Below are positions 1-64,000 of a DNA stretch of 64,000 bases, piece after piece (positions within the stretch are counted from its first letter, which is position 1; each line of letters opens with the position of its first letter). Made by a program: the position numbers and the translations under genes. The notes beneath the pieces were generated by a model. That model was not told the DNA's origin, made no database searches, and saw only the letters and a program-made list of their open reading frames with translations. Source of the DNA: Achromobacter sp. AONIH1 (GTDB taxonomy: Bacteria; Pseudomonadota; Gammaproteobacteria; Burkholderiales; Burkholderiaceae_B); contig NZ_CP026124.1 in the NCBI RefSeq assembly GCF_002902905.1, positions 1,426,001 to 1,490,000 of the forward strand, written 5' to 3'.

Positions 1-843
1 CGCGTGCCCACCGGCAAGGAGCCGCACCACCTGTACCTGACGCCCGACGAGAAGTCGCTCATGGTGGCCAACGCCACCGGCGACTCGATCACGCTGATGG
101 ATCCCAAGACCGGCGAAGTGCAGCGCACGCTGACCGGCATCGTCGATCCCTACCAGCTGCAGTTCTCGCCCGACATGAAGTGGTTCGTCACCGCCGCGAA
201 CCGCCTGGACCATATCGACATCTATGCCTGGAAGCCGCTGGAAAAGGGCTTCGACCTGAAGCTGGTCAAGCGCATCCCGGCGGGCAAGACGCCCAGCCAC
301 ATCATGATCGACGCCAAGAGCACTACGGCCTACGTCACGCTGCAGGACAGCGACCAGCTGATCGCCATCGACCTGGCCACGCAGACGCCGAAGTGGACCG
401 TGTCGGTGGGCAAGACGCCGGCCGACGTGTTCCTCACGCCCGACCAGAAGACGCTGCTGGTGGCCCTGACCGGCGATTCCTACGTCGAGGCGTATGACGT
501 GAGCAACGGCCCGGCCAAGCTGGTCACGCGCATCAAGACGGCGGCCGGCGCGCACGCCTTCCGCGCGCAGGGCGACAAGCGCCACCTGTTCGTCAGCAAC
601 CGCACCGCCAATTCCATCAGCCGCATCGACCTGCAGACGCTGGCCGTGACCGACACCTTCGCGGTGCCGGGCGGCCCGGACTGCATGGACGTGCTGGCCG
701 ACGGCAAGACCCTGCTGGTCACGTCGCGCTGGGCGCGCAAGCTGACCGTGGTCGATCTGGAGCAGAAGAAGGTCGTGCAGCAGGTGCCGGTCGGCAAGTC
801 GCCGCACGGCGTCTGGACGCTGAACCATGCGCCGACGCGCTGA
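1..843 (+). CDS. YVTN-type beta-propeller repeat protein, 5' truncated
   Basis: The frame is open to the left edge, so the true start and any signal peptide lie outside the window; 280 codons including the stop are seen. The protein repeats blades of about 40 residues built on GK-x-P followed by short strands ending in L-V-A/V-T, for example GKTPSH, GKTPAD and GKSPHG, with many D-x-x-T turns. This is the YncE/YVTN propeller pattern, usually periplasmic and a binding scaffold rather than an enzyme. Its end overlaps the downstream deacetylase gene by 17 bp, so the two are probably co-transcribed and may act together at the envelope. The substrate cannot be told from sequence. Confidence 0.8.
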   Translation, partial: RVPTGKEPHHLYLTPDEKSLMVANATGDSITLMDPKTGEVQRTLTGIVDPYQLQFSPDMKWFVTAANRLDHIDIYAWKPLEKGFDLKLVKRIPAGKTPSHIMIDAKSTTAYVTLQDSDQLIAIDLATQTPKWTVSVGKTPADVFLTPDQKTLLVALTGDSYVEAYDVSNGPAKLVTRIKTAAGAHAFRAQGDKRHLFVSNRTANSISRIDLQTLAVTDTFAVPGGPDCMDVLADGKTLLVTSRWARKLTVVDLEQKKVVQQVPVGKSPHGVWTLNHAPTR

Positions 844-1639
844 GCCGTCGAAGCGGGCGGCGGCGGCCTGCCTGGCCGCGCTGCTGCCGGCGCTGGCCGG
901 TGCCGCCGGGCCGGCCCCGGCGGCCGTTTGCGACAAGCCCGTCTACCTGACCTTCGATACCGGCCACATGGGCGTGGCCCCGCTGGTGGCCGACGTGCTG
1001 GCCCGGCATCACGTCAAGGTCACGTTCTTCCTGGCCAACGAACGCACGCTGACCGACGGCGCCAGCCTGGACGACCAGTGGGCGCCCTGGTGGAAGGCGC
1101 GCGCCGCCGAGGGCCATGCCTTCGGCTCGCACACCTACGACCACGTCTACTGGCAGGGCGACCTGCCGGACGGCAAGTTCCGCGTCAAGCCCAGCGCCGG
1201 TCCGCAGACGGGCAAGGTCCAGACCTGGACCGCGCAGCAGTATTGCGAAGAAATCAAGCGCTCGTCCGCGCGCTTCACGCAGATGACCGGCCACGCCATG
1301 CTGCCGCTGTACCGCGCGCCGGGCGGCAAGACCTCGCCGGCGCTGCTCAAGGCGGCGCGCGAATGCGGCTACGAGCACGTGGGCTGGGCGCAGGCCGGTT
1401 TCCTGGGCGACGAGCTGCCCAGCGACAAATTCCCCAACGCCCGCCTGCTGGAGCAGGCGCTGCGCAACATCAAGCCCGGCGACATCCTGCTGGCCCACCT
1501 GGGCATCTGGTCGCGCCAGGACCCCTGGGCCCCCGCCGTGCTGGAGCCGCTGGTTGAAGGCTTGCAGCGCAAGGGCTATTGTTTTGCCACCTTGGATACG
1601 CATCCGGCCTACAAGGGCTGGATCGCCACGCATCACTGA
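827..1639 (+). CDS. polysaccharide deacetylase family (NodB-like) protein
   Basis: 270 aa. A basic start and an Ala/Leu-rich stretch to about residue 33 look like a signal peptide, so the product should be periplasmic. The NodB fold is marked by Y-L-T-F-D-T-G at 40-46 and by S-H-T-Y-D-H with histidines 102 and 106, the usual metal pair. In the family's T-F-D-D-G motif the second Asp is a metal ligand; here that position is Thr45, so deacetylase activity is uncertain or uses another ligand. The start ATG lies inside the end of the preceding propeller gene, suggesting translational coupling. The likely substrate class is an N-acetylated glycan, by family only. Confidence 0.82.
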   Translation: MRRRAEPSKRAAAACLAALLPALAGAAGPAPAAVCDKPVYLTFDTGHMGVAPLVADVLARHHVKVTFFLANERTLTDGASLDDQWAPWWKARAAEGHAFGSHTYDHVYWQGDLPDGKFRVKPSAGPQTGKVQTWTAQQYCEEIKRSSARFTQMTGHAMLPLYRAPGGKTSPALLKAARECGYEHVGWAQAGFLGDELPSDKFPNARLLEQALRNIKPGDILLAHLGIWSRQDPWAPAVLEPLVEGLQRKGYCFATLDTHPAYKGWIATHH

Positions 1640-1641
1640 TC

Positions 1642-2649
1642 ATGGATACGCTTAGTCAATGGTTCGGGGAGTGCCAGCAATGGCTCTTCGAGACCCTCGT
1701 GCAGCCCGCGCTGTTTCATCTGGGCTTGAGCAACTTCATCGAGGACGGCTACGACGCCACCATGTGGCTGCTGGTCGGCCTGCTGCAGATCGCGCTGCTG
1801 GTGCTGGTGTTCGGCCCGTTGCAGCGCCTGCGCCCGGTCGAGCCCGTGACCGACCGCCGCCAGATCGGCATCGACGTGCTCTACACGCTGATCCACCGGC
1901 TGGGCGTGTTCCGCCTGGCGCTGTTCTTCACCGTGGACCCGCTGTGGGACAGCGTGTTCGGCCAGCTGCACGTCTGGGGTTTCGCGCCGTTCCAGCTGGA
2001 CCAGTACTGGCCGGGCGTGACCGACCGCGCCTGGGTCAGCCTGATCATCTACCTGCTGCTGTTCGACGCGGTCGATTACTTCTACCATCGCGCCCAGCAT
2101 CGCTTCGGCTGGCTCTGGTCGCTGCACGCGGTGCACCACAGCCAGCGCCAGATGACCATCTGGAGCGACGACCGCAACCATCTGCTGGACGACATGCTGC
2201 GCGACGTGGTCGTGGTGTTCGTGTCGCAGCTGGTGGGCGTGCCGCCGGCGCAGTTCGTGGCGGTGGTGGCGATCACCCAGCTGGCGCAGAGCTTCTCGCA
2301 CGCCAATCTGCGCCTGTATTTCGGCGCCATCGGCGAACGCCTGCTGGTCAGCCCGCGCTTTCACCGGCATCACCATTCCATCGCCTACGACGCCTCGTCG
2401 CCGGGCCCGGCCGGCGGCTACAACTTCGCCGCGTTGTTCCCGATCTGGGACGTGCTGTTCCGCACCGCGCGCTTCGGCACGAACTACGGTCCCACCGGCA
2501 TCCATGACCAACTGCCCGAGCAGGGCGGACGCGACTACGGTCGCGGTTTCTGGTCGCAGCAATGGCTGGCGCTCAAGCGCATGACGGGTCGCGAGCGCGA
2601 TCCGGAAACGGCGGCGCCCAAGCCGCCGGCACGGGCCGGCCAGGTCTGA
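1642..2649 (+). CDS. sterol desaturase / fatty acid hydroxylase superfamily membrane protein
   Basis: 335 aa from the ATG two bases after the deacetylase stop; longer frames start inside that gene and were not used. Hydrophobic segments around 41-60, 80-98 and 130-145 predict an integral membrane protein. Histidine boxes of the di-iron hydroxylase superfamily are visible: H149-x3-H153, H162-x2-HH166 and HRHHH at 241-245, with a further His220. Family members hydroxylate or desaturate lipids using O2. Tight packing after the deacetylase points to one transcription unit for envelope lipid or glycan modification. The substrate is unknown. Confidence 0.85.
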   Translation: MDTLSQWFGECQQWLFETLVQPALFHLGLSNFIEDGYDATMWLLVGLLQIALLVLVFGPLQRLRPVEPVTDRRQIGIDVLYTLIHRLGVFRLALFFTVDPLWDSVFGQLHVWGFAPFQLDQYWPGVTDRAWVSLIIYLLLFDAVDYFYHRAQHRFGWLWSLHAVHHSQRQMTIWSDDRNHLLDDMLRDVVVVFVSQLVGVPPAQFVAVVAITQLAQSFSHANLRLYFGAIGERLLVSPRFHRHHHSIAYDASSPGPAGGYNFAALFPIWDVLFRTARFGTNYGPTGIHDQLPEQGGRDYGRGFWSQQWLALKRMTGRERDPETAAPKPPARAGQV

Positions 2650-2668
2650 ACTGGCGCGGCGCGCGGAC

Positions 2669-3643
2669 TCACTGCGCCAGGCGCAGCCCGCGTTCGCGCG
2701 CCAGCGTCTCGATCGACTCGCGCTGTTCGTCCAGGAAGCTGGCGAACGCCGCGCCGGCGCGGGTGTCCAGCGCGATGCCCTGTTCCTGGAATTGCCTGCA
2801 CAAGCCTTCGTCGCGCGCCGCCTCGGCGATCGCGGCGGCCAGCGCGTCGACCACGGCCGGGGGCGTGCCCCGGGGCGCGAACACGCCATGCCAGGACGCG
2901 AAGCGAAAACCGGGCAGGCCGGCTTCGGCCAGCGTCGGCGTGTCGGGGAAGGCCGGGGAGCGATCGGCGGTGACGGCCAGCAGGTCCAGCTTGCCGCCCT
3001 TGACCAGCGGCGCGGCGGCGCCGTCGATCATCACATCCACCTGGCCCGAGGCCACGTCGTTGAGCGCGGGCGCGCTGCCCTTGTAGGGCACGGCCAGCAG
3101 GTCGATGCCGGCCGCGCCGCGCAGCATCTCCATCGCGAGCTGGCTGGGCGTGCCGATGCCGCCGGTGGCGTAGCTCAGCTTGCCGGGATGGGCCTTGGCG
3201 TAGGCGATGAAGTCGCCGGCGGTCTTGAAGCCGGTCTTGGGCGTGGCGACCAGCAGCAGCGAGACGCTGGTCAGGCGCGCGACGGGCACGAAATCGCGCT
3301 GCGCGTCATAGGGCAGATTGGGCATCGAGAGCCGGTTGATGGCGTGCGTGGCGATGTCGCCCAGCAGCAGCGTATGGCCGTCGGGCTCGGCCTTGGCCGC
3401 GATGCCGGTCCCGATCGAACCGCCCGCGCCGGGGCGGTTGTCGACGATGAAGGTCTGCCCCAGTCTGTCGCCCAGCGCCCGCGCGAACACGCGGCCGATC
3501 ATGTCGGCGTTGCCGCCGGCGGGATAGGGCACGATCAGCCGGATGGGCTTGTCGCCCGGCCAGGACGGCCCCGGGCCGGCGGCGCCCGCCAGGGGCGCGC
3601 AGAATGCCAGGCCGATGGCCAGCAGCGTTTTGGCACAGCTCAT
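2669..3643 (-). CDS. Bug family (TctC) periplasmic solute-binding receptor
   Basis: 324 aa with a signal peptide of about 22 residues. Family hallmarks are V-P-Y-P-A-G-G-N-A-D after the first strand and N-R-P-G-A-G-G just beyond. Such proteins bind carboxylated or similar small molecules in the periplasm; they are very numerous in Bordetella and relatives and often lack a dedicated TctAB partner, and none is encoded here. The gene lies 40 bp downstream of the sulfatase on the same strand, so receptor and sulfatase are probably co-expressed, which suggests (inference only) a sulfated or sulfonate-like ligand. Confidence 0.9.
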   Translation of the reverse strand: MSCAKTLLAIGLAFCAPLAGAAGPGPSWPGDKPIRLIVPYPAGGNADMIGRVFARALGDRLGQTFIVDNRPGAGGSIGTGIAAKAEPDGHTLLLGDIATHAINRLSMPNLPYDAQRDFVPVARLTSVSLLLVATPKTGFKTAGDFIAYAKAHPGKLSYATGGIGTPSQLAMEMLRGAAGIDLLAVPYKGSAPALNDVASGQVDVMIDGAAAPLVKGGKLDLLAVTADRSPAFPDTPTLAEAGLPGFRFASWHGVFAPRGTPPAVVDALAAAIAEAARDEGLCRQFQEQGIALDTRAGAAFASFLDEQRESIETLARERGLRLAQ

Positions 3644-3683
3644 GATGCAGTCTCCCTTGTCGTTGTCGTCGCCGGCGCGCGTC

Positions 3684-5180
3684 TCAGCCCGGCGATCCCA
3701 CCGTCCGGGTGGGATCGCTCAGGGGCGGTTGCGGATAGTGCAGGCCGCGCTGGCCGCCGAACTGGCGGTCCGCGCGCGGCGGCGCGGCGGGGGCCGGGAA
3801 GCCGGTCAGCCGGCCCGCGGAAATCCAGTCCCGGTCCACGCCCCAGGCCCGTTCGACCAGCGCCTGTTCCAGGCGCTGGCGGATAAGCGCGTACTGCGCC
3901 GCCTCGGACAGGTCGCGGCATTCGCGCGGGTCGGCCTGCAGGTCGAACAGCTGCACAACGTTGCCGGCCGGGTACCAGATCAGCTTGTGGCGGCCGTCAT
4001 GCGCCATGCGGGTCGCCAGCCGGTCTTCCTTGCATTCGCCATAAAGAATGTCGCGGCGCCGCTCGCCCGTCATGGGCAGGCCTTCCACCGTGGCGGGGAC
4101 CGGCAGTCCGGCCAGCGACAGCAGGGTGGGCATGACGTCCTGCAGGCCCACCAGCCGCTCGTCCACCTGGCCGGCGGGCACGCGCGCATCGCCGGCCGCG
4201 CCGACCAGGATCATGGGCACGCGCGCCGAGCCTTCGTAGAACAGGCGCTTGGCCCACAGGCCGAAGTCGCCCAGCATGTCGCCATGGTCGCCGCAGAACA
4301 GGATGACGGTATCGTCCAGCAGTCCTTCCTCGCGCAGGGTGCCGAGCAGCACGCGCAGTTGATGGTCGATGTGGCTGCACAGCGCGTAGAAGGCGCGCCG
4401 GATGGCGCGCAGCCGGGCGGGGTCGTCGCCGATGGGCCAGTGCTCGCGGATGCTGCGCAGGGCGGGCGGCATCGCGTCCGCGTCCTGGTCCCAGCGCTGT
4501 TCCCAGGCGGCGCGCGCGGGCAGGTCGATGGCGTCGCGCCCATACAGATCCAGGTAGGCGGCCAGCGGCACCAGCGGCGGATGCGGATGGGTGTAGGAGA
4601 CATGCCACAAGGCCGGCCGGCGCGGATCGCGCCGCTTGATCATCCGGGCTGCCTCGCGGGTGGTCCAGTTGGTGACGTGCAGGCGTTCCGGCAGGTGCCA
4701 GGGGCGGTGCAGATAGTCGTTGTTGTTCATGCCGTGCAGGTACTGCTCGCCCGCCGCGCCCTGTTCGGCCAGGTACATGTCGTAGTCGTCCACCGCGCCC
4801 AGCGGCGAGCGGCCTTCCTCGGCCAGCAGGATGTCGTCGAAGCCGATGCGGTCGCGCTGCGGGTACAGGTGCATCTTGCCCACCGCGTAGGCCTGGTAGC
4901 CGCCGTCGCGAAAGCGCTGGGCCAGCGTGGGGAGCGCGGGCATGGGCAGCGCGGGAGCGAAATTGCGGTCGCCGTGGCCGCGCGGCGAGGTGCCGGTCAT
5001 CACGCTGCGCCGCGCCGGGATGCAGATCGGGCATTCAGCATAGGCGCGCGGATAGCGGGTGCCCAGGCGGGCCAGGTGGTCCAGCGTCGGCGTCTGGATG
5101 ACGGGATGGCCGGCGCTGCCCAGCAGGGCGCCGGGCCATTGGTCGACCATGATGAAGAGCACGTTGGGCGGATGGGGCAT
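3684..5180 (-). CDS. sulfatase (formylglycine-dependent, type I)
   Basis: 498 aa. The N-terminus N-V-L-F-I-M-V-D-Q carries the first metal-binding Asp of the alkaline phosphatase/sulfatase fold. The sulfatase signature C-I-P-A-R-R-S-V-M-T-G begins at Cys53, the residue oxidised to formylglycine in active enzymes. C-G-D-H-G-D-M-L-G in the second half gives the Asp-His metal pair. No signal peptide is evident, so the enzyme may be cytoplasmic. It sits upstream of the Bug receptor and is divergent from the LysR gene, a layout typical of a regulator controlling the catabolic unit. Choline-sulfatase-like or arylsulfatase activity are both possible. Confidence 0.88.
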   Translation of the reverse strand: MPHPPNVLFIMVDQWPGALLGSAGHPVIQTPTLDHLARLGTRYPRAYAECPICIPARRSVMTGTSPRGHGDRNFAPALPMPALPTLAQRFRDGGYQAYAVGKMHLYPQRDRIGFDDILLAEEGRSPLGAVDDYDMYLAEQGAAGEQYLHGMNNNDYLHRPWHLPERLHVTNWTTREAARMIKRRDPRRPALWHVSYTHPHPPLVPLAAYLDLYGRDAIDLPARAAWEQRWDQDADAMPPALRSIREHWPIGDDPARLRAIRRAFYALCSHIDHQLRVLLGTLREEGLLDDTVILFCGDHGDMLGDFGLWAKRLFYEGSARVPMILVGAAGDARVPAGQVDERLVGLQDVMPTLLSLAGLPVPATVEGLPMTGERRRDILYGECKEDRLATRMAHDGRHKLIWYPAGNVVQLFDLQADPRECRDLSEAAQYALIRQRLEQALVERAWGVDRDWISAGRLTGFPAPAAPPRADRQFGGQRGLHYPQPPLSDPTRTVGSPG

Positions 5181-5314
5181 GGGGGCGTCTCGCGGATACG
5201 GATCCCGGCCAGTCTAGGACGCCGTGGTTTGCGAAAACAGGGCATGACAGCGATAGCAGATATACTTTTTTTGTCATGTCTGACGCCGCGCGCGTCTTCT
5301 CTCCCGGGGGCCTC

Positions 5315-6238
5315 ATGGCTACGTTGACGCTGGATCAATGGCGCTTGTTCATCCAGATCGCCGATCTGGGCAGCCTGACCAAGGTCGCCGCCCTGCGCGA
5401 TGGCGCGCAGTCGGCCGTCAGCCGCCAGCTGGCGGCGATGGAGCAGGCCTGCGGCGGCCGCCTGTTCCTGCGCACGGGTCGCGGCGTGGCCCTGACCGAG
5501 GCCGGGCGCCGCCTGTATCCGCGCGTGCTGGCCTGGCTGGAGGCGGGCGAGGCGCTGGGCCAGGATCTGGCGCGGCAGGTCGAGCAGCCGGCCGGTCAGG
5601 TCTGCATCGGCGTGCTGTCCTCGATCGATCCGCAGTACCTGTCGCGCGCCTATCTGGAGCTGAGCCGGCGCTATCCGGGCATCCGCCTGCGCGTGCGCGA
5701 TGGCGTGGGCGCGGCGGTCGACGAGTGGCTGGAGAACGGCGAGGTCGACATCGGCATCCTGCCGCGCAGCGGCCGCGGCGCGCGCCGCCGCGACAGCGCG
5801 CTGTTCACCGCCCGGCACCTGCTGGTCGGCGCGCCGGACAGCTGGGTCGCGGGCCGCCGGACCGTGCCCTTCGCCGGGTTGCAGGGCCTGCCGCTGGTGC
5901 TGGCCGGCGCGCCCAGCGCCTTCCGGCGCCAGATGGACCAGCTCGCGCGCCGCATGGGCGTGACGCTGACGGTGGCGCTGGAATGCGATTCCCTGGCGCT
6001 GCAGAAACACATGGTGCTGCAGGGCGGGCTCTACGCCGTGCTGGCCGAGCACGCGGTCCTGCGGGATATGCAGGCCGGCGCGCTGGCGGCCGCGCGGATC
6101 GTCGAGCCCGGCATCCGGCGCGGCATCACGCTGGCCATGTCCGAGGTCCGGCCGACGACGCAGGCGAGCCGCGAGGTCGCGCGCATCCTGCGGCTGTGCC
6201 TGGAGCCCCTGGCGCAGGCGGGATCCGGAACGGATTGA
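5315..6238 (+). CDS. LysR-family transcriptional regulator
   Basis: 307 aa. The winged helix-turn-helix begins at once (M-A-T-L-T-L-D-Q-W-R-L-F) and runs through Q-S-A-V-S-R-Q-L to L-T-E-A-G; the rest is the periplasmic-binding-like effector domain. The ATG at 5315 follows a G-rich stretch at 5305-5310 and gives the usual LysR N-terminus. An in-frame ATG at 5276 would add 13 residues but lacks a ribosome-binding site. The gene is divergent from the sulfatase/Bug unit across about 130 bp, so it most likely regulates that unit and itself. The inducer is unknown. Confidence 0.88.
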   Translation: MATLTLDQWRLFIQIADLGSLTKVAALRDGAQSAVSRQLAAMEQACGGRLFLRTGRGVALTEAGRRLYPRVLAWLEAGEALGQDLARQVEQPAGQVCIGVLSSIDPQYLSRAYLELSRRYPGIRLRVRDGVGAAVDEWLENGEVDIGILPRSGRGARRRDSALFTARHLLVGAPDSWVAGRRTVPFAGLQGLPLVLAGAPSAFRRQMDQLARRMGVTLTVALECDSLALQKHMVLQGGLYAVLAEHAVLRDMQAGALAAARIVEPGIRRGITLAMSEVRPTTQASREVARILRLCLEPLAQAGSGTD

Positions 6239-6256
6239 ACGCCGCCGCGCGGGTCT

Positions 6257-6766
6257 TCAGCCGGCGTTGCCGGCGTCGTGCGTGGTTTCGCGCTTGATCT
6301 CGCCGTGGCGGCGTTCCATTTCCTGGCGCAGCTCGCGCCGCAGCCGCGCGGCCACGAAGCGCTGCTTTTCCTCCAGCGTGCCCGGATTCAACGGCGGCAC
6401 TTCGGCGGGCACGCCGTGCTCGTCCACCGCCACCATCGTGAAGTAACAGCTGTTGGTGTGGCGCACCAGCTTCTTGCGGATGTCCTCGGTCACGACCTTG
6501 ATGCCGATCTCCATCGAGGTGCGGCCGGTGAAGTTCACCGCCGCCAGGAAGGTCACCAGCTCGCCCACATGGATGGGTTCGCGGAACACCACCTGGTCGA
6601 CCGACAGGGTCACCACGTAGTGGCCTGCGTAGCGGCTGGCGCAGGCGTAGGCCACCTGGTCCAGGTATTTGAGGATGGTGCCGCCGTGCACATTGCCTGA
6701 GAAGTTCGCCATGTCTGGCGTCATCAGGATGGTCATCGACAATTGGTGGCTGAAGGCGTCGTCCAT
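6257..6766 (-). CDS. acyl-CoA thioesterase, hotdog fold (YciA/ACOT type)
   Basis: 169 aa, cytoplasmic. The active-site region N-F-S-G-N-V-H-G-G-T around residues 21-30 followed by Asp36 is the YciA/BFIT signature; hydrophobic strands and a charged C-terminal tail follow. The enzyme hydrolyses acyl-CoA to free acid and CoA, with broad chain specificity in this family. It converges on the LysR gene with an 18-bp gap and stands alone, so context adds nothing about its substrate. Confidence 0.88.
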   Translation of the reverse strand: MDDAFSHQLSMTILMTPDMANFSGNVHGGTILKYLDQVAYACASRYAGHYVVTLSVDQVVFREPIHVGELVTFLAAVNFTGRTSMEIGIKVVTEDIRKKLVRHTNSCYFTMVAVDEHGVPAEVPPLNPGTLEEKQRFVAARLRRELRQEMERRHGEIKRETTHDAGNAG

Positions 6767-6886
6767 GTCGGGCGCTCCTGATTGCTGAAATGAATATGGT
6801 AGCGGCTGGCGGGGGCGCGCCGCCGTCTTTTTCGCGGGCGGATGGGGCGGGCCATGCCTGCGCCGGCACGGCGGCGACGCCGCCGG

Positions 6887-8479
6887 TCAGCGGCCCGGCT
6901 GGGACTGTGCTTGCGGCTTGGCCTTGCCCTGGACCGCCGGTTTGGCCGGCGGGGTCGCCGGGACGGACGATGTGGCGGTCGTGGCGGAAGCCGCTGGCGC
7001 GCTTGCTCCGGTCTCGGGGGCGGGGTCGGTCGCGGGTGCCGCCGGCGCCGGGGCCGCCTCGGCGGTGACCTCCGGCGGCGTTTCCGCCAGCAGCGGTGGC
7101 GGCGTCCAGAGTCCGTCCAGCAGCGCCGGGCCAGGCTGGTAGACGCGCAGCAGCAATTGCGCGGGTCCGGAGGCCGGCAGCGGCAGCCAGTTGGACTGCT
7201 GCTCGGGCGCGGGCGCTTCGTGGCCGAGGACCAGGTCCAGCGAGCCGTCCTCGTTGTAGCGCAGCGGGTCGCGGCTGCCGAGCGCCTGGCGGTTCAGCGC
7301 GTTGGGCGCCAGCAGGCCCTGGGCGTCGTAGGCCGCCAGCGACCAGAAGGCGCCGGCCGGCGGCAACTGGCCGCTGGCGAAGCGCAGGTGATAGCGGCGC
7401 GAGCCGTCCACGGCCTCGCCCCGGCTGTCGGCGGCCAGCAGCAGCGTGGTCAGGTCCTCCGGCAGGCTGGCGCCGGGCTGGGCCTGGGCGGCCAGCGCGC
7501 GGCGCATGTAGGCATTGCCGTACACACCGACGCCGCCCGCTTCCCGCTGCCAGCCATTGGCCTCGCGCAGAGTGGCGCCGGCGGCAGCCTGCATGCGCTC
7601 GCGCGCGGCCCGCAGGCCTCGGCGCATGCCTTGTTTGGCGGGATGGTCCAGCTTGTCGAAGTCGAAGGGGCGGCCGGGGATCAGCCCCTCGCCGCGCAGC
7701 CGGGCCAGCACGGGCTGGTCGGCCGCGTGCGGCGGGTTCCGGCGCAGCAGCTCGGCGGCGTAGGCGAACAGGGCGTCGGTCGGCAGCGACTCGACCTGCT
7801 CGCGCGGCGAGACCTTCATGTTCAGCGCGCCGTCGGCGCGCACGCGTTGCGCCTGCGGCGGCAGGTTCCATTGCGACAGCGGCGTGATCACGAAGCCATC
7901 CTGCAGGGCGTGCACCGCCGGGTACTCGGCCGGACCGTCGGCCTGGATCAGCAGCCGGGCCAGGACATGGGTGGTGGGCGCGTCGATGCGCGGCATGCCG
8001 GACGGCAGGGTGCCGCTCCAGCCGGGCGGCACCAGCACGGTGTTGCCCTTGGCGGTGCCGGTGCTGCGCTTGCCCAGGACGGCGAAGGCGTCGTTCCACA
8101 GGTCCACCAGCGTCAGCGTGTACAGCCGGCCGCCGGTGTCGGGCACGGACAGCACCACGGGGCCGGCGCTCAGGTCCAGCCAGGCCGTGCCGCGCAGCAT
8201 GTCGGGATTGGCCCAGGGGGCGGCGGCGCCGGCCTGGGGCAGGCCGCGCACGAAGGCGTAGGCGTTGGGCGGCGTGTTCTGCGAGGGATGGGCGGCCTGG
8301 CGTCGCGTCAGATCCATGACCAGCAGCGGGTAGAAGTACAGATAGCCTTCCATCGCCGCCTGGTGCGCGGCCTCGGTGGCGGCCGCGGCCGGGGTCGGGG
8401 CCGGCGGCGCGGCCGGCGCCAGGGATGGCCAGACGGCGGCCAGGGACAGGGACAGGATCAGCGGGGCAACGCGGCGCAT
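6887..8479 (-). CDS. DUF1254/DUF1214 domain protein, secreted
   Basis: 530 aa from ATG 8479, chosen because GGAG lies 6 bases upstream and the protein then begins with a clean signal peptide (about 1-23). DUF1254 follows, starting with G-Y-L-Y-F-Y-P-L near residue 45, then DUF1214 to about 470. The last 60 residues are a Pro/Ala/Thr-rich low-complexity tail not typical of the family. No biochemical role is established for the family; members are exported and often annotated as hypothetical. A second family member lies at 51600-53180 in this window. The left copy of the long direct repeat ends exactly at this gene's ribosome-binding site. Confidence 0.85.
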   Translation of the reverse strand: MRRVAPLILSLSLAAVWPSLAPAAPPAPTPAAAATEAAHQAAMEGYLYFYPLLVMDLTRRQAAHPSQNTPPNAYAFVRGLPQAGAAAPWANPDMLRGTAWLDLSAGPVVLSVPDTGGRLYTLTLVDLWNDAFAVLGKRSTGTAKGNTVLVPPGWSGTLPSGMPRIDAPTTHVLARLLIQADGPAEYPAVHALQDGFVITPLSQWNLPPQAQRVRADGALNMKVSPREQVESLPTDALFAYAAELLRRNPPHAADQPVLARLRGEGLIPGRPFDFDKLDHPAKQGMRRGLRAARERMQAAAGATLREANGWQREAGGVGVYGNAYMRRALAAQAQPGASLPEDLTTLLLAADSRGEAVDGSRRYHLRFASGQLPPAGAFWSLAAYDAQGLLAPNALNRQALGSRDPLRYNEDGSLDLVLGHEAPAPEQQSNWLPLPASGPAQLLLRVYQPGPALLDGLWTPPPLLAETPPEVTAEAAPAPAAPATDPAPETGASAPAASATTATSSVPATPPAKPAVQGKAKPQAQSQPGR

Positions 8480-8480
8480 C

Positions 8481-8584
8481 GGCGCTCCAACGGACTTGCG
8501 GGGTTCGCGGGCAATGGTACCAGTCCCGCGATTGTCCAAAATCCGCGAAAAGCCGGGATCCGGCCGTCAGATTGCCGGCTTGCG
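8481..8584. repeat. left copy of about 104-bp imperfect direct repeat (R1)
   Basis: Matches 12353-12456 in the same orientation, with about 85 of 104 bases identical and no gap; the core 8515-8584 is 60/70. The core holds an inverted repeat AAGCCGG (8550-8556) / CCGGCTT (8575-8581). In the other copy one of these pairs is changed on both arms, keeping the pairing. Read leftwards, the repeat is the leader of the DUF1254 gene and ends at its Shine-Dalgarno site. It occupies the left part of the 397-bp gap before the transporter; the rest of that gap holds a palindrome, a short second repeat and no gene. Confidence 0.85.
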
Positions 8585-8612
8585 CATGGCCGGCCTTGCC
8601 ATGCTCGCGCGT

Positions 8613-8634
8613 GCGCAAGTTGCGCAACTTGCGC
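8613..8634. promoter_or_regulatory. perfect 22-bp palindrome, possible operator
   Basis: The sequence reads the same on both strands: half-site GCGCAAGTTGC followed by its complement. It contains a central TTGCGCAA with flanking half-copies of the same unit. It lies in the gap between the divergent DUF1254 and MHS-transporter genes, next to R1. A homodimeric regulator site is the simplest reading; no repressor gene is adjacent. Confidence 0.5.
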
Positions 8635-8640
8635 GGCGGG

Positions 8641-8665
8641 CGCGTCGCATACATTCGCGCGATAG
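8641..8665. repeat. short direct repeat R2, left copy
   Basis: 25 bp, 22 identical to 12295-12319 in the same orientation. In the left copy R2 follows R1; on the right it precedes R1, so R2 marks the inner edge of the cassette on both sides. Confidence 0.6.
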
Positions 8666-8876
8666 CAGCGGTTGAATGATTGTCTTGGACTCTTTCCCGG
8701 GCGACAGCTAACTTGCGTCGAAGCAGCGTCGAAGCATGCCGTGCGAGTCTGGGGCATTCAAGGACGGGTTTCGCGGAGCGTTTTTCCGGACGAGAACATC
8801 TGCCATCGCGCCCTTCTCGTCAGCCCCGATTCGAGTGTCTTTTCCTGAAACAGGCATCTGAATGAAAGGCTGAGAA

Positions 8877-10214
8877 ATGGACAGCTCGCTCAAGAGTATC
8901 GACCCCGACGCGCCTGGGCATGGGGTGCGCGAACAGCAGGGAGACACTAGTCCGCCATCTTCCGTGAACCGCGCGGTGATGGCCGGCGCGATTGGCAATT
9001 TCGTCGAGTGCTTCGATTGGTTCGCCTACGCGCTCTTCGCCAGCTATCTTTCGCGCCTGGTCTTTCCCTCGGGTGATCCGCTGGGAGCGTTGCTTTCAAC
9101 ATTCGCCGTCTTCGCCATCGGCTTTTTCGTGCGGCCGCTGGGGAGCTTCATCTTCGGAATCTATGCGGATCGGTATGGCCGCAAGAATGCGTTGGCCGCG
9201 ACGATTTTCCTCATGGCCACGGGAAGCCTGATGATCGCGATCGTCCCGTCCTTTCAACAGGCGGGCTGGTTGGCCCCCGCCATGCTCCTGTTGGCGCGCC
9301 TGATGCAGGGGCTTGCCATGGGCGGTGAAACATCGTCAGGCGGCAGCTATATCGTCGAATCGGCGCCCTTGCACCGTCGCGGCTTCAGCGGCAGCTTCTT
9401 CTACATCAGCGTTGGGTTGGGGACGTTATGCGCGTCGTTGACGGGAACCTTCCTGACCTATCTGCTGCCGAAGGACCAGATGGAAAGTTACGGCTGGAGA
9501 CTGGTGTTCGTGCTGGGCGCGTTGCTTGGCATCTTCGGCCTCTATCTGCGGCGCTCGATCGGAGAGTCGGAAGTTTTCAAGCGCGCCGCTCGAACCACGT
9601 CAAAGAAAGACCGGGGCAGCCTGCGCGCCGTCATGCTCAATCATTGGCCGGGCGTGTTGCGAGTCTTTTTCCTTGCGATCGGCACGACGATGGCGTTCTA
9701 TATCTGGGCTGCATACATTCCCAACCTGTTGCGAGCCAGTGGTCGCGTATCCGCATCGACATCATTTCTCGCGAGCACGTTCGGATTGATTGCCTATAGC
9801 GTGTCTATGCCTATCAGTGGCGCGCTTGCGGACCTTGTGGGTCGTCGGCTCGTGCTCGGGAGTTCGTGGCTGCTGTTCGCGGCATTGTTTATACCCATGA
9901 TTCATTATGCGCTGGGTAATCCTGAATCGCTGCCATGGATCATGGTGGCCGCGATGAGCCTGATCGGACTGGGCAGCGGCGCGGTCGCCGCCAGCTTCGC
10001 CGAGCAGTTTCCAACCAGCGTGCGCGCGATCGGCTGGGGGGTGCCCTACAACGTTTCCATTGCCGCGTTTGGCGGCACCGCACCGTATCTCGGCTCCTGG
10101 CTCGCCAGTAAAGGAATGCCCGACCTGTTCAATTGGTATGTCGTGGCGCTTTGCGTCATAAGCGGCCTGGCGGCATTCGGCCTGCGGGACCTTCGGGGAA
10201 AACCGCTGGATTGA
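8877..10214 (+). CDS. MFS transporter, metabolite:H+ symporter (MHS) family
   Basis: 445 aa with 12 predicted membrane segments. After a soluble N-terminus of about 30 residues, G-N-F-V-E-C-F-D-W-F opens helix 1 as in the ShiA/ProP/KgtP group, and A-D-R-Y-G-R-K follows helix 2 (MFS motif A). Family substrates are organic acids, betaines and similar zwitterions taken up with protons. GAAAGGCTGAGAA precedes the ATG as a weak ribosome-binding site. The gene heads a cassette with an SDR and a SolA-like oxidase, all with visibly lower GC than their surroundings. A methylated amino acid is a reasonable but unproven substrate. Confidence 0.87.
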   Translation: MDSSLKSIDPDAPGHGVREQQGDTSPPSSVNRAVMAGAIGNFVECFDWFAYALFASYLSRLVFPSGDPLGALLSTFAVFAIGFFVRPLGSFIFGIYADRYGRKNALAATIFLMATGSLMIAIVPSFQQAGWLAPAMLLLARLMQGLAMGGETSSGGSYIVESAPLHRRGFSGSFFYISVGLGTLCASLTGTFLTYLLPKDQMESYGWRLVFVLGALLGIFGLYLRRSIGESEVFKRAARTTSKKDRGSLRAVMLNHWPGVLRVFFLAIGTTMAFYIWAAYIPNLLRASGRVSASTSFLASTFGLIAYSVSMPISGALADLVGRRLVLGSSWLLFAALFIPMIHYALGNPESLPWIMVAAMSLIGLGSGAVAASFAEQFPTSVRAIGWGVPYNVSIAAFGGTAPYLGSWLASKGMPDLFNWYVVALCVISGLAAFGLRDLRGKPLD

Positions 10215-10314
10215 AATCGAAGGCGAGCCGAAGGTCCCGTGCAAGCGGCTTGCCATGCCCGGGGATGGGCGGCTCTGAGTCTTGTCCAAATAGTCAATGA
10301 AAAAGGACTTTTAC

Positions 10315-11019
10315 ATGTCAATGGAAAAAGTGGCGCTCATTTCCGCCGGCGGAAGCGGCCTGGGCGCGGCAGCCGCCAAGCGCCTGGCGACGGATGGTTT
10401 CAAGGTGGCGATTCTCTCGTCCTCCGGAAAAGGCGAAGCGCTGGCGAATGAACTGGGCGGTATCGGCGTGACCGGCTCCAATCAATCGAATGACGATTTG
10501 CAGCGCCTGGTCGATGCGGTCATGCGGCAGTGGGGGCGCATCGACGTGCTGGTCAACAGCGGCGGCCACGGGCCGCGCGGGCCGGTTCTGGAAATCACTG
10601 ACGAGCAGTGGCACCTGGGCCTGGATATCTATCTGATGAATGTCATTCGTCCGGTTCGCATCGTGGCCCCGATCATGCAGGCGCAGAAATCGGGTTCGAT
10701 CATCAATTTTTCATCGGTCGCGGCCTTCGAGCCGGTTGCGGGATTCCCGACGTCCGCGGTGTTCCGGGCAGGACTTGCCGCCTACGCAAAGGTCTTCGCG
10801 GATACCTATGCCGCCGACAACGTGCGCATGAACAACATTCAATGCGGTTGGATCGACAGCCTGCCGACGGTCATCGAGCGCCGCGATGGCGTTCCCATGA
10901 AACGCTATGGAAGCACCGCTGAAATCGCCGCGACCGTGGCGTTTCTGGCTTCCGAGGGCGGGGGTTACATCACCGGGCAGAACCTGCGGGTCGATGGCGG
11001 CCTGGGACGCTCCATATAG
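10315..11019 (+). CDS. SDR-fold oxidoreductase with altered catalytic motif
   Basis: 234 aa from ATG 10315, which has AGGA at 10304-10307; an ATG at 10297 would add 6 residues without a better site. The cofactor loop is S-A-G-G-S-G-L-G rather than the usual TGxxxGxG, and V-N-S-G-G replaces NNAG. Ser of N-F-S-S-V is present. Where classical SDRs have Y-x-x-x-K-A-G-L this protein reads S-A-V-F-R-A-G-L, so both the catalytic Tyr and Lys are absent. A Gly-rich C-terminus (G-Y-I-T-G-Q-N-L-R-V-D-G-G) is normal. It is probably co-transcribed with the transporter. Activity may be altered or lost; homologues with the same change seem to exist, from memory. Confidence 0.82.
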   Translation: MSMEKVALISAGGSGLGAAAAKRLATDGFKVAILSSSGKGEALANELGGIGVTGSNQSNDDLQRLVDAVMRQWGRIDVLVNSGGHGPRGPVLEITDEQWHLGLDIYLMNVIRPVRIVAPIMQAQKSGSIINFSSVAAFEPVAGFPTSAVFRAGLAAYAKVFADTYAADNVRMNNIQCGWIDSLPTVIERRDGVPMKRYGSTAEIAATVAFLASEGGGYITGQNLRVDGGLGRSI

Positions 11020-11054
11020 CGTCGAGCCAGAGGGGGCTGTGCGGCGCGCAGCCC

Positions 11055-12194
11055 TCAGGCCGGAAATCGGTCGATGCGGAATCGCGAGATGTCCTGCTCC
11101 GTGTCACCGCTGATCGCCAGGTCGGCAGCGATCTCGCCGACGACGCCGGCGAACTTGAAGCCATGCCCCGAGCACGGAGAGACGACCACGATGCGATCGT
11201 CCTCCGGTGACGTGTCGATGATGAAATCCGTATCCGGGGTCATGGTGTACAGGCACGTCTTCATGCCAAGCAGCGGGCCGGCGCCTTCGGGCATGTAGCG
11301 TTCAAGATAGTCGCGCGTGTGGTTTTCATCTGGCGCCGATGCGTCTTGTCGCGCCAGATCGGCATGCTGGATCTGCCCGGTTCCATAGTGCGAGCCACAC
11401 TTCAGGCCGACATCGCCAAAGTCCGGGAAGCCGTAGAAGAAATCGCGCCCGTCATCAATCATGAAGACGGGCAGCGCGCCGGACTTGAACAGCTCGGGCC
11501 GCTTGGGTCGGTACCAGCAGGAGACCGCCCGCGTGAGCGTGAGCGTGGACTTCAGGGATGGCACCAGATCGCTCGTCCACGGCCCCGCGCAGACGACCAC
11601 CGATCCGGCTTCGATGGCGCGCCCGTCGTCCAGGACCAGTCGCACGACGCCGGCCCGGGGCTCGATGGCCAGCACGCGCGCGTTCGTCACGACTTGCGCT
11701 CCCTGGGCGATCGCATGGCGGATATGCAGTGCATTGATGGCATCGGACCGCAGGATCCCGGCATCCGGCTGCCAGACCGAGGAATAGTCTTGCGGCAATT
11801 CAATGGCGGGATAGCGGCGCTGAACTTCGCGCGGGCTCAGCACCTCGTGGTCCAGTCCATATTGCTCGCTCGCCTTGAGCGTGCCCGCCACCAATCGGCT
11901 GCCTGGCATGCCCATCTCCAGGATCCCGGAAGTCAGCAGCAGCGTTTCACCCGTCAACTGCTCGAGCTCGCGCCAATACGCGTAGGCGCGCCGCAGCAAT
12001 GGCACGTATTGCGGACTTTCCGAGTAGCCCAGGCGGATCGCCCGCGACTCCCCGTGCGACGAGCCGCGATCGTGCCCCGGCTGGAACCGTTCGATGCCGA
12101 TGACGCGCTGGCCGCGTTCCGCGAGCTGAAAAAGCGTCGCGGCGCCCATTGCGCCCAGGCCGATCACGGCCACATCATGGATAGATTCTTGCAT
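11055..12194 (-). CDS. solA: SolA-like FAD amine oxidase (monomeric sarcosine oxidase / N-methyltryptophan oxidase)
   Basis: 379 aa from ATG 12194 with GGAG five bases upstream; the longer frame would run through the repeat region. The dinucleotide motif V-I-G-L-G-A-M-G-A-A is at 10-19 and G-S-S-H-G-E-S-R at 44-51. Cys314 in C-L-Y-T-M-T-P-D matches the cysteine that binds FAD covalently in sarcosine oxidase, and S-G-H-G-F-K at 342-347 supplies the conserved active-site Lys. The family oxidises N-methyl amino acids to the amine plus formaldehyde and H2O2. The gene converges on the SDR gene. The formaldehyde could ultimately feed formate to the neighbouring formate dehydrogenase, but this is inference. 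Confidence 0.87.
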   Translation of the reverse strand: MQESIHDVAVIGLGAMGAATLFQLAERGQRVIGIERFQPGHDRGSSHGESRAIRLGYSESPQYVPLLRRAYAYWRELEQLTGETLLLTSGILEMGMPGSRLVAGTLKASEQYGLDHEVLSPREVQRRYPAIELPQDYSSVWQPDAGILRSDAINALHIRHAIAQGAQVVTNARVLAIEPRAGVVRLVLDDGRAIEAGSVVVCAGPWTSDLVPSLKSTLTLTRAVSCWYRPKRPELFKSGALPVFMIDDGRDFFYGFPDFGDVGLKCGSHYGTGQIQHADLARQDASAPDENHTRDYLERYMPEGAGPLLGMKTCLYTMTPDTDFIIDTSPEDDRIVVVSPCSGHGFKFAGVVGEIAADLAISGDTEQDISRFRIDRFPA

Positions 12195-12294
12195 CTCGTC
12201 TCCAGGATCCTTGAACCCGTCGCCTTTGCGTGGCGAGTCACAGCGGCAAGCCGTGGCAACGTGGATGGATCGGATGGTACGAGTGGAGAAATTT

Positions 12295-12319
12295 CGCGTC
12301 GAATATATTCGCGCGATGG
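12295..12319. repeat. short direct repeat R2, right copy, with 12-bp palindrome
   Basis: 22 of 25 bases match 8641-8665. This copy contains a perfect palindrome CGAATATATTCG at 12300-12311 that is broken in the left copy. It lies upstream of the SolA-like gene and could be part of that gene's promoter or operator. Confidence 0.55.
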
Positions 12320-12352
12320 TTGCAAGACCGGCGCGATATCGGCGATTGCGGC

Positions 12353-12456
12353 GGCGCACCAATGGATTGGCAGGGGGCGCCGGCATTGGTAACAGTCTCG
12401 CGATCATCCAAAATCCGTGAAAAACCGGGATCAGGCCGTCAAATTCCCGGTTTGCG
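12353..12456. repeat. right copy of about 104-bp imperfect direct repeat (R1)
   Basis: Partner of 8481-8584. Its inverted repeat is AAACCGGG (12422-12429) / CCCGGTTT (12446-12453). Relative to the left copy, A12424-T12451 replaces a G-C pair on both arms, and G12429-C12446 repairs a G.G mismatch. The 395-bp gap 12195-12589 between the SolA-like gene and fdnG contains R2, this repeat and a TATACT at 12499-12504; no gene was found in it. Confidence 0.85.
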
Positions 12457-12589
12457 GCTCGTCCGCCCGGCCCGTGGCGCGGGGACGGGTTATGGGCATA
12501 TACTTCGCGTTAAATATCCTTGGAATTCGTAGGGCTTTCCCGTCGGGCCGGCCCTTGGCTTCCGTCACTCACCCGGAGAGGAGTGTTTC

Positions 12590-15500
12590 ATGGTCAACAT
12601 GAACCGCCGCCAGTTCTTCAAGGTGACAGGTGCGACGCTGGCAGGCTCCAGTCTGGCATTGCTGGGGGCTGCCCCCGGCACGGCCATGGCGGAAGTCCGT
12701 CAGTACAAGCTTGCGCGCATGACCGAAACGCGCAATACCTGTCCCTACTGTTCGGTCGCCTGTGGCCTGCTGATGTACGGCCTGGGCGATGGCGCCAAGA
12801 ATGCGCGCGCCAGCATCGTCCACATCGAGGGCGATCCCGATCACCCGGTCAACCGCGGCACGCTCTGTCCCAAGGGCGCGGCCCTGATCGACTTCATCCA
12901 TAGTCCCAACCGCCTGAAGTACCCGGAATACCGGGCGCCCGGTACGGACAAGTGGGTGCGGATGTCGTGGGACGACGCCCTGACGCGCATCACCAAGCTC
13001 ATGAAGGCCGACCGCGACGCCAACTTCGTCGAGAAGACGGAAGACGGCAAGACGGTCAACCGGTGGCTGACCACCGGCATGCTGGCCGCCTCGGCAAGCA
13101 GCAACGAGGTGGGCTACATCACGCACAAGACCGTGCGCAGCATGGGGATGTTGGCATTCGATAACCAAGCCCGTGTCTGACATGGCCCGACGGTGGCAGG
13201 TCTTGCCCCGACGTTTGGCCGTGGAGCGATGACGAACCATTGGGTCGACATCAAGAACGCGGACGTAGTACTGATCATGGGCGGAAATGCCGCCGAGGCC
13301 CACCCTTGCGGGTTCAAATGGGTCACGGAAGCCAAAGCCCACAACAAGGCGAAACTCATCGTCGTGGACCCGCGCTTCACGCGCTCGGCGTCCGTGGCGG
13401 ACTTTTACGCGCCCATACGCACCGGCACCGACATCATCTTCCTGGGTGGCGTCATCAAGTACCTGTTGGATCACGACAAGATCCAGCACGAGTACGTGCG
13501 CAACTACACCGACTTTTCCTTCATCGTGCGCGAAGACTTCGCGTTCGACGCGGGCCTGTACTCGGGCTACAACGCCGAGAAACGCAGCTATGACAAGTCG
13601 AGCTGGGACTACGAGCGCGGCGACGACGGCTACGTCAAGACCGATCCCACGCTGGAACACCCGCGCTGCGTCTACCAGCTGCTGAAGAAGCACTACTCGC
13701 GCTACACCGAGGAAATGGTCGAGCGCGTCTGCGGCACGCCCAAGGACAAGTTCCTGAAGGTCTGCGACATGCTGGCCTCGACGGCGACCAAGGATCGCGC
13801 CGCCACCATCCTGTACGCGCTGGGCTGGACGCAGCACTCCATCGGCTCGCAGATCATCCGTACCGGCGCGATGGTGCAGCTGCTGCTGGGCAATATCGGC
13901 ATCGCCGGCGGCGGCATGAACGCGCTGCGCGGGCACTCGAACATCCAGGGCCTGACCGATCTGGGCCTGATGTCGAACCTGCTGCCCGGCTACATGACGC
14001 TGCCCAACGAGCCCGAGCAGGACTACGGCAAGTACATCGCCGCGCGCGCCTCCAAGCCGCTGCGTCCGAACCAGCTCAGCTATTGGCAGAACTACGCCAA
14101 GTTCCACGTCAGCCTGATGAAGGCCTGGTGGGGCAAGGCCGCCACGGCCGAGAACAACTGGGCCTTCGACTACCTGCCCAAGCTCGACAAGCTCTACGAC
14201 ATGCTGCAGGTCTACGAGCTGATGAACCAGGGCAAGATGAACGGCTACCTGGCGCAGGGCTTCAACCCGCTGGCCGCCGCGCCCAACAAGGCCAAGCTGA
14301 CCGCGGGCTTCTCCAAGCTCAAGTACCTGGTCATCATGGACCCGCTGGTCACGGAGACCTCCGAGTTCTGGCGCAACGCGGGCGAGGCCAATGACGTGGA
14401 TCCGAGCAAGATCCAGACCGAGGTCTTCCGCCTGCCGACCACCTGTTTCGCCGAGGAAGACGGCGCGCTGGTGAACTCCGGGCGCTGGCTGCAATGGCAC
14501 TGGAAGGGCGCCGAACCCCCGGGCGAGGCCAAGAGCGACATCGAGATCATGTCGCTGATCTTCACGCGCCTGCGCAAGATGTACCAGGACGAGGGCGGCA
14601 AGTACCCCGATCCCATCGTCAACCTGTCGTGGCCGTATTCCAACCCGCAGAGTCCGACGGCCGAGGAACTGGCCAAGGAATACTCGGGCAAGGCGCTGGC
14701 CGACCTGGCCGATCCCAAGGATCCGACCAAGATCACGCGCAAGGCCGGCGAGCAGCTGGCCGCCTTCGCCGAGCTGCGCGACGACGGTTCCACCGCCAGC
14801 GGCTGCTGGATCTTCGCCGGCGCCTGGAGCCCGGCGGGCAACCTGATGGCGCGTCGCGACAACAGCGATCCCACCGGCATCGGCCAGACCCTGAACTGGG
14901 CTTGGGCGTGGCCGGCCAACCGCCGCATTCTCTACAACCGCGCGTCCTGTGACGTGTCGGGCAAGCCCTTCGACCCGCGCCGCAGCCTGATTTCCTGGAA
15001 CGGCAAGAGCTGGGGCGGCGCCGACATCCCGGACTTCAAGGCCGACGAGAATCCGGAAGGCGGCATGGGGCCGTTCATCATGAACCCCGAGGGCGTGGCG
15101 CGCTTCTTCGCCCGCGCGGGCATGGCCGAGGGTCCGTTCCCCGAGCACTACGAGCCGTTCGAGACGCCGCTGGGCTACAACCCGCTGCATCCCAAGGCCA
15201 AGGGCGTGACCAGCAACCCGGCCGCGCGCGTGTTCAAGGACGACCTGGCGGCGATGGGCACGGTGGACAAGTTCCCGTTCGTGGCCACCACCTACCGCCT
15301 GACCGAGCACTTCCACTACTGGACCAAGAACGTCCGCATCAACGCGATCCTGCAGCCCGAGCAGTTCGTCGAGATCGGCGAGGCGATGGCCAAGGAATTG
15401 GGCATCGCCAACGGCCAGCGCGTGAAGGTGTCCTCGAACCGCGGCTACATCAAGGCCGTGGCGCTGGTGACCAAGCGGCTGCGCGCGCTGACGATCGAAG

Positions 15501-15658
15501 GCAAGACCGTGCACCACGTGGGCATCCCGATCCACTGGGGCTTCGTGGGCATCGCCAAGCCGGGCTTCCTGACCAACACCCTGACGCCGTTCGTGGGCGA
15601 CGGGAACTCCCAGACGCCGGAGTTCAAGTCGTTCCTGGTCAACGTCGAGAAGGCATAA
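12590..15658 (+). CDS. fdnG: formate dehydrogenase-N alpha subunit, selenoprotein (in-frame TGA = Sec197)
   Basis: One 1022-residue protein read through the TGA at 13178-13180. Sequence before the TGA (M-L-A-F-D-N-Q-A-R-V) and after it (H-G-P-T-V-A-G-L-A-P-T-F-G-R-G-A-M-T-N-H-W) is continuous in frame and matches E. coli FdnG around Sec196. A Tat signal (N-R-R-Q-F-F-K) exports the folded enzyme. C51, C54, C58 and C93 bind a [4Fe-4S] cluster, and the rest is the bis-MGD molybdenum/tungsten domain. It oxidises formate to CO2 in the periplasm and passes electrons to the FeS and cytochrome b subunits. AGGAG 7 bases upstream sets the start. Length is close to E. coli FdnG (about 1015). The gene heads the fdn operon. 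Confidence 0.95.
13178..13220 (+). promoter_or_regulatory. bacterial SECIS element with Sec UGA codon
   Basis: UGA at 13178-13180 is followed by a hairpin: C13191-G13193 pair with C13208-G13210, U13194 is bulged, G13195-A13198 pair with U13204-C13207, and the loop is GGUCU (13199-13203). Counting from the U of UGA, the bulge is U17 and the loop holds G23 and U24, the positions known to contact SelB in the E. coli fdhF/fdnG elements. GGCC at 13184-13187 and 13217-13220 could add a lower stem. It recruits SelB-GTP-Sec-tRNA for decoding. Confidence 0.93.
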
Positions 15659-15670
15659 CAGGAGACCGAC

Positions 15671-16570
15671 ATGGCTATGCAATCCCTGGACATCAAGCGG
15701 CGCTCCGCCACCACCACCCCGCCGCCCGGCGTCCGCGAGCCGTCCGTCGGCTCGGTCGCCAAGCTGATCGACGTTTCCAAGTGCATCGGCTGCAAGGCCT
15801 GCCAGGCCGCGTGCATGGAATGGAACGACCTGCGCGACGAGGTCGGCACCAACGTGGGCGTCTATGACAACCCGGCCGACCTGACCGAGCATTCCTGGAC
15901 CGTCATGCGCTTCTCCGAATACGAGAACACGCAGGGCGACCTGGAATGGCTGATCCGCAAGGACGGCTGCATGCACTGCGAGGATCCCGGCTGCCTGAAG
16001 GCCTGTCCTTCGCCGGGCGCGATCATCCAGTACAACAACGGCATCGTGGACTTCCACGAAGAGAACTGCATCGGTTGCGGCTACTGCATCACCGGCTGTC
16101 CGTTCAACGTGCCGCGCATCTCGAAGAAGGACAACAAGGCCTACAAGTGCACCCTGTGCTCCGACCGCGTCGCGGTCGGCCAGGAGCCGGCCTGCGTGAA
16201 GTCCTGTCCCACCGGCGCCATCGTGTTCGGCACCAAGGAGGACATGAAGCAGCACGCGGCCGAGCGCATCGAGGACCTGAAGTCGCGCGGCTTCGAGCAG
16301 GCCGGGCTGTACGACCCGCAGGGCGTGGGCGGCACCCACGTCATGTACGTGCTGCACCACGCCGACCAGCCGGGGCTGTACCACGGGCTGCCGAAGGATC
16401 CGCACATCAGCCCGATGGTGTCGTTGTGGAAGGGCATCGCCAAGCCTTTGGGCGTGGCGGCGATGGCGCTGACCGCGCTGGCGGGCTTCTTCCACTACGC
16501 CCGCGTCGGCCGCAACGAGGTGCACGAGGAAGACGAACGCAAGGCCGAAGAGGAGGCTCGCCATGAGTGA
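15671..16570 (+). CDS. fdxH: formate dehydrogenase beta (iron-sulfur) subunit
   Basis: 299 aa. Sixteen cysteines in four ferredoxin-type groups (38-48, 100-112, 133-143, 160-179) carry four [4Fe-4S] clusters that wire the alpha subunit to the cytochrome. One hydrophobic segment near 255-278 ([12 protein letters not shown]) anchors it in the membrane with the globular part outside, as in E. coli FdnH. There is no own Tat signal; it is normally exported with the alpha subunit. GGAG lies 7 bases before the ATG, 12 bp after fdnG, and the stop overlaps the gamma gene by 8 bp. Confidence 0.95.
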
Positions 16571-17222
16571 CAGCCAATCCCGCGACCACCGCGGCAACCG
16601 CCTGATCAAGCGCTACTCGCCCGGTGAACGCACCAACCACTGGGCCATCGCGCTGACCTTCATCCTGCTGGCGCTGTCCGGCCTGGCGCTGTTCCATCCA
16701 GCCTTCTTCTGGCTCTCGAACCTGTTCGGCGGCGGTCCCTGGACCCGCATCCTGCATCCGTTCATCGGGCTGGTGATGTTCTTCTGCTTCGTGGTCTTCG
16801 CAGGCCACATGTGGCGCAACAACATCATGACGAAGGCCGACCGCCAGTGGCTGAGCCAGCTGGACGACGTGATCGACAACCGCGAGGAAAAGCTGCCCGA
16901 GGTCGGCAAGTACAACGCCGGCCAGAAGCTGCTGTTCTACGTGCTGATCCTGTGCATGCTGGGCCTGTTCGTCAGCGGCATCGTGATCTGGCGCGAATAC
17001 TTCGCGTTCTACTTCCCGATCTGGGCCATCCGCGCCGCCTCGGTGCTGCATGCCGTTTGTGCGCTGGTGCTGATTTGCGCGATCATTGTGCATATTTACG
17101 CGGCGATCTGGGTCAAGGGTTCCTTGACGGCGATGCTGCGGGGCCATGTGACGGCAGGCTGGGCGTGGAAGCATCATCGCGCCTGGTTCCGCGAGCAGCT
17201 CAGGAAGCCCGCGGGCAAGTAG
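16563..17222 (+). CDS. fdnI: formate dehydrogenase gamma subunit (cytochrome b556)
   Basis: 219 aa with four predicted membrane helices. G-E-R-T-N-H-W near residue 21, with His26, and later H-P-F-I-G-L and H-A-V-C-A histidines fit the FdnI/FdoI di-heme cytochrome b, which takes electrons from the FeS subunit and reduces quinone. The start ATG lies inside the end of the beta gene (8-bp overlap), so translation is coupled. A strong hairpin follows the stop and separates this three-gene enzyme unit from fdhE-selAB. Confidence 0.94.
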
Positions 17223-17251
17223 CCCGTCGCCTTCCCCGACCGGACCGGTCG

Positions 17252-17299
17252 CACGGCTGCCCGTCCCCCACGCGGGGCGGGCAGCCGTGTTCGTTTTCT
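17252..17299 (+). terminator. intrinsic terminator-like hairpin between fdnI and fdhE
   Basis: CACGGCTGCCCG (17252-17263) pairs perfectly with CGGGCAGCCGTG (17278-17289). CCCC/GGGG extends the stem inside, and the T-rich tail TTCGTTTTCT follows. The tail is interrupted, so partial termination is likely. This would give more structural enzyme than accessory proteins from one transcript. Confidence 0.65.
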
Positions 17300-17310
17300 T
17301 GGAGACGCAA

Positions 17311-18246
17311 TTGCAGCGAATTCTTCCGCGCGGCGAGATCGAAGCGCTAGACCACAACCGCATTCCCCGCATCCAGCTGCCCGAGCGCGCCAGCGTGTTC
17401 GCCACGCGCGCCGCGCGCCTGCGTCATCTGGCGGCCGAAAGCCCGGTGGGCGACTACCTGCGGCTGATGGCCGACCTGGTCGACGCCCAGCACCGCGCCC
17501 TGCAGGACTGCCAGCCGCCCGGCGCCGACGAGGACCGCATATCGCTGGCCCAGGCCCATGGCATGCCGCCGCTGCAGGCGGTGGGCTGGCCGCGCGACCC
17601 GCTGTGGCGGGCCATCCTGGCGCGGCTGGTCGACGAGGTCGCCAGGACGCCCGGCACGCCCGCCGAGGCCGCCGAGGTCTGCGCCGCGCTGCGCCGCGCC
17701 GTGGACGAGGACCCCGAGGCGCTGGAGGACCTGGCCGAAGCCGTGCTGGCCGAGCAGGACCACGGCGTCGACGGCGCCGCCGCGCCCTTCGTTATGGCGG
17801 CCCTGCAGGTCTACTGGACCAGCCTGGCCAGCCGTTTCGATGAGAAGCAGCTGCCGGTGACCAGCCCCTTCGGCGTCTGTCCGGTCTGCGCCAGCCTGCC
17901 GGTGGCCAGCATCGTGCGCGTGGGCGGCCAGTTCGAGGGCTACCGCTACCTGTGCTGCAGCCTGTGCTCGACCCAGTGGCACATGGTGCGCGTGAAGTGC
18001 TCGCACTGCGAGGACGTGGAATCGGTGGCCTATCAGGCCATCGAAGGCCGCTCCGAGGCCATCAAGGCGGAGACCTGCGACCACTGCCACAGTTATCGCA
18101 AGATCTTCTACCAGGACAAGGATCTGCACGTCGAGCCGGTGGCCGACGACCTGGCCAGCCTGATGCTGGACGTGCTGGTCGGCGAGGCCGGCTACGCCCG
18201 CGCCAGCGGCAATCCCTTGCTGTGGAACGGCACGGAGGAAGAATGA
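17311..18246 (+). CDS. fdhE: formate dehydrogenase accessory protein FdhE
   Basis: 311 aa from a TTG start with GGAG six bases upstream. The alternative GTG at 17287 falls inside the terminator hairpin arm, so TTG 17311 is preferred; it gives [10 protein letters not shown]. The C-terminal half carries four C-x-x-C pairs (C-P-V-C, C-S-L-C, C-S-H-C, C-D-H-C), the rubredoxin-like zinc/iron site of FdhE. The protein acts in the cytoplasm on formate dehydrogenase before Tat export. Its stop overlaps the selA ATG (ATGA), tying enzyme maturation to selenocysteine synthesis in one operon. Confidence 0.93.
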
Positions 18247-19682
18247 GCGCCGTCCCGTCGTCCGCTGGCGCCGCCCAGGCCGCCGCCGTTTCCGACATTC
18301 CTTCGCTCGACCGGCTGTTGAACGCCGACGCGCTGCGGCCGGCGCTGGACGCCCACGGCCGCACCCAGGTGGTGGCGGCGCTGCGCCAGGATCTGGACGC
18401 GCTGCGCCAGCGCGCGCTGCAGGGCGGCCTGACGCGCGCCGAGCTGGACGCGGCGGCCGTGGCGGGCCGCGTGGACGCCGCGCTGGCCCGCGCCACGGCG
18501 CCGCGCCTGCGCGCCGTGCACAACCTGACCGGCACCGTGCTGCACACCAACCTGGGCCGCGCGCTGCTGCCCGACGAGGCCGTGGCCTCGGTGCTGCGCG
18601 CGCTGACCTCGCCGGCCAACCTGGAGTTCGACCTGGACACGGGCGGGCGCGGCGACCGCGACGATCTGGTCGAGGGCCTGCTGCGCGAGCTGACGGGAGC
18701 CGAGGCGGCTACCGTGGTCAACAACAATGCCGCCGCCGTGCTGCTGATGCTCAACGCGCTGGCGGACCGGCGCGAAGTGGTGGTGTCGCGCGGCGAGCTG
18801 GTCGAGATCGGCGGCGCCTTCCGCATCCCCGACATCATGAAGCGCGCCGGCGCCAAGCTGATCGAGGTGGGCACCACCAACCGCACCCACGCCGCCGACT
18901 ACGAGAACGCCATCGGCCCGCGCACCGCGATGCTGATGAAGGTGCATTGCAGCAACTACGCCGTCACCGGCTTCACCAAGAGCGTGAGCGTGGCCGAGGT
19001 GGCCGCCCTGGCGCATGCGCGCGGCCTGCCGGCCACGGTGGACCTGGGCAGCGGCACGCTGGTGGACCTGGCCCAGTTCGGCCTGCCGAAAGAAGATACG
19101 GTGCGCGAGACCATCGCCGCCGGCGCCGACCTGGTCACCTTCAGCGGCGACAAGCTGCTGGGCGGCCCGCAGGCCGGCCTGCTGGTGGGCCGCGCCGACC
19201 TGATCCGCAAGATCAAGAAGAACCCGCTCAAGCGCGCGCTGCGCGTGGGCAAGCTGACGCTGGCCGCGCTGGAGCCGGTGCTGGCCCTGTACCGCGCGCC
19301 GGAGTTCCTGGCCGACCGCCTGACCACGCTGCGCCTGCTGACGCGGCCGCAGCGCGAGATCCAGGCGCTGGCCGAACGGCTGCGCGGCGCGCTGGCGCAC
19401 GCGGCCGGTTCCGCTTTCGAGGTCGAGGCCGTGCCCATGTACAGCCAGATCGGCAGCGGCGCTTTGCCGGTGAACCAGCTGCCCAGCTACGGGCTGGCGG
19501 CGCGCCATCGCGGCCCGGGCCGGCCGGGGCGGCACCTGGACAGGCTGGAAGCCGCGCTGCGCGGCCTGCCGGTGCCGGTGATCGGCCGCATCGCCGACGA
19601 TGCGCTGTGGCTGGACCTGCGCTGCCTGGAAGCGCGCGACGAGGTCGCCTTCGCCGCGCAGCTGGCGGAGCCCATCCTGTGA
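18243..19682 (+). CDS. selA: L-seryl-tRNA(Sec) selenium transferase
   Basis: 479 aa, start ATG overlapping the fdhE stop. SelA is a PLP enzyme that converts Ser-tRNA(Sec) to Sec-tRNA(Sec) with selenophosphate. The N-terminal tRNA-binding helices are followed by [16 protein letters not shown] and the PLP site [14 protein letters not shown]. Length and motifs are typical (E. coli SelA about 463 aa). It is translationally coupled on both sides: fdhE ends over its start and its stop overlaps the selB GTG. Confidence 0.95.
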
Positions 19683-21646
19683 TCGTCGGCACCGCGGGCC
19701 ATATCGACCACGGCAAGACCACGCTGGTGCGCGCCCTGACGGGCGTGGACACCGACCGCCTCAAGGAAGAAAAGGCGCGCGGCATTTCCATCGAGCTGGG
19801 CTATGCCTACACGCCGCTGGACAATGGCGACGTGCTGGGCTTCATCGACGTGCCCGGCCACGAGAAGCTGGTGCACACCATGGCCGCCGGCGCCAGCGGC
19901 ATCGACTTCGGCCTGCTGGTCGTGGCGGCCGATGACGGCGTCATGCCGCAGACGCGCGAGCATCTGGCCATCCTGTCGCTGCTGGGCGTGGCGCGCGGCG
20001 CGGTGGCGCTGACCAAGGCCGACCGCGCCGACGCGGCGCAGCTGGCGGCGGCGCGCGACGGCATCGCCGCATTGACGGCGGGCACCTTCCTGGACGGCGC
20101 GCCGGTGTTCGAACTGTGCGCCGCGCAGGCTAGCGACGCCGGCACGGAACGGCTGCGGCGTCATCTGCACGAGGCGGCCCAGGCGCTGGGCCAGCGCCGC
20201 GACGACGGCCTGTTCCGGCTGGCCGTGGACCGCGTTTTCACGCTGGCGGGCCACGGCACGGTGGTGACCGGCACGGCGCACGCCGGCCTGGCGCGAGCGG
20301 GCGACGAAAGCGCCGACCTGCGGTTGATGCCGGCCGGCGAACGGCTGCGGGTGCGCGGCATCCACGCGCAGAACCGGCCCAGCGAAACCGGCGCGGCCGG
20401 ACAACGCTGCGCGCTCAACCTGGCCGGCATCGACAAGAATGCGATCGCGCGCGGCGACTGGGTGGCGGACGCGCGTTGCTTCCTGCCCTCGCGCCATGTG
20501 GATGTGGAACTGACGCTGCTGCCGGGTGGTGAGGCCGATGCCGCCGGCGCGGCCGGCACGGTGCGCGCCTGGACGCCGCTGCATGTGCATATCGGCGCGG
20601 CCCGCCATCTGGCGCATGCCGTGCCGCTGTCGGCGGAAACGCTGGCGCCGGGCCAGTCCGGCTGGGCGCAGCTGGTGTTCGACGCGCCGGTCTGCGCCAT
20701 GCCCGGCGACCGCTACATCGTGCGCAACGCGCAGGCCACGCGCACGGTGGGCGGCGGCCGCGTGCTCGATCCGAATGCGCCGGACCGCAAGCGGCGCGCG
20801 CCGGCGCGGCTGCAATGGCTGCGCGCGCTGGCGGCGATGCTGGACGGCGCGGATCTCGCGCCGCTGCTGGAACAGGCGACGCTGGGCCTGGACGAAGCCG
20901 CCTTGCAGCGCCTGACCGGCCGCGACGCGCGCGCGCTGGCGGCGCCTGCCGGGGCGCGATGGCTGGCCGGCCGCACGCCGCAGGCGCCCCGCACGCTGAT
21001 CCTGGCCGCGCAGTGGGACGCGCTGCGCGCCAAGGCCGAGCAGGCGCTGGCGGCCTTCCATCAGGCCGCGCCCGACGAGCCCGGCCCGGACGGCGCGCGG
21101 CTGCGCCGCATGGCGCTGCCGGCCATGCCGGACGCCTTGTGGCAGGTGCTGCTGGACGATCTGCAAGCGCAAGGACGGATCGCGCGCAACGGGCCCTGGC
21201 TGCATCTGCCGGGACATGCCGCGACGTTGTCCGATGATGAAACCGCGCTGGCCGGCGCGCTGCTGCCGTTGCTGGCCGAGGGCCGCTACGATCCGCCCTG
21301 GGTGCGCGACCTGGCGCGCCTGCGCGGCGAGCCGGAAGAGCGCGTGCGGCTGCTATTGCGCAAACTGCTGCGGCGTGGCGAGGTGGCGCAGGTGGTGAAG
21401 GATCTGTTCTATCACCGTGACCGCGTGCGCGAGCTGGCGACGCTGGCGCGCGGACTGGCGGCCGCGCCCGCCGGGCTCAACGCCGCGGCGTTCCGCGACG
21501 CGACCGGCCTGGGGCGCAAGCGCGCGATCCAGATCCTGGAGTTCTTCGATCGCGTCGGCTACACGCGGCGCGTGCGCGACAATCACGTGCTACGCGGCGA
21601 AAGCGCCTACGCGCTTGGGCAAGCGGCGGCAGAGCCGGTATCATAG
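19679..21646 (+). CDS. selB: selenocysteine-specific elongation factor SelB
   Basis: 655 aa from a GTG that overlaps the selA stop (GTGA). The G-domain shows [12 protein letters not shown] at the N-terminus, D-V-P-G-H-E-K and T-K-A-D, followed by EF-Tu-like beta domains and a C-terminal half of winged helices that bind the SECIS hairpin. It delivers Sec-tRNA to the ribosome at the fdnG UGA. The starting residues M-I-V-G-T match the family, so no upstream extension is needed. selC begins 12 bp after its stop, probably on the same transcript. Confidence 0.95.
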
Positions 21647-21658
21647 GCGGGCCTTCGC

Positions 21659-21754
21659 GGAAGGCATCCGTGCCCGGCGGCACGGCCGGGCTTCAAACCC
21701 GGTTGGGGGCGTCAGACGTTCCCAGGTAGGTTCGACTCCTGCTGCCTTCCGCCA
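21659..21754 (+). tRNA. selC: tRNA-Sec (anticodon TCA)
   Basis: 96 nt including an encoded CCA at 21752-21754. An 8-bp acceptor stem pairs GGAAGGCA with TGCCTTCC. The anticodon arm CGGGCTTCAAACCCG places TCA in the loop, a long variable arm follows, and the T-loop is GGTTCGACTCC. These are the traits of bacterial selC, which is decoded by SelB. It sits directly after selB and 32 bp from the end of the convergent thioredoxin-like gene. Confidence 0.96.
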
Positions 21755-21786
21755 TCCCTCTTGCGCCCGATGCCGCGCGCGGCGCT

Positions 21787-22326
21787 TCAGGCCCGCAGCA
21801 TGCGCGTGACGACGCCGCTGACGCGGTCGGCCTTCCAGTCCAGTTCGCCCAGATGCCATTGGCGCGCCGCGCCGCCTCGGTCGATCAGGTAGTTGGCCGG
21901 CAGACCCACCGCATTCCATGCCTTGGCCGCCGCGCTGTTGCGGTCGTGCAGCACCGTGCCGGCGACCGGCCATTTGGCGAGAAAGGTGCTGACCTTCGCC
22001 AGCGACTCGCCCACGTTCACCGCGACCAGCCGCAGACCTTCCTCGCGGTGCCGCCGCGCCATCGCCGACATCAGCGGGATTTCGTCGCGGCAGGGATCGC
22101 ACCAGGTGGCCCAGAAGCTCAGCATCACGACACTGCCGCGCCAGGCCGAAAGCTTGTGTTCGCGGCCGGACAGGTCGGGCAGGATCAGCGGCGGCGTGGG
22201 CGAGGTCCAGGCCGCCCAGTCCGGGCCGGTGGCGGACTTGAGCGCGTCGTCCGAGGCGGCGCGCGCCGCCAGCGGCAGCGCGGCCAGCGCGAGGCCCGAT
22301 TGCAGGAAGTGGCGGCGGCTGAACAA
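21787..22326 (-). CDS. TlpA/ResA-type thioredoxin-like protein
   Basis: 179 aa. The N-terminus S-R-R-H-F-L-Q-S-G-L-A-L with an Ala signal region looks like a Tat or Sec signal, so the protein is periplasmic. F-W-A-T-W-C-D-P-C-R-D-E supplies the C-x-x-C redox site; the cis-Pro region reads G-L-P-A-N-Y-L-I-D. It probably reduces or isomerises disulfides in exported proteins. It lies on the opposite strand between selC and selD, 19 bp after the transglutaminase-like gene and likely in an operon with it. A link to selenoprotein folding is possible but not shown. Confidence 0.87.
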   Translation of the reverse strand: MFSRRHFLQSGLALAALPLAARAASDDALKSATGPDWAAWTSPTPPLILPDLSGREHKLSAWRGSVVMLSFWATWCDPCRDEIPLMSAMARRHREEGLRLVAVNVGESLAKVSTFLAKWPVAGTVLHDRNSAAAKAWNAVGLPANYLIDRGGAARQWHLGELDWKADRVSGVVTRMLRA

Positions 22327-22345
22327 GGCGGACGGTCCGTGGCCG

Positions 22346-23461
22346 TCAGGCCGGGAGCTGGCGCGCCGTCAGGCGGTAGCGGAAGCTGTCGGGGTCCAGG
22401 CTGTCCATGCGCCCGGCGGCTGTCTCGCCATTGGGATACATCAGGAAAGGAACCGGGCCGAGGCCGGAGCCGGGCAAGGCCACGTCGTGGCCGTGGTTGA
22501 AGGCCACCCAGTTCATCTCCCAGGCGCCGAACAGCATCACGCGCGCCGCGCGCACCTGCGGATTGTTGATCGGCAATTCGCCCGGCGGCTCTTCCAGCAT
22601 CACCTTGCGCACGTCGGCCGGGTCGACCGGCACCCAGCCGTGGCTGGCGGCGTAGAACTCGGCGCGGCAGTGCTGGGCGCGGGTGACGTCGCCGGCCTTG
22701 CCCAGGCTTCTGTAGCCCAGTTGCGAATCGGCCACGCGCAGCCCGTAGGCGTCGCGCGCGGGGATGCCTGCGGCGCGCGCCAGCGCCACGAACAGCGCAT
22801 TGATGTCGGCGCACTTGCCGTTCAGGTCATTGGCCGTGAGCATGTAGCGCACGTCGCCCACGCCGCAGCCTCGGGTGGAGGCCGTGCGGCAGGTGTTCTC
22901 GACCACCCATTCGTAGATCGCGCGCGCCCGCGCCAGATCGCCGCTGTGGCCGCGCGTGATGCGGTCGGCGGTGGCCTTGACGATGCCGTCGGTGGGCAGC
23001 AGATCGGTGGGCTTGAGGTATTCACGCAGCGTCGCCGCGCTTTCGGGCCGGAAGTTGGCGGGCGCGGGCTGGTCCAGGTCGACGCGGCGGTTGCGCGTCT
23101 GGAAGCGGCTGATGACCGTGATCCTGCGTATGTCCGGGTTTTCAGGCCATTGCGCGGCCAGCATGCGCACGCCATAGCCGGGGGCCTGCGCCAGGCTGGC
23201 GGTGCCGCCGCCCTCGATGCGCCAGACGGTCTGCGCGCCGCGCTGGTAGTCGGTGTCGGCGCTGTCGGGCATGGGAATCCAGAGGCGGGCCTGGGCCCCG
23301 GGATCTTCGATGCTGATGTCGGCGGTCAGCTCGAAGGCGCGCCAGTCGGCGGAGACGGTGGCGGTGCGCTCCTGCGCCAGCGCGGAGCCGGCGAGCGTCG
23401 CGCCGGCGGCGCACAGGGCGCCCGAGGCGCCGGTGATACGGAGAAAGTCGCGGCGGTCCAT
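22346..23461 (-). CDS. transglutaminase-like cysteine peptidase domain protein, exported
   Basis: 371 aa from ATG 23461 with GAGGG upstream; a GTG at 23476 would add 5 residues. M-D-R-R-D-F-L-R-I-T-G is a clear Tat-type signal. The transglutaminase-like core has Cys in N-G-K-C-A-D-I-N-A-L-F, His in A-A-S-H-G-W-V-P-V and Asp in D-P-A-D, the catalytic triad of the superfamily. Such bacterial proteins are mostly periplasmic peptidases of unknown substrate. It is co-oriented with the downstream TlpA-like gene. Confidence 0.85.
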   Translation of the reverse strand: MDRRDFLRITGASGALCAAGATLAGSALAQERTATVSADWRAFELTADISIEDPGAQARLWIPMPDSADTDYQRGAQTVWRIEGGGTASLAQAPGYGVRMLAAQWPENPDIRRITVISRFQTRNRRVDLDQPAPANFRPESAATLREYLKPTDLLPTDGIVKATADRITRGHSGDLARARAIYEWVVENTCRTASTRGCGVGDVRYMLTANDLNGKCADINALFVALARAAGIPARDAYGLRVADSQLGYRSLGKAGDVTRAQHCRAEFYAASHGWVPVDPADVRKVMLEEPPGELPINNPQVRAARVMLFGAWEMNWVAFNHGHDVALPGSGLGPVPFLMYPNGETAAGRMDSLDPDSFRYRLTARQLPA

Positions 23462-23598
23462 ATAGCCCTCACGCACGGTGAAGTGTGGCTGTCGGTGCGC
23501 CCTGGCGGGCGGCCGTCCCTTGCTGCCTGCTGCCTGGCCATGATAGGCCCATCATGGGCGCGGTGCTATCCTTTTTCGGTCTACATATGGAGAACCCT

Positions 23599-24660
23599 AT
23601 GAACCAGAATGCAGCGGCCCCGGCCGTGCCGCGCCTGACCTCGCTGTCGCATGGCGGCGGCTGTGGCTGCAAGATCGCGCCGGGCGTGCTGTCCGAGCTG
23701 CTGGCCCGTTTCGGTCCGGCGGCCAGCTACCCGAACCTGATGGTGGGCACCGAGACCGCGGACGATGCCGCGGTCTACAAGCTCAACGACGAGCAGGCGC
23801 TGATCGCCACCACCGATTTCTTCATGCCCATCGTCGACGATCCCTACGACTTCGGCCGCATCGCCGCGACCAACGCGCTCTCGGACGTCTATGCCATGGG
23901 CGGCACGCCCATCATGGCGCTGGCCATCGTCGGCATGCCGATCAACGTGCTGCCGCACAGCGTCATCGCCGACATCCTGCGCGGCGGCGAATCGGTCTGC
24001 GCCGAGGCGGGCATTCCGGTGGCCGGCGGCCACAGCATCGATTCGGTCGAGCCCATCTATGGTCTGGCGGCAATGGGGCTGGTGCATCCCGGCCGCGTCA
24101 AGCGCAATGCCGATGCGCGCGCCGGCGACGTGCTGATCCTGGGCAAGGCGCTGGGCGTGGGCATCCTGTCCGCCGCGCTGAAGAAAAACCGGCTGGACGA
24201 GGCCGGCTACCGCGTCATGATCGACACAACCACGCGGCTCAACCGGCCCGGCGCCGCGTTGGCGGCGATGGAGGGTGTGCACGCCATCACCGACGTGACC
24301 GGGTTCGGCCTGCTCGGCCACGCGCTGGAAATGGCGCGCGGCGCGGGCCTGACCGCTCATCTGCGGCGCGCTGCGCTGCCCTGGCTGCCGGGCGTGCAGG
24401 CCTACGCGGCCGATGGCGTGATCACCGGCGCGTCGGGCCGCAACTGGGCGTCCTATGGCGCTTCCGTGAAGCTGGCGGATGACGTGACGGCTGTGGAACG
24501 CGCGCTGTTGACCGATCCGCAGACCTCGGGCGGTCTGCTGGTGGCTTGCGCGCCGGAAGCGGCCCAGGCGGTGCTGGACCTGTTCCGCAGCCAGGGCTTC
24601 GACCAGGCGGCCGTGGTTGGCGAGATGGGCGCGGGCGCGCCCGAGGTGCGGGTCGGCTGA
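23599..24660 (+). CDS. selD: selenophosphate synthase (selenide, water dikinase)
   Basis: 353 aa from ATG 23599, which has GGAG six bases upstream. Makes selenophosphate from selenide and ATP for SelA. The N-terminal loop S-H-G-G-G-C-G-C-K carries Cys22, equivalent to the catalytic Cys17 of E. coli, so here SelD is itself not a selenoprotein. [14 protein letters not shown] and G-G-H-S-I-D mark the ATP/Mg site. It completes the Sec pathway begun by selA, selB and selC 2 kb upstream but is separated from them by two genes on the other strand, so it needs its own promoter. Confidence 0.95.
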
Positions 24661-24668
24661 GTCCCGCG

Positions 24669-24692
24669 CGGGCCGCGCCGGCGCGCGGCCCG
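24669..24692. terminator. GC-rich hairpin between convergent selD and LTA-synthase-like genes
   Basis: CGGGCCGCGC (24669-24678) and GCGCGGCCCG (24683-24692) form a perfect 10-bp stem with a CGGC loop. No clear T-tract follows on either strand, so its role as a bidirectional terminator is inferred from position only. Confidence 0.4.
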
Positions 24693-24700
24693 ATCCCGCC

Positions 24701-26755
24701 TTATTTGCGCAGGTGGCCCTGTTCCTGCACCTGCAGGTTGATCTGCCACTCCATCAGCGCCGGATAGGCGTTCAATCTGACGTGCTCCGCCCATTCCTCG
24801 GCCGTGGCGTCGCGCTCGGCCGCCAGGGCCAGGCCCGACGGGCCGGCCCAGGGCCGGATCCGGCTGGGGCGCTGGGGTTGGTAGGCGCCGGCCTGCGTGA
24901 GCATCAGATAGGGCGCGTTGAAACCGAAGCACCAGCCGCTGTCCGGATGCCGCGCCAGCAGGTCGCAGCCGGATTGAAAGTACGGGGCCTGCGAGAGGCT
25001 CAGCTGATAGAGCGTCGGCATGATGTCCTTGTGGCTGCCGATCCGCTCGCGGTCATAGACGGCATTGGCGCGGTAGGCCGGCGGGGCGTACACATAGAAC
25101 GGCACCGCGCGGGCCAGCGCCGCGTCGTTCGGGTCCTGGTAGTCCACGCCCAGGATGTTGTGGTCGCCGGTGGCCGCGATGATGGTGCGGGCGCCGGCGG
25201 ACGAGGCCTTCACGCGCGTGATGAAGCCGCCCAGCTGGTCGTTGGCGTAGCGCAGCGTGCCCAGCACGTCGTCGATCCCGGTCCAGTCATGGAAATGCTT
25301 GGCCCGCGTCGCTTCGTCCAGCGCCAGGTCGCGCCCGCCGGCGCCGGGCGGCGGCGTGAAGGGGGGGTGATGGGTGGTCGACAGCGCCATGATGAACAGG
25401 GGCTGGCCGGCGCGGTCGGCCTCGGCCAGCCGTTCCTCCATGTAGCGGAACATGTATTCGTCGGGCACGCCCCAGGTGCCGATCTGCGCCTCGGGATAGC
25501 GCTGGCGCAGCGTCTGCTGGTCGATGAACTCGTGCGCGCCCTGCTGGCGCACGAAGGGGCCCAGGTTGCGCCAGGTGGCCGTGCCCGAGGTGACGAACAG
25601 CACCCGGTAGCCGCGCTGCAGGTACGGCGCGAAGGCATTGCCGGCGAATTTGGCCGATGCCGCCGACGACTGGCCGATGGCCTTCATGGGGCTGCGCACC
25701 AGCAGCCGGGCCAGCGAATCGATGGTGCCGTTGCCTTCGGAGACGAAGCGGTCGAAGCGCCAGTCGGATTCCCAATGCGGCCGCAGCGCGCCCAGCAGGT
25801 CGCGCCCGGGGGCGTCGAGCGAGCTGAGGTGATGGCCCATGCTTTCCATGACCTGCAGCACGACGTGCGGCGGGCGCTCGCGCGCGGCGGGGTTCAATGC
25901 CGTGACGGCCATGAAGGGTTCCAGGCCGTCGCCAGGGCGGCCCAGGAAGCGCTGGTTCAGCAGCTGTCCTTCGCGCTGCGTCACCGGTGCAAAGCGCTTG
26001 TCGTTGTCGCGGTCGGCCAGGGCCCAGGAAAAGGCCGAGATGCCGTTGGGCGCGATGTCGTTGAGCAGCGCGACCGCGGACAGATTGGTGTCGTCCTTGT
26101 TCAAGGGGAACTTGCTGATCGAGCCACGGCAGGCCAGCACCGTGATGCCGATGATCAGCAGCAGCCGCAGCGCGCAGGCGAGGGCCGAGCGCGGTTTTGG
26201 CAAGGCCCGCTCCAGCCGCGCGCGCCATTTCGCGGTCAGCCACCATGTGGCCGCCAGCACGGCCGACAACAGCAGGCCGGCGCGCAGCACGGGATAGCCC
26301 TGCCACACGGTGCCCAGGACGGCCGAGGTGTCTTCGTCGATCAGGCCGAACACGAAGACGTCGATCGAACGGGCAAAGGTGGCGTAGTAGAAAACGCTGA
26401 TCACCGTGGCGGCGGTGAACAGCATCGCCATCACCGCGCCCAGCGCGGACTGCCAGCGCAGCCAGCCGCGCTGCAGCCGGGGGAAGGCGGCGATCGCCAG
26501 GCCGGCCAGCAGCGGCGCCGAAAAGGCGATGGCGGCGACCTTGATGTCGAACAGCAGGCCGATGGTCAGCGAGCGGCCGACGTCTGCCGATGAGGCTATG
26601 TACAGCGACGGCGGCGCGTGCTTGGCCAGCAGGTAGGCGCGGCCGGCGAACTGCGCCAGCACGCTGACCAGCCAGGGGGCCAGCAGGAGCAGGAAAGACT
26701 GCTGGAAGTTCTGGAACCAGCCTTGCCAGGAAAAAACCGGACGGGAAAGCTTCAT
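24701..26755 (-). CDS. LTA synthase / OpgB-like sulfatase-fold membrane phosphotransferase
   Basis: 684 aa from ATG 26755 (a TTG at 26764 is less likely; neither has a strong ribosome-binding site). About five N-terminal membrane segments within 1-190 are followed by a large periplasmic alkaline-phosphatase-superfamily domain. V-V-L-Q-V-M-E-S-M-G holds the metal-binding Glu, the Thr in N-G-T-I-D-S-L is the probable nucleophile, and A-T-G-D-H-N gives the Asp-His metal pair. The family transfers phosphoglycerol or phosphoethanolamine to envelope glycans or lipids. The region just upstream is AT-rich and may hold the promoter. The exact acceptor is unknown. Confidence 0.82.
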   Translation of the reverse strand: MKLSRPVFSWQGWFQNFQQSFLLLLAPWLVSVLAQFAGRAYLLAKHAPPSLYIASSADVGRSLTIGLLFDIKVAAIAFSAPLLAGLAIAAFPRLQRGWLRWQSALGAVMAMLFTAATVISVFYYATFARSIDVFVFGLIDEDTSAVLGTVWQGYPVLRAGLLLSAVLAATWWLTAKWRARLERALPKPRSALACALRLLLIIGITVLACRGSISKFPLNKDDTNLSAVALLNDIAPNGISAFSWALADRDNDKRFAPVTQREGQLLNQRFLGRPGDGLEPFMAVTALNPAARERPPHVVLQVMESMGHHLSSLDAPGRDLLGALRPHWESDWRFDRFVSEGNGTIDSLARLLVRSPMKAIGQSSAASAKFAGNAFAPYLQRGYRVLFVTSGTATWRNLGPFVRQQGAHEFIDQQTLRQRYPEAQIGTWGVPDEYMFRYMEERLAEADRAGQPLFIMALSTTHHPPFTPPPGAGGRDLALDEATRAKHFHDWTGIDDVLGTLRYANDQLGGFITRVKASSAGARTIIAATGDHNILGVDYQDPNDAALARAVPFYVYAPPAYRANAVYDRERIGSHKDIMPTLYQLSLSQAPYFQSGCDLLARHPDSGWCFGFNAPYLMLTQAGAYQPQRPSRIRPWAGPSGLALAAERDATAEEWAEHVRLNAYPALMEWQINLQVQEQGHLRK

Positions 26756-27002
26756 CTGCGCCAATAGGTAAAAAAGAGCCTGCCCGCCAACGGCTGGGCC
26801 GGGCGGCGCGGGATGCTGCGGACTGCTTCTGGGAAAAGCGCGACGTCAGCGTCGCGCGGGGGCGTGCGGGGCAGGGCGCGTCCGATAGGTTGTTTGCATC
26901 ATTGCGGAGGCGTTTCGCTGCAGGCCGACGGCATTCTAGCGAAGTCGCGGCCGGTCTTTATAAAGTTCTGTATAAATTTGTCCTCATGGGCCGCCAGGGT
27001 AA

Positions 27003-27920
27003 TCAGTCCCCCAATCCGCGCGCCGTGGCCGCCGCCTGCTCCGTCAGCCAGCGCGTCACCACGTCGGCGTCGGGCGTGCTGCGGCGGGCGTTGCGGACCA
27101 GCCAGTAGGCGTGTTCGGTGGCGCTGGCCGGTTGTCCGCCCACGGCCGCCAGCCGGCGATCGGCCAGCATGGGCGCGATCAGCGCCAGGCGGCCCAGCGC
27201 GATGCCGTGGCCGGCCAGGGCCGCGTGCACGATCTGGTCGTACTGGTTGAAGCGCAGCATGCCCTTGGGCCGCACGCGCGACAGGCCGCGCGCGCTGAGC
27301 CATTCGGACCATTGCAGCCAGGGCCGGCTCGGGTCGTCGAATTCCAGCAGCACGTGGCGCTGCAGTTCGCGCGCGTCCAGGCCGCGCACGTCCAGCGTGG
27401 GGTGCGCCACCGGCACCACCGATTCGTCGAACATCCAGGCGGCGCCGTCGGGCACGGTGTCGCGCAGACTGTAGCGGATGGCGATGTCCACGCTTTCGCG
27501 GTCGATGTCGATGACCCGGTTGTCGGCCGCCACGCGCACATCGATGTCCGGGTGCGCCGCCTGGAAGTCGCCCAGGCGCGGCAGCAGCCACAGCGAGGCC
27601 ACGCCGATGGTGGTGGTGACGGTGACCGGGGTGCGGCGCTCGGGCGCGCGCAGCTGCTCGGTCAGGTCGCCGAGCTGGGCCAGCCAGATATCGGCCATGC
27701 GGAACAGCCGGGCGCCTTCCGACGTGAAGGACACGCTGCGAAAGCCGCGCACCAGCAGCGGCACGCCCAGGTGCGCCTCCAGCGCCCGAATCTGGCGGCT
27801 GACGGCGGACTGGGTCACATGCAGGTCCTCGGCGGCCAGCGTGATGCTCATGCGCCGCCCCACGGCCACGAAGCCTCGGACCAGATCAAGCGGGGGCAGT
27901 TTGGCCAGTGGGTATGACAT
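27003..27920 (-). CDS. LysR-family regulator, GcvA-like
   Basis: 305 aa. L-P-P-L-D-L-V-R-G-F-V-A-V at the start, then V-T-Q-S-A-V-S-R-Q-I-R-A-L-E and S-E-G-A-R-L-F, give the LysR helix-turn-helix in the GcvA style (P-L-x-x-L-R-x-F). The effector domain fills the rest. It is divergent from the DUF2917/DsbA-like pair across 144 bp, which it may regulate. The inducer is unknown. Confidence 0.87.
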   Translation of the reverse strand: MSYPLAKLPPLDLVRGFVAVGRRMSITLAAEDLHVTQSAVSRQIRALEAHLGVPLLVRGFRSVSFTSEGARLFRMADIWLAQLGDLTEQLRAPERRTPVTVTTTIGVASLWLLPRLGDFQAAHPDIDVRVAADNRVIDIDRESVDIAIRYSLRDTVPDGAAWMFDESVVPVAHPTLDVRGLDARELQRHVLLEFDDPSRPWLQWSEWLSARGLSRVRPKGMLRFNQYDQIVHAALAGHGIALGRLALIAPMLADRRLAAVGGQPASATEHAYWLVRNARRSTPDADVVTRWLTEQAAATARGLGD

Positions 27921-28064
27921 TCCTGAAACTCATGCGTAAGGGGCCGAAATATCGCTTGAGCACTATAACGCCTGAAGCGTCCAATATGACTCAGACGATG
28001 GGTTCCGTTGTATTTCATGCGAGGGTGCCCGCCGCGATAGCCGTTGCCGCGGCAAGGGGGCGTC

Positions 28065-28316
28065 ATGATCCAGTTATGTTGCACTGCGGGAATGTCATTC
28101 CGTTTGGCCGGGCGTTCGACTATGCTGCTCAGACGCGCTTCGGGCCTGCGCATCGTGTGCCACGTCGGCACGCTTTGGGTGTCCGAATACCGCCAACCCG
28201 ACGACAGCGTGCTGCATGCGGGAGAGGCCATCACCGTGGGCAGCGATCGCGATGTCGTCCTCAGCGGCCTGCCGGATGCGCAGGTCGCGCTAATTCAGGT
28301 CGCCGGAGCCCCGTGA
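28065..28316 (+). CDS. DUF2917 domain protein
   Basis: 83 aa from ATG 28065, preceded by the G-rich site AAGGGGG. A single small beta-rich domain of the cupin-like DUF2917 kind: R-I-V-C-H-V-G-T-L-W-V-S-E-Y, D-D-S-V-L-H-A-G-E and V-A-L-I-Q-V. No enzyme motif and no signal peptide are seen. Its TGA overlaps the ATG of the next gene by one base (TGATG), so both are co-translated. DUF2917 genes commonly sit beside LysR regulators in beta-proteobacteria, as here. Confidence 0.7.
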   Translation: MIQLCCTAGMSFRLAGRSTMLLRRASGLRIVCHVGTLWVSEYRQPDDSVLHAGEAITVGSDRDVVLSGLPDAQVALIQVAGAP

Positions 28317-28972
28317 TGAATGTTCCCCAGCCCGATATGCCGCGCATGCAGATGTGGTTCGATTTCGCCAGCCCGTACAGCTACCTGGCGATCGAGCGCA
28401 TCGAGGACCTGGCGCGCGAGGCCGGGGTGCGCGTGGAGCTGCGGCCCTTCCTGCTCGGCCCGATCTTCCAGGCCCAGGGCTGGAACGACACGCCGTTCCG
28501 GCTGTTTCCGGGCAAGGGCGCCTACATGATGCGTGACATCGTGCGCCTGGCCGACAAGTACGGCGTGATCTACCGCCGTCCGCGCCTGTTCCCGCGCATG
28601 AGCGTGCTGCCGGCGCGCATCGCGCTGATGGGACAGGATGAATCCTGGGGGCGCGATTTCTGCCTGGCCGTGTTCCGCGCCAATTTCCAGCACGACCTGG
28701 ACATCCAGGCCGAGGATGTGGTCCATGACCTGCTGCGCGACCTGGCGCTGGACGCGGACGCGCTGATCGCGCGCGCCAAGACCGAGGCGGTCAAGGAATC
28801 GTTGCGCCGCCAGGTCGACCGCGCCCGCAATCTGGGCCTGTTCGGCGCGCCCACCTTCTTCGTCGGCGACGAGATGTTCTGGGGCAACGACCGGCTCGAG
28901 GATGCGCTGGAGTGGGCGCAGCAGGGCCCTGCTGCCGCCCGCGCCACGGCCCGCGTCGCCGCGTCGGCCTGA
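28316..28972 (+). CDS. DsbA-family 2-hydroxychromene-2-carboxylate isomerase-like protein
   Basis: 218 aa, cytoplasmic. W-F-D-F-A-S-P-Y-S-Y-L-A near residues 14-25 is the HCCA-isomerase active site, with Ser19 where thioredoxins have Cys. F-G-A-P-T-F-F-V-G-D-E-M-F-W-G with the cis-Pro and W-G-N-D-R-L are also characteristic. Family members are glutathione-dependent (kappa GST-like) isomerases in naphthalene-type degradation, but many paralogues have no known substrate. GGAG lies 8 bases upstream. No aromatic degradation genes are nearby. Confidence 0.85.
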   Translation: MNVPQPDMPRMQMWFDFASPYSYLAIERIEDLAREAGVRVELRPFLLGPIFQAQGWNDTPFRLFPGKGAYMMRDIVRLADKYGVIYRRPRLFPRMSVLPARIALMGQDESWGRDFCLAVFRANFQHDLDIQAEDVVHDLLRDLALDADALIARAKTEAVKESLRRQVDRARNLGLFGAPTFFVGDEMFWGNDRLEDALEWAQQGPAAARATARVAASA

Positions 28973-29285
28973 GGCCGTTCAACCGCTTGATGGCCGCGCC
29001 ACGCGCTTGAACAAGGCCGCGCCCACCGCTTTTTCCCACCCCTTCAGCCTAGCAATGAAGAACTCCAGCAGTCCCTTGCGCGGCGCGCCCATGCCGGGCG
29101 GCCGTTCGTTCACCCAATTCCGCGCCGCGCGCATCCGTCGCGTCGCGTTCCAGTGGAAGCAGTCCGGGTCCGCCGATGCCGTGCCGCCGGGCAAGCAGGG
29201 GCGGGGCGGCAGCTGATGGGCCCGACTCCCTGTTTCACGGCTGCGCGCGGCCACCTTTGGCCTTGAGCGGTCGCGGAACCGGTTC
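28973..29285. other. intergenic stretch, no gene recognised
   Basis: 313 bp between the convergent DsbA-like and DUF779 genes. A 53-codon frame from ATG 29055 on the plus strand lacks a clear ribosome-binding site and resembles no family I know. No hairpin with a T-tract was seen. Confidence 0.5.
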
Positions 29286-29663
29286 TCAGCCTCGGCCCAC
29301 CGGCGCCACGTTCGCCCATTCCTCGTCCGAGTACAGCCGCGAGCGCAGCAGGAAGCGCCGGCCCTCGGCGCTGTCCAGCGAGAAGGCGCCGCCGCGGCCG
29401 GGCACGGCGTCGATGATGAGCTGGGTGTGCTCCCAGTAGGCGAACTGGTCCTCGCCCATGTAGAACGGGCAGCCTTCCAGGTCGCCCAGCAGCACGTCGG
29501 CGCCGCCCACCATGAATTCGCCCAGCGCGTAGCACATGGGCGAGCTGCCATCGCAGCAGCCGCCGGACTGGTGAAACATCAGCGGGCCGTGCTTGGCCCG
29601 CAGCGTGGCGATCAGGTCGCGGGCCGCGTCGGTGGCGACCACGCGCGGCGTGGCTTCGGGCAT
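29286..29663 (-). CDS. DUF779 domain protein
   Basis: 125 aa. H-Q-S-G-G-C-C-D-G-S-S-P-M-C near residues 31-44 is the conserved cysteine-rich core; V-L-L-G-D-L-E-G-C-P-F-Y-M-G follows. The family is cytoplasmic, of unknown biochemical function, and very often sits just downstream of an AldB/ExaC-type aldehyde dehydrogenase, as here (95-bp gap). GGAG lies 8 bases before the ATG. It is presumably expressed from the sigma-54 promoter upstream of the dehydrogenase. Confidence 0.85.
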   Translation of the reverse strand: MPEATPRVVATDAARDLIATLRAKHGPLMFHQSGGCCDGSSPMCYALGEFMVGGADVLLGDLEGCPFYMGEDQFAYWEHTQLIIDAVPGRGGAFSLDSAEGRRFLLRSRLYSDEEWANVAPVGRG

Positions 29664-29758
29664 GGCGTGTCTCCGGTCGCGCGTTGCGGACCCGGTCCGC
29701 GGCGCTTGCCTTGGACCGGGCGGGCGGCGGCCGCGACGCCGCCGCCGCTGTCGCCGGA

Positions 29759-31288
29759 TCAGAAGAAGCCCAGCTTCTTTGGCGAGTAGCTCACCAGCAG
29801 GTTCTTGGTCTGCTGGTAGTGGTTGAGCATCATCTTGTGGTTCTCGCGCCCGATGCCGGATTGCTTGTAGCCGCCGAACGCCGCGTGCGCCGGATAGGCG
29901 TGGTAGCAGTTGGTCCAGACGCGGCCGGCCTTGATGCCGCGGCCCATGCGGTAGCAGGTGTTGACGTCGCGCGACCAGACGCCCGCGCCCAGTCCGTAGA
30001 GCGTGTCGTTGGCCTGGCTGAGCGCGTCCTCGGCGTCCTTGAAGGTGGTCACGGCCACCACCGGGCCGAAGATCTCTTCCTGGAAGATGCGCATCTTGTT
30101 GTGGCCCTTGAACACCGTGGGCTGCACGAAGTAGCCGTGCTCCAGCGCGCCCGCCAGCTGCGCGCGCGCGCCGCCGGCCAGCACCTGCGCGCCTTCCTGC
30201 TTGCCGATGTCCAGGTAGGACAGGATTTTTTCCAGCTGCTCGCTCGACGCCTGCGCGCCCAGCATGGTGTCGGCGTCCAGCGGATTGCCCTGCTTGATCG
30301 CCGCCACGCGCTTGAGCGCGCGCTCCATGAACTTCTCGTAGATTGATTCCTGGATCAGCGCTCGGCTGGGGCAGGTGCAGACCTCGCCCTGGTTGAGCGC
30401 GAACATCACGAAGCCTTCGACGGCCTTGTCGAAGAAGTCGTCGTCCTCGGCGGCGACGTTGTCGAAGAAGATGTTGGGCGACTTGCCGCCCAGTTCCAGC
30501 GTCACCGGGATGATGTTCTGCGACGCGTACTGCATGATGAGGCGGCCGGTGGTGGTCTCGCCGGTGAAGGCGATCTTGGCGATGCGCTTGCTGGAGGCCA
30601 GCGGCTTGCCCGCTTCCAGGCCGAAGCCGGTGACGACATTGAGCACGCCCGGCGGCAGGATGTCGGCGACCAGCTCGGCCAGCAGCATGATGCCCAGCGG
30701 CGTCTGCTCGGCCGGCTTGAGCACCACGCAGTTGCCGGCGGCCAGCGCCGGGGCGAGCTTCCACGCGGCCATCAGGATGGGGAAGTTCCACGGGATGATC
30801 TGCCCGACCACGCCCAGCGGCTCGTTGAAGTGATAGGCCACCGTGTCGTGATCGATCTCGGACAGCCCTCCCTCCTGGCTGCGGATGGCCGAGGCGAAGT
30901 AGCGGAAATGGTCGATCGCCAGCGGGATGTCGGCGGCGCGGGCCTCGCGGATGGGCTTGCCGTTGTCCCAGGTCTCGGCCGTGGCCAGGCGCTCCAGGTT
31001 GGCTTCCATCGCGTCGGCGATGCGCAGCAGCATGCGCGCGCGCTCGGCCGGCGCGGTGGTGGCCCACTTGGGCGCGGCGCGGTGCGCGGCGTCCAGCGCC
31101 ATCTCGATGTCGCGCTCCTTGGAGCGGGCGTTGCGCGTCAGCAGCTGGCCGGTGACCGGGGTGAGGTTGTCGAAGTATTCGCCGTCAGCCGGCTTCTGCC
31201 AGCGTCCGTCGATGAAATTGTCGTACTGCGGCTTGATGTCGATGCGCGTGCCATAGGTGTCGGGGGTGACGCGGGTCGCGATGTCCAT
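29759..31288 (-). CDS. aldB: NAD(P)-dependent aldehyde dehydrogenase, AldB/ExaC type
   Basis: 509 aa, cytoplasmic, near-colinear with E. coli AldB. Visible are [31 protein letters not shown] with the general-base Glu, and the catalytic Cys in [11 protein letters not shown]. This group oxidises acetaldehyde and related short aldehydes, for example in ethanol or acetoin use. GGAG is 7 bases before the ATG. A consensus sigma-54 promoter lies about 80 bp upstream, and the divergent AcoR-like activator is the obvious regulator. DUF779 follows in the same unit. Confidence 0.93.
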
Positions 31289-31366
31289 TGCTAGTCTCCG
31301 TAAGTGTTTTTATGCAGCGGGTTGATGCAGCGGGAATGGCGGCGGCAGCCTGCCTGCATGCTCTCA

Positions 31367-31382
31367 AGCAATCCGCGTGCCA
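31367..31382 (-). promoter_or_regulatory. sigma-54 (-24/-12) promoter of aldB
   Basis: On the minus strand the sequence is TGGCACG-CGGA-TTGCT, a full match to the consensus TGGCACG-N4-TTGCW. The GG (-24) and GC (-12) doublets are correctly spaced. It lies 79 bp upstream of the aldB ATG and faces it. Transcription should start near 31356. Confidence 0.87.
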
Positions 31383-31478
31383 ACCGGGGACGCGGCTGGA
31401 CAAGCGCGCGGACCGCGTGCGAAAGTAGGCTTGCGCGCGCCTCCCGCAGGCGCGGACGGCGCAAGTCCGTCCCGGCGC

Positions 31479-31495
31479 TGTCGCGTTTTGCGACA
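31479..31495. promoter_or_regulatory. inverted repeat TGTCGC-N5-GCGACA, likely activator site (UAS)
   Basis: Perfect 6-bp arms about 100 bp upstream of the sigma-54 promoter, where enhancer-binding activators bind. An overlapping GCGAC-AAC-GTCGC (31490-31502) and a further TGTCGC near 31509 suggest several half-sites. Its position between aldB and the divergent activator gene supports control of aldB and possibly autoregulation. Confidence 0.7.
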
Positions 31496-31540
31496 ACGTC
31501 GCGCAACAGGTGTCGCAGAACGCCGCTCAAGGAGACATGC

Positions 31541-33445
31541 ATGGCCATCCAGACCCGTCGGCAGTCGCTGACGCAAGCGCGCCTGCTGTTCAATCAGCAG
31601 GGCGCGGTGCCCGGCGGCATGGTCGCCGAGCCGATCCTGCGTTCGTGGCGGCGCTGCGCCGACCTGGGTTTCGACATGCGCGGCCTGCGCCCCGCCGAAC
31701 CGCTGACCCAGGCCGAGCTGCGCGAGGCCCGCGAGCGCAACGAGGCGCTGCGCCGCATGTCCGATCCTGTCATGGCCGAGCTGCGCAAGCGTGCGCACGG
31801 GCAGGGCGGCCTGGTGATCCTGTCCGATTCGCGCGGCCTGGTGCTGGATTGCGGCGGCGACCTGGATTTCGCCCAGCGCGCATCGCGCATCGCCCTGATG
31901 CCCGGCTCTCCCTGGGACGAGGCCGCGGCTGGCACCAATGCCATCGGCACGGCGCTGGTCGAGGGCCGTTCCATCGTCGTGCACGGGGCCGAGCACTATT
32001 TCGAGCCCAACCGCATCCTGACCTGCGCGGCGGTGCCGGTGTGCGACAGCCAGGGACGGATCCTGGGCGTGCTGGACCTGTCCAGCCAGGCGGGCGGCAT
32101 CCGGCCCGATGCGCTGGCCCTGGTGCGTGCCGCCGTGGACCAGATCGAACATCGCCTGTTCGCGCAGGCGCACGAGCGCGACACCGTGCTGCGCCTGCAT
32201 GCCGATCCGGCCGGGCTGGGGGCGCCGGGCGAGGCGCTGCTGGCCTTCCGGGGCGACCTGCTGGTCGGGGCCAACCGGCTGGCGCTGCGGGCGCTGGAAC
32301 TCTCGGCCACGGCGCTGGGCGTGTATCGCCATGAAGACCTGTTCGAAGACGCGCTGACGCACGCGCCCGATGCCACGGGCCGGGTGCAGGCGCGCAACGG
32401 CGCCGTCTATCACGCGCGGCTGAGCCTGCCGCCGTCGCCCGCGCCGCGCGTCGTGCCGGCGCCTGAACGCAGTCAGCCCCGCGCCGTCGCGCCCGCGCCA
32501 GCCGCCGTCAGCCTGGACGCGGCGGCGCTGGACGCGCTGGGTCGATCTGTGCACCTGATGGATGCCGGCGTATCCATTCTGCTGCAGGGCGAAACCGGCG
32601 CGGGCAAGGAAGTGTTCGCGCGCCAGATGCATGCGCGCAGCCGGCGCGCCGCCGGGCCGTTCGTGGCGGTGAACTGCGCGGCGCTGCCTGAAAGCCTGAT
32701 CGAATCCGAACTCTTCGGCTATGAAGACGGGGCCTTCACCGGCGCGCGCCGCCAGGGCAGCAAGGGGCTGCTGCGGCAGGCGCATGGGGGCGTGCTGTTC
32801 CTGGACGAGATCGGCGACATGCCGCTGGCCTTGCAGTCGCGCCTGTTGCGCGTGCTGCAGGAGCGCGAGGTATCGCCGCTGGGCGGGGCGCGGCCGGTGC
32901 CGGTGGATTTCGCGCTGCTGTGCGCCACGCATCGCCCGCTGGCGCACGAGGGCGCGGATGCGCCGGTGCGGCCGGACCTGTATTTCCGCATCGCCGAATA
33001 CACGGTGACGCTGGGGCCGCTGCGCGAGCGGACGGACCTGCGCGAGCTGCTGCGCACGCTCTGGAACGCGCAGGGCGCGGCGACGGCGTTGCCGCCCGTG
33101 GTCGAGCGGGCGTTGGCCAGCTACGCCTGGCCGGGCAATTACCGGCAGCTGGTCTCGGTGCTGCGCACGTTGCGCGTGCTGGCCGGCCCGTCGGGCGTGG
33201 CGGGCTTGTCGATGTTGCCGGAGGAGATCCAGCGCGGGGGCGTTGATGCGGCGCGGCATGCGCCGCGCCAGCCCGAGGAGGCGTCGCCGCCCAGCCTGCA
33301 GGCCTTGGCAGACGCGGCCATCCGCGAGGCGCTGGCCGCGCATGGCGGCAATGTCAGCCGTGCGGCGCGTGTGCTGGGCGTGCACCGCAGCACGCTGTAC
33401 CGGCGCGTGGCGGCGCTGGAAGCGGCCCGGGCCGAACGGCCGTAG
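31541..33445 (+). CDS. sigma-54-dependent activator, AcoR-like (GAF-AAA+-Fis)
   Basis: 634 aa from ATG 31541 with GGAG six bases upstream; longer frames run through the promoter region. The N-terminal 300 residues include a GAF-like sensor (S-P-W-D-E-A-A-A-G-T-N-A-I-G-T-A-L). The AAA+ domain has Walker A G-E-T-G-A-G-K-E at 350-357, the sigma-54 contact loop G-A-F-T-G-A at 397-402, and Walker B L-F-L-D-E. The C-terminus is a Fis-type helix-turn-helix (G-G-N-V-S-R-A-A-R-V-L-G-V-H). It is divergent from aldB, whose promoter is of the sigma-54 class. The effector is probably an aldehyde, alcohol or acetoin. Confidence 0.93.
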   Translation: MAIQTRRQSLTQARLLFNQQGAVPGGMVAEPILRSWRRCADLGFDMRGLRPAEPLTQAELREARERNEALRRMSDPVMAELRKRAHGQGGLVILSDSRGLVLDCGGDLDFAQRASRIALMPGSPWDEAAAGTNAIGTALVEGRSIVVHGAEHYFEPNRILTCAAVPVCDSQGRILGVLDLSSQAGGIRPDALALVRAAVDQIEHRLFAQAHERDTVLRLHADPAGLGAPGEALLAFRGDLLVGANRLALRALELSATALGVYRHEDLFEDALTHAPDATGRVQARNGAVYHARLSLPPSPAPRVVPAPERSQPRAVAPAPAAVSLDAAALDALGRSVHLMDAGVSILLQGETGAGKEVFARQMHARSRRAAGPFVAVNCAALPESLIESELFGYEDGAFTGARRQGSKGLLRQAHGGVLFLDEIGDMPLALQSRLLRVLQEREVSPLGGARPVPVDFALLCATHRPLAHEGADAPVRPDLYFRIAEYTVTLGPLRERTDLRELLRTLWNAQGAATALPPVVERALASYAWPGNYRQLVSVLRTLRVLAGPSGVAGLSMLPEEIQRGGVDAARHAPRQPEEASPPSLQALADAAIREALAAHGGNVSRAARVLGVHRSTLYRRVAALEAARAERP

Positions 33446-33487
33446 GCTGTCCGGGACCGGGCCCGCTGGAGATCAGGGGGCAGGGGA

Positions 33488-34276
33488 TCAGCGGATCAGC
33501 CGCGCCAGTTCCGCGCCCGGATCGGGCGCGCGCATGAAGGCTTCGCCCACCAGGAAGGCGTCGACCTTGTGCTGGCGCATCAGCTGAACATCCTCGGGCT
33601 TGAGGATGCCGCTTTCGGTCACGACGCGCTTGCCGGCGGGAATCAGGGGCAGCAGGTCCAGCGTGTTCGACAGGCTGGTCTCGAAGGTGCGCAGGTTGCG
33701 GTTGTTGATGCCCAGCAGCGGCGTCTTCATCGTAAGCGCGACTTCAAGTTCCTTGGCGTCGTGCACTTCCACCAGCACGTCCATGCCCAGTTCCATCGCC
33801 AGCGTTTCCATCTCGCGCAGCTGGCCGGGGCTGAGCGCGGCCACGATCAGCAGCACGCAGTCGGCGCCCATGGCGCGGGCCGAGATGATCTGGTAGGGGT
33901 CGATCACGAAGTCCTTGCGCAGCACCGGCAGGGAGCAGGCCGCGCGGGCCTGGCGCAGGTGGTCGTGCGAGCCCTGGAAGAACTGCACGTCGGTCAGCAC
34001 CGACAGGCAGGCCGCGCCGTGCACGGCATACGAGGCGGCGATCTCGGCCGGGCTGAATGTTTCGCGCAGCACGCCCTTGGACGGCGAGGCCTTCTTGATT
34101 TCGGCGATCACGCCGGGCTTGCCTTGCGAGATCTTGTCTTCGATGGATTGCGCGAAGCCGCGCACGTCCTGCCGGGCCTGCGCCTCGCGCAGGACTTCGG
34201 CTTCGCTGCGCATCTGGCGTGCGGCTGCGACTTCCTCGGCCTTGACGGCGAGGATCTTCGCGAGAATGTCGTTCAT
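33488..34276 (-). CDS. trpC: indole-3-glycerol phosphate synthase
   Basis: 262 aa TIM barrel. Motifs include [38 protein letters not shown] and [10 protein letters not shown], with the catalytic Lys and Glu residues of TrpC. It converts CdRP to indole-3-glycerol phosphate. It is the last gene of the leftward trp cluster, overlaps trpD by 4 bp, and lacks a fused TrpF domain. Confidence 0.96.
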
Positions 34277-35304
34277 TTTTGGAATTTCCGGGTGTATGCG
34301 CAGAATTCTTCGAGCTTGGCGCGTGCGGCGCCGGTGGCGATCATTTCGAATGCTAGCGCCAAGGCTTCGGGAATGGAACCAGCTTTGTTACCGGCATAGA
34401 TGGCCAGACCCGCGTTGAGCGCGACGATATCACGGGCGGCGCCCTCGGCATTGTCCAGCGCCTCGATGACAAGCGCACGCGATTCCTCGCGATTGGATAC
34501 CTTGATGCTGCGGTTCGACATCATGGACAGGCCGTAGTCCTCGGGATGGATCTCATATTCCGAGACTTTGCCGTCCTTGAGTTCGCCCACCAGCGTGGCC
34601 GCGCCCAGCGAGGCCTCGTCCATGCCGTCCTTGCCATGCACCACCAGCACATGGCGCGAGCCCAGGCGCTCCAGCACGCGCACCTGGATGCCGACCAGGT
34701 CGGCGTGGAACACGCCCATCAGCTGGTTGGCGGCGCCGGCCGGGTTGGTCAGCGGGCCCAGGATGTTGAAGATGGTGCGCACGGCCAGTTCCTTGCGCAC
34801 GGCGGCCACGTTCTTCATGGCGCCGTGGTGGGCGGGCGCGAACATGAAGCCGATGCCGGTGGCCTGGATGCATTCGGCCACCTGCTCGGGCGACAGCGTC
34901 AGGTTGGCGCCCAGCGCTTCCAGCACATCGGCGCTGCCGCTGGACGAGGAGGCGCTGCGGTTGCCGTGCTTGGCGATGGGCACGCCGGCGGCGGCGGCCA
35001 CGAACATGGACGTGGTGGAGATGTTGAAGGTGTGGCTGCCGTCGCCGCCCGTGCCGCACATGTCGAGCAGGTCGGCCGGATTGGGCGTGACCACGGGCGT
35101 GGCGAATTCGCGCATGACCTGCGCGGCGGCGGTGATCTCGCCGATGGTTTCCTTCTTGACGCGCAGGCCCATCAGCAGGGCGCTGGCGATCTGCGGCGAC
35201 ATCTCGCCGCGCATCAGCATGCGCATGAGATGCAGCATCTCGTCATGGAAGATTTCGCGGTGTTCGATACAGCGCGTGAGCGCTTCGGCGGCGGAAATGG
35301 TCAC
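34273..35304 (-). CDS. trpD: anthranilate phosphoribosyltransferase
   Basis: 343 aa. The PRPP-binding loop [17 protein letters not shown] and the later [17 protein letters not shown] are the family signatures; A-P-A-H-H-G-A-M-K contributes to the anthranilate site. It transfers the phosphoribosyl group from PRPP to anthranilate. It is a stand-alone TrpD, not fused to TrpG. Located 13 bp after trpG, with its stop overlapping the trpC ATG. Confidence 0.96.
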
Positions 35305-35317
35305 GATGCGTCCTTCT

Positions 35318-35884
35318 TCAGGCGAGGTTCAGGAAATTGCGCAGCAGCGCGTGGCCGTGCTCGCTGAGCACGGACTCGGGATGGAACTGCACGCCGTATA
35401 GCGGCAGGGTCTTGTGGCGCACGCCCATGATGTCGCCGTCGGGCGCCGTGGCCGTGACGGCCAGGCAGTCGGGCAGCGTGGCCGGGTCTATGGTCAGAGA
35501 GTTGTATCGGATCACCGTGTAGGGCGTGGGCAGGCCGGTGAAGATGTCGGTGCCGGTGTGCGAGATGCGGACGGTCTTGCCGTGCATGATCTGCTGGGCG
35601 CGCACGATGTCGCCGCCGAAAGCCGCGCCGATCGCCTGATGGCCCAGGCACACGCCCAGGATGGGCTTCTTGCCGGCGTAGGCCTGGATCACGGGCACCG
35701 AGATGCCAGCCTCGGCCGGCGAGGAGGGGCCGGGCGACACGCAGATGCGGTCGGGGTTGAGCGCGGCGATCTCCTCCAGCGTGATCTGGTCGTTGCGCGC
35801 GACGCGCACGTCCTCGCCCAGTTCGCCGAAGTACTGCACCAGGTTGTAGGTAAACGAATCGTAGTTGTCGATCATCAGCAGCAT
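35318..35884 (-). CDS. trpG: anthranilate synthase component II (glutamine amidotransferase)
   Basis: 188 aa from ATG 35884 with AGGAG upstream. Class I amidotransferase: nucleophile Cys79 in G-V-C-L-G-H-Q and the pair His168/Glu170 in F-H-P-E. It supplies ammonia to TrpE and may also serve PabB, as in many proteobacteria. The gene lies 61 bp after trpE. Confidence 0.95.
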
Positions 35885-35945
35885 GTTCTTCTCTCCTGGG
35901 GAGCCGGGGCCGGCTCCGCTGGTCGTATCGGTTGTCGGGGAGCGC

Positions 35946-37466
35946 TCAGATGGGTTCGTCCAGGCCGTGCTGCACCTGCTCGGCCGCGCGCAGCACGGCG
36001 CGGGCCTTGGCTTCGGTCTCGGCCCATTCGGCTTCCGGATTGGAGTCGGCGACGATGCCGGCGGCGGCCTGCACATACAGCGTGCCGTCCTTGATCACGC
36101 CGGTGCGGATGGCGATGGCCACGTCCATCTCGCCGCCATAGCTCAGGTAGCCGGCCGCGCCGCCGTAGATGCCGCGGCGCACCGGTTCCAGTTCGTCGAT
36201 GAGCTTCATGGCCTCGACCTTGGGCGCGCCGGTCAGCGTGCCGGCGGGGAAGGAGGCGCGCAGCACGTCCATGCTGCTCATGCCGGGATTAAGGGTGCCG
36301 GTGACGTTGGACACCAGGTGCATCACGTGCGAGTAGCGTTCGATCACCATGGTGTCGCTGACCTTGACCGAGCCCACCTCGGCCACGCGGCCGACGTCAT
36401 TGCGCGCCAGGTCGATCAGCATGACGTGCTCGGCCACTTCCTTGGGATCGGCCTTCAGTTCGGCCGCCAGCGCCGCGTCCTCTTCCGGCGTGGCGCCGCG
36501 CTTGCGGGTGCCGGCCAGCGGGCGGATGGTGATCTGGGACTTCGGTACGCCGTTGTCGACGATGCGCTCCTGGCGCACCAGGATCTCGGGCGAGGCGCCC
36601 ACGACCTGGAAGTCGCCGAAGTTCCAGAAGTACATGTAGGGGGAGGGATTGAGGGACCGCAGGGCTCGGTAGAGGGAGAGGGGCGAATCGCGGAAGGGCT
36701 TGGCGATGACTTGTCCGACCTGGACCTGCATCAGATCGCCGGCGGCGATGTGTTCCTTGGCGCGGTGCACGGCCGCCAGATAGTCTTCCTTCTTGAAATC
36801 ACGCCGTTCCTCGGTCTGCATGCTGGCGTGGCTGTACGGGATTTCCACCGGGCGTCGCAGCCGCGCGCGCAGGTCGTGCAGGCGCTGCTGGGCGCGGCTG
36901 TAGGCCTCGGGCTGGGCCGGGTCGGCGTAGACCATCAGGTAGATGCGGCCGGCCAGGTTGTCGACGATGACCAGCTCGTCCACGTGCATCAGCATCAGGT
37001 CCGGCGTGCCGCCTTCCATGCCGGCCGGGAAGGGCTTGACCGCCGGGCCCAGGCAGGGCTCGATGTGGCGCACCGTGTCGTAGCCGAAATAGCCCGCCAG
37101 GCCGCCGCAGAAACGCGGCATGCCGGGGCGCAGCGCGACCTTGAAGCGCGCCTGGTATTGCTCGATGAATGCCAGCGGGTTGCCGTCATGGGTTTCGCTG
37201 ACCTTGCCGTCGTGCAGCACCTCGGTGCGCGTGCCGCTGGCGCGGATCACCGTGCGCGCCGGCAGGCCGATGAACGAATAGCGGCCGAAGCGCTCGCCGC
37301 CCACCACCGATTCCATCAGGCAGGTCATGCGGCCGGCCTGGGGGCCGGCATGGGCCAGCTTCAGGTAGATGCCCAGCGGCGTGTCCAGGTCGGCATAGGT
37401 CTCGGCCACCAGCGGGATGCGGTTGTAGCCTTGGGCGGCGAGGGCTTTGAATTCGATTTCGGTCAT
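35946..37466 (-). CDS. trpE: anthranilate synthase component I
   Basis: 506 aa. The chorismate-binding domain shows [22 protein letters not shown] and [11 protein letters not shown]. The N-terminal region carries a feedback-type Ser in [18 protein letters not shown], where tryptophan binds in other TrpE proteins. It makes anthranilate from chorismate with TrpG. It is the first structural gene after the leader and attenuator, so transcription is tryptophan-controlled. Confidence 0.96.
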
Positions 37467-37540
37467 GTCGGGTCTCGTCGGCGATGGTTTGCGGGGGTGT
37501 CGCGGTATTCGCGGGGTTTCGCATTCGGGACCGGGCGCGC

Positions 37541-37578
37541 AACAAAAAAGCCCGGTCCAGGTTACTGGTTCCGGGCTT
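37541..37578 (-). terminator. trp attenuator terminator
   Basis: On the minus strand AAGCCCGG pairs with CCGGGCTT (plus-strand arms 37571-37578 and 37548-37555). An inner CCAG/CTGG stem is followed by a run of six T. It lies between the Trp-rich leader peptide and trpE. A separate CTGTGC/GCACAG hairpin at 37583-37596 lies just before it and may take part in the alternative fold. Confidence 0.87.
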
Positions 37579-37641
37579 GGCGCTGTGCTTGCACAGTGTC
37601 GGCGCTAGGCGGCTACGTCGCGTCTAGGGCCGGGAAGGGAA

Positions 37642-37716
37642 TCATCGCCACCCGGAAGACAAACGCCACCAGCGCCACGAGGCGCCGAGCATTTGGTTCT
37701 GGATGGAAATGTTCAT
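37642..37716 (-). CDS. trpL: trp operon leader peptide
   Basis: 24 codons from ATG 37716, with four Trp codons: W14, W16 and W17 in S-W-R-W-W-R, and W23 just before the end. It stops about 65 nt before the attenuator terminator, the classic layout for ribosome-mediated attenuation. No strong Shine-Dalgarno is visible; an internal ATG at codon 9 is an alternative start and keeps all the Trp codons. The reading frame overlaps no other gene and begins 46 bp after gph. Confidence 0.82.
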   Translation of the reverse strand: MNISIQNQMLGASWRWWRLSSGWR

Positions 37717-37762
37717 GTGTTGTGCGAGCGTTCTTGCGTTGCGCAGGGTTTTGCGTTGTCGA

Positions 37763-38491
37763 TCAGGCTTGCGGCCCGGCGATGCCATGATGGATTTCAG
37801 CTGCGTCCCTGTTTTGATTCCAGAGCGCGACCCACCGGGCGGCGTCGACAAGCGTGTCCACTATACCATCGACATCCAGCTCGCGCACGTCACGACCTTC
37901 GTTGTAGCCATAAGGCACCACCAGCACCTGGGTGCCGGCATTGCGCCCGGCCTGGGCGTCGTTGATGGAGTCGCCGATGGTCACGGCCTCGCGCGGGGCC
38001 ACGCCCAGCAGCTCGCAGGCATGCAGCACCTGATCCGGATCGGGCTTGCGCCGGGCGCAGGTGTCGCCGCAGACCACGGCGTCGAAAAAGCCCGCCAGGC
38101 CGGCGCGCTGCAAGAGCGGAAGGGTGAATTCGGTGGGTTTGTTGGTCACCACCGCCAGCTTCAGTCCTTGCTCGCGCAGGTGCTTCAGGCCCTCGATCAC
38201 GGCGGGGTAGACGGTGGCCTTCTCGCCGTTCACCTCGTGGTAGTGGCGGTGGAAGATCTCGCGGGCATGGGCGAAGGCGTCGGCGTCCGGCTCGGCCGCC
38301 TCCAGGCTGCCGGCCAGGCTGCGGCGCACCAGGTTGTCCACGCCCTTGCCGACGAAGGTGGCCACCACGTCCTCGCGCAGCGGCGCCATGCCCAGCTCCA
38401 CGCGCATGGCGTTGGCGGCCCAGGCCAGATCGGGGATGGAGTCCAGCAGGGTGCCGTCCAGGTCCAGCAGCGCGGCGCGGAATGCGGTCAT
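37763..38491 (-). CDS. gph: phosphoglycolate phosphatase
   Basis: 242 aa HAD-superfamily enzyme: nucleophile motif L-L-D-L-D-G-T-L-L-D-S at the N-terminus, V-V-T-N-K-P-T, the Lys in R-R-K-P-D-P-D, and I-G-D-S-I-N-D-A. The cap domain fits Gph. It removes phosphoglycolate formed by DNA repair or oxygenase side reactions. The start is ATG 38491; upstream in-frame sequence belongs to the rpe region. It is co-oriented with rpe (17 bp) and lies just before trpL, the standard rpe-gph-trp order in this group. Confidence 0.93.
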   Translation of the reverse strand: MTAFRAALLDLDGTLLDSIPDLAWAANAMRVELGMAPLREDVVATFVGKGVDNLVRRSLAGSLEAAEPDADAFAHAREIFHRHYHEVNGEKATVYPAVIEGLKHLREQGLKLAVVTNKPTEFTLPLLQRAGLAGFFDAVVCGDTCARRKPDPDQVLHACELLGVAPREAVTIGDSINDAQAGRNAGTQVLVVPYGYNEGRDVRELDVDGIVDTLVDAARWVALWNQNRDAAEIHHGIAGPQA

Positions 38492-38508
38492 GGCGTTGTT
38501 CCCGAGGC

Positions 38509-39204
38509 TCAGGCGGACAGGCTCTCGCCCAGCGCGATCTGCTCGCGCATGGACTTGATGATGCCGGGGTAGTCGGGCTTGCCGAAGATGGCCGAGCCGG
38601 CCACGAAGGTGTCGGCGCCGGCGCGGCGGATCTCGGCGATGTTGTCGATCTTGACCCCGCCGTCGACCTGCAGCGCTATCGGCTGGCCGCCGGCCTGGGT
38701 CCAGGCGTCGATCCGGGCGCGCGCCTCGCGCAGCTTGGCCAGGGTGCTGGGGATGAAGCTCTGGCCGCCGAAGCCGGGGTTCACCGACATGAGCAGCACC
38801 AGGTCGATCTTGTCCATCACGTGGTCCATCAGCGACAGCGGCGTGGCCGGGTTGAACACCAGTCCGGCCTTGCAGCCTTGCTCGCGGATCAGCGACAGCG
38901 TGCGGTGCACGTGGCGGCTGGCCTCCGGGTGGAAGCTGATGTAGTCGGCGCCGGCCTTGGCGAACATGGGCACCAGCTCGTCCACCGGCTCGACCATGAG
39001 GTGCACGTCGATGGGCACCGTCACGTGCGGGCGGATCGCCGCACAGACCATCGGGCCGATGGTCAGGTTGGGCACGTAGTGGTTGTCCATCACGTCGAAG
39101 TGGATCCAGTCGGCGCCGGCGGCGACGACGTCGCGCACTTCCTCGCCCAGGCGGGCGAAGTCGGCGGACAGGATGCTGGGAGTGATGCGGGTGGCGTTCG
39201 ACAT
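38509..39204 (-). CDS. rpe: ribulose-phosphate 3-epimerase
   Basis: 231 aa from ATG 39204 ([16 protein letters not shown]); an ATG at 39228 would add 8 residues. TIM barrel with [30 protein letters not shown] and V-D-G-G-V-K, giving the metal-binding His/Asp residues. It interconverts ribulose-5-P and xylulose-5-P. It is divergent from apaG and heads the leftward run into gph and trp. Confidence 0.95.
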
Positions 39205-39389
39205 GGCGTTCGGGGTGCGGGAGGGCATAATGTGCCATTATTGCAGTTTGGGGCGCGAAGTCGGGAAAAGCCCTTGCGGCGGCGTCCGTCCGCGGTTGTC
39301 CGACAAGCGCGCCGCCAGCGCGTCCTGGAACGCCCTGGCGTGGCGCCAGGAGCCGCCCCGGGTGCATCATCCCCACACAGGGAAGGACT

Positions 39390-39764
39390 GTGAAACCTTA
39401 CGACCTCAGCGTCTCTGTCTCTCCGCGCTTCGTTCCCGAACAGTCCGATCCGGGCGAGCACCAGTTCGTGTTCGCCTATACCGTTCGCATCACCAACACC
39501 GGCGAACACCCGGCCCAGGTGATCAGCCGCCACTGGATCATCACCGACGGCAACCAGCGCGTGCAGGAAGTGCGCGGGCTGGGCGTGGTCGGGCAGCAGC
39601 CCCTGCTGGCGCCCGGCGAGACCTTCGAATACACCAGCGGCTGCCCGCTGCCCACCCCGGTGGGCACGATGCGCGGCACCTATCATTGCGTCGGCGAGAA
39701 CGGCATCCCGTTCGAGGTGCCGATTTCCGAATTCGTCCTGGCGATGCCGCGTACCTTGCACTGA
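39390..39764 (+). CDS. apaG: ApaG protein (DUF525)
   Basis: 124 aa from a GTG with GGAAGG just upstream. One fibronectin-III-like beta domain: V-R-I-T-N-T-G-E-H-P-A-Q-V-I-S-R-H-W-I-I-T-D-G, then P-G-E-T-F-E-Y-T-S-G-C-P-L and G-T-M-R-G-T-Y. The biochemical role of ApaG is not settled; it is a small cytoplasmic protein. Divergent from rpe and followed by mltA. Confidence 0.93.
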   Translation: MKPYDLSVSVSPRFVPEQSDPGEHQFVFAYTVRITNTGEHPAQVISRHWIITDGNQRVQEVRGLGVVGQQPLLAPGETFEYTSGCPLPTPVGTMRGTYHCVGENGIPFEVPISEFVLAMPRTLH

Positions 39765-39793
39765 CGCCGCGAGGCGACTGTTTTTTCTGGCCC

Positions 39794-41089
39794 ATGAAGC
39801 GCATTCTCTGTCTGTCCGTGCTATCGGCGCTGCTTGCCGCGTGCACCACCACCTCCGAAATCCCCCCTGAATCGGGCGCTGGCCCAGGCATATCGGCCCC
39901 CGCGGCCGAAGGCCCGCTGCGCGTGCCGTCGCTGTCGGCGCTGGCGGACACGCCGCCGCGCGCGCTGGCCGGCAAGCTCAAGCCCGCTTCCTGGGCCGAG
40001 ATGCCCGGCTGGAGCAACGACGACCTGTCGCAGTTCTGGCCGTTGTTCATCCGCAATTGCCGCGGGCTGATGCGGCCCACCAGCGGCAACCTGGCCGCGC
40101 CGGCCCGCGCCACGCCGCGCGCCTGGCAGCCGGTCTGCGCGGCCGCGGCCGATCCGGCGCGCGCGCCGGCGGCGGGCGACGGCGAGGGCGTGCGCCGCTT
40201 CCTGCAAACCTATCTGCAACCCTGGCGGCTGAATGCCGCCGACGGCAAGCCGGCCACGAACACCGTCACCGGCTATTACGAGCCGCTGGTGCGCGGTTCG
40301 CGGCGGCAGGGCGGCGCCTATCAATGGCCGCTGTACACCGTGCCGGCGGACCTGCTGACCATCGACCTGGGGTCGGTGTATCCGGAACTGGCCGGCAAGC
40401 GCGTGCGCGGCAAGCTCGACGGCAAGCGCGTCGTGCCCTACGACACCCGCGCCGCCATCGAGGCCTCGGGCCGCCGTCCGCCCGTGCTGGTGTGGGTGGA
40501 CGATCCGGTGGACAACTTCTTTCTGCAGGTGCAGGGTTCGGGCCGCGTGCTGCTGACCGACGGCCCCGATTCGGGCAAGACCATCCGCGTGGCCTACGCC
40601 GATCACAACGGCCAGCCCTACGCGTCCATTGGCCGCTGGCTGATCGACCGGGGCGAACTGTCGGCCGACCAGGCCTCCATGCAGAACATCCGCGCCTGGG
40701 CGCAGCGCAACCCGAAGCGCGTGCCGGAAATGCTCAATGCCAACCCGGCCGTGGTGTTCTTCCGCGAGGAAGCCGTGGTTGATCCGGAACAGGGGCCCAA
40801 GGGCGCCTACGGCATCGCTCTGGCGCCGCAGCGTTCGGTGGCGGTGGACGCCGGTTTCGTGCCTCTGGGCACGCCGGTGTTCCTGGCCACCACGTATCCC
40901 GCGTCCGACCGGCCGTTGCAGCGGCTGGTGTTCGCCCAGGACACCGGCACCGCCATCCGCGGCGCGGCGCGGGCCGACTTCTATTGGGGCTACGGCGAGG
41001 AAGCCGGGCAGCAGGCGGGCCGCATGAAGCAGCGCGGCCAGATGTGGCTGCTGTGGCCCAAACAGGCAGGGGAGCCCAGCGCGCGATGA
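39794..41089 (+). CDS. mltA: membrane-bound lytic murein transglycosylase A
   Basis: 431 aa. The signal ends in L-A-A-C with Cys17, so the product is a lipoprotein anchored to the outer membrane. The MltA barrel contains T-G-Y-Y-E-P-L, and the C-terminal 3D domain reads F-A-Q-D-T-G-T-A-I-R-G-A-A-R-A-D-F-Y-W-G, which includes the catalytic Asp. It cleaves peptidoglycan to 1,6-anhydro muropeptides. It is longer than the E. coli enzyme (about 365 aa), partly through a Pro/Ala-rich linker after the lipobox. Its stop overlaps the next ATG (ATGA). Confidence 0.93.
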   Translation: MKRILCLSVLSALLAACTTTSEIPPESGAGPGISAPAAEGPLRVPSLSALADTPPRALAGKLKPASWAEMPGWSNDDLSQFWPLFIRNCRGLMRPTSGNLAAPARATPRAWQPVCAAAADPARAPAAGDGEGVRRFLQTYLQPWRLNAADGKPATNTVTGYYEPLVRGSRRQGGAYQWPLYTVPADLLTIDLGSVYPELAGKRVRGKLDGKRVVPYDTRAAIEASGRRPPVLVWVDDPVDNFFLQVQGSGRVLLTDGPDSGKTIRVAYADHNGQPYASIGRWLIDRGELSADQASMQNIRAWAQRNPKRVPEMLNANPAVVFFREEAVVDPEQGPKGAYGIALAPQRSVAVDAGFVPLGTPVFLATTYPASDRPLQRLVFAQDTGTAIRGAARADFYWGYGEEAGQQAGRMKQRGQMWLLWPKQAGEPSAR

Positions 41090-42255
41090 CTCATCAGATC
41101 GTAGTCTGCGGGGCCGGCATCGTCGGCCTGTCGACCGCCCTGGCGTTGGCCCGGCGCGGGCAGCGCGTGGCCGTGCTGGCCCCGCGCGCCTCGGTGCCGG
41201 CGGCCGAAGCCGACCACTACCACCCGCGCGTGTACGCGATCTCCCCGGCCAGCCAGCGGTTCCTGGCCGGCCTGGGCGTCTGGGACGCCATGCCCGCCGC
41301 CCGGCTGACGCCGGTACAGGCCATGGAGATCCACGGCGACGCCGACGGCGAGGTCCATCTCAACGCCTGGCAGGCGGCGCTGCCGCAACTGGCCTGGATC
41401 GTCGAATCGGGCGAGATCGAGCGCGTGCTGATCCAGGCCGTGCGCCTGTTCGGCATTCCCTGGATCGAGGACCGCTGCGCGGGCTACGCCAACGGCGAGA
41501 TCCAGACGGAGAACGGGGCCCGCATCCGCGCCGAGCTGTTCGTGGGCGCCGACGGCGCGGCCTCGCCGCTGCGCGAGGCCGCTGGCCTCAAACACGAGGC
41601 GGTGCCGTACAAGGACACCGGACTGGTGGTGCACCTGGACGCCGAACGGCCGCACCAGGGCACCGCCGTTCAGTGGTTCCGCGACGACGGCGTGCTGGCG
41701 CTGCTGCCGCTGCCGGACACGTCCGACGGCGCGCAGGTGTCGATGGTCTGGTCCATGCGCGAAGAGGCCGCGGCGCGGCTGCTGGCCTTGCCGCAGGGCG
41801 AGCAGGCCGCCGCGCTGGAAGGACTGCTGGCGCACGCGGCCGAGGGCCGGCTGGGCAAGTTGACGGTGCGCAGCAAGCTGCATGGCTTTCCGCTGACGCT
41901 GGAACGCGCGCAGATGGTGGCGCCGGGCATCGCGCTGGCGGGCGATGCCGCGCACCGCCTGCATCCTTTGGCGGGCCAGGGGCTGAACCTGGGCCTGGGC
42001 GACGTCGAGGCGCTGGTCGAGGCCGTGGCCGGCCGCGAACCCTACCGCCAGGCGGGCGACCTGCGGGTGCTGCACCGTTACCAGCGCGCCCGCGCCGAGC
42101 CGGTGCTGGCCATGCGCCTGGCCACCGACGGCCTGCACAAGCTGTTCGCCGCGCGCGCCACGCCGCTGGCCTGGCTGCGCAACGCCGGCATGCGCTGGGT
42201 CGAGCACGCGCCGATGATCAAGCGGCATCTGATCGCGGGCGCATCGAAGAACTAG
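41086..42255 (+). CDS. UbiH/UbiF-family FAD-dependent hydroxylase
   Basis: 389 aa from the ATG overlapping the mltA stop. The N-terminal FAD motif V-V-C-G-A-G-I-V-G-L-S-T-A-L-A-L is at 5-20; F-V-G-A-D-G-A-A-S-P-L-R and G-D-A-A-H-R-L-H-P-L-A-G-Q-G-L-N-L-G-L-G-D-V follow. These mark the UbiH/UbiF/VisC/Coq6 group, which hydroxylates ubiquinone precursors using NAD(P)H and O2. Which ring position is modified cannot be told from sequence. Translational coupling to mltA is probably only operonic. It is followed by the structured leader and dsbC. Confidence 0.87.
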   Translation: MTHQIVVCGAGIVGLSTALALARRGQRVAVLAPRASVPAAEADHYHPRVYAISPASQRFLAGLGVWDAMPAARLTPVQAMEIHGDADGEVHLNAWQAALPQLAWIVESGEIERVLIQAVRLFGIPWIEDRCAGYANGEIQTENGARIRAELFVGADGAASPLREAAGLKHEAVPYKDTGLVVHLDAERPHQGTAVQWFRDDGVLALLPLPDTSDGAQVSMVWSMREEAAARLLALPQGEQAAALEGLLAHAAEGRLGKLTVRSKLHGFPLTLERAQMVAPGIALAGDAAHRLHPLAGQGLNLGLGDVEALVEAVAGREPYRQAGDLRVLHRYQRARAEPVLAMRLATDGLHKLFAARATPLAWLRNAGMRWVEHAPMIKRHLIAGASKN

Positions 42256-42301
42256 CCTGCCTGAGAGGGGCGCGCGAGAGGTCATCGGTCGCAGTACGGT
42301 T

Positions 42302-42370
42302 GGGACGGGTCCGACCTGATGAAAAATGGGGTCGGGTTGGCAGGCGAGTGGAACCTCGCCTTCCCGTCCC
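42302..42370 (+). ncRNA. candidate structured leader RNA upstream of dsbC (three-way junction)
   Basis: A closing stem GGGACGGG (42302-42309) / CCCGTCCC (42363-42370) encloses hairpin CCGACC (42311-42316) / GGTCGG (42330-42335) and hairpin AGGCGAG (42342-42348) / CTCGCCT (42355-42361). All three stems are perfect. A further GGGCG-CTG-CGCCC hairpin at 42387-42399 follows. The element lies in the 202-bp gap before dsbC and matches no riboswitch class I can recall. It could be a cis-regulatory leader or a processed small RNA. Confidence 0.45.
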
Positions 42371-42457
42371 GGTCTGATGGCTCTGCGGGCGCTGCGCCCC
42401 TACGCGGATCGGTTACCCTTTCCGCCAAGAAATCGACATATCTGCACAGGAGTCCCC

Positions 42458-43258
42458 ATGAATTTCCGAGTTTCGGCCGCGTTGGCGGCTTGTTGCCTGG
42501 CCGTGGGCGGCCTGGGCCTGTCGGCCCCGGTCCTGGCCAAGGAAGACAAGTCCGTGTCCACCGTCACCACCGGCCAGGCCGGCAAGGGCGACAAGGTGGT
42601 GTCCACGACCCAGGTGGCGCCCGCGGACCCCGTGGCCGACGCGGTGAAGGATCGCTTCCGCCAGCGCTTTTCCGGCATGGACGTGACCGCCGTGCGGCGC
42701 ACGCCTTATGGCCTGTTCGAAGTGCAGCTGGGCATGGATCTGATCTACACCGATGAAAAAGTGACCTGGGTCATGGAAGGTCCGTTGATCGACGCCATGA
42801 CGCGCCGCGACGTGACCCGCGAATCCCAGGAAAAGCTCAGTGCCGTGACCTTCGACCAGCTGCCGCTGGACCTGGCGATCAAACAGGTCAAGGGCGACGG
42901 CTCGCGCAAGGTCGCGATCTTCGAGGATCCGAACTGCGGCTATTGCAAGCAGCTGCGCAAGACCATGGAATCGGTGGACAACGTGACCATCTACACGTTC
43001 CTGTACCCGATCCTGTCGCCCGATTCCAAGATCAAGGTGCGCGACGTCTGGTGCGCCAAGGACCAGGGCAAGACCTGGGACGACTGGATGCTGCGCGGCC
43101 AGAAGCCGGCCGCCGCCGAATGCGACGTGCCCGAGGCCAAGCTGCTGGCGCTGGGCCAGCGCCTGATGGTGCGCGGCACGCCGACGCTGTTCTTCGCCGA
43201 CGGTTCCCGCATCAGCGGCGCGCTGCCGCTGGACCAGCTGAAAGAACGCCTGAACTGA
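42458..43258 (+). CDS. dsbC: DsbC-type disulfide isomerase
   Basis: 266 aa from ATG 42458 with AGGAG six bases upstream. Signal peptide about 1-27; a linker of about 30 residues rich in Lys/Thr/Val precedes the dimerisation domain. The thioredoxin domain has F-E-D-P-N-C-G-Y-C-K with Cys160/Cys163 and the cis-Pro loop R-G-T-P-T. It acts in the periplasm to rearrange wrong disulfides and is recycled by DsbD. A second Cys pair (V-W-C-A-K ... A-A-E-C-D) is typical of DsbC. The start region follows the foldable leader. Confidence 0.93.
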   Translation: MNFRVSAALAACCLAVGGLGLSAPVLAKEDKSVSTVTTGQAGKGDKVVSTTQVAPADPVADAVKDRFRQRFSGMDVTAVRRTPYGLFEVQLGMDLIYTDEKVTWVMEGPLIDAMTRRDVTRESQEKLSAVTFDQLPLDLAIKQVKGDGSRKVAIFEDPNCGYCKQLRKTMESVDNVTIYTFLYPILSPDSKIKVRDVWCAKDQGKTWDDWMLRGQKPAAAECDVPEAKLLALGQRLMVRGTPTLFFADGSRISGALPLDQLKERLN

Positions 43259-43315
43259 TCCGCCCCGCCCGCGCCGGCCGGGGGCTGGCGCGGGCCAGCC
43301 CTCCCGGAGACGAGC

Positions 43316-44272
43316 TTGAAAATCGCAATCCTCGACGATTATCACGACGTGGCGCGGCGCTATGCGGACTGGACCTCGCTCGGCGGGGACTCTGAAGTCC
43401 GCATCTTCAACAGCCACATTCCCGACGCTCAGGCCGAGGCCGAACTGGCCGATTTCGACGTGATCGTCGCCATGCGCGAGCGCACGCCGTTTCCAGCGGC
43501 CCGCATCCAGGCCCTGCCCAGGCTGCGGTTGCTGATCACCACCGGCATGCGCAACAACGCCATCGACATGGCGGCCTGCAAGGCGCGCGGCGTCACCGTC
43601 TGCGGCGCGCCGGGAGACGCGCTGGCGGCCACCGCCACGGCAGAGCTGGCCTGGGCGCACATCCTGGGCCTGTTCAAGCACCTGCCCGCCGAGGACGCGG
43701 CCATGCGCCGTGGCATGTGGCAGACCGCCATGCCCGAGCCGCTGGCCGGCAGGCGCCTGGGCGTGGTCGGCCTGGGCAAGCTGGGCGCCGCCGTGGCCCG
43801 GGTCGGGCTGGCCTTCGGCATGGACGTGGTGGCCTGGAGCCCCAACCTGAACGACGAGCGCGCCCGCGAGGCCGGCGTGACGCGGGTCGACAAGCATGAA
43901 CTGTTCGCCACGTCCGATGTGGTCAGCCTGCATCTGGTGCTGTCGGACCGCACGCGCAACGTGGTCGACGCGGCCGCGCTGGCCGCCATGAAGCCTACGG
44001 CCTACCTGGTCAACACCTCGCGCGCCGGCCTGGTGGACCAGGCCGCGCTGATGGACGCGCTGGTGAAGTTCCGCCTGGCTGGCGCGGGGCTGGACGTGTA
44101 TCCCGACGAACCCCTGTCGCCGACCGATCCGGTGCGTGACCTGGACAACGTCATCCTGACGCCGCACCTGGGCTACGTCAGCCGCGAGAACTTCGAGGCT
44201 TTCTATCGCAACGCGCTGGAAGCGGTGCGGGCCTGGCGGGCGGGCGCGCCGGTGCGCGTGCTGAACGCCTGA
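43316..44272 (+). CDS. D-2-hydroxyacid dehydrogenase family protein
   Basis: 318 aa from a TTG start with GGAG six bases upstream. The NAD-binding motif G-V-V-G-L-G-K-L-G follows L-A-G-R-R-L. The catalytic set is Arg in V-N-T-S-R-A-G-L-V-D, Glu in D-V-Y-P-D-E-P-L and His in L-T-P-H-L-G-Y. It reduces 2-keto acids to D-2-hydroxy acids or the reverse; SerA-, glyoxylate reductase- and phosphonate-type specificities cannot be separated by eye. It stands alone after dsbC and converges on ttcA. Confidence 0.89.
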   Translation: MKIAILDDYHDVARRYADWTSLGGDSEVRIFNSHIPDAQAEAELADFDVIVAMRERTPFPAARIQALPRLRLLITTGMRNNAIDMAACKARGVTVCGAPGDALAATATAELAWAHILGLFKHLPAEDAAMRRGMWQTAMPEPLAGRRLGVVGLGKLGAAVARVGLAFGMDVVAWSPNLNDERAREAGVTRVDKHELFATSDVVSLHLVLSDRTRNVVDAAALAAMKPTAYLVNTSRAGLVDQAALMDALVKFRLAGAGLDVYPDEPLSPTDPVRDLDNVILTPHLGYVSRENFEAFYRNALEAVRAWRAGAPVRVLNA

Positions 44273-44358
44273 CAAGGCAGGGCGCTGCGCGCCATTGCGT
44301 GGCGCGGCAAGGCAAAAGGGGCTGCATGCGCAGCCCCTGTTTCATGTCCGTCGCCGCA

Positions 44359-45354
44359 TCAGCTGCGGGAAAAGACGATCTTCTGTTCGGCAATGGCGCC
44401 GGGTTCCGCGGCTTGCGGCGTATCGCCGCAAGACGTGTCGGCCTCGTCCTCCGGATCCACCGTGTCGAACGCGGTATCGCCATTGGCATCGGGCACGCCC
44501 GTGGGCTTGAGCCCCGCGAAGTCGAACAGATCGCGGTCCATCAGATGCGAGGGCACCACGCGCGACAGCGCGTTGAACACGTTCCAGGAGCGGCCCGGAT
44601 GCTTGCGGTCCCATTCCTGGATCATCCGGCCCACTTCCTTGCGCTTCAGGTTCTCCTGCGAGCCGCACAGGTTGCACGGGATGATGGGGAACTGCTTGAG
44701 CTCGGCGTAGGCGATCAGGTCGCTTTCCGGCACGTAGGCCAGCGGCCGGATCACCGTGTGGCGGCCGTCGTCCGAGACCAGCTTGGGCGGCATGCCCTTG
44801 GTCTTGCCGCCGTAGAACAGGTTCAGGAAGAAGGTGCCCAGGATGTCGTCGCGATGGTGGCCCAGCGCGATCTTGGTCGCGCCCAGCTCGCTGGCCACGC
44901 GGTACAGGATGCCCCGGCGCAGCCGCGAACAGAGCGAGCACATGGTCTTGCCCTCTTCCAGCACGCGCGTGACGATGGAATAGGTGTCCTGTGTCTCGAT
45001 GTGGAAGGGCACGCCCAGCTCGGTCAGGTAGCGCGGCAGGATGTCGGCGGGAAAGCCCGGCTGCTTCTGGTCCAGGTTGACCGCGATCACCTCGAAGGGA
45101 AAGGGCGCGCGCTTCTTCAGCTGCAGCAGGATGTCGAGCAGCGCGTAGGAGTCCTTGCCGCCCGACAGGCAGACCATGACCTTGTCGCCGGCCTCGATCA
45201 TGTTGTAGTCGGAGAGGGCGCGGGTGGTCTCGCGCGCCAGGCGCTTGGAGAGCTTGTTGCCTTCCAGGCGGGCCTTGTCGTGGCGACGGGACACCGCGGG
45301 CTGGTCTGCTTCGGCGGGGGCGGCCAGCGGCTCGGGGGGGGCGATGGAATTCAT
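44359..45354 (-). CDS. ttcA: tRNA 2-thiocytidine synthetase TtcA
   Basis: 331 aa. The PP-loop S-G-G-K-D-S at 64-69 activates C32 of certain tRNAs with ATP. C-S-L-C (139-142) and the later C-N-L-C bind the [4Fe-4S] cluster that transfers sulfur. The C-terminal 40 residues are acidic and variable. The ATG is 2 bp after the folB stop, so the two form an operon. Longer frames upstream run through folB in another frame and were rejected. Confidence 0.94.
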
Positions 45355-45356
45355 GT

Positions 45357-45716
45357 TCAACGCGAGATCTGGGTTTCCACGCCCACGGCGGCACAGTCCG
45401 AGAACGCCATGGGCTTGCTGATGCGCAGGCGCAGCGAGCGCACTTCCTGGAAGTCGGCCAGCAGGCGCGCGGCGACCTGTTCCACCAGCGTTTCGATCAG
45501 GTTCACATGCGCCTGCGTGCATTCCTCGACGATGGCCTCGCGCAGGCGGCGATAGTCCAGCACGCTGTGGATGTCGTGGTCGTCGACCGAGCGGGCGATG
45601 TCCACGTCGAACTCGGCGTCGACATGCAGGGGCTGGGTGGCGCGGCGCTCGTGCTCGAGGATGCCGATGCGGGCGTCGAGGGCGAGCCCGGTGAGGATGA
45701 TGCGACGTGTGGGCAT
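45357..45716 (-). CDS. folB: dihydroneopterin aldolase
   Basis: 119 aa, the usual FolB length. [12 protein letters not shown] near the N-terminus holds the pterin-binding Glu; [10 protein letters not shown] and [10 protein letters not shown] follow, with the lysine of R-I-S-K-P as general acid. It cleaves dihydroneopterin to 6-hydroxymethyl-dihydropterin in folate synthesis. Co-transcribed with ttcA and divergent from the flavoprotein gene. Confidence 0.93.
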
Positions 45717-45838
45717 GATGAAAACCAGGAAGGGAATGCGGGAATTGTAGCGGCGGCGCGGGCGGCACCGCCGCGCTGGCTACAATCCATGCATGGCCCG
45801 GCGCTGTCAGGATGCGCCGCGGGCGATCAAGGGACGCA

Positions 45839-46741
45839 ATGCAACAAGTTTACGATTCCGTCATTGTAGGCGGCGGGCCGGCGGGCGCCTCCTGCGCGCT
45901 GTGGCTGGCCCGGCTGGGCCTGTCGCCGCTGCTGGTCGAGGCCAGCGAGCGGCTGGGCGGGCTGGGCAACGACAATCCCTTCGCCGACGACTGGATCGCG
46001 GTGCTGCCGGGCGTGACCGGCCAGCAGGTCGCCGCCAATATCGATGCCAGCGTGCGCGCCGCCGGCGTGCCGCTGCGTCTGTCGACCCGGACCACGGACG
46101 TGCGTCCCTGCAAGGGCGGCATCGAGGCCACGCTGGCCGGCCCCGGGGGCGAAACCACGCGCGTGCGCGGCCGCACCCTGGTGATCGCCTCGGGCGTGCG
46201 CGCCAAGGGCCTGCCCGACCATCCGCCGGGCGCGTCCTGGCCCGGCGTGCTGATCGGCCCCGGCTCGCCCATCGTGGCGCAGGATTATTCCGGCCTGTCG
46301 GTGGCGGTGCTGGGCGGCGGCGACAACGCTTTCGAGAACTATGTCTACGTGCGCAACCGCGGCGCGCGCGCCGTGCATCTATATGCCCGCAGCGTGCGCG
46401 CGCAGCAGCAATGGGTGCAGCGCGCCGGCCGCGAGGGCGTGCGCATCGGCCCCTACCAGGTCGATCCCGCCGCGCGCAGCGTCGACGGCCGTCAGTACGA
46501 CCTGATCCTGGTGTTCTACGGCTGGGAGCCGCAGGCGGGCTTCGCCGACGATCTGCGCCTGGCGCGCGACGAGCGCGGCTACATCCGCACCGACTTCGCC
46601 ACGGCCGAGACCAGCGTGCCCGACATCTACGCCATCGGCGAGGTGGCGCACCGCATGCATCCCTGCGTGGTGACGTCCATGGCCGATGGCGTGGTGGCGG
46701 CCAAGGCCATCCAGCGGCGCTGGGAGCGCGCCGGAGAATGA
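45839..46741 (+). CDS. thioredoxin reductase-fold flavoprotein lacking the redox CxxC
   Basis: 300 aa from ATG 45839 with AAGGGA upstream; an ATG at 45812 would add 9 residues. [10 protein letters not shown] binds [13 protein letters not shown] is the NAD(P)H motif, and I-Y-A-I-G-E-V-A-H the C-terminal FAD contact, the order found in TrxB. The C-x-x-C that TrxB carries between the NADPH and FAD parts is absent. It therefore resembles ferredoxin/flavodoxin-NADP reductases of the TrxB-like type more than a thioredoxin reductase. The partner is unknown and no neighbour suggests one. Confidence 0.82.
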
Positions 46742-46766
46742 GCGGGCTGGCCGCCGACGCCTGGCC

Positions 46767-47528
46767 TCAATACTTGCCCGACAGCAGTTCGCCGGCGTCC
46801 GGCACGCGCGTGTCCAGGCCCAGTTCCTGCAGCATTCGGTAGACCGTGGCGGCGGCCGCCGTCACCACCGGCAGGCCGAGACGGTCCTGCGTGGGCTGGA
46901 TCGAGGCCAGCGACGGCATCTGCACGCAGGCCGACAGCACCACCGCGTCCACGCCGCGCGTGTCCAGCCGCTTCACATGCTCGGCCGGCGCCAGCGGATC
47001 CTGCGCGCCGACCTTCAGGTTGTCGGGGATCTCCAGCGACAGGCTGTCGTGGACCTCGATGCCTTCATGCTCGATGTAGTCCACCACCAGCTTGGTCAGC
47101 GGCTTCATGTAGGGCGTGAGGATGGCGACCTTGCGCGCGCCGATGGCGTGCAGGCCCTCGACCAGCGCGCCCGCGCTGGAAATCACCGGCGCCGCGCCGC
47201 CGTTGGCGACCGTGGCCTGGTGCAGGCGTTCCTGCGACACGCGGTGATAGCCCAGGCCCTGGCTCATGATGGCCACCAGGCAGGCATAGCCCAGCACGTC
47301 GACGCGCGCGTCGGACAGTTCCTGCGCGCAGCGGTCGGACTCGCGGTCCATGGACGCCAGCTCGGCCGCCGTCACCTGCTTCATGCGCATGCGGCTGGAA
47401 TGGAAGGTGTAGCGCTCGGGCGCGAAGGCCTCGCGACGGCGCAGCATGGCGGGGATCTCGGTTTCCATCGTGGTGTTGGAGCTGGGCACGATCTGGCCGA
47501 TGCGGATGTGGCGCGGGGAGGCGGACAT
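46767..47528 (-). CDS. nicE: maleate cis-trans isomerase (Asp/Glu racemase superfamily)
   Basis: 253 aa. Opens with I-G-Q-I-V-P-S-S-N-T-T-M-E-T-E-I-P-A-M-L, nearly identical to the start of Pseudomonas NicE as I remember it. The two catalytic cysteines are Cys83 in G-Y-A-C-L-V-A-I and Cys201 in L-S-A-C-V-Q-M-P-S. It isomerises maleate to fumarate, the last step of nicotinate and some aromatic pathways. No other nic gene is nearby, so maleate may come from elsewhere. The LysR gene is divergent across 210 bp. Confidence 0.88.
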   Translation of the reverse strand: MSASPRHIRIGQIVPSSNTTMETEIPAMLRRREAFAPERYTFHSSRMRMKQVTAAELASMDRESDRCAQELSDARVDVLGYACLVAIMSQGLGYHRVSQERLHQATVANGGAAPVISSAGALVEGLHAIGARKVAILTPYMKPLTKLVVDYIEHEGIEVHDSLSLEIPDNLKVGAQDPLAPAEHVKRLDTRGVDAVVLSACVQMPSLASIQPTQDRLGLPVVTAAAATVYRMLQELGLDTRVPDAGELLSGKY

Positions 47529-47738
47529 GATTGGTCTCCGGAGATTCTTGGAATGGCTGCGCGCTTCCGGCCTATGTCCGCGTGATGTCAGGATCGGCGG
47601 ACTGTCAGGGCCGCAGGGGCCGGCGCGTCAGTGTCGTGTTTATTCTGCTCGCCGGAATTGATACTTTCCAATATAGTTTTTGTCTGGTTTCATATCTTTG
47701 GCAAATCATTCGCCGTCGCCCGGCCTACGCTCCCCGTC

Positions 47739-48632
47739 ATGGAACTCCGCCAACTGCGCTACTTCGCCGTGCTGGCCGAAGAACTGAACTTCACCCGCGC
47801 GGCGGCGCGCCTGCACATCTCCCAGCCGCCGCTCAGCCTGCAGATCGCGCAGCTGGAGCGCGAGCTGGGCGTGAAGCTGTTCGACCGCAACAATCGCCGC
47901 GTCGCGCTGACCGAGGCCGGCGAGGCCTTCCTGAACGACGTGCGCGTCACGCTGGGCCGGCTCAAGGACGCGACCGTGCGCGCGCAGGCGGTGGACCAGG
48001 GCCTGGCCGGCCGCATCGAGATCGGCCTGTCGGGATCGCACTTCATGGGGCCGGCGCCGGCGCTGATCGCGCGCTACCGGCGCACGCACCCGCAGGTGTC
48101 GGTGCTGCTGAACGAGATGAGCCCGGCGGCGCAGATCGAGGCGCTGCGCGGGCATCGCATCGACCTCAGCATCTCGCGCACGCGGGTCGACGACGAGGAG
48201 CTGCAATCGCAGCCCTTGTGGCCGGATCCGGTGGCGGTGGCGCTGCCGGCCGGGCATCGCCTGGCGGGTCGCAAGCGGCTGGCGCTGGCCGACCTGGCGC
48301 GGGAACCTTTCGTGGTGCTGCGCCAGGACACCTCGGCCTATGCGCGGTGGCTCGCCGAGGCCTGTGCGCGCGAAGGCTTCGTGCCGGACGTGGCGCAGAG
48401 CGTGGCGGAAGTGCCGGCCCAGCTGGCGCTGGTGGCGGCGGGGCTGGGCGTGGCGCTGGCGCCGGAATCCGCCTGCCGCCAGATGGAAGGCCGCATCGCC
48501 GTGTGCGCGCTGCCCGCCGCGCTGTCGCAGGCCATGGTGTACGCGGTCACGCGGCGGCAGGGACGCCGCCGCGCGCTGGACAGTTTCCTGCAGGCCGCCG
48601 GGCAGGCGGCCCGCGTCAGCGGGACTCGCTGA
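47739..48632 (+). CDS. LysR-family regulator (CatM/BenM-like)
   Basis: 297 aa from ATG 47739, giving [18 protein letters not shown], the usual LysR opening; upstream in-frame residues are promoter sequence. The helix-turn-helix includes [15 protein letters not shown], as in CatM/BenM-type regulators of aromatic and dicarboxylate use. It probably controls the divergent maleate isomerase gene. Its 3' end overlaps the convergent M61 peptidase gene by 17 bp. Confidence 0.9.
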
Positions 48633-50463
48633 GCACGCAGTCCAGCGCCTGCGGCGCGCCCAGCCGGACGCGGAAGGCGCGCAGCTCGTCGCGGCGGAAC
48701 ACGTGGATCGTGACGCGGTCGCCGGGGCGGTATTGCGCCAGCAGCAGTTCCAGCCCGGCCGGCGCGTCCACGCGCAGGCCGTCGATGGCCACCAGCACAT
48801 CACCGGCCGACAGCCCGCCCTTGTGGCCGGCGCCGCCTTCCAGCACCGTGGCCAGCGCCAGCGTGTCGCCCTGCTTGCGCGTGCGCACTTCCAGCGTGGG
48901 GATGTTGGCGGCGGTCTTCCATTGCAGCCTGATGCCTTGCGGTTCCAGCAATTCGGCCAGCGGCACGTCAGCGGTGCCGTAGGCGTAGCGCGCGATGAAC
49001 CGGCGCGCGTCCACGCCGGTGGCCTCGCGGATCAGCGCGGGCAGGCCGTCTTCCGCCAGGCCTTGTGGCCGGCCCTGGTAGAAGTCGCGGCCGTGGCGCT
49101 GCCACAGCAGGCGCATCACATCGTCGAGCGAGCGCGCGCCGGCGGTTTCCTGGCGGATCAGCAGGTCCAGTCCCAGCGCCACCAGCGAACCCTTGGTGTA
49201 GTAGCTGACCAGGGCGTTGGGCGAGTTCTCGTCCTGCTTGTAGTAGCGGGTCCAGGCGTCGAACGAGCTTTCGGCCACCGACTGCTTCAGGCGGCCGGGC
49301 GTGCGCGCCACGCCGGTGATGGTCTTGGCCAGCAGGCGCAGGTAGTCGGCCTGCGTGATGGCGCCGGAGCGCAGCAGCAGCAGGTCGTCGTAATAGGACG
49401 TGAAGCCCTCGAATACCCACAGCAGGCGGGTCAGGTCGGGCTGCGACAGGTCGTAGGGCGCGAAGGCGGCGGGCTTGATGCGCTTGACGTTCCAGGTGTG
49501 GAAGTATTCATGGCTGACCAGGCCCAGGAAGCCGCGATAGCCTTCGCCCTGGCCCTGCTGGCCCAGCACCGGCAGGTCCTTGCGCGCGGTCATCAGCGCG
49601 GTGCTGGCGCGATGCTCCAGGCCGCCGTAGCCGTCGTTCGTGACCATGGTCATGAACACGTAGCGGTCAGCGCTGTCCAGGAAGGGCGCGTGGCGGGTGC
49701 GCGGCTCGAAGAAGGCGATCTGGGTTTCGCAGATGCGGCGCACGTCATCGGCGATGCGCGCCAGATCCAGCTTGGGCGCCACGCCGGTGAAGACCAGTTC
49801 ATGTTCGGCGCCGTGGGCGGTGAAGCTGACGACCTGCGGCGTGCCCATCTCGACCGGGTGGTCGATCAGCGCGTCGTAGTCGGGCGCCCGGTACAGCCCG
49901 AAGCCGTGGCGGCGGGCCGCGCCAGGCAGGCCGCGCGCTTCCGGCAGGCTGGTGTGCACCGTCCAGCCCTCGATGCCGCGCGGCGGCGCCAGGTCGACCA
50001 GGCAGGGCAGCTGTTCCTGGCCGTGCACGCGCAGGAACACGCTGGTGCCGTTGAAGAAACCGTGGGTTTCGTCCAGGTGCGCGCCGCGCACCGACAGGTC
50101 CCAGGCATAGACCTCGTATTCGACGCGCAGCGGGCCGTCGCAGGGCGCGGCCTGCCAGGTGTGGTTGTCGAGCTTGTTCACCGTCACCCGCCGCGCGCCG
50201 GAATAGGCCGTCAGCGATTCGATCTGGCGCGAGAAGTCGCGGATCAGGTAGCTGCCCGGGATCCAGGCCGGCAGCGACAGGCGCTGGCCGTCGGCGGCCG
50301 GTTCGGCCACCGTCAGGGTTATCCGGTAGCGATGCCCGGCCGGGTCCTGCGGCCAGAGGCGGTAAAGTACGGGGGATTGCGGGACCGCCGCGTTGCTCCC
50401 ACGAGGGGCGGCGGACACGCGCCGGGCGCGCGTGGCGTGGGGGGTCTTTGTTTTCATGCTCAT
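48616..50463 (-). CDS. M61 family (glycyl aminopeptidase-type) metallopeptidase with PDZ domain
   Basis: 615 aa. The catalytic domain has G-Y-G-G-L-E-H near 278-284 and the zinc site H-E-Y-F-H at 318-322 with a distal [12 protein letters not shown]-terminal PDZ domain (about 510-590, [13 protein letters not shown]) is typical of the family. No clear signal peptide is seen, although the first 20 residues are basic. It likely trims peptides with N-terminal glycine or alanine. Divergent from the hydratase gene with only 33 bp between starts. Confidence 0.9.
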
Positions 50464-50496
50464 ATCTTACTTTCATACCCTATCTGGAGACATGCA

Positions 50497-51273
50497 ATGA
50501 GCGAGTCGTTCGTACTGGTCGAAACCCGGGGCCGCGTGGGCCTGCTGACGCTGAACCGCCCCAAGGCGCTGAACGCGCTGAACGATCAACTGATGGACGA
50601 ACTCGGCGCGGCCCTGCTGGCCTTCGAGGCGGACCCGGACATCGGCGCCGTCGTCATCACCGGCAGTGAAAAGGCCTTCGCCGCGGGCGCCGACATCGGC
50701 GCCATGAAGAGCTGGACGTACATGGACGTCTACAGCAGCGAATACATCACGCGCAACTGGGAAACGCTCAAGCGCATCAGGAAGCCGGTGATCGCCGCGG
50801 TCGCCGGCTACGCGCTGGGCGGCGGCTGCGAGCTGGCGATGATGTGCGACATCATCATCGCCGCCGACACCGCCAAGTTCGGCCAGCCCGAGATCAAGCT
50901 GGGCGTGATCCCCGGCGCCGGCGGCACCCAGCGCCTGCCGCGCGCGGTGGGCAAGGCCAAGGCCATGGACCTGGCCCTGACCGCCCGCATGATGGGCGCC
51001 GACGAAGCCGAGCGCGCCGGCCTGGTGTCGCGCGTGGTGCCGGCCGACAAGCTCATGGAAGAGGCGCTGGACGCCGCCACCGTGATCGCCTCCATGTCGT
51101 TGCCCTCGGTCATGATGGCCAAGGAATGCGTCAACCGCGCCTTCGAGGGCTCGCTCAACGAAGGCCTGCTGTTCGAGCGCCGCGTGTTCCATTCGCTGTT
51201 CGCCACCGAGGACCAGAAGGAAGGCATGGCCGCCTTCGTCGAGAAGCGTAAACCGGACTTCAAACACCGTTAA
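50497..51273 (+). CDS. enoyl-CoA hydratase
   Basis: 258 aa crotonase-fold enzyme, close to the rat mitochondrial type. Acyl-CoA site F-A-A-G-A-D-I; catalytic Glu112 in G-G-C-E-L-A-M-M and Glu132 in [15 protein letters not shown], both acids needed for water addition. It hydrates short trans-2-enoyl-CoA in beta-oxidation or amino acid breakdown. GGAG lies 10 bases upstream. It is a single-gene unit ended by a strong terminator; no other beta-oxidation gene is adjacent. Confidence 0.93.
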
Positions 51274-51322
51274 GGCTTGTTACCTTCCCTTCGGTCTGCC
51301 GGGGGGAAGCCGCGAGTCCAGG

Positions 51323-51350
51323 CGCGCCCCTTGCCGGGCGCGTTTTTTTT
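51323..51350 (+). terminator. intrinsic terminator after enoyl-CoA hydratase
   Basis: CGCGCCC (51323-51329) and GGGCGCG (51336-51342) form a 7-bp stem with a 6-nt loop, followed by eight T. The remaining 250 bp before the DUF1254 gene hold no recognisable gene; its promoter must lie there. Confidence 0.9.
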
Positions 51351-51599
51351 GCGCCGCTGCCCTGGGCAAGGACGCCGCGCGGCGCGCCGCCAAGGCGCGC
51401 GTGCCCGGCCCGGGCAGACGTCCCAGAAGGCTCCCGCCAGCGTTGCGCCTTGAAACTTCTGGGCAGCACCTTGTTGCAGGTATCGGCCCTATCCTGGAAA
51501 GGCGTCATACCAGGAGGTGCCGCGCCACAGGCGCTTGCCCGTACTGGCAAGCCCTGCGCGGCGGCTCGCTTGCGAAACAAAACCAACAAGGAGCCTTGC

Positions 51600-53180
51600 A
51601 TGCGTAACCCCACTGTCAATCGCCGCTGGACCGCCGTCGTTCTGGCCAGCGCCCTGAGCGCCTGCTTCGCCGCCGCCCAGGCCCAGACCCCGGCCCAGAA
51701 TCAGGCCCCGCGCTCCACGCTGAGACTGGTGTCCGAAACCCCGTATCCGGCCGCCGCCGCGCCCGCGCCCAGGATGAGCGAGCAGGAGCTGCGCGATACC
51801 GCCATCGACGCCTACGTCTATGCCTATCCCATGGTGCTGATGGAACTGGCGCGCCGCCAGGCCACCGCCGTGCAGTCGCCGGCCGACGGCAAGGCGCCGA
51901 TGAACCAGTTCGGCCACAAGACCGCATTCCCCGATCCCGCCGCCACCGGCACGCCCTGGCCCAGCGCCGACGCGCTGCATTCGAGCCTGTGGTTCGACGT
52001 CTCGCGCGCGCCGCTGATCGTGCGCCTGCCCGATGCCGGCGGCCGCTACACGCTGCTGTCGGCGCTGGACATGTGGAGCGATGTGTTCGCCTCGCGCGGC
52101 ACGCGCACCAATGGCAACGGCGCGCAGTCCTTCGCCATCGTCGGGCCCGATTGGCAAGGCACGTTGCCGCCCGGCGTGGACCTGGTGCGCAGCCCCACCG
52201 CGACCGGCTGGCTGATCGGCTGGACGCAGGCCGGCGGTCCGCAGGACTATGCGGCCGTCAATCAGATCCAGTCGTCCATGTCGGCCAGCCCCTTGATCTC
52301 GGCGGCCGCGCCGCCGTCCACGCGGGCTCGCGGCGCGACGCCGCGAGGCGGGCATGATCCGTATCCGCAGACCGGCGCGGGCGTCGGCACGGCGCCCATC
52401 GGCAGCGGCTTGCCCATGCCGGCGCCCATGCAGCTGCCGCCGGGCACGCCGTCCGAGCAGGCGGCCGCGCTGGATGCGGCCTCGTTCTTCGCGCTGTTCT
52501 TCGACACGCTGCGCAATAACCCGCCGCACGCCAACGACGGTCCCATGCTCGACCGCATGCGCCGCATCGGCCTGGACGACCGGCGCCCCTTCAACTTCGG
52601 CCGCCTGAGTCCGCAAGTGCAGCAGGCGCTGGCGGACGCGCAGCCGCTGGCGGGCCGCCGCATCGCCGACGGCGTGACGCGGCTGGGCACGCCGCTGAAC
52701 GGCTGGAACACCGTGTTGTCGGGCATCGGCACTTACGGCACCGACTACACGCGCCGCGCTTCCATCGCCTATGCGGGCCTGGGCGCGCCCACGCCCGAGG
52801 ACGTGCTGTATCCGGTCACGGTCGCTGATTCCAAGGGCCGCACGCTCAATTCGGACGACGACTACGTGCTGCACTTCGAGAAGGGTCAGCTGCCGCCGGC
52901 CAACGCGTTCTGGTCGCTGCACGTCTACAACAGCCAGCATGGCTTCGCCGCCAATCCCGCCAACCGCTACGTGCTGCGCAGCACCGACGGCCTGAAGTAC
53001 AACGCCGACGGTTCGCTGGACGTGTACATCCAGCGCCGCGACCCCGGCGAGCGCAAGCGCGCGAACTGGCTGAGCGCGCCGGCCTCCGATGGCCCGTTCC
53101 TGTTGAGCATGCGCCTGTACTGGCCGCAGGACCTGGCGCTGGACGGCTTGTGGGCGCCGCCGCCGGTGCGCCGCGACTGA
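51600..53180 (+). CDS. second DUF1254/DUF1214 domain protein, exported
   Basis: 526 aa from ATG 51600 (CAAGGAG upstream). After a basic start the hydrophobic stretch ends in L-S-A-C (Cys22), so it may be a lipoprotein; a Sec signal cut after A-Q-A-Q is the alternative. DUF1254 begins with A-Y-V-Y-A-Y-P-M-V-L-M-E-L-A-R-R-Q, matching the first copy's Y-L-Y-F-Y-P-L-L-V-M-D-L-T-R-R-Q; DUF1214 fills the C-terminal half. Unlike the copy at 6887-8479 it has no Pro/Ala tail but carries a Gly/Pro-rich insert around residues 238-280. Function is unknown; a strong terminator follows. Confidence 0.86.
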   Translation: MRNPTVNRRWTAVVLASALSACFAAAQAQTPAQNQAPRSTLRLVSETPYPAAAAPAPRMSEQELRDTAIDAYVYAYPMVLMELARRQATAVQSPADGKAPMNQFGHKTAFPDPAATGTPWPSADALHSSLWFDVSRAPLIVRLPDAGGRYTLLSALDMWSDVFASRGTRTNGNGAQSFAIVGPDWQGTLPPGVDLVRSPTATGWLIGWTQAGGPQDYAAVNQIQSSMSASPLISAAAPPSTRARGATPRGGHDPYPQTGAGVGTAPIGSGLPMPAPMQLPPGTPSEQAAALDAASFFALFFDTLRNNPPHANDGPMLDRMRRIGLDDRRPFNFGRLSPQVQQALADAQPLAGRRIADGVTRLGTPLNGWNTVLSGIGTYGTDYTRRASIAYAGLGAPTPEDVLYPVTVADSKGRTLNSDDDYVLHFEKGQLPPANAFWSLHVYNSQHGFAANPANRYVLRSTDGLKYNADGSLDVYIQRRDPGERKRANWLSAPASDGPFLLSMRLYWPQDLALDGLWAPPPVRRD

Positions 53181-53201
53181 AGCACGTACCGCGCAGGCGG
53201 G

Positions 53202-53236
53202 ACGCGCGCCGCGATTCCATGCGGCGCGCGTTTTTT
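53202..53236 (+). terminator. intrinsic terminator after DUF1254 gene
   Basis: CGCGCGCCGC (53203-53212) pairs perfectly with GCGGCGCGCG (53221-53230) across an 8-nt loop, extended by A53202-T53231, and is followed by a run of T. It isolates the ATP synthase operon from upstream transcription. Confidence 0.92.
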
Positions 53237-53434
53237 CTTGTGGTCGCCGGGTCTTGCGCGAGGTTCGGATGGGGGGGCTGGAAGCGCGGGGATGGGCGCC
53301 GTTGCGGGGCGATTTCGGTTGGGACGAATCCTAGGAGCAGGCTCCTGCCCGACGCTTTTCGCGTCCCTATTTTTTGTCCTCGGCGCGGAAGCAAAGGACT
53401 GTCTCGGGCAGCTTACAACCGGCCGAAAGTTCAT

Positions 53435-53464
53435 TTGCTCGCCCAAAAAGAATCAAGCTATACT
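53435..53464 (+). promoter_or_regulatory. probable sigma-70 promoter of the atp operon
   Basis: TTGCTC (53435-53440) and TATACT (53459-53464) are separated by 18 bp in an AT-richer stretch. It lies about 245 bp before atpI in the 474-bp gap after the upstream terminator. The rest of that gap holds two short frames (22 and 27 codons, near 53528 and 53586) without family resemblance or a good ribosome-binding site, and is best read as a long untranslated leader. Confidence 0.6.
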
Positions 53465-53710
53465 CTGCGGGTTTGACGCTTGCGGGATAAGAACACAAGG
53501 TTGTTCGCCGCTAGTTCTGACAGGGGCAGAAAAGCAGTTGTAGGGCAATGAGTTGGGCGAAAAAGCGGGTGTTTCCCGGTGCCGATGAAAATTTGGCGCA
53601 AGAGGATACCGCCTGAAAAGCCCGGCGATCCAGACGAAACCAAAGGGGGAATACCCCATGAATCCTGAAAGGGATGGTGTCTGGTGTTGCCTGAACGCGG
53701 GAAAAGTCTG

Positions 53711-54241
53711 ATGCAGCGGGGTTCCATGCAGCTAGAAGCACAACATGCGCAGCAAGTATTTGCCGGGCAGGGTGCAGGGCAAAATGCAGGGCAGGATGCC
53801 ATGCGGGGAACGCCGGAGCAGGGCCAGGCGGATCGGGTGCTGGTACTCAGCGACGCGGACCGTGCGGCACTGAATGCGCAGGCAAGCCGCGGCCTTCTGT
53901 TGGCATTGGCGGCGCAGGGCGCCTTGGGGCTCGCAGCAGCAGTAATCGCGGGGGTTGTCGGAGGGGCAGCGGCAGGTTGGTCGGCGCTGGCGGGGGCAGG
54001 AGCGTATTTCATACCCAATGCGTTGTTCGCATTGCGCCTGGCTTTCAGCGTACGGTCCGGACGGGCCAGTCCCTTTACCTTTCTCTTTGGCGAGTTGATC
54101 AAGCTGTTCGCAACGGCATTGCTGTTGTGGCTGCTGTCGCGTGTGGCGCAAGGCTGGCTGGTCTGGCCCGCGGCGCTGCTGGGCCTGATCCTCACCTTGA
54201 AGGGATATCTCCTGCTATTGATGTTCCGCAAGTTGTCATAG
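53711..54241 (+). CDS. atpI: ATP synthase subunit I
   Basis: 176 aa from ATG 53711; GTG 53684 and ATG 53726 are alternatives, and no start has a strong ribosome-binding site. An N-terminal Gln/Gly-rich stretch of about 40 residues (A-G-Q-G-A-G-Q-N-A-G-Q-D) is unusual. Four membrane helices follow, with F-I-P-N-A-L-F-A-L-R in the middle as in AtpI. The protein helps assemble the c-ring and is not part of the finished enzyme. It is the first gene of the atp operon. Confidence 0.82.
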   Translation: MQRGSMQLEAQHAQQVFAGQGAGQNAGQDAMRGTPEQGQADRVLVLSDADRAALNAQASRGLLLALAAQGALGLAAAVIAGVVGGAAAGWSALAGAGAYFIPNALFALRLAFSVRSGRASPFTFLFGELIKLFATALLLWLLSRVAQGWLVWPAALLGLILTLKGYLLLLMFRKLS

Positions 54242-54313
54242 ATGCCGGCAAGTCCGCGGCAAACGAAATCGTGGAATCGTCCGATCCGCAAGGGCCGGGC
54301 ATACAGCAAATAG

Positions 54314-55207
<894 letters not shown>

Positions 55208-55296
55208 CCCCCGGATTTCCCGCGGCGGCCAACCGGCCGACGCGGGATGGCAAGATCATCTTGCATTGAGCAGTACCCTTATTCCTTAATTTTTGA

Positions 55297-55566
<270 letters not shown>

Positions 55567-55712
55567 GGCACTGCCCGCCGGCGAAACAGGCGGGTCATGA
55601 CGCTGTCGGCGATGCGGCCAAGGGCCCATCGCCGATCAGCAAAGTATCGAGCGCTCCGTGATTGCCCTCTCTTCAGGCGCGACCGGAGCCGAATGGTGTT
55701 AAAGGAACGACC

Positions 55713-56183
55713 GTGAATCTGAACGCGACGATCATTTTCCAGATGCTCGTGTTCTTCGTTCTGGGCTGGTTCACGATGAAATTCGTGTGGCCTCCTCTGA
55801 CGAAGGCGATGGACGAGCGCCGCCAAAAAATCGCCGACGGCCTGGCCGCGGCCGATAAGGGCAAGGCCGATCTGGCCCAGGCCCAGGCGCGTATCAGCCT
55901 GATCGAGGCTTCTGCCAAGTCCGAAAACCACGCCCGTATCGTCGAGGCCGAGAAGCAAGCCGCCTCGCTGATCGACCAGGCCCGCCGCGAAGCGGAGTCC
56001 GAGCGTGCCCGTATCGTGGCGCAAGCCGCGCAGGATGCCGCGCAGGAAGTCCAGCGCGCCCGTGATGCGCTGCGCGACGACGTCGCGGCGCTGGCTGTCA
56101 AGGGTGCTGAACAGATCCTCAAGCGCGAGGTTGACGCCCGCGCCCACGCCGAGCTGCTGAACCAGCTCCGCGCGCAGCTTTAA
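55713..56183 (+). CDS. atpF: ATP synthase Fo subunit b
   Basis: 156 aa from a GTG with AAAGGA upstream, exactly the usual AtpF length; an in-frame start at 55662 would add 17 atypical residues. One N-terminal membrane helix ([13 protein letters not shown]) is followed by a long charged helix rich in Ala/Glu/Arg that forms the peripheral stalk. It links subunit a to delta. The 146-bp gap after atpE holds no gene. Confidence 0.95.
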
Positions 56184-56195
56184 TCCGGGACCGTC

Positions 56196-56735
56196 ATGGC
56201 TGAACTTTCCACTGTTGCCCGGCCGTACGCCGAGGCGCTGTTCGCCGCGGCCCGTGACGACAAGGCCGGCTTGCCGGCCTGGGCCGACCTGGTCGGCCAG
56301 CTGTCGCAAGTCGCCGCCAACCCCGACGTGCGCGAGGCGATGGCCGACCCGCGTCTGGGCGACAAGCAGCGCATCGAGCTGTTCTCCGGCCTGATCAAGG
56401 CCGAGCTGCCGCAGGCCGCCCGCAATTTCATCGAGCTGCTGGTCCAGAATGACCGGCTGCTGCTGCTGCCCGTCATCGCTTCGCAATTCGAAGCGCTGCG
56501 GAATCGTCACGACGGCACGGCGCAGGCGGAAATCACCAGCGCGTTCGAACTCAGCGAAGCCCAGGTCAAAGAACTGGTTGCCGCGCTCGAGCAAAAATTC
56601 GGCCTCAAGCTCAAGCCCAGCGTCACCGTCGATCAGTCGTTGATCGGCGGCGTGCGCGTGGCTGTCGGAGACCAGGTGCTCGATACTTCCGTACAAGCCC
56701 AATTGGCCCGCATGCGCGACCAGCTCGCCGCTTAA
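56196..56735 (+). CDS. atpH: ATP synthase F1 subunit delta
   Basis: 179 aa, soluble. Starts [19 protein letters not shown], the standard delta opening. C-terminal [20 protein letters not shown] is diagnostic. It caps the alpha3beta3 head and joins it to the b stalk. Located 12 bp after atpF. Confidence 0.96.
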
Positions 56736-56764
56736 GGCGCACTTACAGGATTCCAGGAGTCTAT

Positions 56765-58306
56765 ATGCAACTCAATCCCTCCGAGATCAGCGAACTGCTC
56801 AAGAGCCGCATCGAGGGCCTGGGCGCTTCGGCTGATGTCCGTACTCAGGGCACCGTCGTGTCCGTGACCGACGGTATTACCCGCATCCACGGCCTGTCGG
56901 ACGTGATGCAGGGCGAAATGCTCGAATTCCCCAACAACGTCTACGGCCTCGCGCTGAACCTCGAGCGCGACTCCGTCGGCGCCGTGATTCTGGGCGACTA
57001 CACCGGCGTGTCCGAAGGCGACCAGGTCAAGACGACCGGCCGCATTCTGGAAGTGCCGGTCGGCCCCGAACTGCGCGGCCGCGTGGTCAACACGCTGGGC
57101 GAGCCGATCGACGGCAAGGGCCCGGTCAACGCCAAGGCCACCGACATCATCGAAAAAGTGGCGCCCGGCGTTATCGCCCGCCGCTCGGTGTCGCAACCGC
57201 TGCAGACCGGCATCAAGGCTATCGACTCGATGGTCCCGATCGGCCGCGGCCAGCGCGAACTGATCATCGGCGACCGCCAGACCGGCAAGACCGCCGTGGC
57301 CGTCGACACCATCATCAGCCAGAAGGGCAAGGGCGTCACCTGCGTGTACGTCGCCATCGGCCAGAAGGCTTCGACGATCAACAACGTGGTGCGCAAGCTC
57401 GAAGAGCACGGCGCGCTGGAATACACCATCGTCGTGGCCGCCTCGGCCTCCGACTCGGCCGCCATGCAGTACCTGGCCGCCTACGCCGGCTGCACGATGG
57501 GCGAATACTTCCGCGATCGCGGCGAAGACGCCCTGATCGTCTATGACGATCTGACCAAGCAAGCCTGGGCCTACCGCCAGGTCTCGCTGCTGCTGCGCCG
57601 TCCGCCGGGCCGCGAAGCCTACCCGGGCGACGTGTTCTACCTGCACTCGCGCCTGCTCGAGCGTGCCGCTCGCGTCAACGAAGAGTACGTCGAGAAGTTC
57701 ACCGGTGGCGCCGTCAAGGGCAAGACCGGCTCGCTGACCGCGCTGCCGATCATCGAAACCCAGGCGGGCGACGTGTCGGCCTTCGTTCCGACCAACGTGA
57801 TCTCGATCACGGACGGCCAGATCTTCCTGGAAACCGACCTGTTCAACGCCGGTGTGCGTCCGGCCATCAACGCCGGTATCTCGGTGTCCCGCGTCGGCGG
57901 CGCCGCCCAGACCAAGGTCGTCAAGAAGCTGTCCGGCGGTATCCGTACCGACCTGGCCCAGTACCGTGAACTGGCCGCCTTCGCGCAGTTCGCCTCCGAC
58001 CTGGACGACGCCACCCGTCGCCAGCTCGAGCGCGGCAAGCGCGTGGTGGAACTGCTCAAGCAGCCGCAGTACCAGCCGCTGCAGGTGTGGGAACTGGCCG
58101 TCACGCTGTACACGGTCAACAACGGCTACCTGGACGACGTGGACGTTTCGCAAGTGCTGGCGTTCGAGAAGTCGCTGAAGGATCAGCTCAAGGCCAAGCA
58201 CGCGGCCATGATCCAGCGCATCGAAGACACCAAGGAACTGTCCAAGGATGACGAAGGCGAATTGGCCGCCGCCATCCTGGAATTCAAGAAGCACGGTGCT
58301 TTTTAA
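56765..58306 (+). CDS. atpA: ATP synthase F1 subunit alpha
   Basis: 513 aa, the E. coli length. Walker A G-D-R-Q-T-G-K-T at 169-176; the C-terminal signature [15 protein letters not shown] contains the arginine finger that reaches the beta catalytic site. It binds nucleotide non-catalytically and forms the hexamer with beta. Located 29 bp after atpH with CAGGAG before the ATG. Confidence 0.98.
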
Positions 58307-58404
58307 GAAAGTGATGGGTTAGGCGTCCGTAGCGCCTCGCCCGTCCTTCACGGATGGATGAGGCGCGAGCGGAACCCATCGGCCAGTCTTCACAGGAAAG
58401 CGCA

Positions 58405-60754
<2,350 letters not shown>

Positions 60755-60763
60755 GGAACCGAT

Positions 60764-61189
60764 ATGGCTACCCTGCATGTGGATGTCGTCAGCGCAGAGG
60801 AAGCGATCTTCTCCGGTGAGGCGAAGTTCGTGGTGCTGCCTGGCGAAGCGGGTGAGCTGGGCATCCTGCCCGGCCACACCCCGCTGATTTCGCGCATACG
60901 CCCCGGGACGGTCAAGATCGTTCGTGCCGACCAGGGCGAGGAAAACATCTTCGTCGCCGGCGGCATCCTGGAAGTGCAGCCCGGCAGCGTCACGGTCCTG
61001 GCCGACACGGCCATCCGTGCCGCCGACCTAGACGAGGCCCGTGCCCTGGAAGCGCGCCAGCGCGCCGAAGAGGCGCTGCGCAACGCCAAGGACAAGGCCG
61101 ACATCGCCGTGGTCGAAGCCGAACTCGCGATGCTGGCGGCGCAAGCCGTGGCCGCGCGCAAGCTGCGCCAAGGCGGCCGCTCGCACTGA
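60764..61189 (+). CDS. atpC: ATP synthase F1 subunit epsilon
   Basis: 141 aa. N-terminal beta barrel ([32 protein letters not shown]) and a C-terminal helical hairpin rich in Ala/Glu/Arg that can inhibit ATP hydrolysis. It couples gamma to the c-ring. It is the last gene of the operon and a strong terminator follows. Confidence 0.97.
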
Positions 61190-61227
61190 GCGGACGGGCG
61201 ATCGGGGCTTGCCCCGGATCCGGAAAG

Positions 61228-61250
61228 AAGCGGCCTCTGGCCGCTTTTTT
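61228..61250 (+). terminator. intrinsic terminator of the atp operon
   Basis: AAGCGGCC (61228-61235) and GGCCGCTT (61239-61246) form an 8-bp stem with a 3-nt loop, ending in a run of six T. It lies 38 bp after the atpC stop. Confidence 0.93.
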
Positions 61251-61394
61251 CTTGCCTGCGCGGCCTTGCCTGCGCATCCTCGCCTGCCGCCACCTTGCGT
61301 TCACTACGAATAGCCCTGAGCGATCCGCAACATTAGCCTTCAGTTTTGGCGGCGCCGCCGGTATGCCGGCGCCGCGCGGAAACAGGAGAAGCAG

Positions 61395-62273
61395 GTGCGT
61401 GAAATGCTGGATTGCGGGGTATTGCTGCCGCCTGGCCACGATGCGGCCATGCGCGGCTGGATCGAGCGGCATCAGCCGCAAGTGGCACGTGTGCGCTTTC
61501 ATCCCTTGCTGCTCGCGAGCGCGGGCGAGGCCGCCGAACCGCAGGCGCTGGCGGCCATGGCCGTGACGCTCAAGCGCTACGATGCCTGCCTGATGCCGGT
61601 CGAGCCGGCCACGCTGGCCTGGACCCGCATCGCCTTGCAGCAGGCGCGGCCGGCCCTGGCCACGCCCATCCTGGTGCTGGTCGACGGCATGAAGGCGTCG
61701 GCCATCGAGGACCTGCTGGCGCTGGGCGCGGCCGATTTCATTTCCGAACCCGTCTGCCTGGAAGGGTTGCGCGTGCGCTTGCGCCATCAGCTGCTGTCGG
61801 CAGCGTGGGGGCTGGCGGCGGCCTCGCTCGAAGAGCCCGCCTTGCGCTATGGGGCGCAGGGCCAGGCGGTCCTCGTGCCCGTCGGCCTGCCGCCTCATCG
61901 CCCGGGCGCGATGCCCGCTCCAGGACGGGGCCGCGAGTCGGGCCCGGAAGCAGGCGGCTCGCCGCCGGCCGCGACGCGTCCACGCGTGGCGTCGGCCTTG
62001 TTCGATCAGGCCATGGCGAGCCTGCGGTTGCTGCCCCGCTGGCAGGACGGCGGCGAGCCATTCGCACGGGCCAAGGCACGCGTGGTGGGCGAGTTCGAGC
62101 GCGAGTACCTGCGGCGCGCACTCTCCCATCACGGCGGCAACGTGGCGCAGGCCGCCAGGGCGTCCAGCAAGCACCGCCGCGCATTCTGGGCGTTGATGCG
62201 CAAGCACGGCATAGAAGCCGCGCCCTATCGCATCGCGGCGGCCCGGCGCGGCCAGGACATGCCGTCGGACTGA
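61395..62273 (+). CDS. Fis-family regulator with degenerate receiver-like domain
   Basis: 292 aa from a GTG with AGGAGA upstream. Residues 1-135 resemble a response-regulator receiver in their second half (T-P-I-L-V-L-V-D-G, A-L-G-A-A-D-F-I), but the phospho-acceptor Asp is not found in Y-D-A-C-L-M-P-V, and the conserved K-P near the end reads S-E-P. A Pro/Gly/Arg-rich linker (165-200) follows. The C-terminus is a Fis-type helix-turn-helix (L-S-H-H-G-G-N-V-A-Q-A-A-R-A-S). There is no AAA+ domain. Phosphorylation-independent control is likely; targets are unknown. It stands between the atp terminator and hemE. Confidence 0.8.
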   Translation: MREMLDCGVLLPPGHDAAMRGWIERHQPQVARVRFHPLLLASAGEAAEPQALAAMAVTLKRYDACLMPVEPATLAWTRIALQQARPALATPILVLVDGMKASAIEDLLALGAADFISEPVCLEGLRVRLRHQLLSAAWGLAAASLEEPALRYGAQGQAVLVPVGLPPHRPGAMPAPGRGRESGPEAGGSPPAATRPRVASALFDQAMASLRLLPRWQDGGEPFARAKARVVGEFEREYLRRALSHHGGNVAQAARASSKHRRAFWALMRKHGIEAAPYRIAAARRGQDMPSD

Positions 62274-62419
62274 GCGCTGTCCGGACCGGGCGCCAAGCGC
62301 CGGCGCACGGCCTCGGTCATTCTCGCCGCTTGCGTCCGAACAAGCCCGCCTTGGGCCTAGGGCCGCGTTCTGTCAGCCAGGGGAAGTAAACTCACGGCTT
62401 CCGATCAAAGAGGATAGCC

Positions 62420-63493
62420 GTGTCTGCTTCCGCCCTGAAGAACGATGTGTTCTTGCGCTCGCTCTTGCGCGAGCCCGTGCCCTATACCCCGATCTGGCTG
62501 ATGCGCCAGGCGGGCCGCTACCTGCCCGAGTACAACGAGACGCGCGCCCGGGCGGGTTCGTTCATGGGCCTGGCTCAGAATCCCGACTACGCCGCGGAAG
62601 TCACCCTGCAGCCGCTGGCGCGGTTCGACCTGGACGCGGCCATCCTGTTCTCCGACATTCTCACCGTGCCGCACGCCATGGGCCTGGGACTGGACTTCGC
62701 CGCTGGCGAAGGGCCGCGCTTCGCGCATCCCGTGCGCACCGAGGACGACGTGCGCCGCCTGGCCGTGCCCGACATGGACAAGCTGCGCTATGTCTTTGAC
62801 GCGGTCCGCGTCATCCGCCGCGAACTCGACGGCAAGGTGCCGCTGATCGGTTTCGCCGGCAGCCCCTGGACCATCGCCTGCTACATGGTCGAAGGGCAGG
62901 GCAGCGACGACTATCGCCTGATCAAGACGATGCTGTACGCGCGGCCGGACCTGCTGCATCACATCCTGGAAATCAACGCCCAGGCCACGCTGCAATACCT
63001 GAATGCGCAGATCGACGCGGGCGCCCAGGCCGTCATGCTGTTCGACAGCTGGGGCGGCGTGCTGGCCGATGGCCTGTTCCAGCAGTTTTCGCTGGCGTAT
63101 ACCCGCAAGGTGGTCGCGGGCCTGAAGCGCGAGAACGAAGGCCGCCGCGTGCCGGTCATTGTGTTCACCAAGGGCGGCGGGCAGTGGCTGGAACAGATCG
63201 CTGCCTGCGGCTGCGACGCGGTCGGCCTGGACTGGACCGTGGACCTGGCGGCGGCGCGTCGCCGCACCGGCGACTCGGTTGCGTTCCAGGGCAACCTGGA
63301 TCCCATGGCGCTGTTCGGCGGCGGCGACGCCATCCGGACCGAGGCGCGCCGGGTGCTGGACGCGTTCGGCCCGGTCGGCAAAGGGGGGCATGTGTTCAAT
63401 CTGGGGCATGGCATTTCACGCTTCACGCCTCCTGAAGCCGTAGCCGAATTGGTCGATGAAGTCCACCGGCACAGCCGTTCGTTGCGGGGATAA
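62420..63493 (+). CDS. hemE: uroporphyrinogen decarboxylase
   Basis: 357 aa from a GTG with AAAGAGGA upstream. The family signatures [15 protein letters not shown] near the N-terminus and [16 protein letters not shown] are both complete, and the catalytic Asp lies in [10 protein letters not shown]. It removes four carboxyl groups from uroporphyrinogen III in haem synthesis, which serves cytochromes such as FdnI. Followed by the AT-rich gap and priA. Confidence 0.97.
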
Positions 63494-63848
63494 GTGAGTG
63501 AGCGCTTCGCGCCCAAGGGCCGAAGCTTGAGGGCCCCGACGCACAGTTGTGCACAGCAAGAAAGCGCTCGGGGAAAACCCTTTATAAGCTGGTTTACAAT
63601 CTCGAAAGCCTGCATAAGTCATTGTTAATAATGACGAAAACAGGGTTTTCAGCAGGATTGCAAGAGTTGATGCAATCTTGCCTTATTCCAAAGTGTGATG
63701 TTGCTCTTGCCTTTTCCCCAAAGTTATCCACAGGCAGGGGGCAAGCCGGCCCGGCGACCCCTGGGGGAATTGGCGGGATCCGGCCTATCGCCGGACGGCT
63801 CAACCTTTCGGCCAGAAAACCGTCTTCCATTGATCCGTCCCCGTGAAC
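63494..63848. other. AT-rich intergenic region upstream of priA
   Basis: 355 bp, visibly poorer in GC than the rest of the window, especially 63580-63735. It contains stretches such as TTTATAAGC and GTTAATAATG, a GAAAAC-AGG-GTTTTC inverted repeat (63636-63650) and DnaA-box-like sites. No convincing gene; frames of 60-100 codons here have no ribosome-binding site or family likeness. It probably holds the priA promoter and perhaps a DnaA-binding site. Confidence 0.55.
63724..63732 (+). promoter_or_regulatory. perfect DnaA box TTATCCACA
   Basis: Exact match to the high-affinity DnaA consensus. A second, weaker candidate TTGTGCACA lies at 63547-63555. It is placed about 115 bp before priA, a replication restart gene, so DnaA control of that gene is plausible. 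Confidence 0.55.
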
Positions 63849-64000
63849 ATGCCTGATACCGACGCCGTCCAGAATCCCGCCGCCGTCTGCTGGGTGCGGG
63901 TGGCGCTGGATGTGCCCTTGCCCGGTCCGTTCGACTACCGCAGCGATGCGCCGGTGGAGGCGGGGCTGCGCGTGATCGTGCCGTTCGGACGTCGCAAGAT
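63849..64000 (+). CDS. priA: primosomal protein N' (replication restart helicase), 3' truncated
   Basis: The first 50 codons are seen before the window ends. V-R-V-A-L-D-V-P-L-P-G-P-F-D-Y and G-L-R-V-I-V-P-F-G-R-R-K match the 3'-end DNA-binding domain of PriA. The start is ATG 63849; an in-frame GTG at 63843 is possible, and neither has a clear ribosome-binding site. PriA binds stalled forks and loads DnaB through PriB/DnaT. hemE-priA adjacency is common in beta-proteobacteria. Confidence 0.87.
   Translation, partial: MPDTDAVQNPAAVCWVRVALDVPLPGPFDYRSDAPVEAGLRVIVPFGRRK

Follow-up and report, generated by a model that had tools for sequence, protein, structure and literature searches.

A predicted selenocysteine codon and its SECIS element in the formate dehydrogenase gene fdoG of Achromobacter sp. 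AONIH1

The window analyzed here is a 64,000-nucleotide stretch of DNA (positions 1426001 to 1490000) from the single-contig, 6.65 Mb genome of Achromobacter sp. AONIH1, whose completeness is given as 100. On its forward strand, a frame that opens with the ATG at 12590, 3′ of a GGAG-type ribosome site, can be read for 1,022 residues (Table 1); the nearest in-frame stop upstream of this start lies at 12530. As the initial annotation had noted, a plain gene call yields two pieces, which the mechanical list of open reading frames (ORFs) gives as 12590-13180 (196 amino acids) and 13193-15658 (821 amino acids). The frame is nonetheless unbroken across the junction, also as claimed there: the TGA of codon 197 is its single interruption before the TAA of codon 1023, and these two are its sole stops.

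Table 1. Features of the fdoG-sel region, in window coordinates
Feature	Coordinates	Strand	Evidence
fdoG/fdnG, formate dehydrogenase-N/O alpha subunit, predicted 1022-aa selenoprotein	12590..15658	+	ORF list, 1KQF alignment, TIGR01553
SECIS element (Rfam SECIS_3, RF01989)	13175..13233	+	U17 = 13194, loop GGUCU = 13199-13203, G23-U24 = 13200-13201
In-frame TGA, codon 197, predicted selenocysteine	13178..13180	+	Frame, alignment, relatives' codons
fdoH, iron-sulfur beta subunit, C-terminal membrane helix	15671..16570	+	TIGR01582, PF09163
fdoI, cytochrome b gamma subunit	16563..17222	+	TIGR01583
fdhE, formate dehydrogenase accessory protein	17287..18246	+	TIGR01562
selA, L-seryl-tRNA(Sec) selenium transferase	18243..19682	+	TIGR00474
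selB, selenocysteine-specific elongation factor, GTG start	19679..21646	+	TIGR00475
selC, tRNA-Sec, anticodon TCA	21659..21754	+	RF01852, 73.7 bits
selD, selenide, water dikinase, Cys form, no internal stop	23599..24660	+	TIGR00476

The genes fdoH, fdoI, fdhE, selA, selB, the tRNA-Sec gene and selD all lie within about 9 kb downstream of fdoG. The claim that the full selenocysteine (Sec) machinery is encoded next door thus holds for selA, selB and the tRNA-Sec gene, which adjoin, but has to be loosened for selD, which is close by with two opposite-strand genes intervening. One of the two (21787-22326, minus strand) encodes a thiol-disulfide oxidoreductase that resembles ResA/TlpA, has a WCDPC motif and scores below curated cut-offs; the other (22346-23476, minus strand) encodes a 376-amino-acid protein that has no NCBIfam match and that, judged by its motifs, we take to be transglutaminase-like. 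The GCGCK motif of SelD presumably holds the active-site Cys. In the C-terminal winged helix of SelB, residues from about 600 to 640 are nearly identical to those of the SelB in PDB 5LZB, which we take to be the E. coli protein.

The protein encoded by the readthrough frame belongs to TIGR01553 (1511.1 bits against a cut-off of 814.2, residues 4-1021) and aligns with E. coli formate dehydrogenase-N (FDH-N; PDB 1KQF) across residues 3-1022 with 1,579 bits. In this alignment, the X of the 1KQF sequence, which we take to stand for selenocysteine, falls on codon 197, and the flanking residues R-V-[U]-H-G-P(-T) agree, so that the comparison with FdnG suggested in the initial annotation came out positive. 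Cysteines 51, 54, 58 and 93 are present, with CPKG at 93 and RV[U]HGPT from 195; we take the four cysteines to be Fe4S4 ligands, and the lysine of CPKG and the Sec-His motif to have active-site roles. The molybdopterin domain (PF00384) spans residues 108-591, and the start of the protein carries RRQFFK, presumably a motif of the twin-arginine type. The nearest named relatives are Achromobacter records, at 93 to 96% identity. The likeness to E. coli FdnG/FdoG is one of full-length homology, with Sec at the same site and the same four Fe4S4 cysteines. In E. coli, too, the fdoG-type gene contains a single in-frame TGA; it is annotated as one CDS, and fdoH comes next. Unlike in E. coli, fdhE and the sel genes form a single cluster downstream in the window.

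An Infernal search of the 64 kb window, the check that the initial annotation had proposed, finds the SECIS_3 model immediately around the TGA (81.6 bits, cut-off 63, E = 9.1e−18). The match covers positions 1-59 of the 59 in the Rfam family, with no notable difference from it, and is the sole match that the 6.65 Mb genome gives at E = 0.001, with 150 of 3,835 first-look candidates scored. Numbering from the U of UGA as 1, the minimum-energy fold has U17 bulged, a 4-bp apical stem (18-21/27-30) and loop bases 22-26, GGUCU, that hold G23-U24. U17 and G23 have been described as SelB-binding sites, and U17, G23 and U24 as fixed bases, in passages of the review PMC8659212. The initial annotation had called these exactly the E. 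coli SelB contacts. The three bases do stand at the same distances, but the loop itself is not that of the E. coli fdoG-type gene, where the same pairing gives AGUCU; 48 of the 59 SECIS bases are identical between the two genes, and in the minimum-energy fold of the E. coli 46-mer (−12.7 kcal/mol) the lower stem differs and the apical stem is longer by one pair. The GGUCU loop is, we believe, identical to that of E. coli fdhF.

We considered and rejected fold energy as proof of a SECIS element. The hairpin is more stable than most shuffled sequences (z = −2.18; 5 of 200 dinucleotide shuffles are equally stable), but 391 of 2,000 synonymous recodings are as stable. Because GC-rich recodings so often reach the same energy, fold energy alone is weak evidence. 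An apical hairpin with U17, G23 and U24 in place is kept by 12 of the 2,000 recodings.

The identity of codon 197 could be read in 131 sequences, namely 130 related loci and the window; seven further loci, which are other FDH-like places of the window's genome, were unaligned at this codon at the cut-off used. TGA occupies the codon in 117 of the 131, TGT in 10 and TGC in four. For the motif count, the separately fetched copy of the window's own gene was left out, giving 116 TGA sequences (the window and 115 loci). U17, G23, U24 and the four apical pairs occur together in 116/116 of these and in 0/14 of the Cys-codon relatives. Every one of the 14 Cys relatives also has U at position 17, so U17 alone does not discriminate; G23 does, position 23 being C in 14/14.

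The 116 sequences include the same genomes fetched twice, and their 59-base stretch has 40 distinct forms. Over these forms, the 16 pairs of the element are formed in 91.9% of cells, compared with 27 to 46% when one strand of the pairing is slid by 1 to 3 bases and 59.4% for the Cys forms on the same scheme, although several of the 16 pairs break in some relatives. The apical hairpin is part of the minimum-energy fold in 40/40 TGA forms versus 1/14 Cys forms. Both-side changes occur at four pairs (8-42, 18-30, 19-29 and 21-27); because the controls come close (the slid versions have 0 to 2 such pairs, the Cys set 3), we regard this count as modest support. With cmscan at the curated cut-off, SECIS_3 was found in 6/6 more distant TGA-bearing relatives and in none of the 14 Cys relatives.

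Conservation can also be seen at the codon level. Codons ending in A or T are uncommon in fdoG, where third-position GC is 91%. In comparisons with 75 relatives, those at 198-211 are retained in 83% of cases versus 34% for 80 others in the gene; codon 198, which the apical part does not include, is retained in 32% only. The windows over the SECIS element rank first among 1,007 fifteen-codon windows for codon conservation, by a moderate margin (0.919 versus a maximum of 0.849 and a mean of 0.636 outside codons 190-220).

In the family, 132 of 268 genomes match FdoG at E = 1e−200 or better. Of 147 matching rows, 140 span codon 197 (the other seven were left out of the count), and these comprise 126 with one internal TGA and 14 without; the position of the TGA itself was read in the fetched loci only. 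All 14 rows without it have TGT or TGC exactly at codon 197. These Cys-type alpha subunits belong to the same protein family and carry Cys at the Sec site, with neither a SECIS element at the Rfam cut-off nor the full apical motif. Homologues of this kind in close relatives, with a Cys codon and a lost hairpin, had been named in the initial annotation as what would count against it; the family does contain such Cys forms, but they are 57 to 61% identical to the window's protein. Eight of the 14 genomes also have a TGA copy nearer to the window's gene (at 82 to 84% in G054, G057, G058, G059 and G061, and at 74 to 81% in G165, G166 and G173), which makes their Cys form a second copy. In the remaining six, the Cys form alone was found at E = 1e−200.

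Within the window's own genome, the other FDH-like genes have Cys at the Sec site in all four that align (L002, L003, L004 and L006). Three pairs of fetched loci (L002/L008, L003/L005 and L006/L007) gave identical rows, and a weak fifth match at 5135999-5136700 was left out. The search for a second selenoprotein consisted of the genome-wide SECIS_3 scan and this inspection of FDH-like genes, and a selenoprotein gene with an unlike SECIS element would escape it.

The gene order of the window recurs in its relatives. Among 80 named loci, 10 with less than 6.5 kb of downstream sequence were left out and 70 were counted. Both fdoH and fdoI lie downstream of fdoG in 69/70. The longer series of fdoH, fdoI, fdhE, selA and selB downstream on the same strand (at 40% identity and 70% coverage), together with a tRNA-Sec gene in the locus, is found in 61/70; a looser count that admits any match at E = 1e−15 in the locus gives 62/70 with the full set, tRNA-Sec included; we rely on the stricter of the two. 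By the strict count, selD is present in 18/70. The exceptions number nine (L065, L070, L072, L103, L105, L108, L110, L112 and L114). A whole-genome search for selB in seven of them found it in 7/7; in the genome of L072, it consists of two overlapping pieces and is possibly broken. L110 misses fdhE alone, at the stricter cut-off. ARAGORN and Rfam searches confined to the loci found no tRNA-Sec in L065, L070, L108, L112 and L114. At L103, from Oligella urethralis, fdhE-selA-selB-selC-selD come directly after fdoG (12963-17382); fdoH and fdoI were not found in this locus, and another contig carries an fdoH of 74% identity.

In the genus, fdoG is present in 40 of 43 genomes, each time with one internal TGA, which is at codon 197 in the 30 genus sequences that were fetched (own copy included). 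Matches to selB at E = 1e−40 and tRNA-Sec matches above 70 bits each occur in 39/43 genomes, and selD occurs in 42/43. Three genomes of completeness 100 (G002, G020 and G023) have no fdoG, no selB and no strong tRNA-Sec, and keep selD. The 78% complete genome G027 has fdoG and is without selB, a strong tRNA-Sec and selD. The co-occurrence across the genus may rest on few independent losses. We suggest that selU, a second selenium user present in the window's genome, the one genome searched for it, could explain why selD outlives the Sec trait; the retention of selD in G002, G020 and G023 is consistent with its serving selU.

Weaker matches to the tRNA-Sec model (37 to 54 bits) are scattered across the genus and are probably other tRNAs; among the matches listed, none exceeds 45.1 bits in the genomes without selB. 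In the window's genome, a second tRNA (G000:C1, 2569990-2570075) scores 50.3 bits against a cut-off of 47, similar tRNAs at 45.1 bits are found in genomes without selB, and it is probably a tRNA-Ser or another long-arm tRNA. In several genus genomes (G041, G042 and G005 among them) and in G271, G272 and G274, the selB match contains one internal TAA, TAG or TGA, which in most probably reflects alignment past the true stop near the C terminus.

The frame, the homology and the SECIS element all agree that fdoG belongs together as one 1,022-amino-acid selenoprotein, as the initial annotation had it. The open frame, the homology, the anatomy and conservation of the SECIS element, the machinery genes and their co-occurrence are all directly observed. 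On this sequence evidence, TGA 197 is almost certainly read as selenocysteine via the SECIS element and SelB, and the two-piece gene call should therefore be one gene. As catalytic alpha subunit, the product would belong to a respiratory formate dehydrogenase of the membrane-bound FdoGHI/FdnGHI type. SelB-GTP carrying Sec-tRNA(Sec) would bind the SECIS hairpin right after UGA 197 and deliver selenocysteine where translation would otherwise stop, and the neighboring SelA, SelB, tRNA-Sec and SelD would supply the machinery. The selenol of Sec197 would serve as a ligand to the molybdenum in the bis-MGD cofactor, with formate oxidation at the periplasmic face and electron transfer via FdoH and FdoI to quinone. 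For incorporation, metal ligation, localization and electron route alike, we assume that the gene resembles its E. coli family.

Other explanations for the interrupted frame can be weighed against the same observations. Near-cognate readthrough of UGA is possible in principle, and the codon could be read without selenium, by suppression with Trp or Cys or under a changed code. Nothing specific favors such a route, and it has to contend with a full Sec machinery beside the gene, a SECIS element with the SelB contacts, and the absence of selB and a strong tRNA-Sec from the three genus genomes that have no fdoG. A changed code is further contradicted by selA in the window itself, which ends at TGA, so that TGA serves as an ordinary stop here. 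We therefore consider decoding without selenium extremely unlikely. Still less credible is a pair of separate proteins, a 196-residue N-terminal piece and an 821-residue piece starting from the GTG at 13193: both frames exist, and a shortage of selenium should let some ribosomes terminate at the UGA, but such a split cuts through the molybdopterin domain and leaves the large piece with neither Fe4S4 cysteines nor export signal, and relatives align continuously across the TGA.

The least probable reading is that of a pseudogene or sequencing error, in which a Cys codon was mutated or misread to TGA and the gene was broken. It is true that the plain ORF stops at the TGA and that 14 relatives have Cys at this site. 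Against such an accident, however, one internal TGA recurs in 40/40 genus genomes with the gene and in 126/140 spanning family matches, the frame is otherwise open, and the SECIS element is conserved. It is very unlikely that stopping at codon 197 under selenium shortage acts as a selenium-supply switch in which the export-tagged 196-residue fragment or a stalled SelB complex is functional, and nothing points to it. Selenocysteine at codon 197 remains our reading of the gene.

In kind, such a gene is known. The cited parts of Zhang et al. (PMC1794560) described in 2006 fdhA as the sole selenoprotein gene beside selA-selB-selC in Betaproteobacteria, and with it the general rule of a Sec trait linked to a single gene. 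The selA-selB-selC and fdhA arrangement given there for Alpha- and Betaproteobacteria and Pseudomonadales has the same gene set and neighborhood as the window, which adds a further species, and the one SECIS_3 gene found in the window's genome is a further likeness. Formate dehydrogenase alpha (TIGR01553, UHxP) comes first among the experimentally verified selenoproteins listed in the review PMC13188914, which, as far as the cited passages go, also calls it the most widely distributed bacterial selenoprotein family. Excerpts of two other papers count 1,276 such selenoproteins in 822 organisms (PMC5029168) and assign about 48% of predicted selenoproteins to the FDH family (PMC1242214). Among open-licence PMC papers, searched by title and the start of the abstract, we found none on an Achromobacter selenocysteine formate dehydrogenase. 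The selenocysteine reading of fdoG is correct, already known in kind and ordinary. The genus offers a small example of a selenocysteine trait traveling with a single gene, and the annotation of the locus is mended from two fragments to a single 1,022-residue selenoprotein.

Antisense to fdoG-fdoH, the minus strand holds a 1,346-amino-acid ORF (window positions 12569-16609), probably a spurious frame produced by GC-rich codon usage.
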